The notes under the pieces: model-generated
What the model saw: the letters and a program-made list of their open reading frames with translations, nothing else
Told to the model about the DNA's origin: nothing
Database searches by the model: none
Part shown: positions 1 through 64,000 of the stretch, piece by piece
How the letters are laid out: every line of letters starts with the position of its first letter
Position numbering within the stretch: position 1 is the first letter of the stretch
Origin: Hyphomicrobiales bacterium
GTDB lineage: Bacteria; Pseudomonadota; Alphaproteobacteria; Rhizobiales; Xanthobacteraceae
NCBI GenBank assembly: GCA_013911975.1
Contig: JACESF010000013.1
Span: forward strand, 1 to 64,000
Length of the DNA stretch: 64,000 nucleotides
Direction: 5' to 3'
Position numbers and translations under genes: made by a program

Positions 1-570
1 GAGGGAGGGGATGGAATGGGTGGGGTCCGGCCGCTCGGCGGCGGGCTCCGGGGGCAGCACGACGGTCTCCAGCACGCCCTCGTCCACGAGGCCGTCCACC
101 ACCGAGGGGGAGACGCCCGCCTCCCGCGCCGCCTCGCCCTTGCCCCGTACGAAGCCGTCCGCGAGCAGCGCCATCAGCTTCGCCCGCGCCGCCGTCATGC
201 GGCCCGGCTCCCGCCCCACGGCGCGCACGCCCACTCGCTCGCGCTGGGGGCCGGGGCTCTCCCCGTGCCGCAGCGCCATGCGCAGCACCATGCCCTTGGG
301 GGCGAGGGTGTAGTCGGCCATCCAGTCGATCAGCTTGATGAGGTCCGGGGGGAGCGGCTCGAAGTCGAGCTTGGCCTTCACCGACTTGAGCTTTGCCGTG
401 TCCACCGCCCGCGCGCCGCCGCCCGGCCACACGCATCCCACCATGCCCCGGTTGCCCAGCGGCACGTGCACGAGGTCGCCCGGCTTCAGGACGAGACCAT
501 CGGGAACAGCGTAGGAATAAGGGGTGTCCAAGCCGAGCGGGAGCAGGACATCGACGCACAGATTGCTCAT
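1..570 (-). CDS. priA: Primosomal protein N' (PriA helicase), N-terminal part, cut by window edge
   Basis: This frame is open from an ATG at the right end to the left window edge, so the ORF track does not list it. The translation starts MSNLCVDVLLPLGLDTPYSY and continues with a basic, proline-containing segment (VHVPLGNRGMVGCVW). This matches the 3'-DNA-binding domain at the start of PriA, which recognises stalled replication forks and reloads the replisome. About 190 residues are visible; the winged-helix, helicase and zinc-binding domains would lie outside. AGAGGA stands just before the ATG and supports the start. It is transcribed away from the DUF1697 gene. PriA genes often sit near atpH in Rhizobiales; here atp is 13 kb away. 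The identification rests on the N-terminal domain only. Confidence 0.8.
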   Translation of the reverse strand, partial: MSNLCVDVLLPLGLDTPYSYAVPDGLVLKPGDLVHVPLGNRGMVGCVWPGGGARAVDTAKLKSVKAKLDFEPLPPDLIKLIDWMADYTLAPKGMVLRMALRHGESPGPQRERVGVRAVGREPGRMTAARAKLMALLADGFVRGKGEAAREAGVSPSVVDGLVDEGVLETVVLPPEPAAERPDPTHSIPSL

Positions 571-656
571 GTTCCTCTTTTGGTCCAGGCGGCGTGAAAG
601 GTCAAAGGGGACCGGCGGGCTTGACCGGCCCGGGATAAGGGCTTTTCAACAGCACC

Positions 657-2283
<1,627 letters not shown>

Positions 2284-2412
2284 TGCATCCCCTGCGCGCC
2301 GCGCGCCGGGGATGACGCATGAGGCGGCCGCGCCCCGCGCGGCCCTGACCCCTGTTCGCGCGGCCGTGCTTGGAGTATCGAGACGGCCCCGCTCCACCTG
2401 AAAAGCGCCGCC

Positions 2413-3540
2413 GTGACCACAACACCCGCTCTCGCCGATTTCCGCCGCATCGTCATCAAGGTCGGCTCCGCGCTGCTGGTGGATTCCGCGCGCGGCAAGG
2501 TGCGGCTTGCCTGGCTCACCTCGCTCGCCGAGGACATCGGCGCCCTGCATCGGCAGGGCAAGGAGATCATGGTGGTGTCGTCCGGCGCCATCGCGCTGGG
2601 CCGCACCGTGCTCTCGCTGCCCAAGGGTCCGCTCAAGCTGGAGGACAGCCAGGCGGCGGCGGGCGTGGGGCAGATCGCGCTCGCCCGCACCTGGGCCGAG
2701 GTGCTCGCCCACGAGGACATCACCGCCGGGCAGATCCTGCTGACGCTGGGCGACACGGAGGAGCGGCGGCGCTACCTCAACGCCCGCTCCACCTTGGCGC
2801 GCCTGATGGATTACCGCGCGGTGCCCGTGATCAACGAGAACGACACGGTGGCCACCTCCGAGATCCGCTACGGCGACAATGACCGCCTCGCGGCCCGGGT
2901 CGCCACCATGGCGAGCGCGGACCTGCTGGTGCTGCTCTCCGACATCGACGGCCTGTACACCGCTCCGCCCGCGCAGGAACCCAGCGCCCAGCATATCCCC
3001 GTGGTGCCGCGCATCTCCGCCGAGATCGAGGCCATGGCGGGCGCGGCGGGCTCGGAACTGTCGCGCGGCGGCATGCGCACCAAGATCGAGGCGGGCAAGA
3101 TCGCCACTTCGGCGGGCACCCACATGGTGATCGCCTCCGGCCATGGGAAGAATCCCCTGCGCGCCATCGCCGAGGGCGGGCGCTGCACCTGGTTCCTCAC
3201 CGGCGGCACCCCCGCCCGCGCCCGCAAGGCCTGGATCGGCGGCGCGCTGGAGCCGCGCGGCGTGCTGCATCTGGATGCCGGGGCGGTGAAAGCGCTGCAC
3301 CGGGGCGCGAGCCTGCTGCCGGCGGGCGTGACCCGTGTGGAAGGCGCCTTCGAGCGCGGGGATGCGGTGCTGCTGCGCGGGCCGGACGGCGCCGAGATCG
3401 GGCGCGGGCTCGTGGCCTATGACAGCGACCATGCGGAGCGCATCATCGGCCGCCCCACGGCGGAGATCGAGACGATCCTCGGTGTTTCCGGCCGCGCCGA
3501 GATGATCCATCGCGACGACATGGTGGTGGGCGCGCCCTGA
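2413..3540 (+). CDS. proB: Glutamate 5-kinase
   Basis: This 375-residue enzyme phosphorylates glutamate to gamma-glutamyl phosphate, the first step of proline synthesis. Residues 1-260 are the amino-acid-kinase domain ([49 protein letters not shown]). About residues 280-360 form the C-terminal PUA domain, as in full-length bacterial ProB. The start is a GTG giving [18 protein letters not shown]. It follows obgE after 129 bp and precedes proA by 85 bp, so both proline enzymes are probably made from one transcript. Confidence 0.95.
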
Positions 3541-3625
3541 CCCCATATGAGCGGAACGCGCGCGTGCCTGTGCGGCCAGGGCGCGCAATGGTAAGGAAAG
3601 CCGCATAAGCAAAGCGAGACGTGCC

Positions 3626-4951
3626 ATGTCCCAGTCCTCCGCAGCCCGAGCCGACGCCGCCCTGACGCAGGCAACGCCTCCGGCCGCCCCGGCGGACCTG
3701 GACGCGTACATGACCGGCCTCGGCCGCCGCGCCCGCGCGGCCGCCCGCGTGCTGGGCCTCGCGGACGCGGACACCAAGTCCCGTGCGCTGAAGGCCGCCG
3801 CCGCCGCCATCCGCGCCGCTTCGCCCGCCATCCTGGATGCCAATGCGCAGGATCTGGCCCGCGCCCGGGCGGACGGCATGAGCGCGGCCTTCCTCGATCG
3901 CCTCGCCCTGGATGCCAAGCGCGTGGAAGCCATCGCGGCGGGCGTGGACATGGTGACGGGCCTGCCCGACCCCGTGGGCGCCGTCACCGAGCGCTGGACG
4001 CGGCCCAACGGGCTCGCCATCGAGCGGGTGCGCACGCCGCTGGGCGTCATCGGCGTCATCTATGAGAGCCGCCCCAACGTGACGGCCGATGCCGCAGCCC
4101 TGTGCGTGCGCGCGGGTAATGCGGTCATCCTGCGCGGCGGCTCGGACAGCCTGCTGTCTTCCGGCGCCATCCATGCCGCCTTCGTGGCGGGCCTCGTTGA
4201 GGCGGGCCTGCCGGCGGACGCGGTGCAGTTCGTGCCCTTCGCGGACCGCGCCGCCGTGGGCGCCATGCTGGCGGGCCTGGGCGGGAATGTGGACGTGATC
4301 GTGCCGCGCGGCGGCAAGGGACTGGTGGGCCGGGTTCAGCGCGAGGCGCGCGTGCCGGTCTTCGCGCACCTGGACGGCATCGTTCATGTCTATGTGCACG
4401 CCGCCGCCGACCTCGACATGGCGAAGACCGTGCTCCTCAATGCCAAGATGCGTCGCACGGGCATCTGCGGGGCGGCGGAGACGCTGCTGGTGGACCGCGC
4501 CGTCGCCGGGGCCATGCTGGCGCCGCTCGTCACCCTGCTGCTGGACGCCGGCTGCGAGGTGCGCGGGGAGGCCGAGGCACTGGCGGTGGATCCCCGCGTG
4601 GTGCCCGCCAAGCCCGAGGACTGGGACACCGAATATGAGGACGCCATCATCTCCGTGAAGGTGGTGGACGGCATCGACGCGGCCATCGCCCATATCGAGA
4701 CCCACGGCTCCCACCACACCGATTCCATCATCACCGCCGACGAGGCCGCCGCCGCCAAGTTCCTGGCGGAGGTGGATTCGGCCATTGTGATGCACAACGC
4801 CTCCACCCAGTTCGCGGATGGCGGCGAGTTCGGGTTCGGCGCCGAGATCGGCATCGCCACCGGGCGCATGCATGCGCGCGGGCCGGTGGGCGCCGAGCAG
4901 TTGACGACCTTCAAGTACCGGGTGCACGGGGCCGGCCAGACCCGCCCGTGA
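3626..4951 (+). CDS. proA: Gamma-glutamyl phosphate reductase
   Basis: The 441-residue product reduces gamma-glutamyl phosphate to glutamate semialdehyde with NADPH, the second proline step. It belongs to the aldehyde dehydrogenase superfamily. Family motifs include [25 protein letters not shown], and [12 protein letters not shown] with the catalytic cysteine. The tail [25 protein letters not shown] is typical of ProA. The first 25 residues are alanine-rich and not conserved. It sits directly after proB, and nadD begins only 18 bp downstream. Confidence 0.95.
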
Positions 4952-4969
4952 CACCCGCCGGGGGCGGGG

Positions 4970-5650
4970 ATGAAGCTGGGGGAGACCAACGCGGGCGGGA
5001 CGGCGGACGCCGTGCTGCGGGACGTGGCGCGCATGCCCCCGGTGGCGCGCGGGCTGCGCATCGGCCTCTATGGCGGCAGCTTCAACCCGGCCCACGCCAC
5101 CCACAGGGCGGTGAGCCTTCTGGCCCTGAAGCGGCTGGGGCTCGACCGGGTCTGGTGGCTGGTGACGCCCGGCAACCCCCTGAAGGACAATCGCCGGCTG
5201 CCGTCTCTGGCCGAGCGCGTTGCTTATGCGCGACAGGTGGCGAACCACCCGCGCATCGACGTGACCGGCATCGAGGCGGTGCTGGGCACGCGCTACACCT
5301 ACGAGACGGTGGAGCGGCTCGTGTCGCGGGCACCGGGCGTGCATTTCGTCTGGGTCATGGGGGCGGACAACCTCACCCATTTCCACCGCTGGCAGCGCTG
5401 GCGTGCGCTGGCGGACATGCTGCCCATCGCGGTGGTCGACCGCATGGGGGAGAGCCTGTCCGCCACCGCCTCCCGGGCGGCCCGGGCGCTGGGCCCGCAC
5501 CGGGTCGAGGAGAGCGACGCGGGTATCCTTCCCCTGCTGAAACCGCCCGCCTGGGTGTTCCTCCACGGGCTGAAATCCCCAATGTCTTCCACGGGGATAC
5601 GGGCGAAACTGGCAGGCGGGAACGGGGGCTCGCGCGGGCCTGTTGGTTAA
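4970..5650 (+). CDS. nadD: Nicotinate-nucleotide adenylyltransferase
   Basis: The 226-residue enzyme joins ATP and nicotinate mononucleotide in NAD synthesis. The nucleotidyltransferase signature GLYGGSFNPAHATH appears at about residue 27, where the usual HxGH is AHATH. WWLVTPGNPLK and the C-terminal SSTGIRAKLA also fit NadD. An alternative start closer to GLRIGLYGG cannot be excluded because the first 20 residues are poorly conserved. It lies 18 bp after proA and is followed by rsfS, the usual nadD-rsfS-rlmH arrangement. Confidence 0.93.
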   Translation: MKLGETNAGGTADAVLRDVARMPPVARGLRIGLYGGSFNPAHATHRAVSLLALKRLGLDRVWWLVTPGNPLKDNRRLPSLAERVAYARQVANHPRIDVTGIEAVLGTRYTYETVERLVSRAPGVHFVWVMGADNLTHFHRWQRWRALADMLPIAVVDRMGESLSATASRAARALGPHRVEESDAGILPLLKPPAWVFLHGLKSPMSSTGIRAKLAGGNGGSRGPVG

Positions 5651-5711
5651 GAAGCCTTGAAATTTCGCTCTTTTGCCCTCATTCTAGGCAAGCGGTTCGG
5701 GGAAGGTCGCG

Positions 5712-6158
5712 GTGCGTCCCTCGCCGGTCCGACATTCACGAGCGAGAGGATCTGGACCCCTGTCCACTATGGCTTCCTTAGCGGCCGCCACGCCACAGGC
5801 GCCCGCGCCGGTCTCCCCAGCGCAACCTGACGCCGAGGAGATCCTCGCCCTGGTTCTTGCCCGTCTGGACGACGACAAGTCGGAAGACCTCGTCCCCATC
5901 GACCTGCGCGGGAAGACGTCCATCGCCGACTACATGGTGGTCGCCTCCGGCCGTTCGCAGCGGCATGTGGGCGCCATCGCCGAGCACCTCATCACGGCGC
6001 TCAAGGAGGTGGGCGTGAAGCAGGTCCGAGTCGAGGGCCAGCCGGCCTGCGACTGGGTGCTGATCGACGCCGGGGACGTGATCGTTCACGTCTTCCAGCC
6101 CGAAGTCCGCAGCTTCTACAATATCGAGAAGATGTGGGCCGGCACCGCCAAGGTGTGA
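5712..6158 (+). CDS. rsfS: Ribosomal silencing factor RsfS
   Basis: This is the RsfS/DUF143 protein, which binds uL14 on the large subunit and blocks subunit joining under nutrient limitation. The conserved core runs from about residue 45 ([17 protein letters not shown], then [17 protein letters not shown]) to the end ([27 protein letters not shown]). I list the GTG start because GGGGAAGG stands 5 bp upstream; an internal ATG at 5769 would give a 129-residue protein closer to the usual family size. It lies between nadD and rlmH. Confidence 0.92.
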
Positions 6159-6195
6159 GCCGGGAAAGCATGCCCGTCCCCGGGCGAGGCATGCC

Positions 6196-6678
6196 GTGCG
6201 CATCCTGATCTGCTGTATCGGCCGCATGAAGGCGGGCGCCGAGCGCGAGCTTGTCGCGCGCTATCTCGATCGCGCGAAGGCCGGCGGGCGCGCCCTCGGC
6301 CTCAGCGGGTTCGATGTCTCCGAACATGCCGAATCGGCGGCCCGCCGCGCGGAAGACCGCATGGCGGAGGAGGGCGCGGCCCTGCTGGCGGCGATTCCCG
6401 CCGGGGCGCGGCTGTGCCTGCTGGACCCGCGCGGCAAGAATCTCTCCAGCGAGGATTTCTCGGCCCGAATCGGCCGCGAGCGCGATGCCGGCGCGGGTGC
6501 GTTCGCCTGCGTCATCGGCGGGGCGGACGGGCTGTCGCCCGAGTTGCGGGCGCGGGCCGACCTGCTTCTGGCCTTCGGCGCCGCCACATTTCCCCACCAG
6601 CTCGTCCGCGTGATGCTGGCGGAGCAGGTCTACCGCGCCACCACCATCCTGTCCGGCCATCCCTATCACCGGGCCTGA
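6196..6678 (+). CDS. rlmH: 23S rRNA (pseudouridine-1915 N3) methyltransferase
   Basis: The 160-residue SPOUT enzyme methylates pseudouridine 1915 in helix 69 of 23S rRNA. The start (GTG) gives [20 protein letters not shown]. The SAM-binding knot is seen as [14 protein letters not shown] and [11 protein letters not shown], and the protein ends in the classical GHPYHRA tail. It follows rsfS by 37 bp in the same direction and is the last gene before the leftward SDR gene, whose stop is 24 bp away. Confidence 0.95.
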
Positions 6679-6702
6679 GGGCCCAGCGGGGCGCGGAAAC
6701 CC

Positions 6703-7419
6703 TCAGCGTCCTCCGAGGCTCGCCCCACCGTCCACGCCCAGCACCTGCCCGGTGATGAAGCTCGCCGCATCCGACAGCAGGAAGGCGGCGGCCGCGGCGA
6801 TCTCGTCGGGCGTGCCGAACCGGCCCATGGGAATGGAGGCGAGCGCCTTGCGCTCCGCCGCGCTGCCATGGGGCCGGGTGAGGCGCATCAGTTCGGTGTC
6901 GATGGGGCCGGGGGCGATGGCGTTGGAGGTGATGGCGAGCGGCGCCAGTTCCAGGGCCCAGCTCCGGGTGCAGCCCAGCAGCGCGCTCTTGGCGGCGGAA
7001 TAGGCGGTGCGGTCGTAGCCGCCATGGATGGTGCGGCTGACGATGTTGAGGATGCGCCCGAACCCGCGCGCCTTCATGTCCGGCAGCACCGCCTGCGTCG
7101 CCTGGACCGCCACCCGCACATTCAGGTCGAACACCGCTTCCAGGGTCGCGAGGTCCACCTGCCCGAACGGCTGGGGCATGACCACGCCCACATTGTTCAT
7201 GATGCGCAGCACCTCGAACCGCGCCACCACGTCTTCCAGGAAGGCGGCGGTGGCGGCCGTGTCGGCGAGGTCGCAGGCGATGAACGTGCCGGGAAAGGCG
7301 TTCGCCGGGGCGGTCCGCGCCACGCCCACCACATGATGTCCCTCGTCCGCGAGGCGCGCGGCGGTGGCGAGGCCGATGCCCTTGGAGGCCCCGGTGATGA
7401 GGATGGCGGATTGGCGCAT
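6703..7419 (-). CDS. Short-chain dehydrogenase/reductase (SDR)
   Basis: This 238-residue SDR has the classical order of motifs: TGASKGIG near residue 10 for the dinucleotide, NNVGV in place of NNAG, and the YSAAK active-site pair near residue 145. It ends VLGVDGGASLGGR. The long ORF in the track starts 35 residues earlier, but the ATG at 7419 follows AGGGGGAAACC, so I use it. The substrate cannot be told. It is inserted leftward between rlmH and the envC-like gene, which otherwise are often adjacent, so it may be a local acquisition. Its stop is close to that of rlmH. Confidence 0.9.
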   Translation of the reverse strand: MRQSAILITGASKGIGLATAARLADEGHHVVGVARTAPANAFPGTFIACDLADTAATAAFLEDVVARFEVLRIMNNVGVVMPQPFGQVDLATLEAVFDLNVRVAVQATQAVLPDMKARGFGRILNIVSRTIHGGYDRTAYSAAKSALLGCTRSWALELAPLAITSNAIAPGPIDTELMRLTRPHGSAAERKALASIPMGRFGTPDEIAAAAAFLLSDAASFITGQVLGVDGGASLGGR

Positions 7420-7564
7420 GGTTTCCCCCTGTGGGTGTCGTCTTGTTGTGGCGCCAGTTCTGCCACGGGGGCGCGGGGCCGGCCAGCGGGGAAGGCGCTT
7501 GCCCGCCGGTGGCGCGAGCGGCATGGTTTACCTCTGCGCAACCATGCTGGTTTAGCCTTCCTTC

Positions 7565-8893
7565 ATGATTGCACCCCTTCGCATCCTCGCGACGGCGATC
7601 CTCCTGGCCTGCGCAAGCGCGCTGCCCGTGGAGGCGCAGGCGCCGGGCGTCGCCCAGCCGGGCGCGCCCGTGCCGCGCCCGCGCCCCGCGCAGGGGGCCG
7701 CGCCGCGCGTGGACACCGATGCGCTGAAAAGCGACGTGACCCGCAACGAGGCCTTCCAGCAGCGCCTCGGCGCGGAGCTTGAGGCGGCACGCGGCGACCG
7801 GGGCAAGCTGAACCAGCTCCTGGTGGACACCGCCGCCCGCTCGCGCGAGGTGGAGCAGCAACTGATCGAGGTCGAGGCCCGCATGACGGAACTCGACCGG
7901 ACGGGCGGGCAGATCCAGGCGTCACTGCTCCAGCGGCGCGCGGTGCTCGCGGAGGTTCTGGCCGCCCTGGTGCGCATGGGCCGCAACCCGCCGCCCGCCT
8001 TGCTCATGCGGCCGGGGGATGCGCTGGATGCGGTGCGGTCCGCCATCCTGCTGGGCGCCATCCTGCCCGAAATGCGCGTCGAGGCGGAGACGCTGGCGGC
8101 TGACCTTGCGGAACTCTCCCAGGTGCGCGCGGAGCTCTCGGCGGCCCGCGAGCGCCTCACCGGCCTGCGCCGCTCCCTGGAGGAGGATCGGGCCCGCATC
8201 GCGGCCCTGGTGGGCGAGCGCCAGCGCCGTCAGGCGGAGGCCAATCCCATCCCGCCAGCGGAGAAAGCCCAGGCCGAGTCGGTGGCGAAGGGCACCGGCG
8301 ATGTGCACGATCTCGTGACCCGGCTCGAGACCGAAGTGCCGCCCGCCGCCCGCGCGGCCGAGGCGGCGCGCACCGGACCCGCCGCCGCGCCGGGGGGCGG
8401 AACGCCGAACCCGACCGAGATCGCCGCCCTCCAAAATCCCGCCCGCCTCGCGCCCGCCATGCCCTTCGTTGAGGCCAAAGGCTTGTTGCCATTACCTGTT
8501 GCGGGTGTGCGCCTGAAGGATTTCGGCGCCACGGACGGGGTCGGCGGCACGGAAAAGGGGCTCACCATCGCGACCCGCATGGGCGCCCAGGTGACGGCGC
8601 CGACCGACGGCTGGGTGGTCTATGCGGGGCCGTTTCGTAGTTACGGGCAACTCTTGATCATCAATGCGGGCGGCGGGTACCATGTGCTGATGGCAGGCAT
8701 GGAACGCATTACCGTCGATCTCGGCCAGTTCGTCCTGGCGGGCGAGCCGGTCGCGGTAATGGGAAGCGGGCCGCGCGCGGCGAGCGCGGCCTCGGGACAG
8801 CCTCAATTATATGTGGAATTCCGCAAGGACGGGATTTCCATCGATCCCGCCCCGTGGTGGGCGGCAACGGACAGTCAGAAGGTGCGCGGATGA
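7565..8893 (+). CDS. EnvC-like murein hydrolase activator (degenerate LytM/M23 domain)
   Basis: The 442-residue product has a signal peptide (about residues 1-25, ending VEAQA), a proline-rich linker, a long coiled-coil region (about 50-245, rich in Glu, Arg and Gln) and a C-terminal LytM/M23 domain (about 320-440). In that domain the zinc ligands look lost: the first H-x3-D is replaced by KGLTIA, and the usual LHFE is LYVEF. This is the layout of EnvC, which activates amidases in the periplasm during septum splitting rather than cutting peptidoglycan itself. Its stop overlaps the ctpA start in ATGATG, so translation is coupled. Confidence 0.88.
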   Translation: MIAPLRILATAILLACASALPVEAQAPGVAQPGAPVPRPRPAQGAAPRVDTDALKSDVTRNEAFQQRLGAELEAARGDRGKLNQLLVDTAARSREVEQQLIEVEARMTELDRTGGQIQASLLQRRAVLAEVLAALVRMGRNPPPALLMRPGDALDAVRSAILLGAILPEMRVEAETLAADLAELSQVRAELSAARERLTGLRRSLEEDRARIAALVGERQRRQAEANPIPPAEKAQAESVAKGTGDVHDLVTRLETEVPPAARAAEAARTGPAAAPGGGTPNPTEIAALQNPARLAPAMPFVEAKGLLPLPVAGVRLKDFGATDGVGGTEKGLTIATRMGAQVTAPTDGWVVYAGPFRSYGQLLIINAGGGYHVLMAGMERITVDLGQFVLAGEPVAVMGSGPRAASAASGQPQLYVEFRKDGISIDPAPWWAATDSQKVRG

Positions 8894-10239
8894 TGCGTCG
8901 TACGTCTTTCTTTGCTTTCGGCGTCGCCGCCGGTGCCCTGGCGGCTGTGCTCGTCACGCAGACCGACGCCATCTCGGGCATGGCCGCGCAAGCCGCCTCG
9001 TCCGACACCTACCGTCAGCTCAACCTGTTCGGCGACGTGTTCGAGCGGGTGCGGTCCGACTATGTGGAGAAGCCGGACGACGCCAAGCTGGTGGAAGCGG
9101 CCATCAACGGCATGCTGGCGGGCCTCGACCCCCACTCCTCCTACATGGACGCGAAGAGCTTCCGCGACATGCAGGTGCAGACGCGCGGCGAGTTCGGCGG
9201 CCTCGGCATCGAAGTCACCATGGAAGACGGCCTCGTGAAGGTCATCGCCCCCATCGACGACACCCCGGCCGCCAAGGCGGGCGTGCAGGCGGGCGACATC
9301 ATCACCAAGCTGGACGGCGACCAGGTGCAGGGCATGACCCTGAACCAGGCCGTGGAGAAGATGCGCGGCGCCGTGAACACGCCCATCATCCTCACCGTGG
9401 TGCGCAAGGGCCAGGACAAGCCGGTTGAGATCAAGGTGGTGCGCGACACCATCCGCATCCGCGCCGTGCGCTCGCGCATCGAGAACGGCAATATCGGTTA
9501 TGTGCGCGTCACCTCGTTCAACGAGCAGACCTACGACAACCTGAAGAAGGCCATCGAGGACGTGACGGCGCAGATCGGCCCGGACAAGATCAAGGGCTAC
9601 ATCATCGACCTGCGCAACAATCCCGGCGGCCTGCTGGACCAGGCCATCGCGGTGTCCGACGCCTTCCTGGAGCGGGGCGAGATCGTCTCCACCCGCGGGC
9701 GCAACGCCGACGAGACCCAGCGCTTCAACGCGCGCGGCGGCGACCTCACCAAGGGTCGGCCGATCATCGTGCTGACCAATGGCGGCTCTGCCTCGGCCTC
9801 CGAGATCGTGGCCGGCGCCCTGCAGGACCACAAGCGCGCGACCATCCTGGGCTCGCGCAGCTTCGGCAAGGGCTCGGTGCAGACCATCATCCCGCTCGGC
9901 GGCAACGGCGCCCTGCGCCTCACCACCGCGCGCTACTACACGCCCTCGGGCCGCTCCATCCAGGCCAAGGGCATCGAGCCGGACATCGTCCTCATCCAGG
10001 ACCTGCCGGACGAGCAGAAGGCCAAGATCGCGGCCGCCGGTGGCGACACCACGCGCGGCGAGGCGTCGCTGAAGGGCCACCTGAAGAATGGCGAGGACGA
10101 GCAGGCCGGGTCTCCGTCCTACGTGCCCGCCGATCCCAAGGACGACACCCAGCTCAAGATGGCGGTGGACCTGCTGGAAGGCACCCAGAAGAACGCGGCC
10201 TTCCCGCCCAATCCCAACAAGACCAGCGTCGCCAACTGA
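8890..10239 (+). CDS. ctpA: Carboxy-terminal processing protease (S41 family)
   Basis: The 449-residue periplasmic protease has an N-terminal membrane/signal segment ([20 protein letters not shown]), a CTP helical region, a PDZ domain at about 85-165 (GGLGIEVTMEDG), and the S41 catalytic core. The nucleophile serine lies in GGSASASEIVAGA and the lysine in RSFGKGSVQT. Such proteases trim C-termini of periplasmic proteins and often act with murein hydrolase regulators. I start at 8890, where ATG overlaps the envC-like stop, rather than at the upstream GTG in the ORF track. A strong terminator follows 22 bp after the stop. Confidence 0.95.
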   Translation: MMRRTSFFAFGVAAGALAAVLVTQTDAISGMAAQAASSDTYRQLNLFGDVFERVRSDYVEKPDDAKLVEAAINGMLAGLDPHSSYMDAKSFRDMQVQTRGEFGGLGIEVTMEDGLVKVIAPIDDTPAAKAGVQAGDIITKLDGDQVQGMTLNQAVEKMRGAVNTPIILTVVRKGQDKPVEIKVVRDTIRIRAVRSRIENGNIGYVRVTSFNEQTYDNLKKAIEDVTAQIGPDKIKGYIIDLRNNPGGLLDQAIAVSDAFLERGEIVSTRGRNADETQRFNARGGDLTKGRPIIVLTNGGSASASEIVAGALQDHKRATILGSRSFGKGSVQTIIPLGGNGALRLTTARYYTPSGRSIQAKGIEPDIVLIQDLPDEQKAKIAAAGGDTTRGEASLKGHLKNGEDEQAGSPSYVPADPKDDTQLKMAVDLLEGTQKNAAFPPNPNKTSVAN

Positions 10240-10260
10240 GCCTCGCGGTTCCGTAACGAA

Positions 10261-10291
10261 AGGCCCCGCCGGCGACGGCGGGGCCTTTTTC
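10261..10291 (+). terminator. Rho-independent terminator after ctpA
   Basis: GGCCCCGCC and GGCGGGGCC form a nine-pair stem around GGCGAC and are followed by five T. It ends the envC-ctpA transcript. Confidence 0.9.
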
Positions 10292-10473
10292 GTTTCGCGC
10301 GAGTGCGTGCCGGGAGCGGCCATGCCGCCGGCTTCGGCCGGTTGTGCCGCGATTTTATGCGCGCCGCCGCTTGCGCGGGCGGGCGCGGTCCTCCGGGCGG
10401 GCACCGGCGGTGCCGGACGGCATGGCATATGTCTTGCGAGGATGGCGCGGACCCCTTCCGGAGCCGTGCCCTC

Positions 10474-11259
10474 ATGCCCGTCACCCGCCGCCTGCTTCTC
10501 GCCACCGGCCTGTCCGCCCTTCTCCTCGCCGCCGGTCCGGCCCATGCCGACGCGCTCGACGACATCCTGAAGGCAGGCGTCATCAAGATCGCCGTTCCGC
10601 AGGATTTCCCGCCCTTCGGCTCCGTGGGGCCGGACCTGAAGCCGGTGGGCTATGACATCGATGTCGCCAACCTCATTGCCCAGAAGCTGGGCGTGAAGGC
10701 GGAGCTGGTGCCGGTCACGTCGGCCAACCGCATTCCCTACCTCCAGACCAAGAAGGTGGACCTGGTCATCTCGACGCTGGGCAAGAATCCCGAGCGTGAG
10801 AAGGTCATCGACTTCTCGGTGGCCTATGCGCCCTTCTTCAACGGGGTGTTCGGCCCGGCGGACCTGAAAGTGTCGAAGCCGGAAGACCTTGCGGGCATGA
10901 CGGTGGGCGTCACGCGCGGCTCCATCGAGGATCTTGAGCTGACCAAGATCGCGCCGCCCACAGCCGACATCAAGCGCTACGAGGACAACAACGCCACCAT
11001 CTCGGCCTTCCTCTCCGGGCAGGCGAAAGTGGTCGCCACCGGCAATGTGGTGGCCGCCGCCATCCTCGCGCGCAACCCGCCGAAGAAGCCGGAGGTGAAG
11101 TTCCTGATCAAGAACTCGCCCTGCTATGTGGGTCTCAACAAGGACGAGCCCAAGCTCCTGGCCAAGGTGGATTCCATCCTCACCGCCGCCCGGACGGACG
11201 GGGCGCTGGAGGCCATTTCCAAGAAGTGGCTCGGCACCCCGCTGCCCACCGACCTGTGA
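10474..11259 (+). CDS. Polar amino-acid ABC transporter, periplasmic binding protein
   Basis: The 261-residue protein starts MPVTRRLLLATGLSALLLAA and has a clear signal peptide cleaved after AHA. The rest is a type II solute-binding fold of the PAAT family: IKIAVPQDFPPFGSVG, GYDIDVANLIAQKLG, and a C-terminal AISKKWLGT. The ORF track extends 57 residues upstream, but that stretch is arginine-rich and not plausible. It leads an operon with two permeases and one ATPase. The substrate is probably an amino acid or amine, but the exact one cannot be read from the sequence. Confidence 0.92.
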   Translation: MPVTRRLLLATGLSALLLAAGPAHADALDDILKAGVIKIAVPQDFPPFGSVGPDLKPVGYDIDVANLIAQKLGVKAELVPVTSANRIPYLQTKKVDLVISTLGKNPEREKVIDFSVAYAPFFNGVFGPADLKVSKPEDLAGMTVGVTRGSIEDLELTKIAPPTADIKRYEDNNATISAFLSGQAKVVATGNVVAAAILARNPPKKPEVKFLIKNSPCYVGLNKDEPKLLAKVDSILTAARTDGALEAISKKWLGTPLPTDL

Positions 11260-11308
11260 TCCGCACGCCGCGTCGGGTCGGCCGCAGGGCCGGGGAGGGG
11301 AGGGGCGG

Positions 11309-11983
11309 ATGGCCGTGGGACTGGATTTCGGGGCGCTCGCGGACTACGCGCCCGTCTTCGTGAAGGGGGTGGGCGTCACGGCCGAGCTGACGCTGATCGG
11401 CGGCGGCCTCGGCATCGCGCTCGGCGTCGCCTGTGCCTGGGTGAAGACCCAGGGACCGAAGCCGCTGCGCCCCGTGGTCTCGCTTTATGTGGAGCTGATT
11501 CGCAATACGCCGTTCCTGATCCAATTGTTCTTCATCTTTTTCGGATTGCCCTCCATCGGCGTCTCCATGGGCGAGATGGAGGCGGCGATTCTCGCCATGG
11601 TCATCAATCTCGGGGCCTATGCCTGCGAGATCATCCGCGCGGGCATCGAGGCGACCCCGCGCGGCCAGTTCGAGGCGGGCGCCAGCCTCGCCATGAGCCG
11701 CTTCCAGACCTTCCGTTACGTCGTGCTTCGCCCGGCGCTCCAGCGCATCTGGCCGGCGCTGACCTCCCAGCTCGTCATCGTCATGTTCGGCTCGGCGGTG
11801 TGCTCGCAGATCGCGGTGGAGGACATCACCTTCGCCGCCAACTTCATCCAGTCCCGCAACTTCCGGGCCTTCGAGGCCTATATCGTCGCGACCCTGCTCT
11901 ATCTCGCCCTCGCCATCCTGCTGCGGCAGGGCATGCGGGCGCTGGGCGGGGCGCTGTTTCCCAAGCGGAGGGCCGTGCGATGA
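11309..11983 (+). CDS. Amino-acid ABC transporter permease (HisM-type), first subunit
   Basis: The 224-residue inner-membrane protein has about five hydrophobic segments and the EAA loop (EAGASLAMSRFQTFRYVVLRPA) that contacts the ATPase. The start MAVGLDFGALADY follows a GGGGAGGGGAGGGG tract that provides the ribosome site. YVELIRNTPFLIQLFF is the usual PAAT permease motif. Its stop overlaps the next permease start (ATGA). The two permeases probably form a heterodimer. Confidence 0.92.
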   Translation: MAVGLDFGALADYAPVFVKGVGVTAELTLIGGGLGIALGVACAWVKTQGPKPLRPVVSLYVELIRNTPFLIQLFFIFFGLPSIGVSMGEMEAAILAMVINLGAYACEIIRAGIEATPRGQFEAGASLAMSRFQTFRYVVLRPALQRIWPALTSQLVIVMFGSAVCSQIAVEDITFAANFIQSRNFRAFEAYIVATLLYLALAILLRQGMRALGGALFPKRRAVR

Positions 11984-12639
11984 GCACCTTCACCACCTGG
12001 GACATCGTTCGCAACCTGCTGTTGGCCACCCAGTGGACGCTCCTGCTCTCGCTGGTGGCGTTCGTCGGCGGCGGGGCGGCGGCGCTGCTGGCGCTGCTGG
12101 CACGCACCTCGCGCAATGTGTGGGCGCGGCGCGGGGCCGGTCTCTATATCGAGCTGTTCCAGGGCACGCCGCTGCTCATGCAGCTCTTCCTGTTCTTCTT
12201 CGGGCTCTCCCTGCTGGGCCTCAACGTGCCGCCGTGGCTGGCGGCCGGGCTCGCGCTGATTCTGTGGACCGGGGCGTTCCTCGCCGAGATCTGGCGCGGC
12301 TGCGTGGAGGCGATCCCGCGCGGGCAGTGGGAGGCCTCGTCCAGCCTCGCCATGACCTATTTCGAGCAGATGCGGTACGTGATTCTCCCCCAGGCCCTGC
12401 GCATCGCCGTGCCGCCCACGGTGGGGTTTTCCGTGCAGGTGGTGAAGGCCACGGCCCTCACCTCCATCATCGGCTTCGTGGAGCTGTCCAAGGCCTCCAC
12501 CATGATCACCAACGCCACGTTCCAGCCGTTCGTCGTCTACGGATTCGCGGCCCTCATCTATTTCGCGCTCTGCTGGCCTCTGTCCAAGAGCAGCCAGCTT
12601 CTGGAAAGGAAGCTGAATGTCGCTCATCGCAATCACTGA
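11980..12639 (+). CDS. Amino-acid ABC transporter permease, second subunit
   Basis: The 219-residue permease begins MSTFTTWDIVRNLLL and repeats the architecture of the preceding gene: YIELFQGTPLLMQLFLFFF, then an EAA loop EASSSLAMTYFEQMRYVILP. It has about five membrane spans. It is coupled to the first permease by ATGA and overlaps the ATPase gene by 23 bp, so the three are translated together. The two permeases differ enough to suggest a heterodimeric channel. Confidence 0.92.
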   Translation: MSTFTTWDIVRNLLLATQWTLLLSLVAFVGGGAAALLALLARTSRNVWARRGAGLYIELFQGTPLLMQLFLFFFGLSLLGLNVPPWLAAGLALILWTGAFLAEIWRGCVEAIPRGQWEASSSLAMTYFEQMRYVILPQALRIAVPPTVGFSVQVVKATALTSIIGFVELSKASTMITNATFQPFVVYGFAALIYFALCWPLSKSSQLLERKLNVAHRNH

Positions 12640-13342
12640 GGTGCGCAAGCGCTTCGGCGCCAATGAGGTGCTGAAGGGAATCAATCTGGACGTGGCCGCC
12701 GGCGAAGTCATCGCCATCATCGGCAAGAGCGGCTCGGGCAAATCCACGCTGCTGCGCTGCATCAACGGGCTGGAGACCATCGACGAAGGCTCCATCGTGG
12801 TGGCGGGCGCGCAGCTTGGCGCCGACGAGGTGCACCTGCGGGCGCTGCGGCTCAAGGTCGGGATGATCTTCCAGGGCTTCAACCTGTTCCCGCACCTCAC
12901 GGCGGGGCGCAACGTCATGCTCACGCCCATGGTGGTGAAGAAGGTTTCCGCCAAGGAAGCCGAGGAGGAGGCCCGCGCGCGCCTCGCCCAGGTGGGGCTC
13001 GACCACAAGTTCGACGCCTATCCCGACGAATTGTCCGGCGGCCAGCAGCAGCGGGTCGCCATCGCCCGCGCGCTCGCCATGCGCCCGCTCGCCCTGCTGT
13101 GCGACGAGATCACCTCGGCCCTGGACCCGGAACTGGTGAACGAGGTGCTCCAGGTGGTGGGCAAGCTCGCCGCCGAGGGCATGACGCTTTTGATGGTGAC
13201 GCACGAAATGCGTTTCGCGCGGGAGGTCTGCGACCGCGTGGTGTTCATGCATCAGGGGCGCGTCCACGAGGTCGGCCCGCCCGACGCGGTGTTCGAATCT
13301 CCCAACACACTGGAATTGCGCCAGTTTCTCGGCAAGGCCTGA
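12617..13342 (+). CDS. Amino-acid ABC transporter ATP-binding protein
   Basis: The 241-residue ATPase has Walker A GKSGSGKST near residue 38, the Q-loop in MIFQGFNLFPHLT, the signature LSGGQQQR, a Walker B segment LALLCDEITSALD, and the switch histidine in VTHEM. The Walker B glutamate is present. The DEITSALDPE form is typical of PAAT ATPases. It completes the binding-protein, permease, permease, ATPase operon. No terminator is obvious in the 280 bp before atpH. Confidence 0.94.
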   Translation: MSLIAITEVRKRFGANEVLKGINLDVAAGEVIAIIGKSGSGKSTLLRCINGLETIDEGSIVVAGAQLGADEVHLRALRLKVGMIFQGFNLFPHLTAGRNVMLTPMVVKKVSAKEAEEEARARLAQVGLDHKFDAYPDELSGGQQQRVAIARALAMRPLALLCDEITSALDPELVNEVLQVVGKLAAEGMTLLMVTHEMRFAREVCDRVVFMHQGRVHEVGPPDAVFESPNTLELRQFLGKA

Positions 13343-13623
13343 CTCTGCGGCAGGATCCCGGCGCGGCCGCGGGGGCGCTTCCCGCTGCCCCTGGGTGAGG
13401 CCGCTTTCGTCCACAGGCGCGGGCGGTGCGGCAATGCGGCGCTTGCCCGGAAGGGGGGGTGAGTTGCCGCCTCGCGAAGCGTGTGTTAGGCAACCCCCGA
13501 TTTCTCGGGCTCGGCTTCGTCCGCGTCCTGGGAGATGGGCAGTGATAATCCCAACAGATCAAGGGTTTCTGGCTCCGCGGGCGCATTTTGCGCCGAACGG
13601 GGACAAGCCCGAGAGAGGCACGG

Positions 13624-15707
<2,084 letters not shown>

Positions 15708-15746
15708 GGTCGGCCTTGAAGCCATCCAAGTGAAAGGGCGGGTGCG

Positions 15747-16619
15747 ATGCCGAGCCTGAAAGACCTACGTAACCGCATCGCCTCGGTGAAGGCGACGCAG
15801 AAGATCACCAAGGCGATGCAGATGGTCGCCGCGGCGAAGCTGCGTCGCGCCCAGACGGCAGCGGAAGCCGCGCGGCCGTTCGCCGAGCGCATCGAGCAGG
15901 TGCTGGGCAATCTTGCGTCCAGCATCACCACCAGCTCGGACACGCCTCTCCTGCTGGCCGGCACCGGCAGCGATCAGCGTCACCTGCTGATCGTCTGCAC
16001 CTCGGAGCGCGGCCTGTGCGGCGCCTTCAACACGTCCATCGTGCGGCTGGTGCGTGAGCGCGCCAATTCGCTGATGGCGCAGGGCAAGACGGTGGAATTC
16101 TTCTGCGTGGGCCGGAAGGGCTACGACCAGATCCGCCGCGTCTATCCCAAGCAGATCATCGAGTTCGTCGACCTGCGCGCGGTGCGCACGCTGGGCTATG
16201 ACAATGCCCACGACATCGCCGACAAGGTGATCGGGCTGTTCAACAAGGGCAGCTTCGACGTCGCCACCCTGTTCTATTCGCACTTCAAGAACGTGGTGAC
16301 GCAGACCCCGACCGCGCAGCAGGTCATCCCGGCCGTCTTCGAGCAGAAGGCGGCGGGTCAGGCGGTGCCTTACGACTACGAGCCGGAAGAAAGCGAGATC
16401 CTCGCCGACCTCCTGCCGCGCAACATCGCGGTCCAGGTCTTCCGGGCGCTGCTGGAAAACCAGGCGTCCTTCTATGGCGCGCAGATGAGCGCCATGGACA
16501 ACGCGACGCGCAATGCGGGTGACATGATCAAGAAGCAGACGCTGGTCTACAACCGGACCCGTCAGGCCATGATCACGAAGGAACTCATCGAAATCATCTC
16601 CGGCGCCGAAGCGCTCTGA
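15747..16619 (+). CDS. atpG: ATP synthase gamma subunit
   Basis: The 290-residue gamma subunit forms the rotating central shaft. The N-terminal helix is [20 protein letters not shown] and the C-terminal helix carries [19 protein letters not shown], the two coiled-coil arms of the shaft. [12 protein letters not shown] is the conserved loop. The start is preceded by AAAGGGCGGG. It lies between atpA and atpD. Confidence 0.98.
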
Positions 16620-16640
16620 CAGCAGCGCGGACGAGGATAA

Positions 16641-18089
<1,449 letters not shown>

Positions 18090-18222
18090 GGCTTCTGCCT
18101 CCCTGGCGCCCGCCTCCGGGCGGGTGCCGGTATCAAGAGGTTCGGAGTGCCCTGCGCCCCTCATGGCGGCACGGCGCTCCCGGCGCGGGTGATCGCGCCA
18201 CGGGGACAGCGGAGACACGCAC

Positions 18223-18642
18223 ATGGCCACCTTCACGTTTGAACTCGTCTCGCCCGAGCGCCTCGTCTTCTCGGGTCCCGTGACCTGGGTGGACGTGCCC
18301 GGCTCGGAAGGCGACTTCTCCGTCGGCGCCGGCCATGCGCCCTTCATCGCCACCCTGCGCCCCGGCATCCTGACGGTGCGCGGCGAGGGCGCGCCGAAGC
18401 GGCTGTTCGTGCGCGGCGGCTTCGCCGAGGCGAACCCCACCACCCTGACGGTCCTCGCCGAGCGCGCGACCCCGGTGGAGGAAATCGACACCGCCCAGCT
18501 CCGCCAGCTCATCAAGGACGCGGAAGAGGACGTGACGGACGCGCGCACCGACGAAGCGCGCCAGAAGGCCGCCACCACCCTGGCCGACCTCAAGCAGGTG
18601 GCCGATGCCCTGAGCCAGGGGGCCACAGCCTCCTCCCACTGA
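18223..18642 (+). CDS. atpC: ATP synthase epsilon subunit
   Basis: The 139-residue epsilon subunit starts MATFTFELVSPERLVFSG and contains the beta-sandwich motif EGDFSVGAGHAPFIATLRPG. The C-terminal part is predicted helical and alanine/aspartate-rich, as in inhibitory epsilon. It is the last gene of the operon and a clear terminator follows. Confidence 0.96.
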   Translation: MATFTFELVSPERLVFSGPVTWVDVPGSEGDFSVGAGHAPFIATLRPGILTVRGEGAPKRLFVRGGFAEANPTTLTVLAERATPVEEIDTAQLRQLIKDAEEDVTDARTDEARQKAATTLADLKQVADALSQGATASSH

Positions 18643-18670
18643 TCCCTCGGGATCTCCAGGCGACAGACCA

Positions 18671-18696
18671 GCCGGGCCTCGTGCCCGGCTTTTTTG
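18671..18696 (+). terminator. Rho-independent terminator after atpC
   Basis: GCCGGGC pairs with GCCCGGC over a five-base loop and runs into six T. It closes the atpHAGDC transcript. Confidence 0.9.
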
Positions 18697-18803
18697 TTGC
18701 CGCGCGCTCCTCCAGTCCCGCCCCCGCCGCGTCACCTCCCGGCGGCAAAGGCCGCGCGCGTCCCGCTGCGGGACGGCGCCACGCCGCCAGGGGGACAGGG
18801 GGC

Positions 18804-18852
18804 GAACGAACCGGCTCCGAATCGCGGACCCGGCGAAAATCCCGCTTCGTTC
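18804..18852. repeat. 49-bp repeat, copy 1
   Basis: This is the first of three 49-bp copies that share an identical first 20 bases (GAACGAACCGGCTCCGAATC) and end in TTCGTTC, the reverse complement of the first seven bases. It follows a small hairpin, GTCCCG/CGGGAC, seen also between the other copies. The stretch 18697-19169 otherwise holds no credible gene; the ORFs listed there are repeat translations. Confidence 0.85.
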
Positions 18853-18933
18853 TTCCCGCGCTGGCCTTCGGAGCCGTCGCGGCCGGTTGTCCCGGCCTGG
18901 GACAGGCTCCCGGGGAGAGGGAGCACAAGGCCG

Positions 18934-18982
18934 GAACGAACCGGCTCCGAATCACGGACCCTGCCAAAATTCTGCTTCGTTC
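18934..18982. repeat. 49-bp repeat, copy 2
   Basis: The second copy starts 130 bp after the first. It differs from copy 1 mainly in the centre, while both ends are the same. The 81-bp spacer before it contains GTCCCGGCCTGGGAC and a GAGAGGGAGCAC tract that recurs in the next spacer. Confidence 0.85.
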
Positions 18983-19066
18983 CCGCGCGGCCTGAGAGCC
19001 CCGGGGGTGGTCTGCGGGGCCGTCCCGGATCGGGACGGCTCTCACGGAGACAGGAGCACGGGACGC

Positions 19067-19115
19067 GAACGAACCGGCTCCGAATCACAGACGGGGCGGC
19101 AATGCGGGTTCGTTC
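19067..19115. repeat. 49-bp repeat, copy 3
   Basis: The third copy starts 133 bp after the second. Its right half has drifted, but the first 22 bases and the TTCGTTC end are kept. It runs straight into a long palindrome. Confidence 0.85.
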
Positions 19116-19143
19116 CGGCAGGCTCCGCGACGGAGCCTGCCGG
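19115..19143. repeat. Perfect 13-bp palindrome after the 49-bp repeats
   Basis: CCGGCAGGCTCCG and its exact complement are separated by CGA. There is no T-run, so it is a stem-loop or protein site rather than a standard terminator. It lies 26 bp beyond the stop of the leftward methyltransferase gene and could protect the 3' end of that mRNA. Confidence 0.75.
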
Positions 19144-19169
19144 TCGTTCCGACGTGGGCAGAGCCCGGC

Positions 19170-19760
19170 TCAATAGAGGAACGGGATGATCCGCTTGGTG
19201 CGGGCGCAATAGGCGTCGTATTCGGCGCCGAAGGTCTCGCGCATCATGGCTTCCTCTTCTCCCACCCGGAAGACATAGAGGATGCCGAAGCCCACGAACC
19301 CCGAGAGGCCGGCCACGAGATTGGGCAGCAGGAGCGCCTGGGCCAGCGCCCACAGGAAGAAGGCAGAATACATGGGGTGCCGCACCCGGCGGTAGACGCC
19401 GGAGGTGATGAGCTTGTGGGAATCGCGGATTTCCAGCGTCACCGACCAGTTGCGCCCCAGGTCCGAATGGGTGCGCCAGAACAGCCAGAGGGCGGACAGG
19501 AAGACCAGCACGCCCGCGCCCACCTGGAGCGGGGAGGGGGCATAGGACAGGGCGGCGGGAAAGCCGGTGGCGGTATAGAGCGCCGGCACCACCCCGAGAC
19601 CGCAGGTGGAGATGGTCAGCAGCACCATCTCCCGCAGGTTCTTGCGGCGCGCATCCTTCACGCTGGCGCGGCGCGCCTTGTGTTGGAAGGGAAGGCGCAG
19701 GACGAACCAGGCGACGACGCCCAGCGTCCAGGCCAGCTTTGCGAATGTCAGGAGGGTCAT
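19170..19760 (-). CDS. Isoprenylcysteine methyltransferase-like membrane protein
   Basis: The 196-residue protein has about five hydrophobic segments and the ICMT/PEMT-type C-terminal motif SGVYRRVRHPMYSAFF, followed by an EEEAMMRETFGAEYDAY stretch. In this superfamily that region binds SAM and the membrane substrate. Bacterial members methylate isoprenoid, phospholipid or unknown small substrates, so the reaction here is not known. It begins inside the stop of the upstream hydrolase gene (ATGA overlap), which points to a two-gene operon and a shared role. Confidence 0.85.
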   Translation of the reverse strand: MTLLTFAKLAWTLGVVAWFVLRLPFQHKARRASVKDARRKNLREMVLLTISTCGLGVVPALYTATGFPAALSYAPSPLQVGAGVLVFLSALWLFWRTHSDLGRNWSVTLEIRDSHKLITSGVYRRVRHPMYSAFFLWALAQALLLPNLVAGLSGFVGFGILYVFRVGEEEAMMRETFGAEYDAYCARTKRIIPFLY

Positions 19761-21010
19761 GCGGCCGAGCCCCGGTGCTCCAAGGGAATGATGGCACCGT
19801 CGGGATCGAGGATCTCCAGCGGCCCCTGGATTTCATGGACCACGGCGTCGAACGACACCGGGGCGAAGATGAAGGCGTAGAAGTCATAGGCGGCGCGCCG
19901 GTCGTTCGCGAGGAAGAACTGGCAGTGCAGCCGCATCAGGTCGAGGCGATAGCGACGGAAGGTGGCGGGCGTCATCATCTCGCGGATGGTCACCTGCCGC
20001 ACGAAGGGGCGCAGCAGGCCGTTGGAATTGCCCGCATGGCGCAGCGTGACGGGGTTCACCTTGTAGAAGCTCACGAGATCGTCGCGCGCCTGGAACTCCG
20101 CCCAATAGATGTCGCGCGCCTCGAACACCTTTTCCCCCGCCGCGCGCAGCCATCCCCCGGCGGGATGAAGCGCGAACTTGGCGGAGGTGTTGCCCACCGT
20201 GAGCAGGCGCACCGTCGCGCGCCGGGGAAAGTCCGGGTCCTTCTCCAGCGCGCGGGCCAGCAGGCTCACCGCGTGCATGGCCCCGAGGCTGTGCCCGGCG
20301 ATGACGATCTCGTCCACTCCCCCCCCATCCACGCCGCCCTCGTCCACCACCGCCAGCAGGCGCTCGGCGAAGGCGTCCATGCGCGCGTCGATGGCGGGAT
20401 GGCGACGTCGGACGAAGTCCACGGAAAATTCGGCGAGGTCGAGGGACTGCTTCAGCCGCATGCGCGCGCCGAAGGTGGCCATGGCGCCGAGGAAGCAGGC
20501 GACCGCCGCCGCAAGGCCGATCCCGATCGCGGGCAGGGCGCCGAGCCCGGCGGCCAGATGATGGGCCAGCCAGCCCGCGCCCGCCGACACGCCGAGGATG
20601 GCGAGCAGCGCCACATAGGTGAGCAGGAAGAAGATGCCGTAGCGGTGGCTGAACCGGAAATAGCGGACGATGGTGCCGGTGGCGATCATGTCCAGGATGG
20701 CCCGGATGCCGCCCAGAACATGGGAGCCGCGGCTGCGCCCCATCTCGGCGCGCACCAGGTCATCCCAGCACAGAAGCTCCACCCGCGCCTGCGTCGTCCA
20801 GCCCGCGCCGTGCGCGGTCGCGTCCCAGAGGGCGCCGGTGGGGGTGGGGCGCGGGGCGTCCTGCGCCTCGACCTCCACGTTCCAGACCGAGGCGAACCGC
20901 GCCATTTCCCGATGGAAGATGCGGTGGTGCCCCTCCGCATCCATGGGATCGAAGCCCGCCACGAAGAAGAAGTGACGGCGAAGCGTCGGTGCGGGGTCGC
21001 GCGTCGGCAT
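19757..21010 (-). CDS. Alpha/beta-hydrolase-like membrane protein
   Basis: The 417-residue protein starts MPTRDPAPTLRRHFFFVAGF. Residues about 125-190 contain two or three hydrophobic segments (FFLLTYVALLAILGVSAGAG; IGLAAAVACFLGAMATFG). After that comes a lipase-type elbow, VIAGHSLGAMHAV, where the serine would be the nucleophile. The early FFFVAGFDP looks like the first strand and oxyanion segment of the fold, so the membrane part appears inserted in the hydrolase. The substrate is unknown. It is coupled to the ICMT-like gene by ATGA. Confidence 0.75.
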   Translation of the reverse strand: MPTRDPAPTLRRHFFFVAGFDPMDAEGHHRIFHREMARFASVWNVEVEAQDAPRPTPTGALWDATAHGAGWTTQARVELLCWDDLVRAEMGRSRGSHVLGGIRAILDMIATGTIVRYFRFSHRYGIFFLLTYVALLAILGVSAGAGWLAHHLAAGLGALPAIGIGLAAAVACFLGAMATFGARMRLKQSLDLAEFSVDFVRRRHPAIDARMDAFAERLLAVVDEGGVDGGGVDEIVIAGHSLGAMHAVSLLARALEKDPDFPRRATVRLLTVGNTSAKFALHPAGGWLRAAGEKVFEARDIYWAEFQARDDLVSFYKVNPVTLRHAGNSNGLLRPFVRQVTIREMMTPATFRRYRLDLMRLHCQFFLANDRRAAYDFYAFIFAPVSFDAVVHEIQGPLEILDPDGAIIPLEHRGSAA

Positions 21011-21118
21011 GGTGGGCAGCGTTCTACCGGAGGCGGGGCCGCGATGAAAGGCCCGCCCGCCGGTTTGCGCGGCGCACGCCCGGTGCTATCCCTCGCGGAC
21101 GGAACGGAAGGAGCGCGC

Positions 21119-21967
21119 GTGCAGGGCTCGGAGAGCGTCTCGGTGGTGTTCGTCACCTATGACAGCGGGGCCGTCATCGGCCGCGCCGTGGCGTCGGTGC
21201 CCGCCGGGGTCGAGGTCGTCGTGGTGGACAATGCCAGCCCCGAGGGCACCGGCTTCATGGAGCGCCTCGGCCGTCCCGCACGCCTCGTGGCCATGCCCCG
21301 CAACATGGGGTTCGGCACCGCCTGCAATGCCGGCGCCCGCGCCGCGACGGGCCGCTTCGTCCTCTTCCTCAATCCCGACGCGGAACTGGAAGCGGGCGCC
21401 ATCGAGGCCCTTCTCGCTGCGGCGAGCGCCTATGGGCCGGCCCTTCTCATGCCGTCCATCGTGGGGGAGAACGGCCGGCTCATGCGCAAGGAGGGCTCCA
21501 TCTTCCAGCCCGTGCCCCGCGCCCGGCGCCTGCGGGAAGAGGAGATCGCCGGCGATTACTGCACCCGGTTCGTCCATGGCGCGGCCTTCCTCGTCGCGCG
21601 GGACCTGTTCCTGGACATGGGCGGGTTCGACGAGGGCATCTTCCTCTATCACGAGGACGACGATCTCGCCTTGCGGGCCCTGGCGCGCCACCTGCCCATC
21701 ATCGTTGTGGGGGCCGCGCGGGTCCGGCACGGGGGCGGCAAGTCCTCCACGCCGAGCCATGCCCGCACCTTCGCGGTCAACCGCCTGAAGAAGCAGTCCG
21801 AGCGCTATGTGCGGGCCAAGTACGGGCGCCCCGCGCCGGTGGGGGCGGATGCCGCGAAGCTCGTGGGCGGCTGCCTTCTGGCCGCGCTCACGTTCGATAC
21901 CCACCGCTTCATGATCCGGGCGGGCAAGCTGCGGGGCCTGTTCGACCCGATCGCGCGCGCGCCGTGA
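21119..21967 (+). CDS. Glycosyltransferase family 2
   Basis: The 282-residue protein starts at a GTG preceded by GGAAGGAG; the 742-residue ORF in the track is this gene plus unrelated antisense sequence. GT2 features are VVFVTYDSG, VVVVDNASPEGT, FGTACNAGARAA, and LNPDAELE, which supplies the DxD-like metal site. HEDDDLALRA is the usual acceptor-side acid motif of rhamnosyltransferase-like GT2 enzymes. It probably adds a sugar to a surface polysaccharide, but there is no polysaccharide cluster around it. The gene runs divergently from the hydrolase gene, with 108 bp between them. Confidence 0.88.
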   Translation: MQGSESVSVVFVTYDSGAVIGRAVASVPAGVEVVVVDNASPEGTGFMERLGRPARLVAMPRNMGFGTACNAGARAATGRFVLFLNPDAELEAGAIEALLAAASAYGPALLMPSIVGENGRLMRKEGSIFQPVPRARRLREEEIAGDYCTRFVHGAAFLVARDLFLDMGGFDEGIFLYHEDDDLALRALARHLPIIVVGAARVRHGGGKSSTPSHARTFAVNRLKKQSERYVRAKYGRPAPVGADAAKLVGGCLLAALTFDTHRFMIRAGKLRGLFDPIARAP

Positions 21968-22139
21968 GCGCCGCGCCATCACTCGGCCGCGATCCCCGGG
22001 CATCAAAGGCATGTCTGCTCTCACGTTGCGCGAAGCGTTTCCGGCGTGTAAGCGTCGAAAGTCAGCAGCATGCGCGGCGAAGCCGGCCCGCCCCTCGGAC
22101 CGGCGCTTGGCGCCCGGTGGCTGACAGGCGGAGTGTTTC

Positions 22140-24062
22140 GTGACGGTTTCCAGGACCCCGCTTCTCGATACGGTGACGTCTCCCGAGGATCTGCGGGCGC
22201 TGCCTGACGAGAAGCTGCCGCAGCTTGCCGACGAACTGCGTGCCGAGACCATCGACGCCGTCTCCGTGACGGGCGGGCATCTCGGCGCGGGCCTCGGCGT
22301 CGTGGAACTGACGGTCGCCCTCCACCATGTGTTCAAGACGCCCCATGACCGGCTGATCTGGGACGTGGGCCACCAGGCCTATCCGCACAAGATTCTCACC
22401 GGCCGCCGGGATCGCATCCGCTCGCTGCGCCAGGGCGGGGGCCTGTCCGGCTTCACCCGCCGCGCGGAGAGCGAATACGACCCCTTCGGCGCCGCCCATT
22501 CCTCCACCTCCATTTCCGCCGGCCTCGGCATGGCCGTGGCGCGGGATCTGGCGGGGGAAGACCGGAACGTGGTGGCGGTCATCGGCGACGGCGCCATGTC
22601 GGCGGGCATGGCCTATGAGGCCATGAACAATGCCGGCGCCATGGACAGCCGGCTGATCGTCATCCTCAACGACAACGACATGTCCATCGCCCCGCCCACG
22701 GGCGCCATGTCCGCTTATCTGGCGCGGCTCATCTCGGGGCGCACCTATCTGTCCCTGCGCGAACTGGGCAAGCAGCTCTCCCGGCGCATGCCCAAGTTCG
22801 TCGAGCGCGGCGCACAGCGGGCCGAGGAATTCGCGCGCGGCTTCTGGACCGGCGGCACGCTGTTCGAGGAGATGGGCTTCTATTATGTGGGCCCCATCGA
22901 CGGCCATAATCTGGAGCACCTGCTGCCGGTGCTGCGCAATGTGCGCGACGCCAAGACCGGGCCCATCCTGGTCCATGTGGTGACGCAGAAGGGCAAGGGC
23001 TACGCGCCCGCCGAGCAGTCCGCCGACAAGTATCACGGCGTGGTCAAGTTCGACGTGGTGACGGGCGCCCAGCTCAAGCCCAAGTCCAACGCGCCCTCCT
23101 ATACCCGCGTGTTCGCCGAAAGCCTGATGGCCGAGGCCAAGCGCGACGAGAAGGTGGTGGCCATCACCGCCGCCATGCCCTCGGGCACCGGGCTCGACCT
23201 GTTCGGGCAGGCCTATCCCGAGCGCACGTTCGACGTGGGCATCGCCGAGCAGCACGCGGTGACGTTCGCGGCGGGGCTGGCGACGGAAGGCTACAAGCCG
23301 TTCTGCGCGCTCTATTCCACCTTCCTCCAGCGCGGCTACGACCAGGTGGTGCACGACGTGGCGCTCCAGGGCCTGCCCGTGCGCTTCGCCATCGACCGCG
23401 CGGGCCTCGTGGGGGCGGACGGCGCCACCCATGCGGGCGCCTACGACATCTCGTTCCTGGCCTGCCTGCCGGGCTTCACCATCATGGCCCCCTCCGACGA
23501 GGCGGAACTGACCCACATGATAGCCACGGCCGTGGCGTTCGACGAAGGCCCCATCGCCTTCCGCTTCCCCCGTGGGGAAGGGGTGGGGGTGGAGCGTCCT
23601 GTGAAGGGCGAGATCCTGCCCATCGGCCGGGGCCGCGTGGTCCAGGAGGGCACCGACATCGCGCTGGTGGCGCTGGGGACGCGCCTTGCGGCGTGCCTGG
23701 AGGCCGCCGAGCGGCTGGAGAGCCTCGGCTTCTCCGCGACCGTGGTGGACGCGCGCTTCGCCAAGCCCATCGATAGCGACCTGATCCTGCGGCTCGCGCG
23801 CGAGCATCCCGCCCTCATCACCGTGGAGGAGGGCTCCATCGGCGGCTTCGGCAGCCAGGTGATGCAGATGCTGAGCGATGCGGGCGCGCTCGACCGCGGG
23901 CTCAAGCTGCGGTCCATGGTGCTGCCGGACATCTATATCGACCACGAGACGCCGGCCCGCCAGATGGTGCTCGCGGGCCTCGATGCGGACGCCATCGCCG
24001 CCAAGGCGCTGTCCCTGCTCGGCGTGGCCGAGGGGCGCGCGGCGCTTCCGCGCCGGGCCTGA
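22140..24062 (+). CDS. dxs: 1-deoxy-D-xylulose-5-phosphate synthase
   Basis: The 640-residue thiamine-diphosphate enzyme condenses pyruvate with glyceraldehyde 3-phosphate, the first step of the MEP isoprenoid pathway. Motifs include [17 protein letters not shown], the ThDP site [18 protein letters not shown] with NDNDMSI, and [15 protein letters not shown] with the catalytic glutamate. The start is a GTG giving [12 protein letters not shown]. In many alphaproteobacteria dxs is followed by a tlyA gene; here tlyA lies about 1.5 kb further on, behind two leftward genes. Confidence 0.97.
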
Positions 24063-24124
24063 GGGCGATCAGCACGTTCCGGATTGGGCTATGGGCACGC
24101 GTGGCGGCCCAAGGTGCATCAGCC

Positions 24125-24155
24125 AAGGAAGAGGCACCGGCCAAGGGCCGGTGCC
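24125..24155 (-). terminator. Terminator between dxs and the secreted-protein gene
   Basis: GGCACCGGCC pairs with GGCCGGTGCC around a three-base loop. On the minus strand it is followed by TCTTCCTT, so it best serves the leftward secreted-protein gene; the stem may also stop dxs transcripts. Confidence 0.65.
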
Positions 24156-24162
24156 GACCGCG

Positions 24163-24621
24163 TCACTGGCAGGCGGCCTCGAACTGGGCATAGGCTTCGG
24201 GCGCGCCGTCCAGGCTCACCTGCTGCTTCGCGCCCTTCACTTCCAGCGACATGGCCTTGCCGGCGGTCAGCACCGCCTTGAGGTCGGCGAGCTTTCCGCC
24301 GCCTTCCACGTCGATGGCGGACGATTCGGGGCTGGCCACCGCCTTGCCGGGGAATTCCTTCTTCACCTTGCCGGCGGTGAGGATGATCCGGGCCGCCTCG
24401 TCCGCCTTCAGCCCCTTGGAGCCGATATGGGAGCTGATGAGCACGTTGGCGTTGCCCTTGTTGCAGACGAACGAGAGCATGGAATTGTCCGACTCCGGTA
24501 CGCCGAACGTCAGGACGCCGCCATTGTCGGTTTCCGAGGCGTCCCAGGTCATCTTGACCTGCGCGAACGCCGTGCCGGCCGAGACCGCGAGAAGCGAGAG
24601 TGCGAGAAGCGCCCGTTTCAT
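24163..24621 (-). CDS. Secreted protein of unknown function
   Basis: The 152-residue product starts MKRALLALSLLAVSAGTAFA, a standard signal peptide. The mature part holds repeated beta-type segments and two cysteines, one in LSFVCNKG and one in the terminal FEAACQ, which could form a disulfide in the periplasm. I do not recognise a named family. The C-terminal pattern (F, two to four residues, AC) recurs in the next gene upstream, 24696-25235, and the two may be distant paralogues. Confidence 0.8.
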   Translation of the reverse strand: MKRALLALSLLAVSAGTAFAQVKMTWDASETDNGGVLTFGVPESDNSMLSFVCNKGNANVLISSHIGSKGLKADEAARIILTAGKVKKEFPGKAVASPESSAIDVEGGGKLADLKAVLTAGKAMSLEVKGAKQQVSLDGAPEAYAQFEAACQ

Positions 24622-24695
24622 GGAACAACCCCAAAATAAGCGTGCGGGATCATAAACCGTCGCCGGGAAATCGAAAGCCCGACCGATTCGTTTGG

Positions 24696-25235
24696 TTAGC
24701 GCCGCGCGAGGCAGGCGCGCTGGAAGTCCGCGAGGCGTGCCCGTGCGCCGCCCAGGGGATAGGTGAGCACCAGGGCGTGCCCCTTGGGGACGGAGGGCGG
24801 AATGCGCAGCGTCAGCGCCTCGCCGCTCTCGAACAGGTCGAAGATGCGGGGATCTAGGGCCACCGCCGCCTCCACCACCATCTTGCCGTCGCCCCCGCCC
24901 AGGAAGGCGGTGGCGGCCAGTTCCAGGCGCCGCTTGCCGGCGGTGAGCGTGACGGGGACGCCTTCGCCGGAGGCGAAGGGGCGGCCTTCGATCTCGGCCG
25001 CGATCTGGAGGAGCTGCGCGCCCGGCTGGCAGATCGCCGCGAAGTCGGGGTCCGGGTCGCGCGGAAGGCTGAAGCGCAGGACGAACGTGTCCTCGCCCTT
25101 CACCATGCTCCACACGCGCGGGTCCGGCGTGGGCTTGGCGGGTTTCGGCTTGGCGGGGGCCGGGGCGGCCGCGGCGAGGGAGACGGTGCACGCGGCCACC
25201 ATGAGCGCGGCGAAGAACGCGGGGACGAGGCGCAT
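24696..25235 (-). CDS. Secreted protein of unknown function, possible paralogue
   Basis: The 179-residue product starts MRLVPAFFAALMVAACTVSLA, a signal peptide with a cysteine inside, followed by an alanine/proline/lysine-rich linker (PAPAKPKPAKPTPDP). The mature domain has two further cysteines, in FAAICQPG and the C-terminal FQRACLARR, the same spacing style as in the neighbouring 24163-24621 protein. Its stop lies 74 bp before that gene's start, so they may be cotranscribed. The function is unknown. Confidence 0.78.
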   Translation of the reverse strand: MRLVPAFFAALMVAACTVSLAAAAPAPAKPKPAKPTPDPRVWSMVKGEDTFVLRFSLPRDPDPDFAAICQPGAQLLQIAAEIEGRPFASGEGVPVTLTAGKRRLELAATAFLGGGDGKMVVEAAVALDPRIFDLFESGEALTLRIPPSVPKGHALVLTYPLGGARARLADFQRACLARR

Positions 25236-25603
25236 GCAAACTCCGGTCGAGGTCTTCAGGGCACGGGCGAGGACGGGCCGCCGTGGTTGTCATAACCGCG
25301 AACGGCCGGGAACGGTTCTGGCGAGATTTGTCGGTCGGGCAACATGACGCATGACGGCGGCTCGCGCACGGGCCGTCCTGCATCCTGGTTTACGTCTCTC
25401 CCGATGCGCCGGATCAGGGTGCGTGGTCCGCCCCCCGGGGCCACCTGTCCGGCATATCCGTCGTCAAAGCCTTGTCAGAGCGCCATTCGTGACCGGGAGG
25501 GATGCGCCGCGCGCTTCCCTCCCGGTCGCCGGCACTCTAGGAAGGACACCTTGGCAACAAGGTGGCGGCGGCCGGTCCGCGCCGCCGAAACGAAAGAAAC
25601 TCC
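25236..25603. other. Divergent intergenic region, no gene seen
   Basis: These 368 bp separate the leftward secreted-protein gene from rightward tlyA. They must hold both promoters, but I see no convincing -35/-10 pair, hairpin or small ORF. Confidence 0.6.
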
Positions 25604-26332
25604 ATGGCGCGGGAGCGCATCGACAAGCTGCTGGTGGCGCGGGGCCTGTTCGAGAGCCGGGCCCGGGCGCAGGCGGCGGTGCGCGCGGGCCTCGTCCTGG
25701 CGGACGGCGTTGCCCTCACCCGGCCCTCCGACGAGGTGGACAGCGAGGCGGCGCTCACGGCGAGCGACACCCATCCCTTTGTCTCGCGCGGCGGGCTGAA
25801 GCTCGCCGCCGCCCTGGATGCCTTCGGCTTCGATCCCGCCGGGGCGGTGGCTTTGGACGTGGGGGCCTCCACGGGCGGCTTCACGGACGTTCTGCTCCGG
25901 CGCGGGGCGCGCCGGGTCTATGCGGTGGACGTGGGCCGCGCGCAGTTCCATCCGCGCCTGCGGGACCGGCCCGAGGTGCGGCTTTTCGAGGGGCTGGACG
26001 CGCGCGACCTGACGCGCGCGCAGGTGCCCGAGCCGGTGGATCTGGTGGTGTCCGACGTGAGCTTCATCTCCCTTGCCCTCGTCCTGCCGGCGGTGCTCGC
26101 CCTTGCAGGGGAAGGCGCGCGCCTCGCCGCGCTCATCAAGCCGCAGTTCGAGGCGGGCCCGGCGCGCGTGAAGAAGGGCATCGTGCGCGATGCGGCGGTG
26201 CATGAGGAGGTCTGCGCGCGCATCGCCGAAGTGGTGTCCGGCCTCGGCTGGCAGGTGAAGGGCATCGTTCCCTCGCCCATCGAGGGCGGGGACGGAAATC
26301 GGGAATTTCTCATCGGCGCGGTGCGGGCATGA
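25604..26332 (+). CDS. tlyA: TlyA family rRNA methyltransferase
   Basis: The 242-residue protein has an N-terminal S4 RNA-binding domain (ERIDKLLVARGLFESRARAQ) and a C-terminal FtsJ-type SAM methyltransferase domain (ALDVGASTGGFTDVLL, then DLVVSDVSFIS). TlyA enzymes make 2'-O-methylcytidine in 16S and sometimes 23S rRNA; the old name hemolysin A is misleading. The start at the ATG of MARERIDKLL fits the family better than the upstream start in the track. Its stop overlaps the next methyltransferase gene by four bases. Confidence 0.92.
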   Translation: MARERIDKLLVARGLFESRARAQAAVRAGLVLADGVALTRPSDEVDSEAALTASDTHPFVSRGGLKLAAALDAFGFDPAGAVALDVGASTGGFTDVLLRRGARRVYAVDVGRAQFHPRLRDRPEVRLFEGLDARDLTRAQVPEPVDLVVSDVSFISLALVLPAVLALAGEGARLAALIKPQFEAGPARVKKGIVRDAAVHEEVCARIAEVVSGLGWQVKGIVPSPIEGGDGNREFLIGAVRA

Positions 26333-27552
26333 GCGAATGCGTGATCGCCCGCATGGGCGCCCAGGGCGACGGCTTGGCGGACCTGGAGGGCGGCACCGTC
26401 TTCGCGCCCTATACCTTGCCGGGCGAGCGGGTCGCGGGCGTGCTGGAGAAGGACCGCTTCAAGGTGGAGCGGATCCTGGAGGCGAGCCGGGACCGCGTCG
26501 CGCCGGAATGCGGGCATTTCGGCCTGTGCGGAGGGTGCCTGCTCCAGCATTGGGCCGCGCCCGCCTATGGCGCGTGGAAGCGCGGCCTCGTGGTCGCGGC
26601 CCTGGAGCGCGAAGGGCTCGCCGCCGAGGTGGCGCCGCTTATCGATGCCCATGGCGCGGGGCGGCGGCGCGTCATCTTTCATGCGCGGCAGGCGGGAAGC
26701 CGGACCATCGTGGGCTTCGCCGAGCGCAAGTCCCACGCCATGGTGCCCCTCTCCGGCTGTCCGGTGCTGAGCCCCGAACTGGCGCAGGCGCTGGCCGCCT
26801 CCCGTGCGGTGGCGGAGGCGCTCGCGCCCCTGAAGAAGCCGCTGGACCTGCATGTGACCGCCACCGACGCGGGCATGGACATGGACGTGCGCGGCTCCGG
26901 CCCGCTGCCGCCCATGATCGCCATGGACCTCGCCGCCATCGCCGACCGCTTCCGCCTCGCGCGGCTGACACGCCACGGCGAACTGGTGGCGCAGCGCGAG
27001 GCGCCGTTCCTCGCCATGGGTCGGGCGCGGGTGGTGCTGCCCCCGGCCTCCTTCCTCCAGGCGACCCGCGAAGGGGAGGAGACGCTGGCCCGTCTCGCGC
27101 TCGCCATCGCGGGCGGCGCGAAGCGGGTGGCGGACCTGTTCTGCGGCGTCGGCACCTTCGCCCTGCGCCTCGCCGAGACGGCGCGGGTGGGCGCCTATGA
27201 GAACAACGCCGCCGCCGTGGCCGCGCTCGCCCGCGCCGCCCAGTCCGCGCCGGGGCTGAAGGGCGTCGAGGCCGAGGTGCGGGACCTGTTCCGCCGCCCC
27301 CTGCTGGCGGAGGAGCTGAAGCGCTACGACGCCGTCGTCATCGACCCGCCCCGCCAGGGCGCCGAGGCGCAGGCGCAGGAACTGGCGAAGGCCGACCTCG
27401 CGCGCCTCGCCTATGTGTCGTGCAGCGCCGCCACCTTCGCCCGCGACGCCCGGATCCTGACCGAAGGCGGGTTCCGCCTCCTGCGCGTCACGCCCGTGGA
27501 CCAGTTCCGCTATTCGCCCCATGTGGAACTGGTGGCGCATTTCGAGCGATAG
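26329..27552 (+). CDS. 23S rRNA uracil-5-methyltransferase (RlmD/RumA type)
   Basis: The 407-residue enzyme belongs to the TrmA/RlmD family. It has an Fe-S cluster motif CGHFGLCGGC at about residue 64, a SAM motif RVADLFCGVGTFALRLA, and DPPRQGA followed by the catalytic cysteine in YVSCSAATFARD. The N-terminal TRAM part is short. It most likely makes m5U in 23S rRNA; RlmC versus RlmD specificity cannot be assigned. The gene is coupled to tlyA (ATGA), so two rRNA methyltransferases form a pair. Confidence 0.88.
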   Translation: MSECVIARMGAQGDGLADLEGGTVFAPYTLPGERVAGVLEKDRFKVERILEASRDRVAPECGHFGLCGGCLLQHWAAPAYGAWKRGLVVAALEREGLAAEVAPLIDAHGAGRRRVIFHARQAGSRTIVGFAERKSHAMVPLSGCPVLSPELAQALAASRAVAEALAPLKKPLDLHVTATDAGMDMDVRGSGPLPPMIAMDLAAIADRFRLARLTRHGELVAQREAPFLAMGRARVVLPPASFLQATREGEETLARLALAIAGGAKRVADLFCGVGTFALRLAETARVGAYENNAAAVAALARAAQSAPGLKGVEAEVRDLFRRPLLAEELKRYDAVVIDPPRQGAEAQAQELAKADLARLAYVSCSAATFARDARILTEGGFRLLRVTPVDQFRYSPHVELVAHFER

Positions 27553-27726
27553 GCGGTGCCCCGCGGCCGGTGCGCGGGCCGTGCCGTGGCGCCGTGATAT
27601 ATTATGTAAGAATTGTCTTCTTGCTTACGCATCCGAACGAAAACTGAACAGGCGCGCGCCTGAGTTTACGATCCCGCGATCTTTCCTTGTGGCTGCTGAA
27701 GGAAATGGTCTTAAATGACTGGCTTT

Positions 27727-27741
27727 CTTCAAGCCTTGAAG
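27727..27741. promoter_or_regulatory. Small inverted repeat ahead of DUF4142 gene
   Basis: CTTCAA-GCC-TTGAAG ends 14 bp before the ATG of the DUF4142 gene, within a 200-bp gap that is more AT-rich than its surroundings. It could be an operator or an mRNA hairpin near the ribosome site. Confidence 0.4.
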
Positions 27742-27755
27742 CGTGGGGTGGAAAC

Positions 27756-28259
27756 ATGGACAGACGTCAATTGGTGGCCGGTCTCGGCCTCGCCGGCGCG
27801 GTCGCGCCGCTGCTGGTGGCCACGGAAGCGTTGGCGAAACCCGCGGGCAATGGCCTTGCGGCCTATCGCGAAGGAACGCTGACCATCTCGACGATCTCGC
27901 GCCGCGCGAGCGAGCTCGCCCTCAAGCAGGGGAGCCCGCAGGTTCAGTCCTTCGCGAAGCTCGAAATGGCCGAGCAGATGACCGTCGGGCAGACCTTGCT
28001 GAACAAGGAAAACCCGCCGCTCATGAAACTGGGCGCCGAGGATTCCGATGCCCTGGCGAAGCTCGCGACGCTGTCCGGCGCGCAGTTCGACCAAGCTTAT
28101 GTGGCGGCGGAAATCGCCGGCCACAAGAAGCTCCTGGGGATTCAGGAGGCCCTGATCGCCAAGGGTGGCCTGGGATCGGACGCCTCGCACATCGCCTATT
28201 TCCTGCGCACCTTCATCCATGAGCATCTGGAACTGCTGGCCCAGTTGCAGAAGGCCTGA
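27756..28259 (+). CDS. DUF4142 protein with Tat-like signal
   Basis: The 167-residue product starts MDRRQLVAGLGLAGAVAPLL, a twin-arginine type signal. The rest is helical, with the DUF4142 pattern of conserved acidic and His residues (FAKLEMAEQMTVG, FDQAYVAAEIAGHKKLL, FIHEHLELLAQL), which resembles a ferritin-like four-helix bundle. The role of DUF4142 is not established, although such proteins are often stress-linked. The start at 27756 follows GGGGTGGAAAC. It stands alone and is convergent with the DUF1194 gene. Confidence 0.82.
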   Translation: MDRRQLVAGLGLAGAVAPLLVATEALAKPAGNGLAAYREGTLTISTISRRASELALKQGSPQVQSFAKLEMAEQMTVGQTLLNKENPPLMKLGAEDSDALAKLATLSGAQFDQAYVAAEIAGHKKLLGIQEALIAKGGLGSDASHIAYFLRTFIHEHLELLAQLQKA

Positions 28260-28318
28260 AGCCGGATCCGGTGTGCGGCCCGGCGGCTCGCTTGTGCGGG
28301 CGGCCGGGTCGCCGCGCC

Positions 28319-29143
28319 TCAATTATTCCAGTGTTCCTGCCACATGCGCTCGCCGATGGTGCAGGAGATGCGGGCGGGGTCCACCACCGGCACAATGTGC
28401 GGCTGGCGCTTGGGCTTCACCCCGGCCACTTCCAGCACCAGCTTGGTCTTGATGGCGCGGGCGAACTCGCCCATGGCCCGCACGGGCACCACGAAGGCCC
28501 CGGCGCCGCCGATGACGCAATCCTCGTAATAGACATCGAGGTCCGGCACATCCATGGCCGAGTTGGCGTTGCGCTTCAGCACCAGCGGCAGGCCGTTGAT
28601 GGTGATGCCGCGCTTGACCACTTCGTCGCGCACCTGGGTCACGGGCGGGCCCTGATTGTTCACGCCGTCGCCTGAAATGTCGATGACGTTGCGCAGCGCC
28701 TTGTAGCCGCTGGCCTGGAACTGCCCCATGGAGAAGGCCAGCGCGCCCGATATGGACGTGCGGTAGGCCCGGCGCAGCGGCACCGCCAGGATGCGGTCGG
28801 AGAGGCTTCGGGCCGTGTCCGGCCCGTCCACGATGGTCCAGGGGATGATGACGCGCTGCTCGTTCTCGCCCGCCCATTCCAGATAGGTGACGGCGATGCG
28901 CCCGTTGGGGCCGAGCTTCAGGGCGTCGAGGAACTCCCGGGAGATGAGGGCCGCCGCATAGCCCTCCCGCTGGAGCGCCTGCTCGTCGGGGTCCATGGAA
29001 TAGGAGATGTCCACGGCCAGGACGAGCTGGACATCCACCGTGTCGTTCGCCCGTGGCGCGGCATGCGCGGGGGCGGTGGCCGCGAGGCCGTTCAGCAGGA
29101 AGGCGGCAAGCAGCGCCGCGACGCCAGACCTCCACTGAGCCAT
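28319..29143 (-). CDS. DUF1194 (VWA-like) secreted protein
   Basis: The 274-residue product has a signal peptide (about 1-28, ending AHA) and a von Willebrand A-like domain with the metal site DISYSMD near residue 45. The later segments NVIDISGDGVNNQG and DVYYEDCVIGGAGAFV are typical of DUF1194, common in Rhizobiales. It ends ERMWQEHWNN. VWA domains bind protein ligands through a metal ion; the partner here is unknown. It lies 103 bp downstream of the RibBX gene on the same strand. Confidence 0.88.
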   Translation of the reverse strand: MAQWRSGVAALLAAFLLNGLAATAPAHAAPRANDTVDVQLVLAVDISYSMDPDEQALQREGYAAALISREFLDALKLGPNGRIAVTYLEWAGENEQRVIIPWTIVDGPDTARSLSDRILAVPLRRAYRTSISGALAFSMGQFQASGYKALRNVIDISGDGVNNQGPPVTQVRDEVVKRGITINGLPLVLKRNANSAMDVPDLDVYYEDCVIGGAGAFVVPVRAMGEFARAIKTKLVLEVAGVKPKRQPHIVPVVDPARISCTIGERMWQEHWNN

Positions 29144-29246
29144 GGTTTCCTCCGGGGAGAGCGGCAGCAGGGATGATGCGTCGCATCATGCTGCCACCGA
29201 CCGGCCCCGGAGTCATTAGCCGCCTTTTCCGGCGGCCCCGGCCAGA

Positions 29247-30557
29247 TCAGGAATCGAGGCTTTCGGTTTCCACGATCTCGATGCCGAAGCCCGCCAGACC
29301 CACATAGGTGCGGGCCTTGGAGGCCAGCAGGCGGATGGAGACCACGCCGAGGTCGCGCAGGATCTGGGCGCCGAGGCCCACCTCGCGCCAGTGGCGGTCG
29401 CGCTCGGCCTCGCTGGCGCTCTTGTCCGACTGGCCCATGGCGGTGGCGGGGACGCCCGCCGTGCCGTCGCGCAGATAGACCAGCACGCCGCGGCCTTCCG
29501 CATTGATGCGCTCCAGCGCCTTCTGCACGGTCTTGGCGCCGCCGAAGGCATCGGCGATGGGATCGGCCCGGTGCAGGCGCACCAGCACGTTCTCCCCGTC
29601 GCCGATCCGGCCGTGCACGACGGCGAGATGGTTCACGCTCTCGAACGGGGTGATGAAGGAATAGCCCTTCATCTCGCCGATGGCGGTGGGCACCGGGAAT
29701 TCGGCCGAGCGGGACACCAGCTTCTCGCGCGCCTGGCGATAGGCGATGAGGTCCGCCACCGAGATGCGGTGCAGGTTGTGGGTGTCCGCGAAGGCGGTGA
29801 CCTGCGGCCCGCGCTGGACGGTGCCGTCGTCATTCACGAGTTCCGCGATCACGCCCACGGGGGGCAGCCCGGCGAGGCGGCACAGGTCCACGGCCGCCTC
29901 GGTATGGCCGGAGCGGATGAGCACGCCGCCTTCCTTGGCGATGAGCGGGAAGATGTGGCCCGGCCGCACGAAGTCCGCCGCGCCCATGTTGGGATTGGCG
30001 AGCGCGCGCACCGTGTTGGTCCGCTCCTCGGCCGAGATGCCGGTGGTGGTGCCGTGCCGCACGTCCACGGACACGGTGAAGGCGGTGCCCATGGGCGCGT
30101 CGTTGTTGGCCACCATGGGCTCCAGCCGCAGGCGCTTGGCCTCGGACGGGGGCAGGGGCGTGCACACGATGCCGGACGTGTGGCGGATGACGAAGGCCAT
30201 CTTCTCGGGCGTCGCGAGGGAGGCGGCGAGGATCAGGTCGCCTTCATTCTCGCGGTCGTCGTCGTCGGTGACGACCACGATCTCGCCGCGGGCGATGGCT
30301 TCGATGGCGGTTTGGACGCGGGACTGGGCGCTGTCGGTCACGGGAACACCTCGAATGATCGGCGGGGCGAGGCCGAGAAGGTCATTGGGCGTGACGGCGT
30401 GGCCGGTGGCCTGCGCGATGCGCTCCGCGGTCTCGCGGGAGACCCAGGCGCGAGCATCGTTGCAAAGGGCCGTCACGCTGGCGGGGGACAGGCCCACCTG
30501 CCGGGCGAAGGCGCTGCGCGTCGTGCCAGTGCTGGAGAGCCACTCCGTCAGTTTCAT
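29247..30557 (-). CDS. ribBX: HTH-RibBX fusion: DNA-binding domain plus 3,4-dihydroxy-2-butanone-4-phosphate synthase
   Basis: The 436-residue frame has three parts. Residues 1-70 are a Cro/C1-like HTH (FARQVGLSPASVTALCND, then VTPNDLLGL). Residues about 75-275 are DHBP synthase, the riboflavin enzyme acting on ribulose 5-phosphate, with DDDDRENEGDL, HTSGIVC, and SGHTEAAVDLC. Residues about 285-430 resemble GTP cyclohydrolase II but lack its zinc cysteines, so that domain is probably inactive, as in RibBX proteins. An internal GTG at 30341, preceded by GAGGTG at five bases, would give a 364-residue RibBX without the HTH, close to the usual length. Two palindromes lie before the outer ATG. Confidence 0.85.
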   Translation of the reverse strand: MKLTEWLSSTGTTRSAFARQVGLSPASVTALCNDARAWVSRETAERIAQATGHAVTPNDLLGLAPPIIRGVPVTDSAQSRVQTAIEAIARGEIVVVTDDDDRENEGDLILAASLATPEKMAFVIRHTSGIVCTPLPPSEAKRLRLEPMVANNDAPMGTAFTVSVDVRHGTTTGISAEERTNTVRALANPNMGAADFVRPGHIFPLIAKEGGVLIRSGHTEAAVDLCRLAGLPPVGVIAELVNDDGTVQRGPQVTAFADTHNLHRISVADLIAYRQAREKLVSRSAEFPVPTAIGEMKGYSFITPFESVNHLAVVHGRIGDGENVLVRLHRADPIADAFGGAKTVQKALERINAEGRGVLVYLRDGTAGVPATAMGQSDKSASEAERDRHWREVGLGAQILRDLGVVSIRLLASKARTYVGLAGFGIEIVETESLDS

Positions 30558-30582
30558 GGGAGCGACGCTAGCACAGGGGTTT

Positions 30583-30599
30583 TTTCATTGATACCGAAA
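30583..30599. promoter_or_regulatory. Palindromic operator, proximal site
   Basis: TTTCATTGATACCGAAA resembles the stronger site 27 bp away and shares its TTTC...GAAA arms and GAT centre. It lies 25 bp before the outer ATG of the HTH-RibBX gene, in an AT-rich pocket. Confidence 0.6.
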
Positions 30600-30609
30600 A
30601 CAGGATCGT

Positions 30610-30626
30610 TTTCAGTGATACTGAAA
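30610..30626. promoter_or_regulatory. Palindromic operator, distal site
   Basis: TTTCAGTGATACTGAAA is a perfect seven-base inverted repeat around GAT. It touches the stop of aroC and sits 27 bp (centre to centre) from the second copy, a spacing of about two and a half helical turns. A likely binder is the HTH of the adjacent fusion. Confidence 0.65.
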
Positions 30627-31739
30627 TCACCGTTCCGCCGGCCACTGGGGCGACGTGCCCACCTGCCCGCGATGGCGCAGGAAATGGTCCGCCAGCACGC
30701 ACCAGAGCATGGCTTCGCCCACCGGAACGGCCCGGATGCCCACGCACGGGTCATGCCGTCCCTTGGTGAAGATCTCGGTCTCGGCGCCGAACTTGTCCAC
30801 GGTCTGGCGCGGGGTGAGGATGGAGGAGGTGGGCTTCACCGCGAACCGCGCCACGATGGGCGCGCCGGTGGAGATGCCGCCCAGGATGCCGCCCGCATGG
30901 TTGGACATGAAGGCCGGGCGGCCCTCGTTGCCGCGCCGCATCTCGTCGGCATTCTGCTCGCCGGTGAGGCGGGCGGCGTTGAAGCCCTCGCCGATCTCCA
31001 CGGCCTTCACCGCGTTGATGCCCATGAGGGCGCCCGCGATGTCCGCGTCCAGCTTGGCATAGAGCGGCGCCCCAAGGCCCGGCGGCACGCCTTCGGCCAC
31101 CAGCTCGATGAGCGCGCCCACGGAGGAGCCCGCCTTGCGGATGCCGTCCAGATAGTCGGTCCAGACGGGCACCGTGCCGGGGTCGGGGCAGAAGAAGGGA
31201 TTGTTGCCCACCTCGTTCCAGTCCCAGCGGTCCCGGTCGATGGCGATCTCGCCGATCTGCACCAAAGCGCCGCGCACCGTCACGCCGGGCAGGACCTTGG
31301 CCGCCAGGGCGCCGGCCGCGACGCGGGTCGCGGTCTCGCGCGCCGAGGAGCGCCCGCCGCCGCGATGGTCGCGGATGCCGTACTTGGCGTCATAGGCATA
31401 GTCTGCATGGCCCGGCCGGTAGCTGCCGGCGATCTCGGCATAGTCCTTGGAGCGCTGGTCCACATTCTCGATGAGCATCGCCACCGGCGTCCCGGTCGTC
31501 ACGAGCCCGCCATCGGGATGGGGCAAGGTGCCGGACAGGATGCGCACCTCGTCCGGTTCCCGCCGCTGCGTGGTGAAGCGGGACTGGCCGGGACGGCGCC
31601 GGTCGAGCGCGGCCTGGATCTCCTCCTGGGAGACGCGCAGGCCGGGCGGGCATCCGTCCACCACGCAGCCGATGGCCGGGCCATGGCTTTCCCCGAACGT
31701 GGTCACACGGAACAGATGTCCAAAGGTGTTGAACGACAT
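30627..31739 (-). CDS. aroC: Chorismate synthase
   Basis: The 370-residue FMN-dependent enzyme makes chorismate from 5-enolpyruvylshikimate 3-phosphate, the last step of the shikimate pathway. The motifs [43 protein letters not shown], and [18 protein letters not shown] are all present. Its stop abuts the operator pair of the HTH-RibBX gene downstream. The divergent neighbour is the CNNM-type protein gene. Confidence 0.96.
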
Positions 31740-31890
31740 GCGCCTCGATCCGATCTGGCCGCCAGGAGCGGGCCCTGCTGTGGTCTAGAGGAAAGCGCAT
31801 CAAAGTTGAAGGCGCCCGGTTCCGTCCTTCGTTTCGCCAAAACCGCCCTGCTCGTGATATGAGAGAGCCAGAAAGGCCCTCGCACTCGCC

Positions 31891-33204
31891 ATGCCCGTTA
31901 TCGAAATTCTGATCGTTCTTTTCCTCGTTTTGCTCAATGCGGTCCTTGCCGCTGCGGAATTGTCCATCGTCTCCGCCCGCGCGGCCCGGCTCCGGCCAAG
32001 GGCCGACCGGGGCCACAAGGGCGCGAAGGCCGCGCTCGCGCTCGGCGCCGAGCCGGGGCGCTTCCTGTCCACGGTGCAGATCGGCATCACCCTCATCGGC
32101 ATCCTGGCCGGCGCCTTTTCCGGTGCGAGCCTCGGTGAGTGGCTGGGCCGGGTGCTCTCGGACTTCGGCCTGCCGCACAATGCGGCCGATCCCATCGGCT
32201 ATGCCGTGGCCGTGGCCGCCATCACCTATATCTCCCTCGTCATCGGCGAGCTGATCCCCAAGCGGATGGCGCTGCGCAATCCCGAGCGGCTCGCGGTGGT
32301 GCTGGCGCCGCTCATGATCACCCTGTCCAAGGTGGCGGCTCCCGCCGTCTGGCTGCTGGACATTTCCACCCGTGCGGTCCTGCGCCTCCTGGGCGCGGAC
32401 ACGAAGGGGGGCGAAGGCGTCACCGACGAGGAGATCCGCGCCATCATCGCCGAGGCGGAAGGCGCGGGCGTCATCGACCCGGCGGAGCGCAAGATGATCT
32501 CGGGCGTCATGCGCCTCGCCGATCGCCCCGTCACCGCCATCATGACGCCGCGCCCCGACGTGGAATGGGTGGACGTGACCGCCAGCGCCGAAGAGATCCG
32601 CCAGACGCTGCTGGATGCGCCCCACAGCCGCATGCCCGCCTGCGAGAAATCGCCGGAGGAGACGCTGGGCGTCATCCAGGCCAAGCGCCTGCTCAACGCC
32701 TATCTGAAGGGCGAGACGCCGGACCCGCGCGCCTTCGTGGAGCCGGTGCCGTTCCTGGTGGAGACCGTGGGCGCGCTGGAGGCCATGCGCGTGCTGCGCG
32801 GGGCGGAAGTGCCCATGGGCATCGTGGTGGACGAGTATGGCGACATGGTCGGCGTCGTCACCGGCTACGACCTGCTGATCGCCATCACCGGCTCCATCAC
32901 CGAGGCCGAGCATGTCCACGAGCGCCATGTGGTGGAGCGCCAGGACGGCTCGCTGCTGATCTCCGGCGAGACGCCGGTGGACGAGCTGCGCGAGGTGCTG
33001 GACGTGGACCTGGAGCAGGACGGCAGCTTCCACACGGTGGCGGGCTTCGCCCTCTCGCAGATCAAGGAACTGCCCGAGGTGGGCGCCATGTTCGACGCCC
33101 ATGGCTGGCGCTTCGAGATCGTGGACATGGACGGTCGCCGCATCGACAAGCTGCTGGCCTATCGCCCGCCGGTCCTGCACCGGCTGAAGGTGGGCGGGGC
33201 CTGA
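31891..33204 (+). CDS. CNNM/HlyC-CorC family membrane protein
   Basis: The 437-residue protein has a DUF21 membrane domain with about four spans (residues 1-200), a pair of CBS domains (about 210-335, including ADRPVTAIMTPRPDVEWVD) and a CorC_HlyC domain (about 350-430, with DGSLLISGETPVDELREVL). Members export magnesium or cobalt or influence divalent ion homeostasis; the older hemolysin label is not informative. The gene is divergent from aroC. A separate MgtE magnesium channel lies at 41966-43330. Confidence 0.9.
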   Translation: MPVIEILIVLFLVLLNAVLAAAELSIVSARAARLRPRADRGHKGAKAALALGAEPGRFLSTVQIGITLIGILAGAFSGASLGEWLGRVLSDFGLPHNAADPIGYAVAVAAITYISLVIGELIPKRMALRNPERLAVVLAPLMITLSKVAAPAVWLLDISTRAVLRLLGADTKGGEGVTDEEIRAIIAEAEGAGVIDPAERKMISGVMRLADRPVTAIMTPRPDVEWVDVTASAEEIRQTLLDAPHSRMPACEKSPEETLGVIQAKRLLNAYLKGETPDPRAFVEPVPFLVETVGALEAMRVLRGAEVPMGIVVDEYGDMVGVVTGYDLLIAITGSITEAEHVHERHVVERQDGSLLISGETPVDELREVLDVDLEQDGSFHTVAGFALSQIKELPEVGAMFDAHGWRFEIVDMDGRRIDKLLAYRPPVLHRLKVGGA

Positions 33205-33252
33205 TCCCGCCCACCGCCCGGTCTTCGACCGGAGCCGGGCGGGCCTCCGGGA

Positions 33253-33837
33253 TCAGTCGGCGACCGCGAAGCTGCCGCCCGACAGCACATAGATGGCGCC
33301 CTGGCGGATGGGCACCAGGGCGGCCTCGCCCTGGGGCATGCCCGCCTTGGCGTGCAGCAGCGCGCGGATGACCCCGCCATGGGTGACGACCACCGCATCC
33401 GTGGCGAGCCGGTCGATGGCGGCGCTGGCGCGCGCCATCAGCTCCGCATAGCTCTCCCCGCCGGGCGGCGCGAAATGCCAGGGGTCCTTGTCGCGGGCCA
33501 CCACGTCATTCTCGTAGCGCCGGCGGAGCTGGGGCCAGGTATGGCCTTCCCAGCGGCCGAACGAGAGTTCGCGCAGGTCGTCGTCATGGGCGAAATCCGC
33601 CACCGGCAGGTCCAGCGTGGTGCGCAGGATGCGCATGGTCTCCACCGCCCGTGACAGCGGGCTGGAGACATAGTGCAGGCGGCCGACGCCGCTGCCCACC
33701 ATCTGGTTGAGCACCCGCCCCACCTCGGCCGCCTGGGCGCGGCCCAGCGCGTTGAGGGCGATGTCCCGGCGGCCCTGGAGCCGGCCGGCGATGTTCCAGT
33801 CCGTTTCGCCGTGGCGCACCAGGAACAGGCGTTTCAT
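33253..33837 (-). CDS. Histidine phosphatase family protein
   Basis: The 194-residue protein has the RHG motif near the start (MKRLFLVRHGETDWN) and the second histidine in VVTHGGVIRALL. LSRAVETMRIL and ELSFGRWEGHTW are typical of the cofactor-independent phosphoglycerate-mutase/cobalamin-phosphatase branch. The substrate is unclear. The start ATG overlaps the stop of the secreted-protein gene upstream (ATGA). It has no signal peptide, so it acts in the cytoplasm although its upstream neighbours are secreted. Confidence 0.9.
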   Translation of the reverse strand: MKRLFLVRHGETDWNIAGRLQGRRDIALNALGRAQAAEVGRVLNQMVGSGVGRLHYVSSPLSRAVETMRILRTTLDLPVADFAHDDDLRELSFGRWEGHTWPQLRRRYENDVVARDKDPWHFAPPGGESYAELMARASAAIDRLATDAVVVTHGGVIRALLHAKAGMPQGEAALVPIRQGAIYVLSGGSFAVAD

Positions 33838-34253
33838 CGCGGCGGCAGGGTCAAGGTGTGGGTGTACCATTGGCCGATGGGCGGGTAGGTCACCTTGATG
33901 ACGGCCTGGCCGGAGCCCGTGCCCGTCACAACCGTGCCCCCCATCCTCTGGCCCTGGCAGACGAGATAGCCGTAATCGGTCCCCGTCACCACGAAGGAGC
34001 CGGGGCGGATGGACAGCGTCACGCCCGGCGAGGCGCTGACCACGCTGATGGCGGGCGCGCCGAGATTGCTGCATTGCTGGTTGGCGGTGCCGGCCGCGAA
34101 CAGCACGCCATCGCTGCCCCCGCCGGTATAGAAGTTCACCACATAGGCGTCGGGGTCGTTGTCCATCCAGGCGCAGGCCGGTGCGACGCAGGCCAGCAGG
34201 CCGACGGCCCCGACCGCGGCCCCCATCCCCCTTGATTGCCAGCGTCCCGCCAT
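33834..34253 (-). CDS. Secreted protein of unknown function, tandem duplicate A
   Basis: The 139-residue protein has a signal peptide ending about ACA at residue 28. The mature domain holds paired cysteines in NQQCSNLG and YLVCQGQ and ends VIKVTYPPIGQWYTHTLTLPPR. The upstream gene (34286-34768) encodes the same fold: GSDGVLF/GSGNGILF, PGSFVVTGTD/PGTFVATGTD and the C-terminal VTYP-(P/H)-(I/L)-G-x-WY. I do not recognise the family. It may be a small beta-sandwich exported protein. Confidence 0.82.
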   Translation of the reverse strand: MAGRWQSRGMGAAVGAVGLLACVAPACAWMDNDPDAYVVNFYTGGGSDGVLFAAGTANQQCSNLGAPAISVVSASPGVTLSIRPGSFVVTGTDYGYLVCQGQRMGGTVVTGTGSGQAVIKVTYPPIGQWYTHTLTLPPR

Positions 34254-34285
34254 CCGGTTCTCCCCTCCCGCCGGCGCCGCCGGGC

Positions 34286-34768
34286 CTACCTGCCCGGCAC
34301 CTCGATCCTATGATCATACCACGCGCCGAGATGCGGGTAGGTCACGCGCACCACGAGGCTCATGCCGCCCTTGGGCGGACGCCCCACGAGCCGCACCACG
34401 GCGCCGCTTACCGGGCGGCCGAGGCAGAAGGTGGAGCCCGCGTCCGTGCCGGTGGCGACGAACGTGCCGGGCACGATGGCCACCTTGCCCTGCGCCGGCG
34501 GCTTCACCAGCGTGATGACCGGGCGCTGTTCCGCCTGGCAGAGGAAATCCACCGTCGCCGCGCCGAACAGGATGCCGTTGCCCGAGCCGGTCATGTACGC
34601 GATCCGCGATTCGGACGGCGTCACATAGTTCGGGAAGATCGCGCCGCCGGGGCCGAAGACCCGGTCGCGCAGGGGATATTCCTGGAAGCTGGGCGGGCTC
34701 TGGGCCAAGGCGGAGCCCGCGCCGAGGGCGAGCAGCGCTGCGACGAGAGCGGTCTTCAGGCAGCGCAT
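34286..34768 (-). CDS. Secreted protein of unknown function, tandem duplicate B
   Basis: The 160-residue paralogue of the next gene starts MRCLKTALVAALLALGAGSA, a signal peptide cleaved at ALA. It shares the paired cysteines (DFLCQAEQ, STFCLGRP), PGTFVATGTD, and the final VTYPHLGAWYDHRIEVPGR. It has a longer N-terminal arm (PPSFQEYPLRDRVFGPGG) than duplicate A. It lies 13 bp downstream of the fabI stop and 32 bp upstream of duplicate A, so fabI, the two duplicates and the phosphatase gene may form one transcript. Confidence 0.82.
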   Translation of the reverse strand: MRCLKTALVAALLALGAGSALAQSPPSFQEYPLRDRVFGPGGAIFPNYVTPSESRIAYMTGSGNGILFGAATVDFLCQAEQRPVITLVKPPAQGKVAIVPGTFVATGTDAGSTFCLGRPVSGAVVRLVGRPPKGGMSLVVRVTYPHLGAWYDHRIEVPGR

Positions 34769-34781
34769 GGTCGGGCCTCCG

Positions 34782-35609
34782 TCAGTCGCGCACCAGCGCC
34801 AGGTCCGGCGCGTCGGGGTGCTTCATGCCGACGATATGATAGCCCGCATCCACATGATGTACCTCGCCCGTCACACCTCGTGAGAGATCGGACAGGAGAT
34901 ACACGCCGGTGTCGCCCACTTCCTCGGTGGTGACGGTGCGGCGCAGCGGCGAATTCAGCTCGTTCCACTTGAGGATATAGCGGAAATCGCCGATGCCCGA
35001 GGCCGCCAGGGTCTTGATGGGCCCGGCCGAGATGGCGTTGACGCGGATGTTCTTGGGGCCGAGGTCGGCGGCAAGATAGCGCACGCTCGCCTCGAGCGCG
35101 GCCTTGGCGACGCCCATGACGTTGTAGTGCGGCATCCACTTCTCGGCGCCGTAATAGGTCAGCGTCAGCAGCGCGCCGCCGTCGGTCATCAGCTTCTCCG
35201 CGCGCTGAGCCAGCGCGGCGAAGGAGAAGCAGGAGATGAGCATGGTCTTGGAGAAATTGTCCGCCGTGGTGTCCACGTAGCGGCCGTCCAGCTCGTCCTT
35301 GTTGGAGAAGGCGATGGCATGGACCAGGAAGTCCAGCTTGCCGAACAGCTTCTCCGTCTCCGCGAAGACCGCGTCCATGGTGGCGGGCTCGGTGACGTCG
35401 CAATGGCCCACCAGGTGGGCGCCGAGTTCGTTCGCCAGCGGCTCCACCCGCTTCTTCAGCGCCTCGCCCTGATAGGTGAGGGCGATTTCCGCGCCCTGGG
35501 CGCGCGCCGACTTGGCGATGCCGTAGGCGATGGAGCGGTTGTTGGCGATGCCGAGGATCAGCCCGCGCTTTCCCGTCATGAGATTGCCGGTGCTGCCGTG
35601 GTTCGCCAT
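34782..35609 (-). CDS. fabI: Enoyl-ACP reductase, NADH-dependent
   Basis: The 275-residue FabI reduces the enoyl-ACP double bond in fatty acid elongation. The motifs are GKRGLILGIANNRSIAYGI for the nucleotide, CDV, HAIAF and the catalytic YNVMGVAK (Tyr with Lys seven residues on). The ATG at 35609 follows AGGAGT with eight bases between, so I prefer it to the upstream ATG at 35633. The C-terminal tail HPDAPDLALVRD extends slightly past the normal end. It is divergent from tRNA-Pro. Confidence 0.95.
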   Translation of the reverse strand: MANHGSTGNLMTGKRGLILGIANNRSIAYGIAKSARAQGAEIALTYQGEALKKRVEPLANELGAHLVGHCDVTEPATMDAVFAETEKLFGKLDFLVHAIAFSNKDELDGRYVDTTADNFSKTMLISCFSFAALAQRAEKLMTDGGALLTLTYYGAEKWMPHYNVMGVAKAALEASVRYLAADLGPKNIRVNAISAGPIKTLAASGIGDFRYILKWNELNSPLRRTVTTEEVGDTGVYLLSDLSRGVTGEVHHVDAGYHIVGMKHPDAPDLALVRD

Positions 35610-35754
35610 TTGCCTGAACTCCTGAAATTCCATTCCGCCCGCAACGGGGGGCGCGGCCTCCTATCGCATGCGGGCGATGGGGGTTCAAGCGAGCGCATGC
35701 AAGAACGGCCTTGCCTCCCTGCCGGAGCGCATGCTAGAGGCTCCGACCTCGGTT

Positions 35755-35831
35755 CGGAGTGTAGCGCAGTCTGGTAGCGCACCACGTTCGGGACGTGGGG
35801 GTCGCAGGTTCAAATCCTGCCACTCCGACCA
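35755..35831 (+). tRNA. tRNA-Pro (anticodon CGG)
   Basis: The 77-nt molecule folds as a cloverleaf. The acceptor is CGGAGTG/CACTCCG, the anticodon stem CCACG/CGTGG encloses TTCGGGA, which gives anticodon CGG, and the T-arm is GCAGG-TTCAAAT-CCTGC. The 3' CCA is encoded. Confidence 0.96.
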
Positions 35832-35953
35832 TTCCAGACGCCCTCAGCGGCGTCCCCCCTGTCCCCCCGCAGAACCCGATTCCAAGCAGACGCCACCGGC
35901 GCGGCCGCACGCCCCCATGGCGCGATTCGCCGCGCCGAATCGGCCGCGAATCA

Positions 35954-35980
35954 AAAGGGCGCCCCGGAGGGCGCCCTTGC
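35954..35980 (-). terminator. Stem-loop at 3' end of the chemotaxis receptor gene
   Basis: AAGGGCGCC and GGCGCCCTT form the stem around a CTCCGG-like loop; read on the minus strand it runs into TTTTG. It lies about 20 bp after the receptor stop. Confidence 0.6.
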
Positions 35981-36001
35981 TGCGTGATTCGCGGGCCGTG
36001 C

Positions 36002-38065
36002 TCAGGCGGCGCGGATCCGGGTCACGAAGCTGTCGGTGGCGTTCCGCAGGTCGGAAGACGTCCGGGACAGTTCGGACGAGGCTTCCAGAAGCTGGCTCGC
36101 CGCGCTGCCGGTCTCGGCGGCGGTGCGCGACACTTCCGCCATGTTGCTGGTGGCACCGCGTGCGCCGTCGGACGCCCGGGAGATGGAATGGGCGATCTCC
36201 TGGGTGGCGGCGGACTGCTGGGAGACCGCCGAGGCGATGGAACCGGCGATCTCGCTGATCTCGCCGATGGTCTCTGCGATGTCCGAGATGGCCTTCACGG
36301 CGTCGTCTGTGGCGCTTTGCACGGTGGAGATCTGGGCCTCGATCTCGGCGGTGGCCTTGGCGGTCTGGTCCGCCAGATTCTTCACTTCGCTGGCCACGAC
36401 CGCGAAGCCGCGCCCCGCCTCGCCCGCACGCGCCGCCTCGATGGTGGCGTTGAGGGCCAGCAGGTTGGTCTGGCCGGCGATGTTGGTGATGAGGCTCAGG
36501 ATGTCGCCGATGCGCCGCGCGGCCTCCAGGAGGCGGGTGATCTTGCCCGCCGCGTCGTTCGCTTCCTGCACCGCCACCCCGGCGATGCGGGTGGATTCCT
36601 CCACCTGGGTGCCGATCTGGTCCACGGACGCGGAAAGTTCCTCGGCGGCGGCGGCCACGGTCTCCACCATGGTGGCGGCCATCTGGGCCGCTTCGGAGGC
36701 CTCGCCGGAGCGGTGGGAGGTGCTTTCCGCCATCCCGGCCATGGCGCGGGCCGAGGCCTGGAGTTCCTCGGATGTCGCGGAGACGGCGCCCGCGATGCGG
36801 CCCACCGCGCGGTCCAACTCGTCCGCCACGTCCTGGAAGGCGGTGCGCCGTTCCACTTCCATCTTCTCGCGCATGGCGCCCTGCTCGGCCTGGAGGCGCA
36901 CCATCTCGATGGAATTGTTGCGCAGCACTTCCACGGCGCGGGCGATCTCGCCGATCTCGTCCTTTCGCGCGAGGCCCACCACGTTCACGTCCAGGACGCC
37001 CTGGGCGATCTTCTCGATGTCGACCGCCATGACGCGGATGGGCTGCACCACCCGGCGCGTGATGAAGATGGCGAACCCGACCACCACCAGCAGGATGACG
37101 GTGCACAGGACCATGGCGCCGATGAAGCCGGTGCGGGCCTGGGCCATGTGCTCGTCGGACATGGCGTCGGCGGCGGTGAAGGCGGCGTCGCGCGGCGCCA
37201 GGGCCGCCACCAGGGCCGGGCGCACCCGGGCGCGCCACGCATCCACGGTGAAGGCCGGCTTGCCGTTGAGGGCGCCCTGGAAGGCCGCGAGGCTTTCCGC
37301 GCCGAGGCCGGTCATGAATTCCGCCTTCGCGCGCTCCGCCGCCGCCTCGATGCCGGGCAGGTCGCGCAGCTCGCTCACCGCGTGCTCCAGCATGGACCAC
37401 AGCGCGCGGATCTGCCCCTCATACATGTAGAACTGCTCCACCTGCGCGGGCGTGATGGGCTTCTGATTGCCGAAATAGGTGGTGAGCATCGTCGAGCGGC
37501 GCCCGCCGATGTCGCGCATCATGAGGGAGAGCCGCGCCATGGCCGCGAGGCGGCCGATCTCGGCATTGTTGTCGCTGACCCGCAGTTCGAGCGTGTCGGA
37601 CAGGCGGCTCACCGCCGCCAGGAGATTGGTGGTGTCCGTGATGTAGCGCGCGGCGGCATCGGGCGCGCGCTGGGCCAGCGGCTTCACGATCTGCGCGTCG
37701 GCCTGGGTCCGGGCCGCCTTCACGCCCGCGACGATCTTGGCGAACGCCTCGTCCACCATCTTGGCGTCGGCTCCGTCCAGCGCGGACTTCGTGGCCGCAA
37801 TGGCGGCGAGGGATTCATCGGCCCGGGTCGTCGGCGGCTTGGCCGCCGCTGCAGTCTCGCTGAGGAGGAGCTGGTTGTAGTCGCCCCGCTCCACGGACAG
37901 GCGCTCGCTCAGATAGGCAAGGTTCGCCAGGACTTCCATCAGTTCCTGGGCCGCCGTCGCCTGCTGCCATTTGCGCCATTCGCCGATGGCGAACACCACG
38001 CCGCCGGCCATGGCCACCGCGCCGATGAGGGAGATCGAAAGAAGAAAAAGGCCGCGAACGCGCAT
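36002..38065 (-). CDS. Methyl-accepting chemotaxis protein
   Basis: The 687-residue receptor has a first membrane segment ([21 protein letters not shown]), a long helical sensor region (about 35-340), and a second membrane segment ([20 protein letters not shown]). A HAMP domain and a signalling domain follow. The signalling tip is [20 protein letters not shown], with [20 protein letters not shown] beyond it. The ORF in the track starts at a TTG; ATG 38065 after GAGGGG is better. The ligand is not known. The protein ends RIRAA, without a CheB/CheR pentapeptide. Confidence 0.94.
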
Positions 38066-38171
38066 CTGGAGCCCCTCGCCCGAACGGGCATGCCGAAACC
38101 TCAAGAGCGCTAAAATCGATGGCTTGCGCGGGGCTTGAGCAGGCGCGGCGCGGGGCGGGGCGCCGAAGACA

Positions 38172-38208
38172 AACCAAAGAAAAACCCGCCCGGATGTGCC
38201 GGGCGGGT
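38172..38208 (-). terminator. Rho-independent terminator of the leftward secreted-protein gene
   Basis: On the minus strand ACCCGCCCGG and CCGGGCGGGT form a ten-pair stem around CACAT, followed by TTTTCTTT. It ends the 38229-38762 transcript before the chemotaxis receptor gene. Confidence 0.9.
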
Positions 38209-38228
38209 CGAAACGTCACGGGGCGATC

Positions 38229-38762
38229 TCACCAGCCGCAGTGCAGGCCGCCATAGGGGCCGCGCCAGCAATGGCCGCCATAGCCCGGCCCCACCCACCA
38301 ATCGATGAACAGGCTCGCCGCCTGGCCGGACACCGGCGCCTCGGGGCTGAGGACCTTGATGGTGTAGGTGAGCGTGTCGCCGGACAGGACCGGGTCGGTC
38401 AGTTCCACCACCGACACCTTGGAGGTGCCGTCCTTGGTCACCGAGAGGGTGGCGTTGGGCGGATCCTTCTGGAAATTGTCCTTCCCCTGGTTCCAGAAGC
38501 TGACGAATTTCGGGGTGGCCGTGTCGCCGGTCATGCGCTCGGGGCGGTCCGAGAACATCACCGTCTGGGGCGAGACGCCCTTCAGCACCAGCTTGTTGCC
38601 GTCGACGGTCGCGGAATCCGCGGTCTGGACGAACAGCCAGTTGGCCGCCGGCATGGGGACCGACGCCGTGGGATTGTCGGCCGCCATGGCCGGCACGGCG
38701 GCGGCCAGGGTGCCTGCGATCAGGGCTGCACTCAACCAAGTCTTGCTCAATGAAGTCTTCAT
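38229..38762 (-). CDS. Secreted protein of unknown function
   Basis: The 177-residue protein has a signal peptide (about 1-27, ending AMA). The mature part includes the motif VMFSDRPERMTGD, also seen in a family of small exported proteins of unknown role, and a glycine/tryptophan-rich tail (WWVGPGYGGHCWRGPYGGLHCGW) with two cysteines and two histidines that might bind metal. A GGGAGG stands just before ATG 38762. It is a single-gene transcript, closed by a strong terminator. Confidence 0.82.
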   Translation of the reverse strand: MKTSLSKTWLSAALIAGTLAAAVPAMAADNPTASVPMPAANWLFVQTADSATVDGNKLVLKGVSPQTVMFSDRPERMTGDTATPKFVSFWNQGKDNFQKDPPNATLSVTKDGTSKVSVVELTDPVLSGDTLTYTIKVLSPEAPVSGQAASLFIDWWVGPGYGGHCWRGPYGGLHCGW

Positions 38763-38894
38763 GGGAGCCTCCCACTGTCTTTTGACGGGGCGGACCCTAG
38801 CAGGCTCCCAATAAAAGAAAATATCTGAAACCCTCTATTGCAGTAATTTAAGATGGCGCATGAACGTTGCGTAATGTTCGTCCGTCCGAATGCT

Positions 38895-40040
38895 TTATGC
38901 CTGCCGCTTGAGGAGGATGGCGGCGAGGGCGAACGCGCCGCAGGCGATGGCCGCCACATAGGCCAGGCCGTGCACGAAGACCTGCATGGCAAGCCCGGCC
39001 GCCAGCGGCCCCACCAGGGCGCCGCCGCCCCAGACGAGGCCCATGACCGCGTAGATGCCCACCAGTTCGCCGCCCTTGAAGCGCGAGCCCACGACCGTGA
39101 GCATGATGGTGGCGACGCCCACGAACGAGCCGCCCCACACGAACAGCAGGCTGTAGGCCGCCCATTCATGGCCCATGGTGAACGGCCACAGCACGGCGCC
39201 GAGGGTGGCGATGACTGCCAGGATGATCACCAGCCGGCGGCGGTCCATCTTGTCGCCCAGCCAGCCGATGGGAAGCTGGAGCAGGATGGCGCCCACCATC
39301 ATGCAGGTGATGAGGCGGGTGGCGTCGCCCTCGCTCCAGCCCACGTTCACCGCATAGATGGCGAGGAAGGACAGGCCCGCCGCCTCCAGCGCCGCGTTCA
39401 GCAGCGTGGCCGACAAGGCGAGGGGGGCGAGGCGCATGTAATGGACGGGGCTCGAATGGGACGGCTCCTCGAACACCGGCGCCTGCACCTTGGGGGAGGC
39501 GATGAACAGGGCGGAGAACAGCGCAAGGCCCGCACCGACGGCGTAGGGCAGGATGCCGGACGTGCCGATCAGCGACAGGATCAGCGGCCCCATGGCGAAG
39601 CCCACCGACAGCGCGGCGGTGTAGGTCGCCATGGCGCGGGCGCGGGTTTCCTCGGTGCTGAGGCTGTTGATCCAGGTCTCGGAGAGCACGAACAGCGTCT
39701 CGGAGGCGGCGCCCAGCAGGAAGCGCAGGGGGAACCAGAGCCAGACCACGGGCATGAGCGGGAAGCCCATGAGCGTGACGGCGGCGAGCGCGAGCGCCGT
39801 GAGGATCAGCTTGCGCGCGCCGAACAGGGCGACGATGCGGGGCAGCACCATGGCGGTGGCGAGGATGCCCACCGCATGCATGGCGGCGTTGGCGCCGATG
39901 GCGGCCTCGCTCAGGCCCTTCTCCGCCAGGTCCAGCGCGATGAGCGCGGCGCTGAGGCTGTAGGTGAGGCCGAACATCATCGCGGTGGCGATGACGGCTC
40001 CCCGGGACAGGAGATTCGAGCCGGAGGTCATCGCGGTCAC
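38895..40040 (-). CDS. Major facilitator superfamily transporter
   Basis: The 381-residue protein has about 12 membrane spans. LIGWLGDKMDRRRL is close to the usual MFS loop 2-3 motif, though it lies after the middle of the protein. The substrate is unknown. I start at GTG 40040: it overlaps the stop of the upstream HdeD-like gene as GTGA and has AAGGAA upstream; an ATG at 40031 is a second choice. The long ORF in the track that starts at 40286 is not credible. Coupling suggests that it works with the membrane protein encoded upstream. Confidence 0.88.
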   Translation of the reverse strand: MTAMTSGSNLLSRGAVIATAMMFGLTYSLSAALIALDLAEKGLSEAAIGANAAMHAVGILATAMVLPRIVALFGARKLILTALALAAVTLMGFPLMPVVWLWFPLRFLLGAASETLFVLSETWINSLSTEETRARAMATYTAALSVGFAMGPLILSLIGTSGILPYAVGAGLALFSALFIASPKVQAPVFEEPSHSSPVHYMRLAPLALSATLLNAALEAAGLSFLAIYAVNVGWSEGDATRLITCMMVGAILLQLPIGWLGDKMDRRRLVIILAVIATLGAVLWPFTMGHEWAAYSLLFVWGGSFVGVATIMLTVVGSRFKGGELVGIYAVMGLVWGGGALVGPLAAGLAMQVFVHGLAYVAAIACGAFALAAILLKRQA

Positions 40041-41410
40041 GGCGCTGTTTCCTTGCTGGGAGAGGGAAGGGGCTCGGAGTAGGTGTCGTCGCGCGGGGCG
40101 TCGGAGCCGCGCAGGATGCGGCCGAACATGTGGAAGGCGCCGCGCAGGCGGTCCATCCAGGTCAGGTCCTGGCGCTCCACGATGCGGTGCAGGGCGCGGG
40201 CATAGTCGAGCGCGTAGCCCGGCGTCCAGGTCATGGTCTCCGCGCGCTGGCGCAGCAGCACCGCGACCCAGAGGTCCGGGTTGCACAGCAGGCGGATGAG
40301 GCGCGCCCAGGGATAGTTCGAGGCGAGCGAGCCCTCCAGCGCCGCGTCAAGCGCGGAAGCGACCGCCACCGAGCAGTTTCGGTTGGTGAGGTTGTAGGTG
40401 TTGTCCTGCCGGTAGCCCGCCCAGAAGGCGCGCAGGCGCCGCAGGCTGTAATTGCGGAACACGACGCTGGAATCCGCCTCGCACCAGCCCGCGACTTCCT
40501 CCTCATAGGACGGCTGCAGGCGGCCCGGCATGTCGTTTTCCTTCGTGGCCCGGAACATGGCCATGAAGTCCCCGGACGAGCGGTCGATCTCCACCGCGGG
40601 ATAGTGGCTGATATAGACGCCCGGCGCCTGGAGCGCGGCGTGGCCGGTGGAGATGACGCCGTTCTTGTCCACGGCGGCGATGTAGCGGTCCAGCAGCGGG
40701 CGGCGCTGGGAGACGTCGGCGGAGCCCACCGGCGTCCAGACGCGCACGATCATGGGCGCCTCGGGCTTCGGCTCGTCCTCGAGGCCGATCAGCACGGGCG
40801 CGTTGTCGTACCATTGCCGCTTGCCGAACATGGGCAGGGCGAGGATCGCGACTTCCGGCTCCAGGCTCTTCAGGGAGAAGCTCATGCGCAGGAGCACCCA
40901 GCCGGACAGCATGAGGCTGAGGCTCACGCAGAACGGGATGTTCTTCTCGCGCGGGATGGGCCAGTCGCTGATGATCAGCGCGGCAAGCGCGAATTCCAGC
41001 AGGCCGAATGCCACCACCGACTTCCACGCCGCATAGCGCAGGGCATTAGCGGTGAGGATGCGCAGGATGCCGTCCACGATGAAGGCGGCCGCGAACAGGC
41101 TGGTGACCGCCAGGTCGTTGCGCACCGGGAAGTCCAGGATCAGCGCGGCGAACAGCAGCAGCACCAGCGCGCGGATCAGCGTGAGCCAGCTCTTGACGCC
41201 GCCCGCGACGGAGGAGAAGGCGAGCGCGGCCTGGATGACGAAGATCACGCCGAACGCCTGGGTGGCAAACAGCGTCACGCCGTCGGCCGCATCGACAAAG
41301 ATCATCATGCCGATGAGGGTGAGGACGGCGCCCAGGGCGGCGACCACATACCAGCGGCGGCGAAGGGAATCGGAACCGATCAGAAGAAAGGCAAGCTGCC
41401 CCACCGGCAT
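40037..41410 (-). CDS. HdeD-like membrane protein with C-terminal cysteine-containing domain
   Basis: The 457-residue protein has about six hydrophobic segments in the first 180 residues, resembling the HdeD/DUF308 family (ALAFSSVAGGVKSWLTLI, LVLLLFAALILDFPVRNDL). The remainder is soluble and contains a segment YNLTNRNCSVAVASALDAAL, where an NCS motif suggests a papain- or NlpC-like active cysteine, and a histidine in ISTGHAALQAPGVYISHYP. No such catalytic function has been shown. The start is the ATG at 41410; the track's ORF begins one codon earlier at a TTG. It is coupled to the MFS gene. Confidence 0.72.
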   Translation of the reverse strand: MPVGQLAFLLIGSDSLRRRWYVVAALGAVLTLIGMMIFVDAADGVTLFATQAFGVIFVIQAALAFSSVAGGVKSWLTLIRALVLLLFAALILDFPVRNDLAVTSLFAAAFIVDGILRILTANALRYAAWKSVVAFGLLEFALAALIISDWPIPREKNIPFCVSLSLMLSGWVLLRMSFSLKSLEPEVAILALPMFGKRQWYDNAPVLIGLEDEPKPEAPMIVRVWTPVGSADVSQRRPLLDRYIAAVDKNGVISTGHAALQAPGVYISHYPAVEIDRSSGDFMAMFRATKENDMPGRLQPSYEEEVAGWCEADSSVVFRNYSLRRLRAFWAGYRQDNTYNLTNRNCSVAVASALDAALEGSLASNYPWARLIRLLCNPDLWVAVLLRQRAETMTWTPGYALDYARALHRIVERQDLTWMDRLRGAFHMFGRILRGSDAPRDDTYSEPLPSPSKETAP

Positions 41411-41668
41411 CAATCCTCAAAACGTTGATCGCCTTCCTAATTCAACTCGCAGATTCGGCCAAGTGTCCAAGCGTTGCTGGGGCTCTGGAAATATTGCGAA
41501 AGAAACAGCAAGACGGGGTGTTGATGCCCCGCGTGTTTGCGGACCGGGCGAAGTCGGCCGCGCAGGGGTGCGCAGTCGGCGCCATGTCCTTCCGTGCCGC
41601 CTGCCGCCGGAACAGGGGCGCCCGTCCGGCGGTTACTTGCGCGGACACGATATTCCAAGGAGGAGCAC

Positions 41669-41914
41669 ATGGCGGCACCGGACATGGAACGGCTGAAGGC
41701 CGACGCGACGGGCAATACCGGCCTCAGCGAGGTGTTGGAGCGGGCGGTCGAGGACTTTGCAAGCACGCAGGATGCGGTGGAATTCCTGGCGAGCAGGGGG
41801 TTCGAGGTCTCCGCGCGGGAATTGTCGCAGACCGCCGCCGAGGAGGCGCAGGAGGCGGCTCCGGAGGGAGAGGGCGGCTATCAGGCCCTGATGCGGTTCG
41901 TCGCGAGCCATTGA
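41669..41914 (+). CDS. Nif11-like small protein, possible leader peptide
   Basis: The 81-residue protein starts at ATG 41669 right after AGGAGGAG. The first 55 residues fit the Nif11-like leader (MERLKADATGN, then SEVLERAVEDFASTQDAVEFLASRGFEVSARELSQ). It ends GEGG-YQALMRFVASH, so a Gly-Gly pair at 69-70 would release an 11-residue tail. Nif11-type leaders occur in natural-product precursors and as orphan Nif11 proteins in nitrogen fixers. No maturation enzyme gene is recognised beside it. A bidirectional terminator follows 18 bp after the stop. Confidence 0.7.
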   Translation: MAAPDMERLKADATGNTGLSEVLERAVEDFASTQDAVEFLASRGFEVSARELSQTAAEEAQEAAPEGEGGYQALMRFVASH

Positions 41915-41931
41915 GCCGCGCACCCATGCGG

Positions 41932-41962
41932 AAAGGCCCGGGCAGCGCGGCCCGGGCCTTTT
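41932..41962. terminator. Bidirectional terminator between the Nif11-like gene and mgtE
   Basis: AAGGCCCGGGC and GCCCGGGCCTT form an eleven-pair stem around AGCGCG, with TTTT on the plus strand and TTT on the minus strand. It serves both convergent genes. Confidence 0.85.
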
Positions 41963-41965
41963 GCG

Positions 41966-43330
41966 TCACAGGATGGTGCCGTGGAGGAACAGCCACGCCA
42001 CGCTGAAATAGATGACGATGCCGGTCACATCCACCAGCGTCGCCACGAACGGGGCCGAGGCGGTGGCGGGGTCGAAGCCCAGCCGCTTGAGGATGAAGGG
42101 CAGCATCGAGCCCGACAGCGAGCCGAAGGTGACGATGCCCACCAGCGCCACGCCGATGGTCACGGACAGAAGCAGCCAGTGCTCGCCATAGTCGAAGATG
42201 CCCAGTTCCTGCCAGATGGCGATGCGGGCGATGCCGATGACGCCGAGGATGGTGCCGAGCACGATGCCCGTGGGCAATTCCCGGAACGCCACCTTGTACC
42301 AGTCCCGCAGGCGCACCTGCTGGAGCGCCAGGGCGCGGATGATGAGGGATGTGGCCTGGGACCCCGAATTGCCGCCTGAACTCATGACGAGCGGGATGAA
42401 GAGCGCCAGAACGATGGCCTTCTCCAGCTCGTCGGAAAACACCTGCATGGCGCTGGTGGTGAGCATTTCCGAGAGGAACAGCACGCACAGCCAGCCGGCG
42501 CGCTTCTGGATCATCTCGCCGAAGCCGATCTGGAGATAGGGCTCGTGGATATGCTCCATGCCGCCCATGCGCTGCACGTCCTCGGTCTGCACGTCGATCA
42601 TGGCGTCGATCATGTCGTCGAAGGTGCAGATGCCGATGATGTGGCCGGTCGTGTCCACCACCGGCACGGCCAGAAGGTCGTACTTGGCAATGAGGCGCGC
42701 CACGTCCCCGCGGTCCGCCAGGGCATTGGCGGTGATGGGCGCGTAGCTCGGCGCGAGGGAGAGGATGGGCGCCGCGGGCGCGGCGGTGAGCAGCGCGCGC
42801 AGCTTCACCACGTTCACCAGCTTCCGGGTGACGGGATCCAGCAGGTAGATGGCGTAGATGGTCTCGCGGGAGGATTCCACTTCCCGCAGGTGGGTCAGCG
42901 TCTGCTCCACGGTCCAGTCGGACGGGATGCTGACGAACTCGGTGGTCATGATGCTGCCCGCGCTGTTGTGCGGGTAGGTGAGCAGCCGGTCGATGCTGGC
43001 GCGGGTGTCGGGCGTCAGCCGGTCCTTCAGCTCGGACCGCTTCGGCTCGGGAAGCCAGCGCAGGATGTCCGCGACGCGGTCGCTGGACATGCGCTCCATC
43101 AGCTCCGCCGCCTTCTCGGCGGGCAGCTCCTCCATGACCTCGCACGCCCAGTCGAAGTCCGGCTGGTCCATGAGTTCCACGGCCCAGTCCTCGGGCAGGG
43201 TGCCCATGAACTGGACCGTGTCCTCCAGCGACTTGCGGTTCAGCAGCTCGACGATGTCGGCCACATGGTGGGCTGCCAGCGCCTTCGGCGATGCGGCGAT
43301 GGCGGCGGTGTCGATCGGATCCTGCTTCAT
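41966..43330 (-). CDS. mgtE: Magnesium transporter MgtE
   Basis: The 454-residue protein has the MgtE layout: an N-terminal superhelical MgtE_N domain (residues about 25-130), two CBS domains (about 135-260, with SIMTTEFVSIPSDWTVEQ and LLAVPVVDTTGHIIGICTFDDM) and a C-terminal membrane domain with about five spans. SSGGNSGSQATSLIIRALAL is the conserved channel motif. It is a magnesium-gated Mg2+ channel in the inner membrane. The gene has no operon partner and is convergent with the Nif11-like gene. Confidence 0.94.
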   Translation of the reverse strand: MKQDPIDTAAIAASPKALAAHHVADIVELLNRKSLEDTVQFMGTLPEDWAVELMDQPDFDWACEVMEELPAEKAAELMERMSSDRVADILRWLPEPKRSELKDRLTPDTRASIDRLLTYPHNSAGSIMTTEFVSIPSDWTVEQTLTHLREVESSRETIYAIYLLDPVTRKLVNVVKLRALLTAAPAAPILSLAPSYAPITANALADRGDVARLIAKYDLLAVPVVDTTGHIIGICTFDDMIDAMIDVQTEDVQRMGGMEHIHEPYLQIGFGEMIQKRAGWLCVLFLSEMLTTSAMQVFSDELEKAIVLALFIPLVMSSGGNSGSQATSLIIRALALQQVRLRDWYKVAFRELPTGIVLGTILGVIGIARIAIWQELGIFDYGEHWLLLSVTIGVALVGIVTFGSLSGSMLPFILKRLGFDPATASAPFVATLVDVTGIVIYFSVAWLFLHGTIL

Positions 43331-43435
43331 CCCTGTCCCCGGTCCCCGCCCGCGTGATGCGGGCCCTCGGGGAAGCCCTTAGCCGGGACCCGCAAACGTC
43401 GTGTGACGCTTCGGAACGGCCCTCTGGGAACGGGA

Positions 43436-44050
43436 TCAGGCGTCGCGGAACACGCCGTCCTCGCCCATGACCTCCAGGCGCCCGGTGGCCACGCCAAAAT
43501 AGGCACCATGCAGGGCCAGCTCGCCCGCTTCCACGCGCTCCGCCACCCAGGGGAAGCTCTTCAGATTGCCGATGGACAGGCGCACGCAGCAATGCTCGCA
43601 GAAGCGCTGGCGCTCCGCCTCGGGCACGTCGGCGGCCAGCGTCTGGCGGCGCGCTTCCTCGGCGATCTCGATCCAGTGGGCGACGAAGTCCTGCGCCCCG
43701 GGAGGCGCGCCCGTGAGCAGAGCGTTCACGCCGCCGCACTGGGCATGGCCCATGACGACGATGCGCTTCACTTCCAGCACGCGCACCGCGAATTCCAGCG
43801 CCGCGCTGGTGCCGTGATAATTGCTGTCCGGCTGATAGGGCGGCACGAGGTTCGCGACGTTGCGGGCCACGAACAGTTCGCCCGGGCCGGCATTGAAGAT
43901 CATCTGGGGATCCACGCGGCTGTCCGAGCAGGCGACCACGAAGGTATCCGGCTTCTGCCCCCGCGCCGCCAGGCGCTCGAACAGGGCCTTGTGATCCGGC
44001 CACGCCACGTCCCGGAACCGCCTGTAGCCGTCGATCAAGCTTTCCATCAT
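43436..44050 (-). CDS. Beta-carbonic anhydrase
   Basis: The 204-residue enzyme interconverts CO2 and bicarbonate. Zinc ligands are the Cys in VVACSDSRVDP and the His-x2-Cys in GHAQCGGV; the D/R dyad lies in SDSR. LIDGYRRFRD is the family start. The ORF track begins further upstream; ATG 44050 has GAGG six bases before it, while ATG 44077 is an equally spaced alternative that adds nine residues. It lies next to the urea cluster, and urea hydrolysis yields CO2, but no sequence link to that operon is seen. Confidence 0.92.
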   Translation of the reverse strand: MMESLIDGYRRFRDVAWPDHKALFERLAARGQKPDTFVVACSDSRVDPQMIFNAGPGELFVARNVANLVPPYQPDSNYHGTSAALEFAVRVLEVKRIVVMGHAQCGGVNALLTGAPPGAQDFVAHWIEIAEEARRQTLAADVPEAERQRFCEHCCVRLSIGNLKSFPWVAERVEAGELALHGAYFGVATGRLEVMGEDGVFRDA

Positions 44051-44207
44051 ATCCAGCCTCGCACGCAGAGCGCCCATAAAAGAGGCTCCATTGCACCCGC
44101 GGTCAAGATAGCTGCGGTGCACAACGCAAGGACACCCTGCGCTGGCGGAACGCATGCCCCGTTATCGCGTTACTTCCACGAGCGAAATCACACGCAGGAG
44201 AGATGCG

Positions 44208-44285
44208 ATGCGCGGGCTTGTTCTTTGGTTTCTGGGCGTTCCTTTTTCTGTGATCGTCCTGCTGTACCTGTTCAACGTCCTCTGA
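44208..44285 (+). CDS. 25-residue membrane microprotein
   Basis: This ORF is too short for the track. Its translation is MRGLVLWFLGVPFSVIVLLY followed by LFNVL and a stop, a single predicted membrane span. AGGAG stands seven bases before the ATG, which is a good ribosome site. It lies between the divergent carbonic anhydrase gene and the urea operon promoter. The function is unknown; tiny hydrophobic proteins of this kind are common in Rhizobiales. Confidence 0.6.
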   Translation: MRGLVLWFLGVPFSVIVLLYLFNVL

Positions 44286-44317
44286 CACGAACGGCCGTCC
44301 ACAGTGGCGAGGCCCTA

Positions 44318-44366
44318 TGCATCCCGCACGTTTTGCCTGAAAATTGTGCAAAACATGCGGGATGCA
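44318..44366. promoter_or_regulatory. 19-bp inverted repeat upstream of urtA
   Basis: TGCATCCCGCACGTTTTGC and GCAAAACATGCGGGATGCA are inverted around an 11-base gap with one mismatch in 19. It lies about 100-145 bp before the expected sigma-54 start site, a normal place for an enhancer site such as NtrC. It could instead be a terminator-like stem for the microprotein transcript, but no T-run follows. Confidence 0.65.
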
Positions 44367-44435
44367 TGCCCGATTCCCGCCTGCACGGTCGGGCGGTTGC
44401 GGGTTTGGCGGGCCGCATCCCTGCATCGACACTGA

Positions 44436-44451
44436 TGGCATGACGCTTGCT
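44436..44451 (+). promoter_or_regulatory. Sigma-54 type -24/-12 promoter of the urt-ure cluster
   Basis: TGGCATGACGCTTGCT matches the consensus TGGCACG-N4-TTGCW with one change, and the GG and GC pairs are ten bases apart. A start near 44462 would leave about 40 bases of leader before the urtA ATG. Nitrogen control of urea uptake is known in many proteobacteria. Confidence 0.65.
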
Positions 44452-44501
44452 CCAGGCTTTCGGCTGGCCGCGCGCCGGCATGAAAAACACGGAGAGAGCG
44501 C

Positions 44502-45815
44502 ATGCTCGGTTTGCTGGGACGGGCGGCCAAAGGGCTGGGAGTCGGATTGGGGGCTCTCGCCGCGGTGGCGGCGGTGGCGGGGACCATCGGTTCCGCCTCT
44601 GCGCAGGAGACGATCAAGGTCGGCATCCTGCATTCCCTGTCGGGGACCATGGCGATCAGCGAGACCACGCTGAAGAACGTCATGCTCATGCTCATCGAGG
44701 AGCAGAACAAGAAGGGCGGCGTGCTCGGCAAGAAGCTGGAGCCGGTGGTGGTGGACCCCGCCTCCAACTGGCCGCTGTTCGCCGAGAAGGCCCGTGAACT
44801 GGTCACCAAGGACAAGGTGGCGGCGGTGTTCGGCTGCTGGACCTCGGTCAGCCGCAAGTCCGTGCTGCCGGTCTTCAAGGAACTGAATTCGATCCTCTTT
44901 TACCCCGTCCAGTACGAGGGCGAGGAGAGCGAGCGCAACGTGTTCTACACCGGCGCCGCTCCCAACCAGCAGGCCATTCCCGCCGTGGAATACCTGATGA
45001 AGGAAGAGAAGGTGGAGCGCTGGGTGCTGGCGGGCACCGACTATGTCTATCCCCGCACCACCAACAAGATCCTGGAAGCCTTCCTGAAGTCCAAGGGCGT
45101 GAAGCCCGAGGACATCATGATCAACTACACGCCGTTCGGCCAGTCCGACTGGCAGACGATCGTCTCCGACATCAAGAAGTTCGGCTCCGCCGGCAAGAAG
45201 ACGGCCGTGGTATCCACCATCAACGGTGACGCCAACGTGCCCTTCTACAAGGAGCTGGCGAACCAGGGCATCAAGGCGACCGACATCCCGGTCGTGGCCT
45301 TCTCCGTGGGCGAGGAAGAACTCGCCGGCATGGACACGAAGCCCCTCGTCGGCCATCTGGCGGCGTGGAACTACTTCATGTCCATCAAGACCCCGGAGAA
45401 CGATGCCTTCATCAAGCAGTGGCAGGCCTTCATGAAGAATCCGAAGGCGGTGACCAACGATCCCATGGAGGCCCATTATATCGGCTTCAACATGTGGGTT
45501 CAGGCCGTCACCAAGGCCGGCACCACGGACCCGGACAAGGTGATCGCGGCTCTCCCGGGCACCAAGCAGCCGAACCTCACCGGCGGCGTGTCCGAGATGC
45601 TGGCCAACCACCACATCACCAAGCCCGTCTTCATCGGCGAGATCGAGGAGAACGGCCAGTTCGACGTGGTGTGGAAGACCGAGAACCTCATCCCCGGAGA
45701 GGCGTGGTCGCCCCAGCTCGAGGGCTCGAAGTTCCTCGTCGCCGACTGGGTGAAGCTGAACTGCGGCAATTTCGACACCCAGAAGAACGTCTGCCTCGGC
45801 AGCGCCACCAAGTGA
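44502..45815 (+). CDS. urtA: Urea ABC transporter, substrate-binding protein
   Basis: The 437-residue periplasmic protein has a signal peptide (about 1-35, ending ASA) and a type I binding fold of the UrtA/AmiC class: VGILHSLSGTMAISETTLKN, VFGCWTSVSRKSVLPVF, FYPVQYEGEE and NYFMSIKTPEN. These are characteristic of urea-binding UrtA. It opens urtABCDE behind a sigma-54 promoter. Two hairpins in the gap to urtB may keep UrtA in excess over the membrane parts. Confidence 0.95.
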   Translation: MLGLLGRAAKGLGVGLGALAAVAAVAGTIGSASAQETIKVGILHSLSGTMAISETTLKNVMLMLIEEQNKKGGVLGKKLEPVVVDPASNWPLFAEKARELVTKDKVAAVFGCWTSVSRKSVLPVFKELNSILFYPVQYEGEESERNVFYTGAAPNQQAIPAVEYLMKEEKVERWVLAGTDYVYPRTTNKILEAFLKSKGVKPEDIMINYTPFGQSDWQTIVSDIKKFGSAGKKTAVVSTINGDANVPFYKELANQGIKATDIPVVAFSVGEEELAGMDTKPLVGHLAAWNYFMSIKTPENDAFIKQWQAFMKNPKAVTNDPMEAHYIGFNMWVQAVTKAGTTDPDKVIAALPGTKQPNLTGGVSEMLANHHITKPVFIGEIEENGQFDVVWKTENLIPGEAWSPQLEGSKFLVADWVKLNCGNFDTQKNVCLGSATK

Positions 45816-45821
45816 GCATGG

Positions 45822-45882
45822 GGCCCGCCGCTCCGGCGGCGGGCCTGCTTCCTCCGCGGGCCGCCTCCGGGCGGCCCGTTTC
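45822..45882 (+). terminator. Tandem stem-loops between urtA and urtB
   Basis: GGCCCGCCGC/GCGGCGGGCC (45822-45845) is followed by CGGGCCGCC/GGCGGCCCG (45857-45878) and TTTC. The T-run is short, so these are more likely partial terminators or 3' mRNA stabilisers for urtA than a full stop. Confidence 0.65.
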
Positions 45883-45910
45883 ATCCGTATCGTGGCGGGG
45901 TCGTGTGGAC

Positions 45911-47545
45911 ATGCGGATCTTGAGCGCGAGGCGCGCCGGCATCCTGTCGCTGGCGCTGATGATGTTGGCCTCCATCCTGTTCGTCGCCCCGGCCCCTGTC
46001 CGCGCCCAGGGCGCGGCGGACCTGCCGGGCACCATCGCCCGCTTCGGGGCCGACAGCTACGGCGACACCGAGGCCGCCCTCGGCGCCCTGGCCCTGTCCG
46101 GCGATCCGCGCGCCTCCGACATCGTGGAGGCCCTGCGCGACGGGCGCCTCCTGTACGATCCCCAGACCAAGGCGGTCTATCTGCGCACCCCGGCCGGGGC
46201 CGTCACCGAGGCCGCGACCGGCGCTGCGGTGGCGACGCCCCCCTCGGGCCTTCGGCCGGTGCGCATGAACAACCGCGTGCGCCGCGCCCTGGATGCCGCC
46301 GCCGGTGCGCTGGCCCTGGTGAGCCCGGATCCCGCCAAGCGGCTCGATGCCGCCGCTTCCGTCTTCAAGTCGCGCGATGCCGCCGCGTTGCCGGCTCTCG
46401 ACGCGGCCATCGCCAAGGAGACGAACCCCGAGGTGAAGACCGCGCTCGCCCAGGCGCGCGCCGCCCTCATCGTCTCCAATCCCCAGATCTCGGAGCCCGA
46501 GCGCGTCTCCGCCGCCCGGCTCATCGCCGCGCGCGGCGACCAGGAGGCGCTGGCGGTGCTCTCCAGCCTTCCGGCCGACAGCCCCGCCGCCGTCAAGCAG
46601 GCGGCGGCCGACGGCATCGAGAGCGTCAACCGCTCGCTCGCCCTGTGGGCGGTGGCGCAGAATGTCTGGTACGGCCTGTCGCTGGGCTCCGTGCTGCTGC
46701 TGGCGGCCATCGGCCTCGCCATCACGTTCGGCGTCATGGGCGTCATCAACATGGCCCATGGCGAGATGGTGATGATCGGTGCCTACACCACCTATGTGGT
46801 GCAGGAGGTGATCCGCACCAGTGCGCCCTTCCTGTTCGGCTGGTCGCTGGCCATCGCGCTGCCGCTCGCCTTCCTCGTCACGGCGCTCGTGGGCATCCTC
46901 ATCGAGCGCACGGTGATCCGCTTCCTCTATGGCCGCCCGCTGGAGACGCTGCTCGCCACCTGGGGGCTCTCGCTCATCCTTCAGCAGGCGGTGCGCTCGG
47001 TGTTCGGCCCCACCAACAAGGAAGTGGGCGCCCCGTCCTGGATGTCCGGCTCGTTCGACATCGGGCAGATGGCCATCACCTATAACCGGCTCTGGATCAT
47101 CGTCTTCGCGCTGCTGGTGTTCTTCGCGCTGCTGCTGGTGCTCAAGCGCACCATGCTCGGCCTCTATGTGCGCGCCGTCACCCAGAACCGGCGCATGGCG
47201 GCGGCCATGGGCATCCGCACCGGGCGCATCGATGCGCTGACCTTCGGGCTCGGCTCGGGCATCGCGGGCATCGCGGGCGTCGCCCTGTCGCAGATCGACA
47301 ATGTCAGTCCCAATCTCGGCCAGGGCTACATCATCGACAGCTTCATGGTGGTGGTGTTCGGCGGGGTGGGGAACCTCTGGGGCACGCTGGTGGCCGCCTT
47401 CGGCCTCGGCATCGCCAACAAGCTGCTGGAACCCTTCGCGGGCGCGGTGCTGGGCAAGATCCTCATCCTCGTCCTCATCATCCTGTTCATCCAGAAGCGC
47501 CCGCGCGGCCTGTTCGCGCTCAAGGGCCGGGCGGTGGAAGCATGA
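45911..47545 (+). CDS. urtB: Urea ABC transporter permease UrtB
   Basis: The 544-residue protein has a signal-like N-terminus (MRILSARRAGILSLALMMLA), a periplasmic helical region of about 200 residues that is specific to UrtB, and a C-terminal LivH-type permease with about eight spans (GLAITFGVMGVINMAHGEMVM). The N-terminal extension separates it from branched-chain amino-acid permeases. Its stop overlaps the urtC start (ATGA). It sits in the inner membrane with UrtC. Confidence 0.93.
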   Translation: MRILSARRAGILSLALMMLASILFVAPAPVRAQGAADLPGTIARFGADSYGDTEAALGALALSGDPRASDIVEALRDGRLLYDPQTKAVYLRTPAGAVTEAATGAAVATPPSGLRPVRMNNRVRRALDAAAGALALVSPDPAKRLDAAASVFKSRDAAALPALDAAIAKETNPEVKTALAQARAALIVSNPQISEPERVSAARLIAARGDQEALAVLSSLPADSPAAVKQAAADGIESVNRSLALWAVAQNVWYGLSLGSVLLLAAIGLAITFGVMGVINMAHGEMVMIGAYTTYVVQEVIRTSAPFLFGWSLAIALPLAFLVTALVGILIERTVIRFLYGRPLETLLATWGLSLILQQAVRSVFGPTNKEVGAPSWMSGSFDIGQMAITYNRLWIIVFALLVFFALLLVLKRTMLGLYVRAVTQNRRMAAAMGIRTGRIDALTFGLGSGIAGIAGVALSQIDNVSPNLGQGYIIDSFMVVVFGGVGNLWGTLVAAFGLGIANKLLEPFAGAVLGKILILVLIILFIQKRPRGLFALKGRAVEA

Positions 47546-48663
47546 CCGGCATCATCGACCGCAAGGGCTGGTTCTTCATCGCCATCGTGCTGGGCGCGGC
47601 GGTGCTGGTGCCCGCCGCCAACCTCATGGTGCCGGAAGGCAGCCCGCTCCACGTCTCCGACTATCTGGTGCCGCTGCTGGGCAAGTATCTGTGCTACGCG
47701 CTGCTCGCCGTGGCGGTGGATCTGGTCTGGGGCTATTGCGGCGTGCTCTCGCTGGGCCACGGCGCCTTCTTCGCGCTCGGCGGCTATGCCATGGGCATGT
47801 ATCTCATGCGCCAGATCGGCCCGCGCGGCGTTTACGGCAACCCGGTCCTGCCGGACTTCATGGTGTTCCTGAACTACAAGGAACTGCCCTGGTTCTGGTG
47901 GGGCTTCGACTGGTTCCCCTTCGCCCTCGTCATGGTTCTGTTCGTGCCGGGGCTGTTGGCCTTCCTGTTCGGCTGGTTCGCCTTCCGCTCGCGGGTCACG
48001 GGCGTCTACCTGTCCATCATCACCCAGGCCATGACCTATGCGCTGATGCTGGCCTTCTTCCGCAACGACATGGGCTTCGGCGGAAACAACGGCCTCACCG
48101 ACTTCAAGGACATCCTGGGCTTCTCCATCTCGGCGGATGGCACGCGCGCGGCGCTGTTCGCCGTCTCGGCGGTGGCGCTGGCGGGCGGCTATGTCCTGTG
48201 CCGGGCGCTGGTCACGTCGAAATACGGCAAGGTGCTGGTGGCGGTGCGCGACGCGGAGAGCCGCACGCGGTTCATGGGCTACCGGGTGGAGAACTACAAG
48301 CTGCTCTGCTGGACCCTCTCGGCCATGCTGGCGGGGGTGGCCGGGGCGCTCTACGTGCCGCAGGTGGGCATCATCAATCCCGGCGAGTTCGCGCCCGCCA
48401 ACTCCATCGAGGCGGTGATCTGGGTGGCGGTGGGCGGCCGCGGCACCCTGGTGGGCGCGGCGGTGGGCGCTCTGCTGGTGAATGCGGGCAAGACCTGGTT
48501 CACCGGCCTGCTCCCGGAAGCCTGGCTGTTCGCCCTCGGCGCGCTGTTCGTGCTGGTGACGCTGTTCCTGCCGCGCGGCGTCCTGGGCCTGTGGGACACC
48601 ATCGCCGCGCGCCGCGCCAAGCCCTCGCAGACCGCCGTCCCGGCGGCCAAGCCCGCGGAGTGA
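47542..48663 (+). CDS. urtC: Urea ABC transporter permease UrtC
   Basis: The 373-residue permease resembles LivM and has about ten spans. LVWGYCGVLSLGHGAFFALGGYAMG and FFRNDMGFGGNNGLTDFKDI are the UrtC-type motifs. The C-terminus ends in a charged tail (RRAKPSQTAVPAAKPAE). It is coupled to urtB and is followed after five bases by urtD. Confidence 0.94.
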   Translation: MTGIIDRKGWFFIAIVLGAAVLVPAANLMVPEGSPLHVSDYLVPLLGKYLCYALLAVAVDLVWGYCGVLSLGHGAFFALGGYAMGMYLMRQIGPRGVYGNPVLPDFMVFLNYKELPWFWWGFDWFPFALVMVLFVPGLLAFLFGWFAFRSRVTGVYLSIITQAMTYALMLAFFRNDMGFGGNNGLTDFKDILGFSISADGTRAALFAVSAVALAGGYVLCRALVTSKYGKVLVAVRDAESRTRFMGYRVENYKLLCWTLSAMLAGVAGALYVPQVGIINPGEFAPANSIEAVIWVAVGGRGTLVGAAVGALLVNAGKTWFTGLLPEAWLFALGALFVLVTLFLPRGVLGLWDTIAARRAKPSQTAVPAAKPAE

Positions 48664-48668
48664 GGACG

Positions 48669-49418
<750 letters not shown>

Positions 49419-49445
49419 GGATGGGACGCGCGATCGACGCTGTTT

Positions 49446-49581
49446 CCCCTCTCCCCCTGCGGGAGAGGGTGCCGAGCGCAGCGAGGCGGGTGAGGGGTGG
49501 GGTGCCGCCTGTCGCCGTCTCGAAGGTCAGCGCAGGCGGAAAGGCCCCCTCACCCCATCCCTCTCCCGCGGGGGGAGAGGG
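49446..49581. repeat. REP-like palindromic element inside the urt operon
   Basis: Two stem-loop ends, CCCTCTCCC...GGGAGAGGG (49447-49469 and 49559-49581), flank about 90 bases, and internal TGAGGGG and CCCCTCA also pair. This is a common type of dispersed Rhizobiales palindrome. It fills the urtD-urtE gap of 190 bp, where most urt operons have little space. Confidence 0.75.
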
Positions 49582-49608
49582 AGGCTGCGGCGCCCACGGA
49601 GGCCACCC

Positions 49609-50304
49609 ATGCTGAAGGTCGAAAACCTCGATCTCTATTACGGCGCGGCGCACACGCTGCGGAAGGTGTCCCTGGAGGCGCTGCCGGGGCAGGTGACGTG
49701 CGTGCTCGGCCGCAACGGCGTGGGCAAGACCTCGCTGCTGCGCGCCATCGTGGGCCAGCGGCCCATCGCCGGGGGCTCCGTCAATTTCAAGGGGCAGGAC
49801 ATCACCCGCATGGCGACGCCGGACCGGGCGGCGCTCGGCATCGGCTTCGTGCCCCAGGGGCGCGAGGTGTTCCCTCTCATGACCGTGAAGGAAAATCTGG
49901 AAACCGGCTTCGCCCGCCTGCCGCGCAAGGACCGCCATGTGCCGGACGAGATCTTCGAGCTGTTCCCGGTGCTGAAATCCATGATGGGGCGGCGCGGCGG
50001 CGACCTGTCGGGCGGTCAGCAGCAGCAACTGGCCATCGGCCGTGCGCTGGTGACGCGGCCGAGCCTCCTGGTGCTGGACGAGCCCACCGAGGGCATCCAG
50101 CCCTCCATCATCAAGGATATCGGCCGGGCCATCTCCTATTTGCGCGACAAGGGAGATATGGCCATCATCCTGGTGGAGCAGTATTTTGAGTTCGCCAAGG
50201 AACTGGCCGACAGCTTTATCCTGATGGAGCGCGGCGAGGTGGCGGTGCGCGGAGACCGGAGCGGGCTCGATGGGGATGATGTCCGCCGTCTCATGGCCAT
50301 CTGA
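49609..50304 (+). CDS. urtE: Urea ABC transporter ATP-binding protein UrtE
   Basis: The 231-residue ATPase has Walker A GRNGVGKTS at about residue 34, signature LSGGQQQQ, Walker B LLVLDEPTEGIQ and the switch segment VEQYFEF, in which the usual histidine position is Q-Y. It pairs with UrtD as the nucleotide-binding half. The last 35 bp overlap the ureD start, so urea uptake and urease genes are physically joined. Confidence 0.94.
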   Translation: MLKVENLDLYYGAAHTLRKVSLEALPGQVTCVLGRNGVGKTSLLRAIVGQRPIAGGSVNFKGQDITRMATPDRAALGIGFVPQGREVFPLMTVKENLETGFARLPRKDRHVPDEIFELFPVLKSMMGRRGGDLSGGQQQQLAIGRALVTRPSLLVLDEPTEGIQPSIIKDIGRAISYLRDKGDMAIILVEQYFEFAKELADSFILMERGEVAVRGDRSGLDGDDVRRLMAI

Positions 50305-51121
50305 CACGGGTGCGGCCGCGCCGGCGCGGCAAAGGGCCGTCGGGCAGGTGCGCGTGACCGCCGTCTCCACCGGCGGGCGCACGCGCCTTGCCGATCTGGC
50401 CGAGACCGGCTCGCTGCGCGCCCGCCTGCCCAAGGTGCCGGCGGGCCTGGAGGCGGTGCTGGTCAACACGGCGGGCGGGGTCGCCTGCGGCGATCATTTC
50501 ACCATCACAGCCGAGGCGGGGGCGGGGGCGTGCCTCACCCTCGCGACCCCCGCCGCCGAGAAGGTCTATCGCTCCGATGGTCCCGTGGCGCGCATCGACG
50601 TGCATCTCGCGGCAGGTCCCGGCGCGGCGCTGCATTGGCTGCCCCAGGAGACCATCCTGTTCGACACCGCCCGCCTCGCCCGCCGCTATGAGGTGGACGT
50701 GGCACCGGACGCCGCCTTCCTCTCCTTCGAGGCGGTGGTGTTCGGCCGCGCCGCCCGGGGCGAGGTGATGCGGGAGGGGCATCTCAGCGACATCTGGCGG
50801 GTGCGCCGGGGCGCGGAACTGGTCTATGCGGACGCGTTCCGCCTGTCCGGCCCGCTCGCCGCCCATCTGGCGCGCCCCGCCATCGGCAACGGCGCGGCGG
50901 CGCTGGCGACCTTCCTCTATGTGGCGCCGGACGCGGAGGCGCGGCTCGATGCGGCCCGCGACCTGCTGGCGGGCACGCGCGGCGAGGCCGGGGCGAGCGC
51001 CTGGAACGGCGTTCTCGCGGTGCGCTGGCTCGCCGCCGACATCGAGACGTTGCGGCGGGATGCGACCTCGTTTCTCATGGGTTTCCGGGCGGGGCCTCTG
51101 CCTCGGGTCTGGGCGTCATAG
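50270..51121 (+). CDS. ureD: Urease accessory protein UreD
   Basis: The 283-residue accessory protein binds apo-urease with UreF and UreG for nickel loading. Family features are LVNTAGGVACGDHFTI, LTLATPAAEKVYRS, LHWLPQETILFD, and SFEAVVFGRAARGE. The listed start overlaps urtE; ATGs at 50276 and 50279 are alternatives. It opens the urease block and precedes ureAB. Confidence 0.93.
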   Translation: MGMMSAVSWPSDTGAAAPARQRAVGQVRVTAVSTGGRTRLADLAETGSLRARLPKVPAGLEAVLVNTAGGVACGDHFTITAEAGAGACLTLATPAAEKVYRSDGPVARIDVHLAAGPGAALHWLPQETILFDTARLARRYEVDVAPDAAFLSFEAVVFGRAARGEVMREGHLSDIWRVRRGAELVYADAFRLSGPLAAHLARPAIGNGAAALATFLYVAPDAEARLDAARDLLAGTRGEAGASAWNGVLAVRWLAADIETLRRDATSFLMGFRAGPLPRVWAS

Positions 51122-51229
51122 GGCCTGGACCGGCCGGGTCGCGACATCCGGCCGGGGCTTCAGGCCCTGCAACATTGGTGGAGAGCCGCGTCGGTGCCCG
51201 TCACCGGCGCCCGGCTCAAGGAGGACAGC

Positions 51230-51850
51230 GTGCTGCTCACCCCGCGCGAAAAGGACAAGCTGTTGATCGCCATGGCGGCAGAGGTGGCGCGCAAGCGCCT
51301 CGCGCGGGGCGTGAAGCTGAACCATCCCGAGGCCATCGCCCTCATCACCGACTTCGTGGTGGAAGGCGCGCGCGACGGGCGCACCGTGGCGGACCTGATG
51401 CAGGCGGGCGCCCATGTGATCACCGTGGACCAGGTGATGCCCGGCATCGCCGAGATGATCCACGACATCCAGGTGGAGGCCACCTTCCCGGACGGCACCA
51501 AGCTCGTCACCGTGCACCATCCCATCCGGGGCGCGGCGTCCGACGACGTGCCGGGCGAGGTGATCACGCGTGAGGGCGACATCGTGCTGAACGCCGACAG
51601 CGCGCGCGTGGTGGTGGTGGTGGCCAATACCGGCGACCGCCCCATCCAGGTGGGCAGCCATTACCATTTCTTCGAGACCAATCCCGCCCTGTCCTTCGAT
51701 CGCGATGCCGCGCGCGGCATGCGGCTCGACATCGCGGCGGGCACGGCGGTGCGCTTCGAGCCCGGCTCCACCCGCGAGGTGACGCTGGTGCCGCTCGCCG
51801 GCAAGCGCGAGGTCTACGGCTTCCGGGGCGACGTGATGGGGGCGCTGTGA
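51230..51850 (+). CDS. ureAB: Urease gamma-beta fusion subunit
   Basis: The 206-residue protein fuses the gamma subunit (residues 1-100, [20 protein letters not shown]) and the beta subunit (about 105-206, [17 protein letters not shown] to [17 protein letters not shown]). Many alphaproteobacteria have separate ureA and ureB. The start is a GTG after AGGAGG with five bases between; the track begins 12 codons earlier. Both subunits cap the UreC catalytic chain. The stop overlaps the ATG of the GFA-like gene. Confidence 0.94.
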
Positions 51851-52206
51851 TGGCGCTCCAGACCTATCGCGGAAGCTGCCAGTGCGGCGCGGTGCGGTTC
51901 GAGGCCGGGCTCGATCTCGATCGCACCGTCACCTGCAACTGCTCGCGCTGCCGACGGCTCGGGTCCATCCTCGCCTTCACCCCGCCCGAGGGCTTCGTGC
52001 TGGAAAGCGGGGAGGGGGAGCTGAGCGACTATCTCTTCAACAGGCAGGTGGTCCGGCACCGGTTCTGCCGCGTCTGCGGCATCGAGCCGTTCGCGCGCGG
52101 CGCGAAGCCGGACGGCACGCCGATGATCGCGGTCAATGTCCGCTGCCTGGAGGGCGTGGACCCGCGCGCCCTCACTCCCACCTTTCATGATGGCGCGAGC
52201 GCCTGA
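51850..52206 (+). CDS. GFA-family (CENP-V/GFA) zinc protein inside the urease operon
   Basis: The 118-residue protein has the GFA fold: [11 protein letters not shown] at about residue 8, [10 protein letters not shown] near residue 35 and FCRVCG near residue 75, which would hold zinc. The best known member, Gfa, helps glutathione react with formaldehyde, but most family proteins have no known role. It starts on the last base of the ureAB stop (TGATG) and is followed by ureC after seven bases, so it is cotranslated with urease subunits. That context is unusual. Confidence 0.85.
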
Positions 52207-52213
52207 GGCCACG

Positions 52214-53926
<1,713 letters not shown>

Positions 53927-53935
53927 GGTGGGCAG

Positions 53936-54631
53936 ATGACGAATTGTTTCAACGATCTCATCAAAAATATAAATAAAGATTTATTAGATAAATCTGGTTC
54001 TGTATTTTATACAGGGGCGGATGCATTTTCCAAAAAATCAAGATTTTATATTTTAGGGTCTAATCCCGGAGGGTGTCCGGAAAAATTGAGTGAGTTTACT
54101 ATTAGAAAAAATATCTCTGAATACTATGATAAGAGATCTTATTCTGCGTTTGAAGATGAGTCTTGGAATTCGTCCGATGTTGGGGGTTCTCCAGTGCAGC
54201 GTCGTGTGCGTTATCTTCTTAGTAAAATAGAAATTTCCCCTAAATCTGTTCCTGCAAGTAATGTGATTTTTGTTAGATCGAAAAGGGAGAAAGACCTATC
54301 TTCGGAAAGGGAATATTTTTTGGATATGTGCTGGCCTTTTCATAAGGCCGTTATTGATCGTTTGGAGGTTGAGATAGTTATCTGTATGGGGCGTGTTGCT
54401 GGGCGTTGGGTAAGAACTATGCTTGGGGCTAATGATTATGTTGGATGTTTTCGCGAAAAGAATCTCCGAGGGTGGAAAAGCGAAATATACGCAAATTCGG
54501 CTGGTGTTTATGTATTGGGCTTGACGCATCCGAGCGTTGCAGATTGGTGTTCGGCTCCGGCAGATCCTTCGCCGCTATTGAGGCGGTTGTACGATAAGCT
54601 TGAGATGTCCCCCAAAGAGGTGTGTTTGTGA
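53936..54631 (+). CDS. AT-rich uracil-DNA glycosylase-like protein
   Basis: The 231-residue protein has the two hallmark regions of the UDG-like superfamily: YILGSNPGG near residue 38 and LGLTHPSVADW near residue 200. They resemble the GxxPG and HPS motifs of bacterial uracil-DNA glycosylases. The middle part is not one I recognise. Composition is about 40% GC by eye, against well over 65% for every neighbour, and it uses TTA, ATA and AGA codons that are rare here. The ATG lies nine bases after the ureC stop, after GAGGTGG. These facts point to recent transfer into the operon. The substrate is unknown. Confidence 0.75.
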   Translation: MTNCFNDLIKNINKDLLDKSGSVFYTGADAFSKKSRFYILGSNPGGCPEKLSEFTIRKNISEYYDKRSYSAFEDESWNSSDVGGSPVQRRVRYLLSKIEISPKSVPASNVIFVRSKREKDLSSEREYFLDMCWPFHKAVIDRLEVEIVICMGRVAGRWVRTMLGANDYVGCFREKNLRGWKSEIYANSAGVYVLGLTHPSVADWCSAPADPSPLLRRLYDKLEMSPKEVCL

Positions 54632-54818
54632 TCCGCGCCACCGCCATCGTCTGCCGCCCCGCCGTGAAAGAGGAGTAGGCGGCGGATACCGTGGTGCTCG
54701 ATCCTCAGGCCACTATCGCCGCCGCCTCGTGATGACCGGCCAAAAGGGCACCCAGTTCCTGCTGGACCTGGAGAAGGCGACCGTGGCGCCCATGGCGCAG
54801 CGCTATTTCCTGTTCTGA
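54628..54818 (+). pseudogene. Decayed ureE head joined to a second ureC tail
   Basis: The segment begins GTGATCCGCGCC and follows the ureE gene codon by codon (IRATAIVCRPAVKEE), then meets a TAG and a frameshift. It recovers as [18 protein letters not shown] and then switches to [10 protein letters not shown], the end of UreC, in frame to a TGA. The ureC-like part differs from the real ureC end at two of its last 30 bases. The joint (ureE head before ureC tail) is what a tandem duplication of the ureC-to-ureE segment would leave. Confidence 0.88.
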
Positions 54819-54890
54819 CCGCATCGGCTGGAACCGCGAGGCGGGAGGCGGCATTTGGGGACGTTGGCAAACCCACCCTGGAGGAAGCCG

Positions 54891-55454
54891 ATGCCCGCCA
54901 AATCATCCAATGTGCGCAAGCTCTCGAAGCCCAATCCTGCTACCCGGGCCGCGCCCGCCGCCCTCGCCACCCCGAGCGACCTCGACGAAGACAAGATCGC
55001 CAAGGTCGGCGAGGCGGTGAACCGGCTGCTGGCCGACACCTTCGTTCTTCATCTGAAGACGAAGAATTGCCACTGGCATGTGCGCGGCCCCCATTTCCGC
55101 GACTACCACCTGCTGCTGGACGAGCAGGCCGCCGATATCGCCCTTGCCATCGATCCGCTGGCCGAGCGCGTCCGCAAGCTCGGCCGCGAGACCGTGCACA
55201 GCTATGCCGAGGTGTTGGCGCTGGCCACGCTCAAGGAGAGCGAAAGCCGGGACCTCACCGCGCAGGAGATGGTGGCCGAGCTGATCGCCGACAATCGTAC
55301 CGTGATCGCCGCCCTGCGCGAAACTCATGACCTGTGCGACGACGCCGGGGACATTGCCACCGCCAGCCTCCTGGAAGAATATGTGGACGCAGCCGAAAAG
55401 CGGCTGTGGTTCCTGTTCGAGACCAGCAAGGGCCGCGAACAGCAGGCTTCCTGA
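54891..55454 (+). CDS. Dps family ferritin-like protein
   Basis: The 187-residue protein has a 25-residue basic N-terminal arm (MPAKSSNVRKLSKPNPATRA) that could bind DNA. The Dps core follows with TKNCHWHVRGPHF and LLLDEQAADIALAIDPLAER, the ferroxidase-site segments. The start at 54891 follows GGAGGAAG. Dps proteins store iron as ferric mineral and shield DNA from peroxide. It lies inside the urease operon between the scar and ureE, an odd place. No own promoter is evident; expression probably follows the operon. Confidence 0.88.
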   Translation: MPAKSSNVRKLSKPNPATRAAPAALATPSDLDEDKIAKVGEAVNRLLADTFVLHLKTKNCHWHVRGPHFRDYHLLLDEQAADIALAIDPLAERVRKLGRETVHSYAEVLALATLKESESRDLTAQEMVAELIADNRTVIAALRETHDLCDDAGDIATASLLEEYVDAAEKRLWFLFETSKGREQQAS

Positions 55455-55502
55455 CACACCGCCATTCGGGCGGCGGCGTGCGGGAGGCGCAGTGGAGTTC
55501 AT

Positions 55503-56315
55503 ATGATCCGCGCCACCAGCATCGTCCGCCGCCCCGCCGTGAAAGAGGAGCGGGTGGTGGACACTGTCGTGCTCGACCATCAGGCGCGCCATCGCCGCCG
55601 CATCGTCATGACCGGCCAGAAGGGCACCCAGTTTCTGCTGGATCTGGAGAAGGCCTCGGTTCTGGACCATGGCGACGCCGTGCGCCTGGAGGATGACCGG
55701 CTGGTGCGGGTGGAGGCGGCGCCGGAACAGCTCATCGAGGTGCGCACCTCCAGCCCCTTGCGGCTTCTGAAGGCCGCGTGGCACCTGGGCAACCGCCATG
55801 TGCCGGCCGAGATCACCGAGGAGGCGATCTATTTCGCGCACGACCATGTGCTGCTGGAAATGGTGCGCGGCCTCGGCGCACAGGCGACGCCCGTGGAGCG
55901 GCCGTTCCGCCCCGAGAAGGGCGCCTATGAGGCGGCGGAAGCCCATGGCGGGCACGGCCACCACGACCACGATCACGGGCATCATGACCATGGCCATGCC
56001 GGGCATGTGCATGGCCCGGGCTGCGGGCACGACCATGCCCATGGCCATGCCCATTCGCATGCCGGTTCCCATTCCCATGGCGCGCACGAGCACAGCACGC
56101 ACGAGCATGGGGCGCACGAGCACGGGCCGGGCTGCGCCCATGACTATGCTCACGATCACGGGCATTCTCACGCCCATTCGCACGCCCACGCGGAAGCGCA
56201 TTCCCACGGGGAGGCGCAGTCCCACGCGCACGCTCATGCGGAGGCCCACGACCACGACCACGACCACGCTCACGGCGATGGCTGCGGCTGCGGGCATCAT
56301 CATAAGCATGGCTGA
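55503..56315 (+). CDS. ureE: Urease accessory protein UreE with long His-rich tail
   Basis: The 270-residue nickel metallochaperone has the UreE N-domain ([20 protein letters not shown]) and central domain ([39 protein letters not shown]), then a tail of about 120 residues built of HxH, GHDH and AHSH units with roughly 48 histidines. This is several times longer than the usual short His tail and would bind many nickel ions. The first 50 codons are mirrored by the scar at 54628-54818. It overlaps ureF by eight bases. Confidence 0.94.
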
Positions 56316-57008
56316 CGGGGGCGCCGACACGGCGGGAGGGCTCGGCCTCCTGCCCCTGTTCGCCTGGTTGTCGCCCGCCTTTCCGGTGGGCGGCTATGCC
56401 TATTCCCACGCGCTCGAATGGGCAGTGGAGGCGGGCGACGTCCGCGACGAGGAGAGCCTCGCCGCTTGGCTTTCGGACCTGCTGGTCCTCGGCTTCGCGC
56501 GCAGCGACGGCATTCTTCTCTCGCTCGCCTTCGATGCCGCCGTGGCGGGCGACACCCAGCGCCTCGCCGAGGTGAACGCGCTGGCCGTGGCGCTGGCGCC
56601 CTCCGCCGAATTGCGGCTGGAGACCTGCCAGCAGGGGCGCAGCTTCCTGGACGCGGTGGCCGCCTCCTGGCCCCATCCGGCCTTGGCGCGCCTCGTGCCC
56701 GCCTTCGCGGGCGAGGTGGCCTATCCGGTGGCGGTGGGCACGGCGGCGGCGGTCCATGGCCTGCCCAAGGGGGAGGTGGTGCCCGCCTTCCTCCAGGCGC
56801 TGATGCAGGCGCTGGTGTCCGCCGCGCTGCGGCTCGCGCCCATCGGCCAGACCACGGGCATGCGCGTGCTCGCCGCCCTGGCGCCCGCCATCATGGCGCT
56901 GGCCGCCGAAATCCCCGGCCTCGGCGAGGACGATCTCGGCACCGCCACCTTCCGGGCCGACCTCGGCTCGTTCCGTCACGAAACCCAATATACGAGGTTG
57001 TTCCGCTC

Positions 57009-57012
<4 letters not shown>
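56308..57012 (+). CDS. ureF: Urease accessory protein UreF
   Basis: The 234-residue all-helical protein activates UreG GTPase in the UreDFG complex. [21 protein letters not shown] and [15 protein letters not shown] fit the family. The ATG lies inside the end of ureE (ATGGCTGA), and the stop overlaps the ureG start (ATGA), so all three are coupled. Confidence 0.93.
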
Positions 57013-57635
<623 letters not shown>

Positions 57636-57642
57636 CGCCCCT

Positions 57643-58053
57643 TCAGATGTGGGCGGGCTCGCGCGCCGGGCGGTTCGCCGGGGCGGGCGAGGGCCCGTCG
57701 AGCGCGCGGCGCACCGCGTCCACGATCACCGCGCCGGTATAGGGCTTGGGCACCTGCCGGGCGCTGGCGAAGGCGGGCGGCAGGGGCGCGCTGCCCACCA
57801 TGCCGCTGCAGAAGATCAGCGGGATGCCGCGCTCCATGAGGATCTCGGCCGCCTCGAAGACCGGTTCCCCGCGCAGATTGACGTCGAGGATGGCGACGTC
57901 CGCTTCCACGTCCTGGGCGAGATGGCGCGCTTCCGCCAGCGTGCCGGCCGGGCCGATCACGGTGCCGCCCTGCGCCCGCAAGCTCTCCTCGAGGCTGAGC
58001 GCCACCAAAAGCTCGTCCTCGACGATGAGAATCCGCTTCCCCGACAGATCCAT
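57643..58053 (-). CDS. Single-domain response regulator
   Basis: The 136-residue protein is one receiver domain: MDLSGKRILIVEDELLVA with the acidic pair, the phosphoacceptor aspartate in AILDVNLRGEP near residue 54, and the lysine in RQVPKPYT. No output domain follows; the tail is proline-rich. Such proteins act by phosphorylation-controlled binding to partners. No sensor kinase gene is in the window. It converges on ureG. Confidence 0.9.
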   Translation of the reverse strand: MDLSGKRILIVEDELLVALSLEESLRAQGGTVIGPAGTLAEARHLAQDVEADVAILDVNLRGEPVFEAAEILMERGIPLIFCSGMVGSAPLPPAFASARQVPKPYTGAVIVDAVRRALDGPSPAPANRPAREPAHI

Positions 58054-58190
58054 GGTCGCTCGACCTTTCCCCAGTGGTTCGCGCCATAACGGAGGAACCC
58101 TTGCCTCGGTTCCCGGCTGGAGAAGCGAAACGCCGGGGCGGGCGATTTTGATCCGCCCTGTGGCCGAAACGCACGGCATCGCCGCCACCA

Positions 58191-58222
58191 AAGCAAAACG
58201 CCACGGCCGGGAGGCCGTGGCG
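58191..58222 (-). terminator. Rho-independent terminator of efp
   Basis: CGCCACGGCC and GGCCGTGGCG form a ten-pair stem around four bases; on the minus strand TTTTGCTTT follows. Confidence 0.85.
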
Positions 58223-58250
58223 TCGAAGGCGCAGCAAGAGAGGGCGAAGG

Positions 58251-58820
58251 TCAGTCCTTCGCGCGCTCCACATAGGAGGCGTCGGCGGTCATGATGACCA
58301 CGCGGGTGCCCGCGGCGACGTGGGGGGGCACCATGGTGCGCACGCCGTTGGAGAGCATGGCCGGCTTGTAGGAGGAGGAGGCCGTCTGCCCCTTCACCGT
58401 GGGCTCGGTGTCCACGATCTCCAGCGTCACGCGCTGGGGCAGCTCGATGGCGATGGGAACGCCGTTGTGCAGGGACAGCATGCACTCCATGCCTTCCTGC
58501 AAATAGACCTTCTGGTCGCCGATCACGTCCTCGGGCACCGCCACCTGGTCGTAGCTTTCCGGGTTCATGAAGGTGAAGCCGTCGCTGTCCTGGTAGAGGT
58601 AGGTGTGCGGCCGGTCTTCCACGAAGGCGCGCTCCACCTGCTCGGTGGTGCGGTAGCGCACGGAGATCTTCACGCTGTCGGAAATGCGGCGCAGGTCCAT
58701 CTGCGTGACGGGGGTGCCCTTGCCGGGGTGGATGTTCTCGGCGCTCAGGACGACGTAGAGCCTGTCGTCGATATCGACCACATTGCCTTTGCGCAGAGAG
58801 CTGGCGATAACCTTGACCAC
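58251..58820 (-). CDS. efp: Elongation factor P
   Basis: The 189-residue factor helps ribosomes pass polyproline runs. The KOW-like N-terminal domain, the central domain and the C-terminal OB domain are all present. The loop HPGKGTP holds the lysine that EpmA modifies with beta-lysine in EF-P of this type. The start is a GTG after AAGGAAG. It lies divergent to epmA; no epmB is in the window. Confidence 0.96.
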
Positions 58821-58960
58821 GTCACGTCTTCCTTAAAGATAGGGCGGCGGGCCGCCGCTTGCGTTGGCGCGCACCATAGCGATCTTCGCGACTTTCGCCA
58901 GTCTCCCCGCGCGGATTTCAGGCCGCGCATGGCTTTTCGCAGGACAAGACCCCCGTATCC

Positions 58961-60013
58961 ATGATCAGCCCATCGTCTCCGAGCCCCTGGTGGGACAAGT
59001 CCGTGCACGCTGACCGGCGCCCCTTCCTCCTCGCCCGCCAGCGCATCGCCGCCGCCGTGCGCGGTTACTTCGCGGCCGAGGACTTCCTCGAGGTGGAGAC
59101 GCCGGTTCTCCAGGTCTCGCCCGGCAACGAGGCGCACCTGCACGCCTTCGCCACCGCCTGGCATGCGCCGGACGGCCGGGTCGCGCCCTATTACCTGCGC
59201 ACCTCGCCGGAATTCGCCGCCAAGAAGCTGCTGGCGGCGGGCGAGGCGCGGATCTTCGAACTGGCCCGCGTGTTCCGCGACCGGGAGCGGGGGCGGGCGC
59301 ACCATCCGGAATTCACCATGCTGGAATGGTACCGCGCGGGAGCCCCCTACGAGGCACTGATGGAGGATTGCGCGCGCCTCCTCGCCCTCGCCGCGCGGGC
59401 GGGCGGGGTGTCGGCCTTCTCCTACAGGGGCGTGGTGTGCGACCCCTTCGCCGAGCCGGAGCGGGTGACGCTGGTTCAAGCGTTCGACGCCTATGCGGGC
59501 ATCGACCTGTCGCGCTTCCTCGCCGCGCCGGGCACGGAGCCCGAGGCGGCGCCCTTCGCGGCGGCCGCGCAGGCGGCGGGCATCCGCGTCGCTGGCGACG
59601 ATAGCTGGGCGGACGTGTTCTCCCGGGTGCTGGTGGAGCGGGTGGAGCCCCGGCTGGGGCAGGGGCGGGCGACGCTCTTGTGCGAATATCCCACCAGCGA
59701 GGCGGCCCTGGCGCGCCCCAAGCCCGGCGATCCGCGCGTGGCGGAGCGGTTCGAGCTTTATGCCTGCGGCCTGGAACTGGCCAATGCGTTCGGCGAGCTG
59801 ACCGACCCGGTCGAGCAGCGCCGCCGCTTCGAGGTGGAGATGGCGGAGAAGGCGCGCATCTATGGCGAGCGCTATCCGCTAGACGAGGGGTTCCTGGCCG
59901 CGCTGGCGCACATGCCGCCGGCCAGCGGCTGCGCGCTCGGCTTCGACCGCCTCGTCATGCTGGCGGCTGGGGGGCGCGCCATCGAGGATGTGCTCTGGGC
60001 GCCCGTGGAATGA
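58961..60013 (+). CDS. epmA: EF-P beta-lysyltransferase (EpmA/GenX)
   Basis: The 350-residue class II lysyl-tRNA-synthetase-like enzyme lacks the tRNA anticodon domain. It activates a lysine derivative and attaches it to EF-P. Motifs include FLEVETPVLQVSPGNEAHL, YYLRTSPEFAAKKLL, RDRERGRAHHPEFTMLEWYR, ANAFGELTDP, and GCALGFDRLVML. It stands 140 bp divergent from efp, its substrate gene, and the two probably share a control region. Confidence 0.94.
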   Translation: MISPSSPSPWWDKSVHADRRPFLLARQRIAAAVRGYFAAEDFLEVETPVLQVSPGNEAHLHAFATAWHAPDGRVAPYYLRTSPEFAAKKLLAAGEARIFELARVFRDRERGRAHHPEFTMLEWYRAGAPYEALMEDCARLLALAARAGGVSAFSYRGVVCDPFAEPERVTLVQAFDAYAGIDLSRFLAAPGTEPEAAPFAAAAQAAGIRVAGDDSWADVFSRVLVERVEPRLGQGRATLLCEYPTSEAALARPKPGDPRVAERFELYACGLELANAFGELTDPVEQRRRFEVEMAEKARIYGERYPLDEGFLAALAHMPPASGCALGFDRLVMLAAGGRAIEDVLWAPVE

Positions 60014-60028
60014 GGGACGCCCCGCCGG

Positions 60029-61186
60029 TCAGCGGGGAAACTGGAGCGCGGGCGTCACGCCGCTGATCTGGATGTCGCCGAACTCCACCGTGCCGGGCAC
60101 CTGCCCGTTGCTCTGGGCGACCGACTGCTCCACGCTCTGGCGCAACTGGCCGCGCAGGCCCGCGAGCTGGGCGAACTTGCCGTGGTTGAGGCCGTCGCCC
60201 TCGGACTTCACGTCCGTCATGTCCACCACCACGGCGCCCAGCGCCACCAGTTCGGCGTCGTTCTTATAGGCGCCCAGGCGCTGCTTGCCGCCGGCGATGA
60301 GATCGGAAATGCCCAGCGCCTTGTCGTCGCGCGAGACGATGACGACGAAGGGCTTGGCGGGCTTGCCGAACCGCTTCAACTGCGACTTGAACACGTCCAC
60401 GTCGATGTCCGGCGCCGCCAGGATGATGTTGCCCACGCGGCTCGGCGGCAGCATGGAATTGTCGATCTTCATCTGGCGCAATGCCTCCACCGTCACCCAA
60501 TTGCCCATGGAATGGGCCATGATGTTGATGTGCTCGGCATTGCTCTGGGCCACCAAAGCGAGGGTCTTCTCCAGGTCGTCGCGGGCGGCGGTGGCGCTGT
60601 TGTTGTCGTAGACATAGTCCTCGGTCTTGCCGCGCGAGGCCCAGGTGAACAGCACCGGCACGGCGGTGGCGTCGGCGTCGTGCGCCATCTGGGTGAGGCG
60701 GTAGAGCGCCTCCGCGAACATGGTGTTGTAGCCGTGGACGAAGACGAAGACGTCCTTCTGCCCCTTGGGGCGCTTGGCCAGCTCCGCGTTCAGCTCCTGC
60801 ACGAACTGGGCGTCCGTGTCCTTGTAGATGGCCTCGTGCACCACCATGTCGGTCGCCGGGTTGCCCGGCGCCTGGCGCGGCCATTCGATGGCGCCCGTCT
60901 TGTGGGTGGGGGGCACGGTCAGCGTCACGGTGGCGAAGTCCAGCCCCTCGCCGCGCTCGCCGTTGAACAGCACGCCGGGATGGATGTCGCGCGCCCGGGT
61001 GGTCGCCACCAGCACCTTGCGCGGCGTGGCTCCCGGGGCCTCCGCGAGGGAGGGGACCAGGGCATCCGGCCCGGGCCGGGACGCGCAGCCCCCGAGGGCG
61101 AGTGCGCAGGCCAGCAGCACGGCCGGCAAGCCAAGCGTCCGCAATGCCATGCGGCTTTGCGCCGAAGACACGTTCTCACCCTGCAC
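60029..61186 (-). CDS. DUF900-type alpha/beta hydrolase lipoprotein
   Basis: The 385-residue protein has a lipoprotein signal with the lipobox LGGC, then a DUF900 alpha/beta-hydrolase domain: VFVFVHGYNTMFAEAL, LFTWASRGKTEDYVYD and the nucleophile elbow MAHSMGNW. It is probably anchored in the membrane facing the periplasm. The GTG start at 61186 has AAAGGG upstream; ATG 61150 would give a shorter signal. The substrate is unknown. The gene converges on epmA. Confidence 0.86.
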   Translation of the reverse strand: MQGENVSSAQSRMALRTLGLPAVLLACALALGGCASRPGPDALVPSLAEAPGATPRKVLVATTRARDIHPGVLFNGERGEGLDFATVTLTVPPTHKTGAIEWPRQAPGNPATDMVVHEAIYKDTDAQFVQELNAELAKRPKGQKDVFVFVHGYNTMFAEALYRLTQMAHDADATAVPVLFTWASRGKTEDYVYDNNSATAARDDLEKTLALVAQSNAEHINIMAHSMGNWVTVEALRQMKIDNSMLPPSRVGNIILAAPDIDVDVFKSQLKRFGKPAKPFVVIVSRDDKALGISDLIAGGKQRLGAYKNDAELVALGAVVVDMTDVKSEGDGLNHGKFAQLAGLRGQLRQSVEQSVAQSNGQVPGTVEFGDIQISGVTPALQFPR

Positions 61187-61296
61187 CGATCACCCTTTCC
61201 CGTCTCCCGGCGCACACCATATCAATTTCGGCCCGGCGCCACGACATGGGGATTTTTGGCCTTCGCCCGCGCTTGGCGTGTTTCTTGCCAGCAACC

Positions 61297-61333
61297 GTGC
61301 GCCCCGCGTCGGCGCGGGGTTCCGCACGTTTTG
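61297..61333 (+). terminator. Candidate stem-loop with T-run upstream of the Nudix gene
   Basis: GTGCG-CCCCGCG pairs with CGCGGGG-CGCAC with a small bulge and is followed by TTTTG. It points rightward in a region with no protein gene ahead of it, so it may end a small RNA or be an attenuator in the Nudix leader. Confidence 0.4.
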
Positions 61334-61399
61334 TTGAGCGGTTTAGACAATTTCCCTGACGGAGGGTGAATGTGACAACCGATCGGTGGATAATACCTG

Positions 61400-62179
61400 A
61401 TGCCCCGTCCGCCTGATTCGTCCGCGGGTCGCCGCGTCCAATATGCAGCCTTGCCCTACCGCCAGCGGCAGGATGGGGAGGTGCAGGTGCGCCTCATCAC
61501 CTCGCGGGAAACCCGCCGCTGGGTGCTGCCCAAGGGCTGGCCCATGAAGGACATCGCGCCCCACAAGGCGGCCGCGCGGGAGGCTTTCGAGGAAGCGGGC
61601 CTGATCGGCTCCACCTCGCGCACCGCCATCGGCCTCTACACCTACGAGAAGCGCCTGTCGCCCATCCGCAGCGTGACCTGTGACGTGCTGGTGTTTCCCA
61701 TGAAGGTGAAGCGCTACCTGAAGAAGTGGCCGGAGCGCAGCCAGCGCATCGGCTTCTGGTTCACGGTGGAAAGCGCCGCCGCCGCCGTGCAGGAAGAGGA
61801 ATTGAAGGACCTCATCCTGCGCTTCGGCGCCATCATGGCCGACCGCTACGCCGCCAAGCAGGAAGCGAAGCAGGCCAAGGCGCTGGAAGCGCAGGCGCTC
61901 CAGGCCGCGGACGGCGCGGACGCCAAAGCTCCCTCCGGCAAGGGGCAGGGCCGCAAGGACGGTGGGATGAAGAAGGCCCAGGCGAAGGCCGCTTCGGCGA
62001 AGGCACCTGCGCCCGAGGCACCGGGCAAGGCGCCCGCCGGTCCGCCGCTGGCGCCCCCCGGCGAACCGGGGGAGGGGAAGGCCAAGGGCGGCAAGCGCAA
62101 GGGCGTCCTGATCAAGCGGCGGGACGTGGAGCCGTCCGAGCCCGCAGGCATCCCCGCGCCCCTTCCGACGACCCACTGA
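61400..62179 (+). CDS. Nudix hydrolase with long low-complexity tail
   Basis: The 259-residue protein holds a Nudix domain in residues 1-150. The Nudix box begins GWPMKDIAP and continues AAREAFEEAGLIG, with the catalytic glutamates present. Residues about 155-259 form an Ala-, Lys- and Pro-rich tail (KAPAPEAPGKAPAG, GKAKGGKRKG) that is not part of the fold. The domain is of the inositol-polyphosphate or diadenosine-phosphatase type, but the substrate is unknown. Its ATG lacks a clear ribosome site. Confidence 0.85.
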   Translation: MPRPPDSSAGRRVQYAALPYRQRQDGEVQVRLITSRETRRWVLPKGWPMKDIAPHKAAAREAFEEAGLIGSTSRTAIGLYTYEKRLSPIRSVTCDVLVFPMKVKRYLKKWPERSQRIGFWFTVESAAAAVQEEELKDLILRFGAIMADRYAAKQEAKQAKALEAQALQAADGADAKAPSGKGQGRKDGGMKKAQAKAASAKAPAPEAPGKAPAGPPLAPPGEPGEGKAKGGKRKGVLIKRRDVEPSEPAGIPAPLPTTH

Positions 62180-62324
62180 GACGCGCCCGGCTCGCCGGGC
62201 GCACGGGTTTCGCTATCGGCCGTGCGCGCAGCCACGGCAATCGCGCGCGCGGTTTCCCGCACACGCCTCGGAATGCTCGCTGCGCTGTCGGCGCAGGGCC
62301 GTGACGGGCGCCATGCGCGGTGTC

Positions 62325-62362
62325 CCAACGAAAAACGGCCCGTCCGGGGGAGACGGGCCGTT
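62325..62362 (-). terminator. Rho-independent terminator of the DUF982 gene
   Basis: AACGGCCCGTC and GACGGGCCGTT form an eleven-pair stem. On the minus strand the stem ends in TTTTTCG. Confidence 0.85.
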
Positions 62363-62404
62363 CCGTAAGCTGCGCGTCCCGGGGCTGCGGGAGGCGCCGG
62401 GGTG

Positions 62405-62656
62405 TCACATGACGCGCCGGTGCGCGTCCGGGGTGAGCTTCATGGCTTCGGCGAACGTCTCGAACGCCAGCCAGGCGCGGCGCTTCAGGTCCGGCCGCGA
62501 GGCGGATTCCATCTGATCGAGCAGCATTTCCGCATGCTCGCCCACGGGATGGCTCCGCATGAAGGCGGCTGCATCCTCCAGTGAACGCAGCACGATGTTG
62601 GACCCCGACACATTGACTTTCAGGGGCGTGAGAGGTGCGTGAGCGTGATGATCCAT
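62405..62656 (-). CDS. DUF982-like small protein
   Basis: The 83-residue cytoplasmic protein starts MDHHAHAPLTPLKVN at ATG 62656, after GGAGG with eight bases between. The core (RSLEDAAAFMRSHP, then ASRPDLKRRAWLAFETFAEAMK) follows the DUF982 pattern of paired helices, found mostly in rhizobia and relatives. The role of the family is unknown. It is a single-gene transcript with a good terminator. Confidence 0.7.
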   Translation of the reverse strand: MDHHAHAPLTPLKVNVSGSNIVLRSLEDAAAFMRSHPVGEHAEMLLDQMESASRPDLKRRAWLAFETFAEAMKLTPDAHRRVM

Positions 62657-63059
62657 CGGTCCACCCTCCATTCTTGTTGGCAATCCCCTGTGAAGGGGCG
62701 GCATTTTTGATGTTCTCGGCCCAGATGGGCGGGAGGCAGGGGTCAGGTCGGCGCCAACGCGTCGCCTGATGCCCGATGACCGCTTAAACGCCGGCTTTGG
62801 GGAAAGGTTCCGGCGCGTGGCGGAAAAATCCGGTCCGCGTGCGACGCCGGCCGGAAAGGCCCCTCAGGGGGCGACACTGCGTGCCCGCGACTGCCGAACG
62901 TGCTTCGAACGGGCGCGGCGCGACGCATGCATCCTGCGGCCGGGCGCCCCGCGCATCTCGGCCCGCATGACGGAAGCTTGAGCGTGATGGAGAAGGCGCG
63001 GCCTGTCCATGGGAAATGGACAGGCCGCGATGAATAATCCGCGATCGACCGGCGCTCGG
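62657..63059. other. Intergenic region with one palindrome
   Basis: This 403-bp gap has one strong stem, CGCGGCCTGTCCAT / ATGGACAGGCCGCG (62997-63029), without a T-run. It probably serves the 3' end of the leftward binding-protein gene. The 70-residue ORF at 62769-62981 has no ribosome site or family pattern, and I see no other gene. Confidence 0.55.
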
Positions 63060-64000
63060 TCACTCCACCTTGGCGCCGGAGAGCTTCACCACCTTGGACC
63101 ACTTCTCCATCTCGGCCTTCTGGAAGGCCGCGAATTCGGGCGGGCTCATGATGCGGATGTCGGCGCCCACCTCGGCATAGCGCTGCTTTACCGCCGGGTC
63201 CTCGAGGGCCTTGTTCACGTCGGCGTTGAGCTTGTCCACGATGGCCTTGGGCGTGCCCGCGGGCGCGAACAGGCCGAACCAGGACGAGGCGTCGAAGCCG
63301 GGGATGCCGGATTCCGCGATGGTGGGCACGTCGGGCAGGGCCGGGGAGCGCTGGGCCGAGGTGACGGCGATGGCGCGCAGGGCGCCGGCGCGGATCTGGC
63401 CGATGGAGGAGGGCAGGTTGTCGAACATCACGTCCACCTGGCCGCCCACGAGGTCGTTCACCGCCGGGCCGGAGCCGCGATAGGGGACGTGAGTGAGATC
63501 GACGCCGGTGGCCTGCTTGAACATCTCGCCGGACAGGTGGATGGAGGTGCCGTTGCCGGACGAGGCCATGGTCAGCGGGGGCTTGGCCGCCTTGGCTTCG
63601 GCGATGAATTCCTGGACCGTCTTGGCCTTCACCTTGGTGGGGTTGACCTCGAGCACGTTGGGCACGCCCGCCACGAAGGCCACGGGCACGAAGTCCTTGG
63701 CGGTGTCATAGGGCATCTTGGAATAGAGCGCGGCGTTGATGGCGTGGGTGCCCACCGTGCCCATGACGAGGGTGTAGCCATCCGGCTCCGCCTTCGCCAC
63801 GTTGTCGGCGCCCGAATTGCCGCCGGCCCCGGCCTTGTTCTCGACGATGACCGTCTGGCCCAGCGACTTGGTCAGGTGCTCGGCCATGATGCGGGCGAAG
63901 ATGTCCGTGGTGCCGCCGGCGGAGAAGGGGACGATCATGCGGATCGGCTTGGTGGGATAGGCCTGGGCCATGGCGCCGCCGGCGGCGGCGAGGGTGACGG
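63060..64000 (-). CDS. Tripartite tricarboxylate transporter binding protein (Bug family), N-terminus cut by window edge
   Basis: The gene runs off the right edge. The frame continues past the ATG in the track as [13 protein letters not shown], the end of a signal peptide, so that ATG is internal. The mature protein begins [20 protein letters not shown] and has the Bug/TctC order: [46 protein letters not shown] and [10 protein letters not shown]. These periplasmic proteins bind small carboxylates for a TctAB permease; the ligand is not known. About 313 residues are visible. Confidence 0.93.

Follow-up and report, generated by a model that had tools for sequence, protein, structure and literature searches.

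A conserved pair of palindromes upstream of HTH-ribBX as probable operators for autogenous control of riboflavin synthesis in Rhizobiales

Two 17-bp palindromes between aroC and an HTH-ribBX gene of a Hyphomicrobiales bacterium are, very likely, operators of the helix-turn-helix (HTH) domain fused to RibBX, with which the protein would repress its own gene and, in Stappiaceae-type relatives, also ribN. Since the palindromes are almost certainly docking sites of the fused HTH, this enzyme of riboflavin synthesis probably switches off its own gene. The evidence, all of it computational, consists of the conservation of the sites, their link to the HTH fusion, their overlap with a promoter placed from relatives, and the covariation of protein and DNA. 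Throughout, “the window” is the whole stretch of 64,000 nucleotides that we analysed.

The palindrome pair and the HTH-ribBX gene

The features of the locus, in window coordinates, are the following.

30627..31739, minus strand: aroC (chorismate synthase), directly upstream of HTH-ribBX and on the same strand; its stop codon adjoins the distal operator
30610..30626, no strand assigned: putative distal operator, perfect palindrome TTTCAGTGATACTGAAA, centre 61 bp before the ribBX ATG
30583..30599, no strand assigned: putative proximal operator, imperfect palindrome TTTCATTGATACCGAAA (TTTCGGTATCAATGAAA on the coding strand), centre 34 bp before the ATG, in the expected -35 region
30565..30570, minus strand: predicted -10 element TAGCGT, 7 nt before the ATG, placed by comparison with relatives
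29247..30557, minus strand: HTH-ribBX gene, 436 aa, with an XRE-type HTH, DHBP synthase (RibB) and a degenerate GTP cyclohydrolase II domain (X), from Pfam
30369..30557, minus strand: HTH domain, residues 1-63, from AlphaFold2 helices, Foldseek neighbours and covariation at residue 30
29739..30311, minus strand: RibB (DHBP synthase) domain, residues 83-273, from Pfam and conserved blocks
29265..29711, minus strand: X domain (GTP cyclohydrolase II-like, without zinc ligands), residues 283-431, from Pfam; candidate sensor

The initial annotation described a palindrome with perfect seven-base arms and a weaker copy 27 bp away, in an AT-rich pocket just before the HTH gene, and all of this holds. 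The arms of TTTCAGTGATACTGAAA are perfect over 7 bp around a 3-bp spacer. The weaker copy, TTTCATTGATACCGAAA, is identical to TTTCAGTGATACTGAAA at 15 of 17 positions, forms 5 of the 7 arm pairs, and matches the core of the motif at 12 of 14 positions. The 27 bp are measured from centre to centre, and 10 bp separate the two sites. Both sit in the 69 bp that separate the stop of aroC (30627) from the ATG of HTH-ribBX (30557), and the GC content over 30580-30629 is 32% versus 68.6% for the whole window, where just 0.2% of 50-bp stretches are that low.

On its own, a perfect 7-3-7 palindrome is no rarity: the window has 21 of them, nearly all GC-rich and unrelated to the operators. Two related copies are rare: 100 dinucleotide shuffles yield no match with 3 mismatches or fewer. 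Outside the pair, the 4.39-Mb genome has no site within 2 mismatches of the motif. It has three sites with 3 mismatches, which is about the control level of two, and we do not count these as extra copies of the motif. We take conservation to be the decisive evidence that the palindromes go beyond chance.

One reading frame of 436 aa joins the HTH to a pathway enzyme domain, an arrangement kept across orthologues. Pfam finds PF13443 (a weak match, 23.2 bits for a cut-off of 22), PF00926 (2.7e-83) and PF00925 (5.5e-31). The DHBP synthase domain is intact, and its blocks DDDDRENEGDL and GHTEAAVDLC are invariant or nearly so among orthologues. The protein is a RibBX because its X domain has none of the zinc cysteines, with RLHRADPIADAFGGAKTVQ at that place, while the catalytic RibA that the genome encodes separately (G000:C39:65258-65731, 6e-48) has them. 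Whole-protein fold matches are RibA2 of M. tuberculosis and RibBX 6mnz. AlphaFold2 models five helices in residues 1-61 of the HTH (3-10, 14-21, 25-33, 41-50 and 57-61); helix 3, with the sequence PASVTALCN, is predicted to be the recognition helix. By Foldseek, the HTH lies near YdaS, Cro and HigA in complex with DNA, with a best E of 0.05 at a probability of 1.00. A sequence search of the PDB with the HTH has a designed TALE as its top match (3e-6), which is uninformative.

Conservation of the motif and its link to the fusion

HTH-RibBX is present in 47 of the 298 sampled genomes of the order and is rare outside it. Among named organisms, the closest relative is Aquabacter cavernae, at 96% across the first 103 residues. 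Our conservation sample consists of 80 public HTH-RibBX loci and the window, 81 upstream regions, compared over the 14 positions of the motif core. Conservation upstream of orthologues had been proposed as a check on the sites, and they pass it: a core match of at least 11/14 is found in 81/81 upstream regions, 33 of them perfect, when shuffles lead one to expect 0.4 in 81. The matches fall at two conserved positions, with centres approximately 32 and 60 bp before the ATG. Both sites are present at 9/14 or better in 58 of the 81 loci, and 66/81 orthologues have at least 11/14 at the distal position (-50 to -70). Which site is the stronger differs by lineage: the proximal one in Xanthobacter, the distal one in Bosea and Roseibium. 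An ESHG-type aroC reading frame is upstream in 53/81 loci, at distances that vary widely.

The motif goes with the fusion. Within the window’s own family, all 11 HTH-bearing genes have it (12-14 matches) and none of the 17 RibBA genes without the HTH does (best 10 matches; L022 is counted among these). Across 42 HTH genomes there are 39 sites within 1 mismatch, and their coordinates place 34 at ribBX, 3 at ribN and 2 elsewhere. As a separate observation, a divergent HTH-RibBX (L205 in genome G306; 47% over 103 residues, recognition region GVSQGRVSQLIAG) has a motif match never above 8/14 within 200 bp upstream, and may possibly have an operator of another type.

Overlap of the proximal operator with a predicted promoter

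The pattern TTGN3-N16-18-TAN3T, ending 6-7 nt before the ATG, is found in 41/81 orthologues versus 4/4050 random windows, and the relaxed form TTG-N19-21-TA in 70/81 upstream regions versus 36/3980. Because of the place of this promoter pattern, and because only 2/81 upstream regions have a Shine-Dalgarno-like sequence, the ribBX mRNA is probably leaderless, with its start at or beside the AUG. In most other lineages, the proximal copy reads TTTCATTG..., and its TTG doubles as the predicted -35 box; we interpret TTTCATTG as a palindrome arm bent to provide that TTG. Neither the window nor A. cavernae has this TTG, and in both the palindrome is nearer the consensus; the -10 TAGCGT is retained in the window. 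A scan for consensus promoters and terminators over 30400-30800 gives no match. The placement of the window’s promoter rests on relatives, since its own -35 is poor and only the -10 half is recognisable. With that placement, the palindromic proximal operator appears to overlap the -35 box of the gene’s own promoter.

Repression is likelier than activation because the operator covers the -35, or elsewhere sits in or downstream of the inferred promoter, as does the single operator of the Pseudovibrio ribBX and of some ribN loci (judged by eye). That HTH-RibBX binds the palindromes to activate, or both to activate and to repress, with a class I contact from the distal site at about -60 and a proximal site that tunes it, we consider improbable. 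The distal centre, some 60 bp before the probably leaderless start, would suit such a contact, and so would Bosea, with its perfect distal and degenerate proximal copy. Against it are the covering of the -35 by the proximal site, the proximal position of the strong copy in Xanthobacter, and the lone operators just described for Pseudovibrio and ribN; moreover, it would be unusual for a biosynthetic enzyme to activate its own gene.

Covariation of the putative operator and the predicted recognition helix

For the covariation analysis, sites were picked by a score blind to positions 4 and 14. Residue 30 of the HTH and position 4 of the half-site change together. An A, S or G at residue 30 goes with C at position 4 (TTTCAGT) in 170/174 half-sites, and Q or H goes with T, A or G (TTTTAGT-like) in 87/100. 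Relatives with Q for A at residue 30 have variant palindromes, such as TTTTAGT-N3-ACTAAAA and TTTAAGT-N3-ACTTAAA, in which both arms are altered. In a distant family, the palindrome is at -33 and its half-sites have changed in step (TTTAAGT/ACTTAAA). The exceptions are six loci (L134, L236, L238, L240, L241 and L245) that have Q30 yet retain some C half-sites; these may be intermediates, or may depend on other residues.

On a tree made from RibB-X only, residue 30 changes 7 times, and on 6 of these occasions the operator base changes on that branch too (its changes number 11 in all), a coincidence never reached in 20,000 random placements; the tree is a FastTree topology without support values, the changes are placed by parsimony, and the effective sample is about 24 sequences. 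When the 436 columns are ranked by MI/entropy, the top four are residues 26, 23, 30 and 24, in or beside helix 3. Because operator and recognition-helix sequences co-vary across the tree, the palindromes are tied to the fused HTH.

It is thus very unlikely that the palindromes serve a separately encoded flavin or iron regulator, the HTH fusion being a coincidence. Palindromes of 17 bp are read by many XRE-type and other regulators, but here the presence of the motif tracks the HTH fusion, its sequence tracks residue 30, and the near-perfect sites in HTH genomes are almost all at ribBX or ribN. We give hardly any credence to an RNA role for the sites, be it terminator, attenuator or hairpin in the gap after aroC. 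The genes on either side point the same way and a read-through transcript could fold here, but the scan of 30400-30800 has no terminator-like site, Rfam has no match at this locus or at 20 orthologous ones, a leaderless start leaves both sites upstream of +1, aroC is upstream in only part of the loci while the sites are in all, and covariation with an HTH residue is not what an RNA would predict.

Probable operator copies at the ribN riboswitch

In three HTH genomes (G176, G330 and G346; loci L177, L178 and L179) an extra motif copy is found just 5’ of an FMN riboswitch that is followed by an EamA-type transporter. We identify this transporter as ribN-like, from the riboswitch and the family; riboswitch-controlled ribN has been described in alphaproteobacteria (PMC4418817). 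A family-wide pattern search finds motif, riboswitch and transporter in 14/81 genomes, which with G176 makes 15 loci, and the arrangement belongs to Stappiaceae-type genomes. At 14 of the 15 loci, reading frames or Pfam show where the transporter starts; at L189 the reported ORF lies in a different frame. None of the 93 riboswitch-bearing genomes of the order without the HTH fusion has the motif within approximately 60 bp of the riboswitch. At L177, L178 and L179, one ribN-like gene is apparently under both DNA-level and riboswitch control. As the motif also precedes the ribN riboswitch in Stappiaceae-type relatives, control would extend to uptake.

We find no FMN riboswitch (RF00050) in the window, in 20 HTH-ribBX loci or, with strict filters, in the genome that the window comes from. 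In the order-level sample, 7/47 HTH genomes have one versus 93/251 others, a comparison confounded by shared ancestry, and for that reason we do not rely on an anticorrelation of the HTH fusion and the riboswitch. Where HTH genomes have the riboswitch, it stands before a ribH-like gene (4) or ribN (3). The ribH-like (lumazine synthase) cases are L180-L183 (G102, G147, G258 and G354), and they are without an operator.

A proposed mechanism of autogenous repression

We propose that HTH-RibBX would form a dimer through its DHBP synthase domain, as dimerisation in the family suggests, and that one recognition helix per half-site would read the 17-bp palindrome. The bound protein would then block RNA polymerase at its own, probably leaderless, promoter, and in this way limit the ribulose-5-phosphate branch of riboflavin synthesis by autogenous feedback. 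Stappiaceae-type relatives have this operator also at the promoter of the FMN-riboswitch-controlled ribN-type transporter gene, which may bring uptake under such control too. A flavin-related signal would be sensed by the RibB or X domain, and we hypothesise that a flavin acts on X.

The initial annotation had taken autoregulation by the HTH as the simplest reading. The motif at 81/81 loci and the covariation with the recognition helix favour it, and it is not the whole story, as one clade also has the motif before ribN. Its further suggestion, cooperative binding to the two sites, draws no support from the half-integral spacing of 26-29 bp (about 2.5-2.8 turns); at several loci just one site is good, and the stronger site varies by lineage.

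A more tentative reading, which we consider less likely than not, is that the dead GTP cyclohydrolase II (X) domain is a sensor of a flavin or an intermediate that controls the HTH, and that HTH-RibBX founds an alphaproteobacterial family of flavin-sensing enzyme-repressors. If true, lineages mostly without FMN riboswitches at ribB would control both B2 synthesis and its uptake at the level of DNA. The fusion itself also suggests a role, that of sensor, for the long-puzzling X domain of RibBX.

Relation to known systems

The control best known for bacterial riboflavin genes is at the level of RNA, by FMN riboswitches. To our knowledge, DNA-binding regulators of the riboflavin pathway are few, the archaeal RbkR being one. 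Our best reading is that HTH-RibBX is a riboflavin counterpart of NadR and RbkR, an enzyme-repressor that feeds back on B2 synthesis and, in some lineages, on uptake. Here a regulator is fused to the enzyme that opens one branch of the pathway, and its operator and recognition helix evolve together over many genera, which would make a clean case of autogenous control and of co-evolution between operator and repressor.

NadR of Enterobacterales combines an HTH with NMN adenylyltransferase and ribosylnicotinamide kinase, and represses synthesis and transport genes (PMC12421817). The two proteins share an N-terminal HTH fused to a cofactor-biosynthesis enzyme; they differ in cofactor (flavin, not NAD) and enzyme fold, and NadR represses other genes in trans whereas here the main target would be the protein’s own gene. 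RbkR, an HTH with a CTP-dependent riboflavin kinase, is listed as both gene regulator and enzyme (PMC8305020, PMID 28073944). It too joins an HTH to a riboflavin-pathway enzyme, but it is archaeal, with a different enzyme and pathway step, and homology of the enzyme parts is not expected.

RibBX is described as DHBP synthase with an inactive GTP cyclohydrolase II-like domain (Brutinel et al. 2013 and Nouwen et al. 2021, cited in PMC10012899). For Shewanella RibBX, an X domain devoid of cyclohydrolase activity is reported to regulate the RibB part all the same, through an unknown mechanism (PMC10012899). Our protein resembles RibBX (crystal structure 6mnz) in having RibB and an X without zinc ligands, next to a separate catalytic RibA in the genome, and differs in the added N-terminal XRE-type HTH (about 63 residues) and in an operator of its own. 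In the papers that we consulted, we found no mention of RibBX binding to DNA.

With the XRE/Cro-type repressors HigA, YdaS, SinR and Cro, the HTH shares a five-helix lambda-repressor-like domain, a palindromic operator and proposed autoregulation. Those are small dedicated DNA-binding proteins or domains, whereas the partner of the HTH here is a metabolic enzyme. The FMN riboswitch, which controls riboflavin synthesis and ribN genes and in Stappiaceae-type genomes stands beside the operator at ribN, is unlike HTH-RibBX an RNA sensor. We found no report of an HTH-RibBX regulator in the open-access literature, which is weak evidence of absence, and one survey of XRE motifs (PMC12565409) does not mention the motif.

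Other features of the window

A further AT-rich perfect 7-3-7 palindrome, GATTTATTAGATAAATC, is found at 53978-53994 and is unrelated in sequence to the operators. Rfam reports RF02514 (5’ ureB sRNA) at 52371-52656 on the minus strand, with 49.2 bits for a cut-off of 40, which is probably sequence similarity over a urease gene. A tRNA gene is at 35755-35828 on the plus strand.
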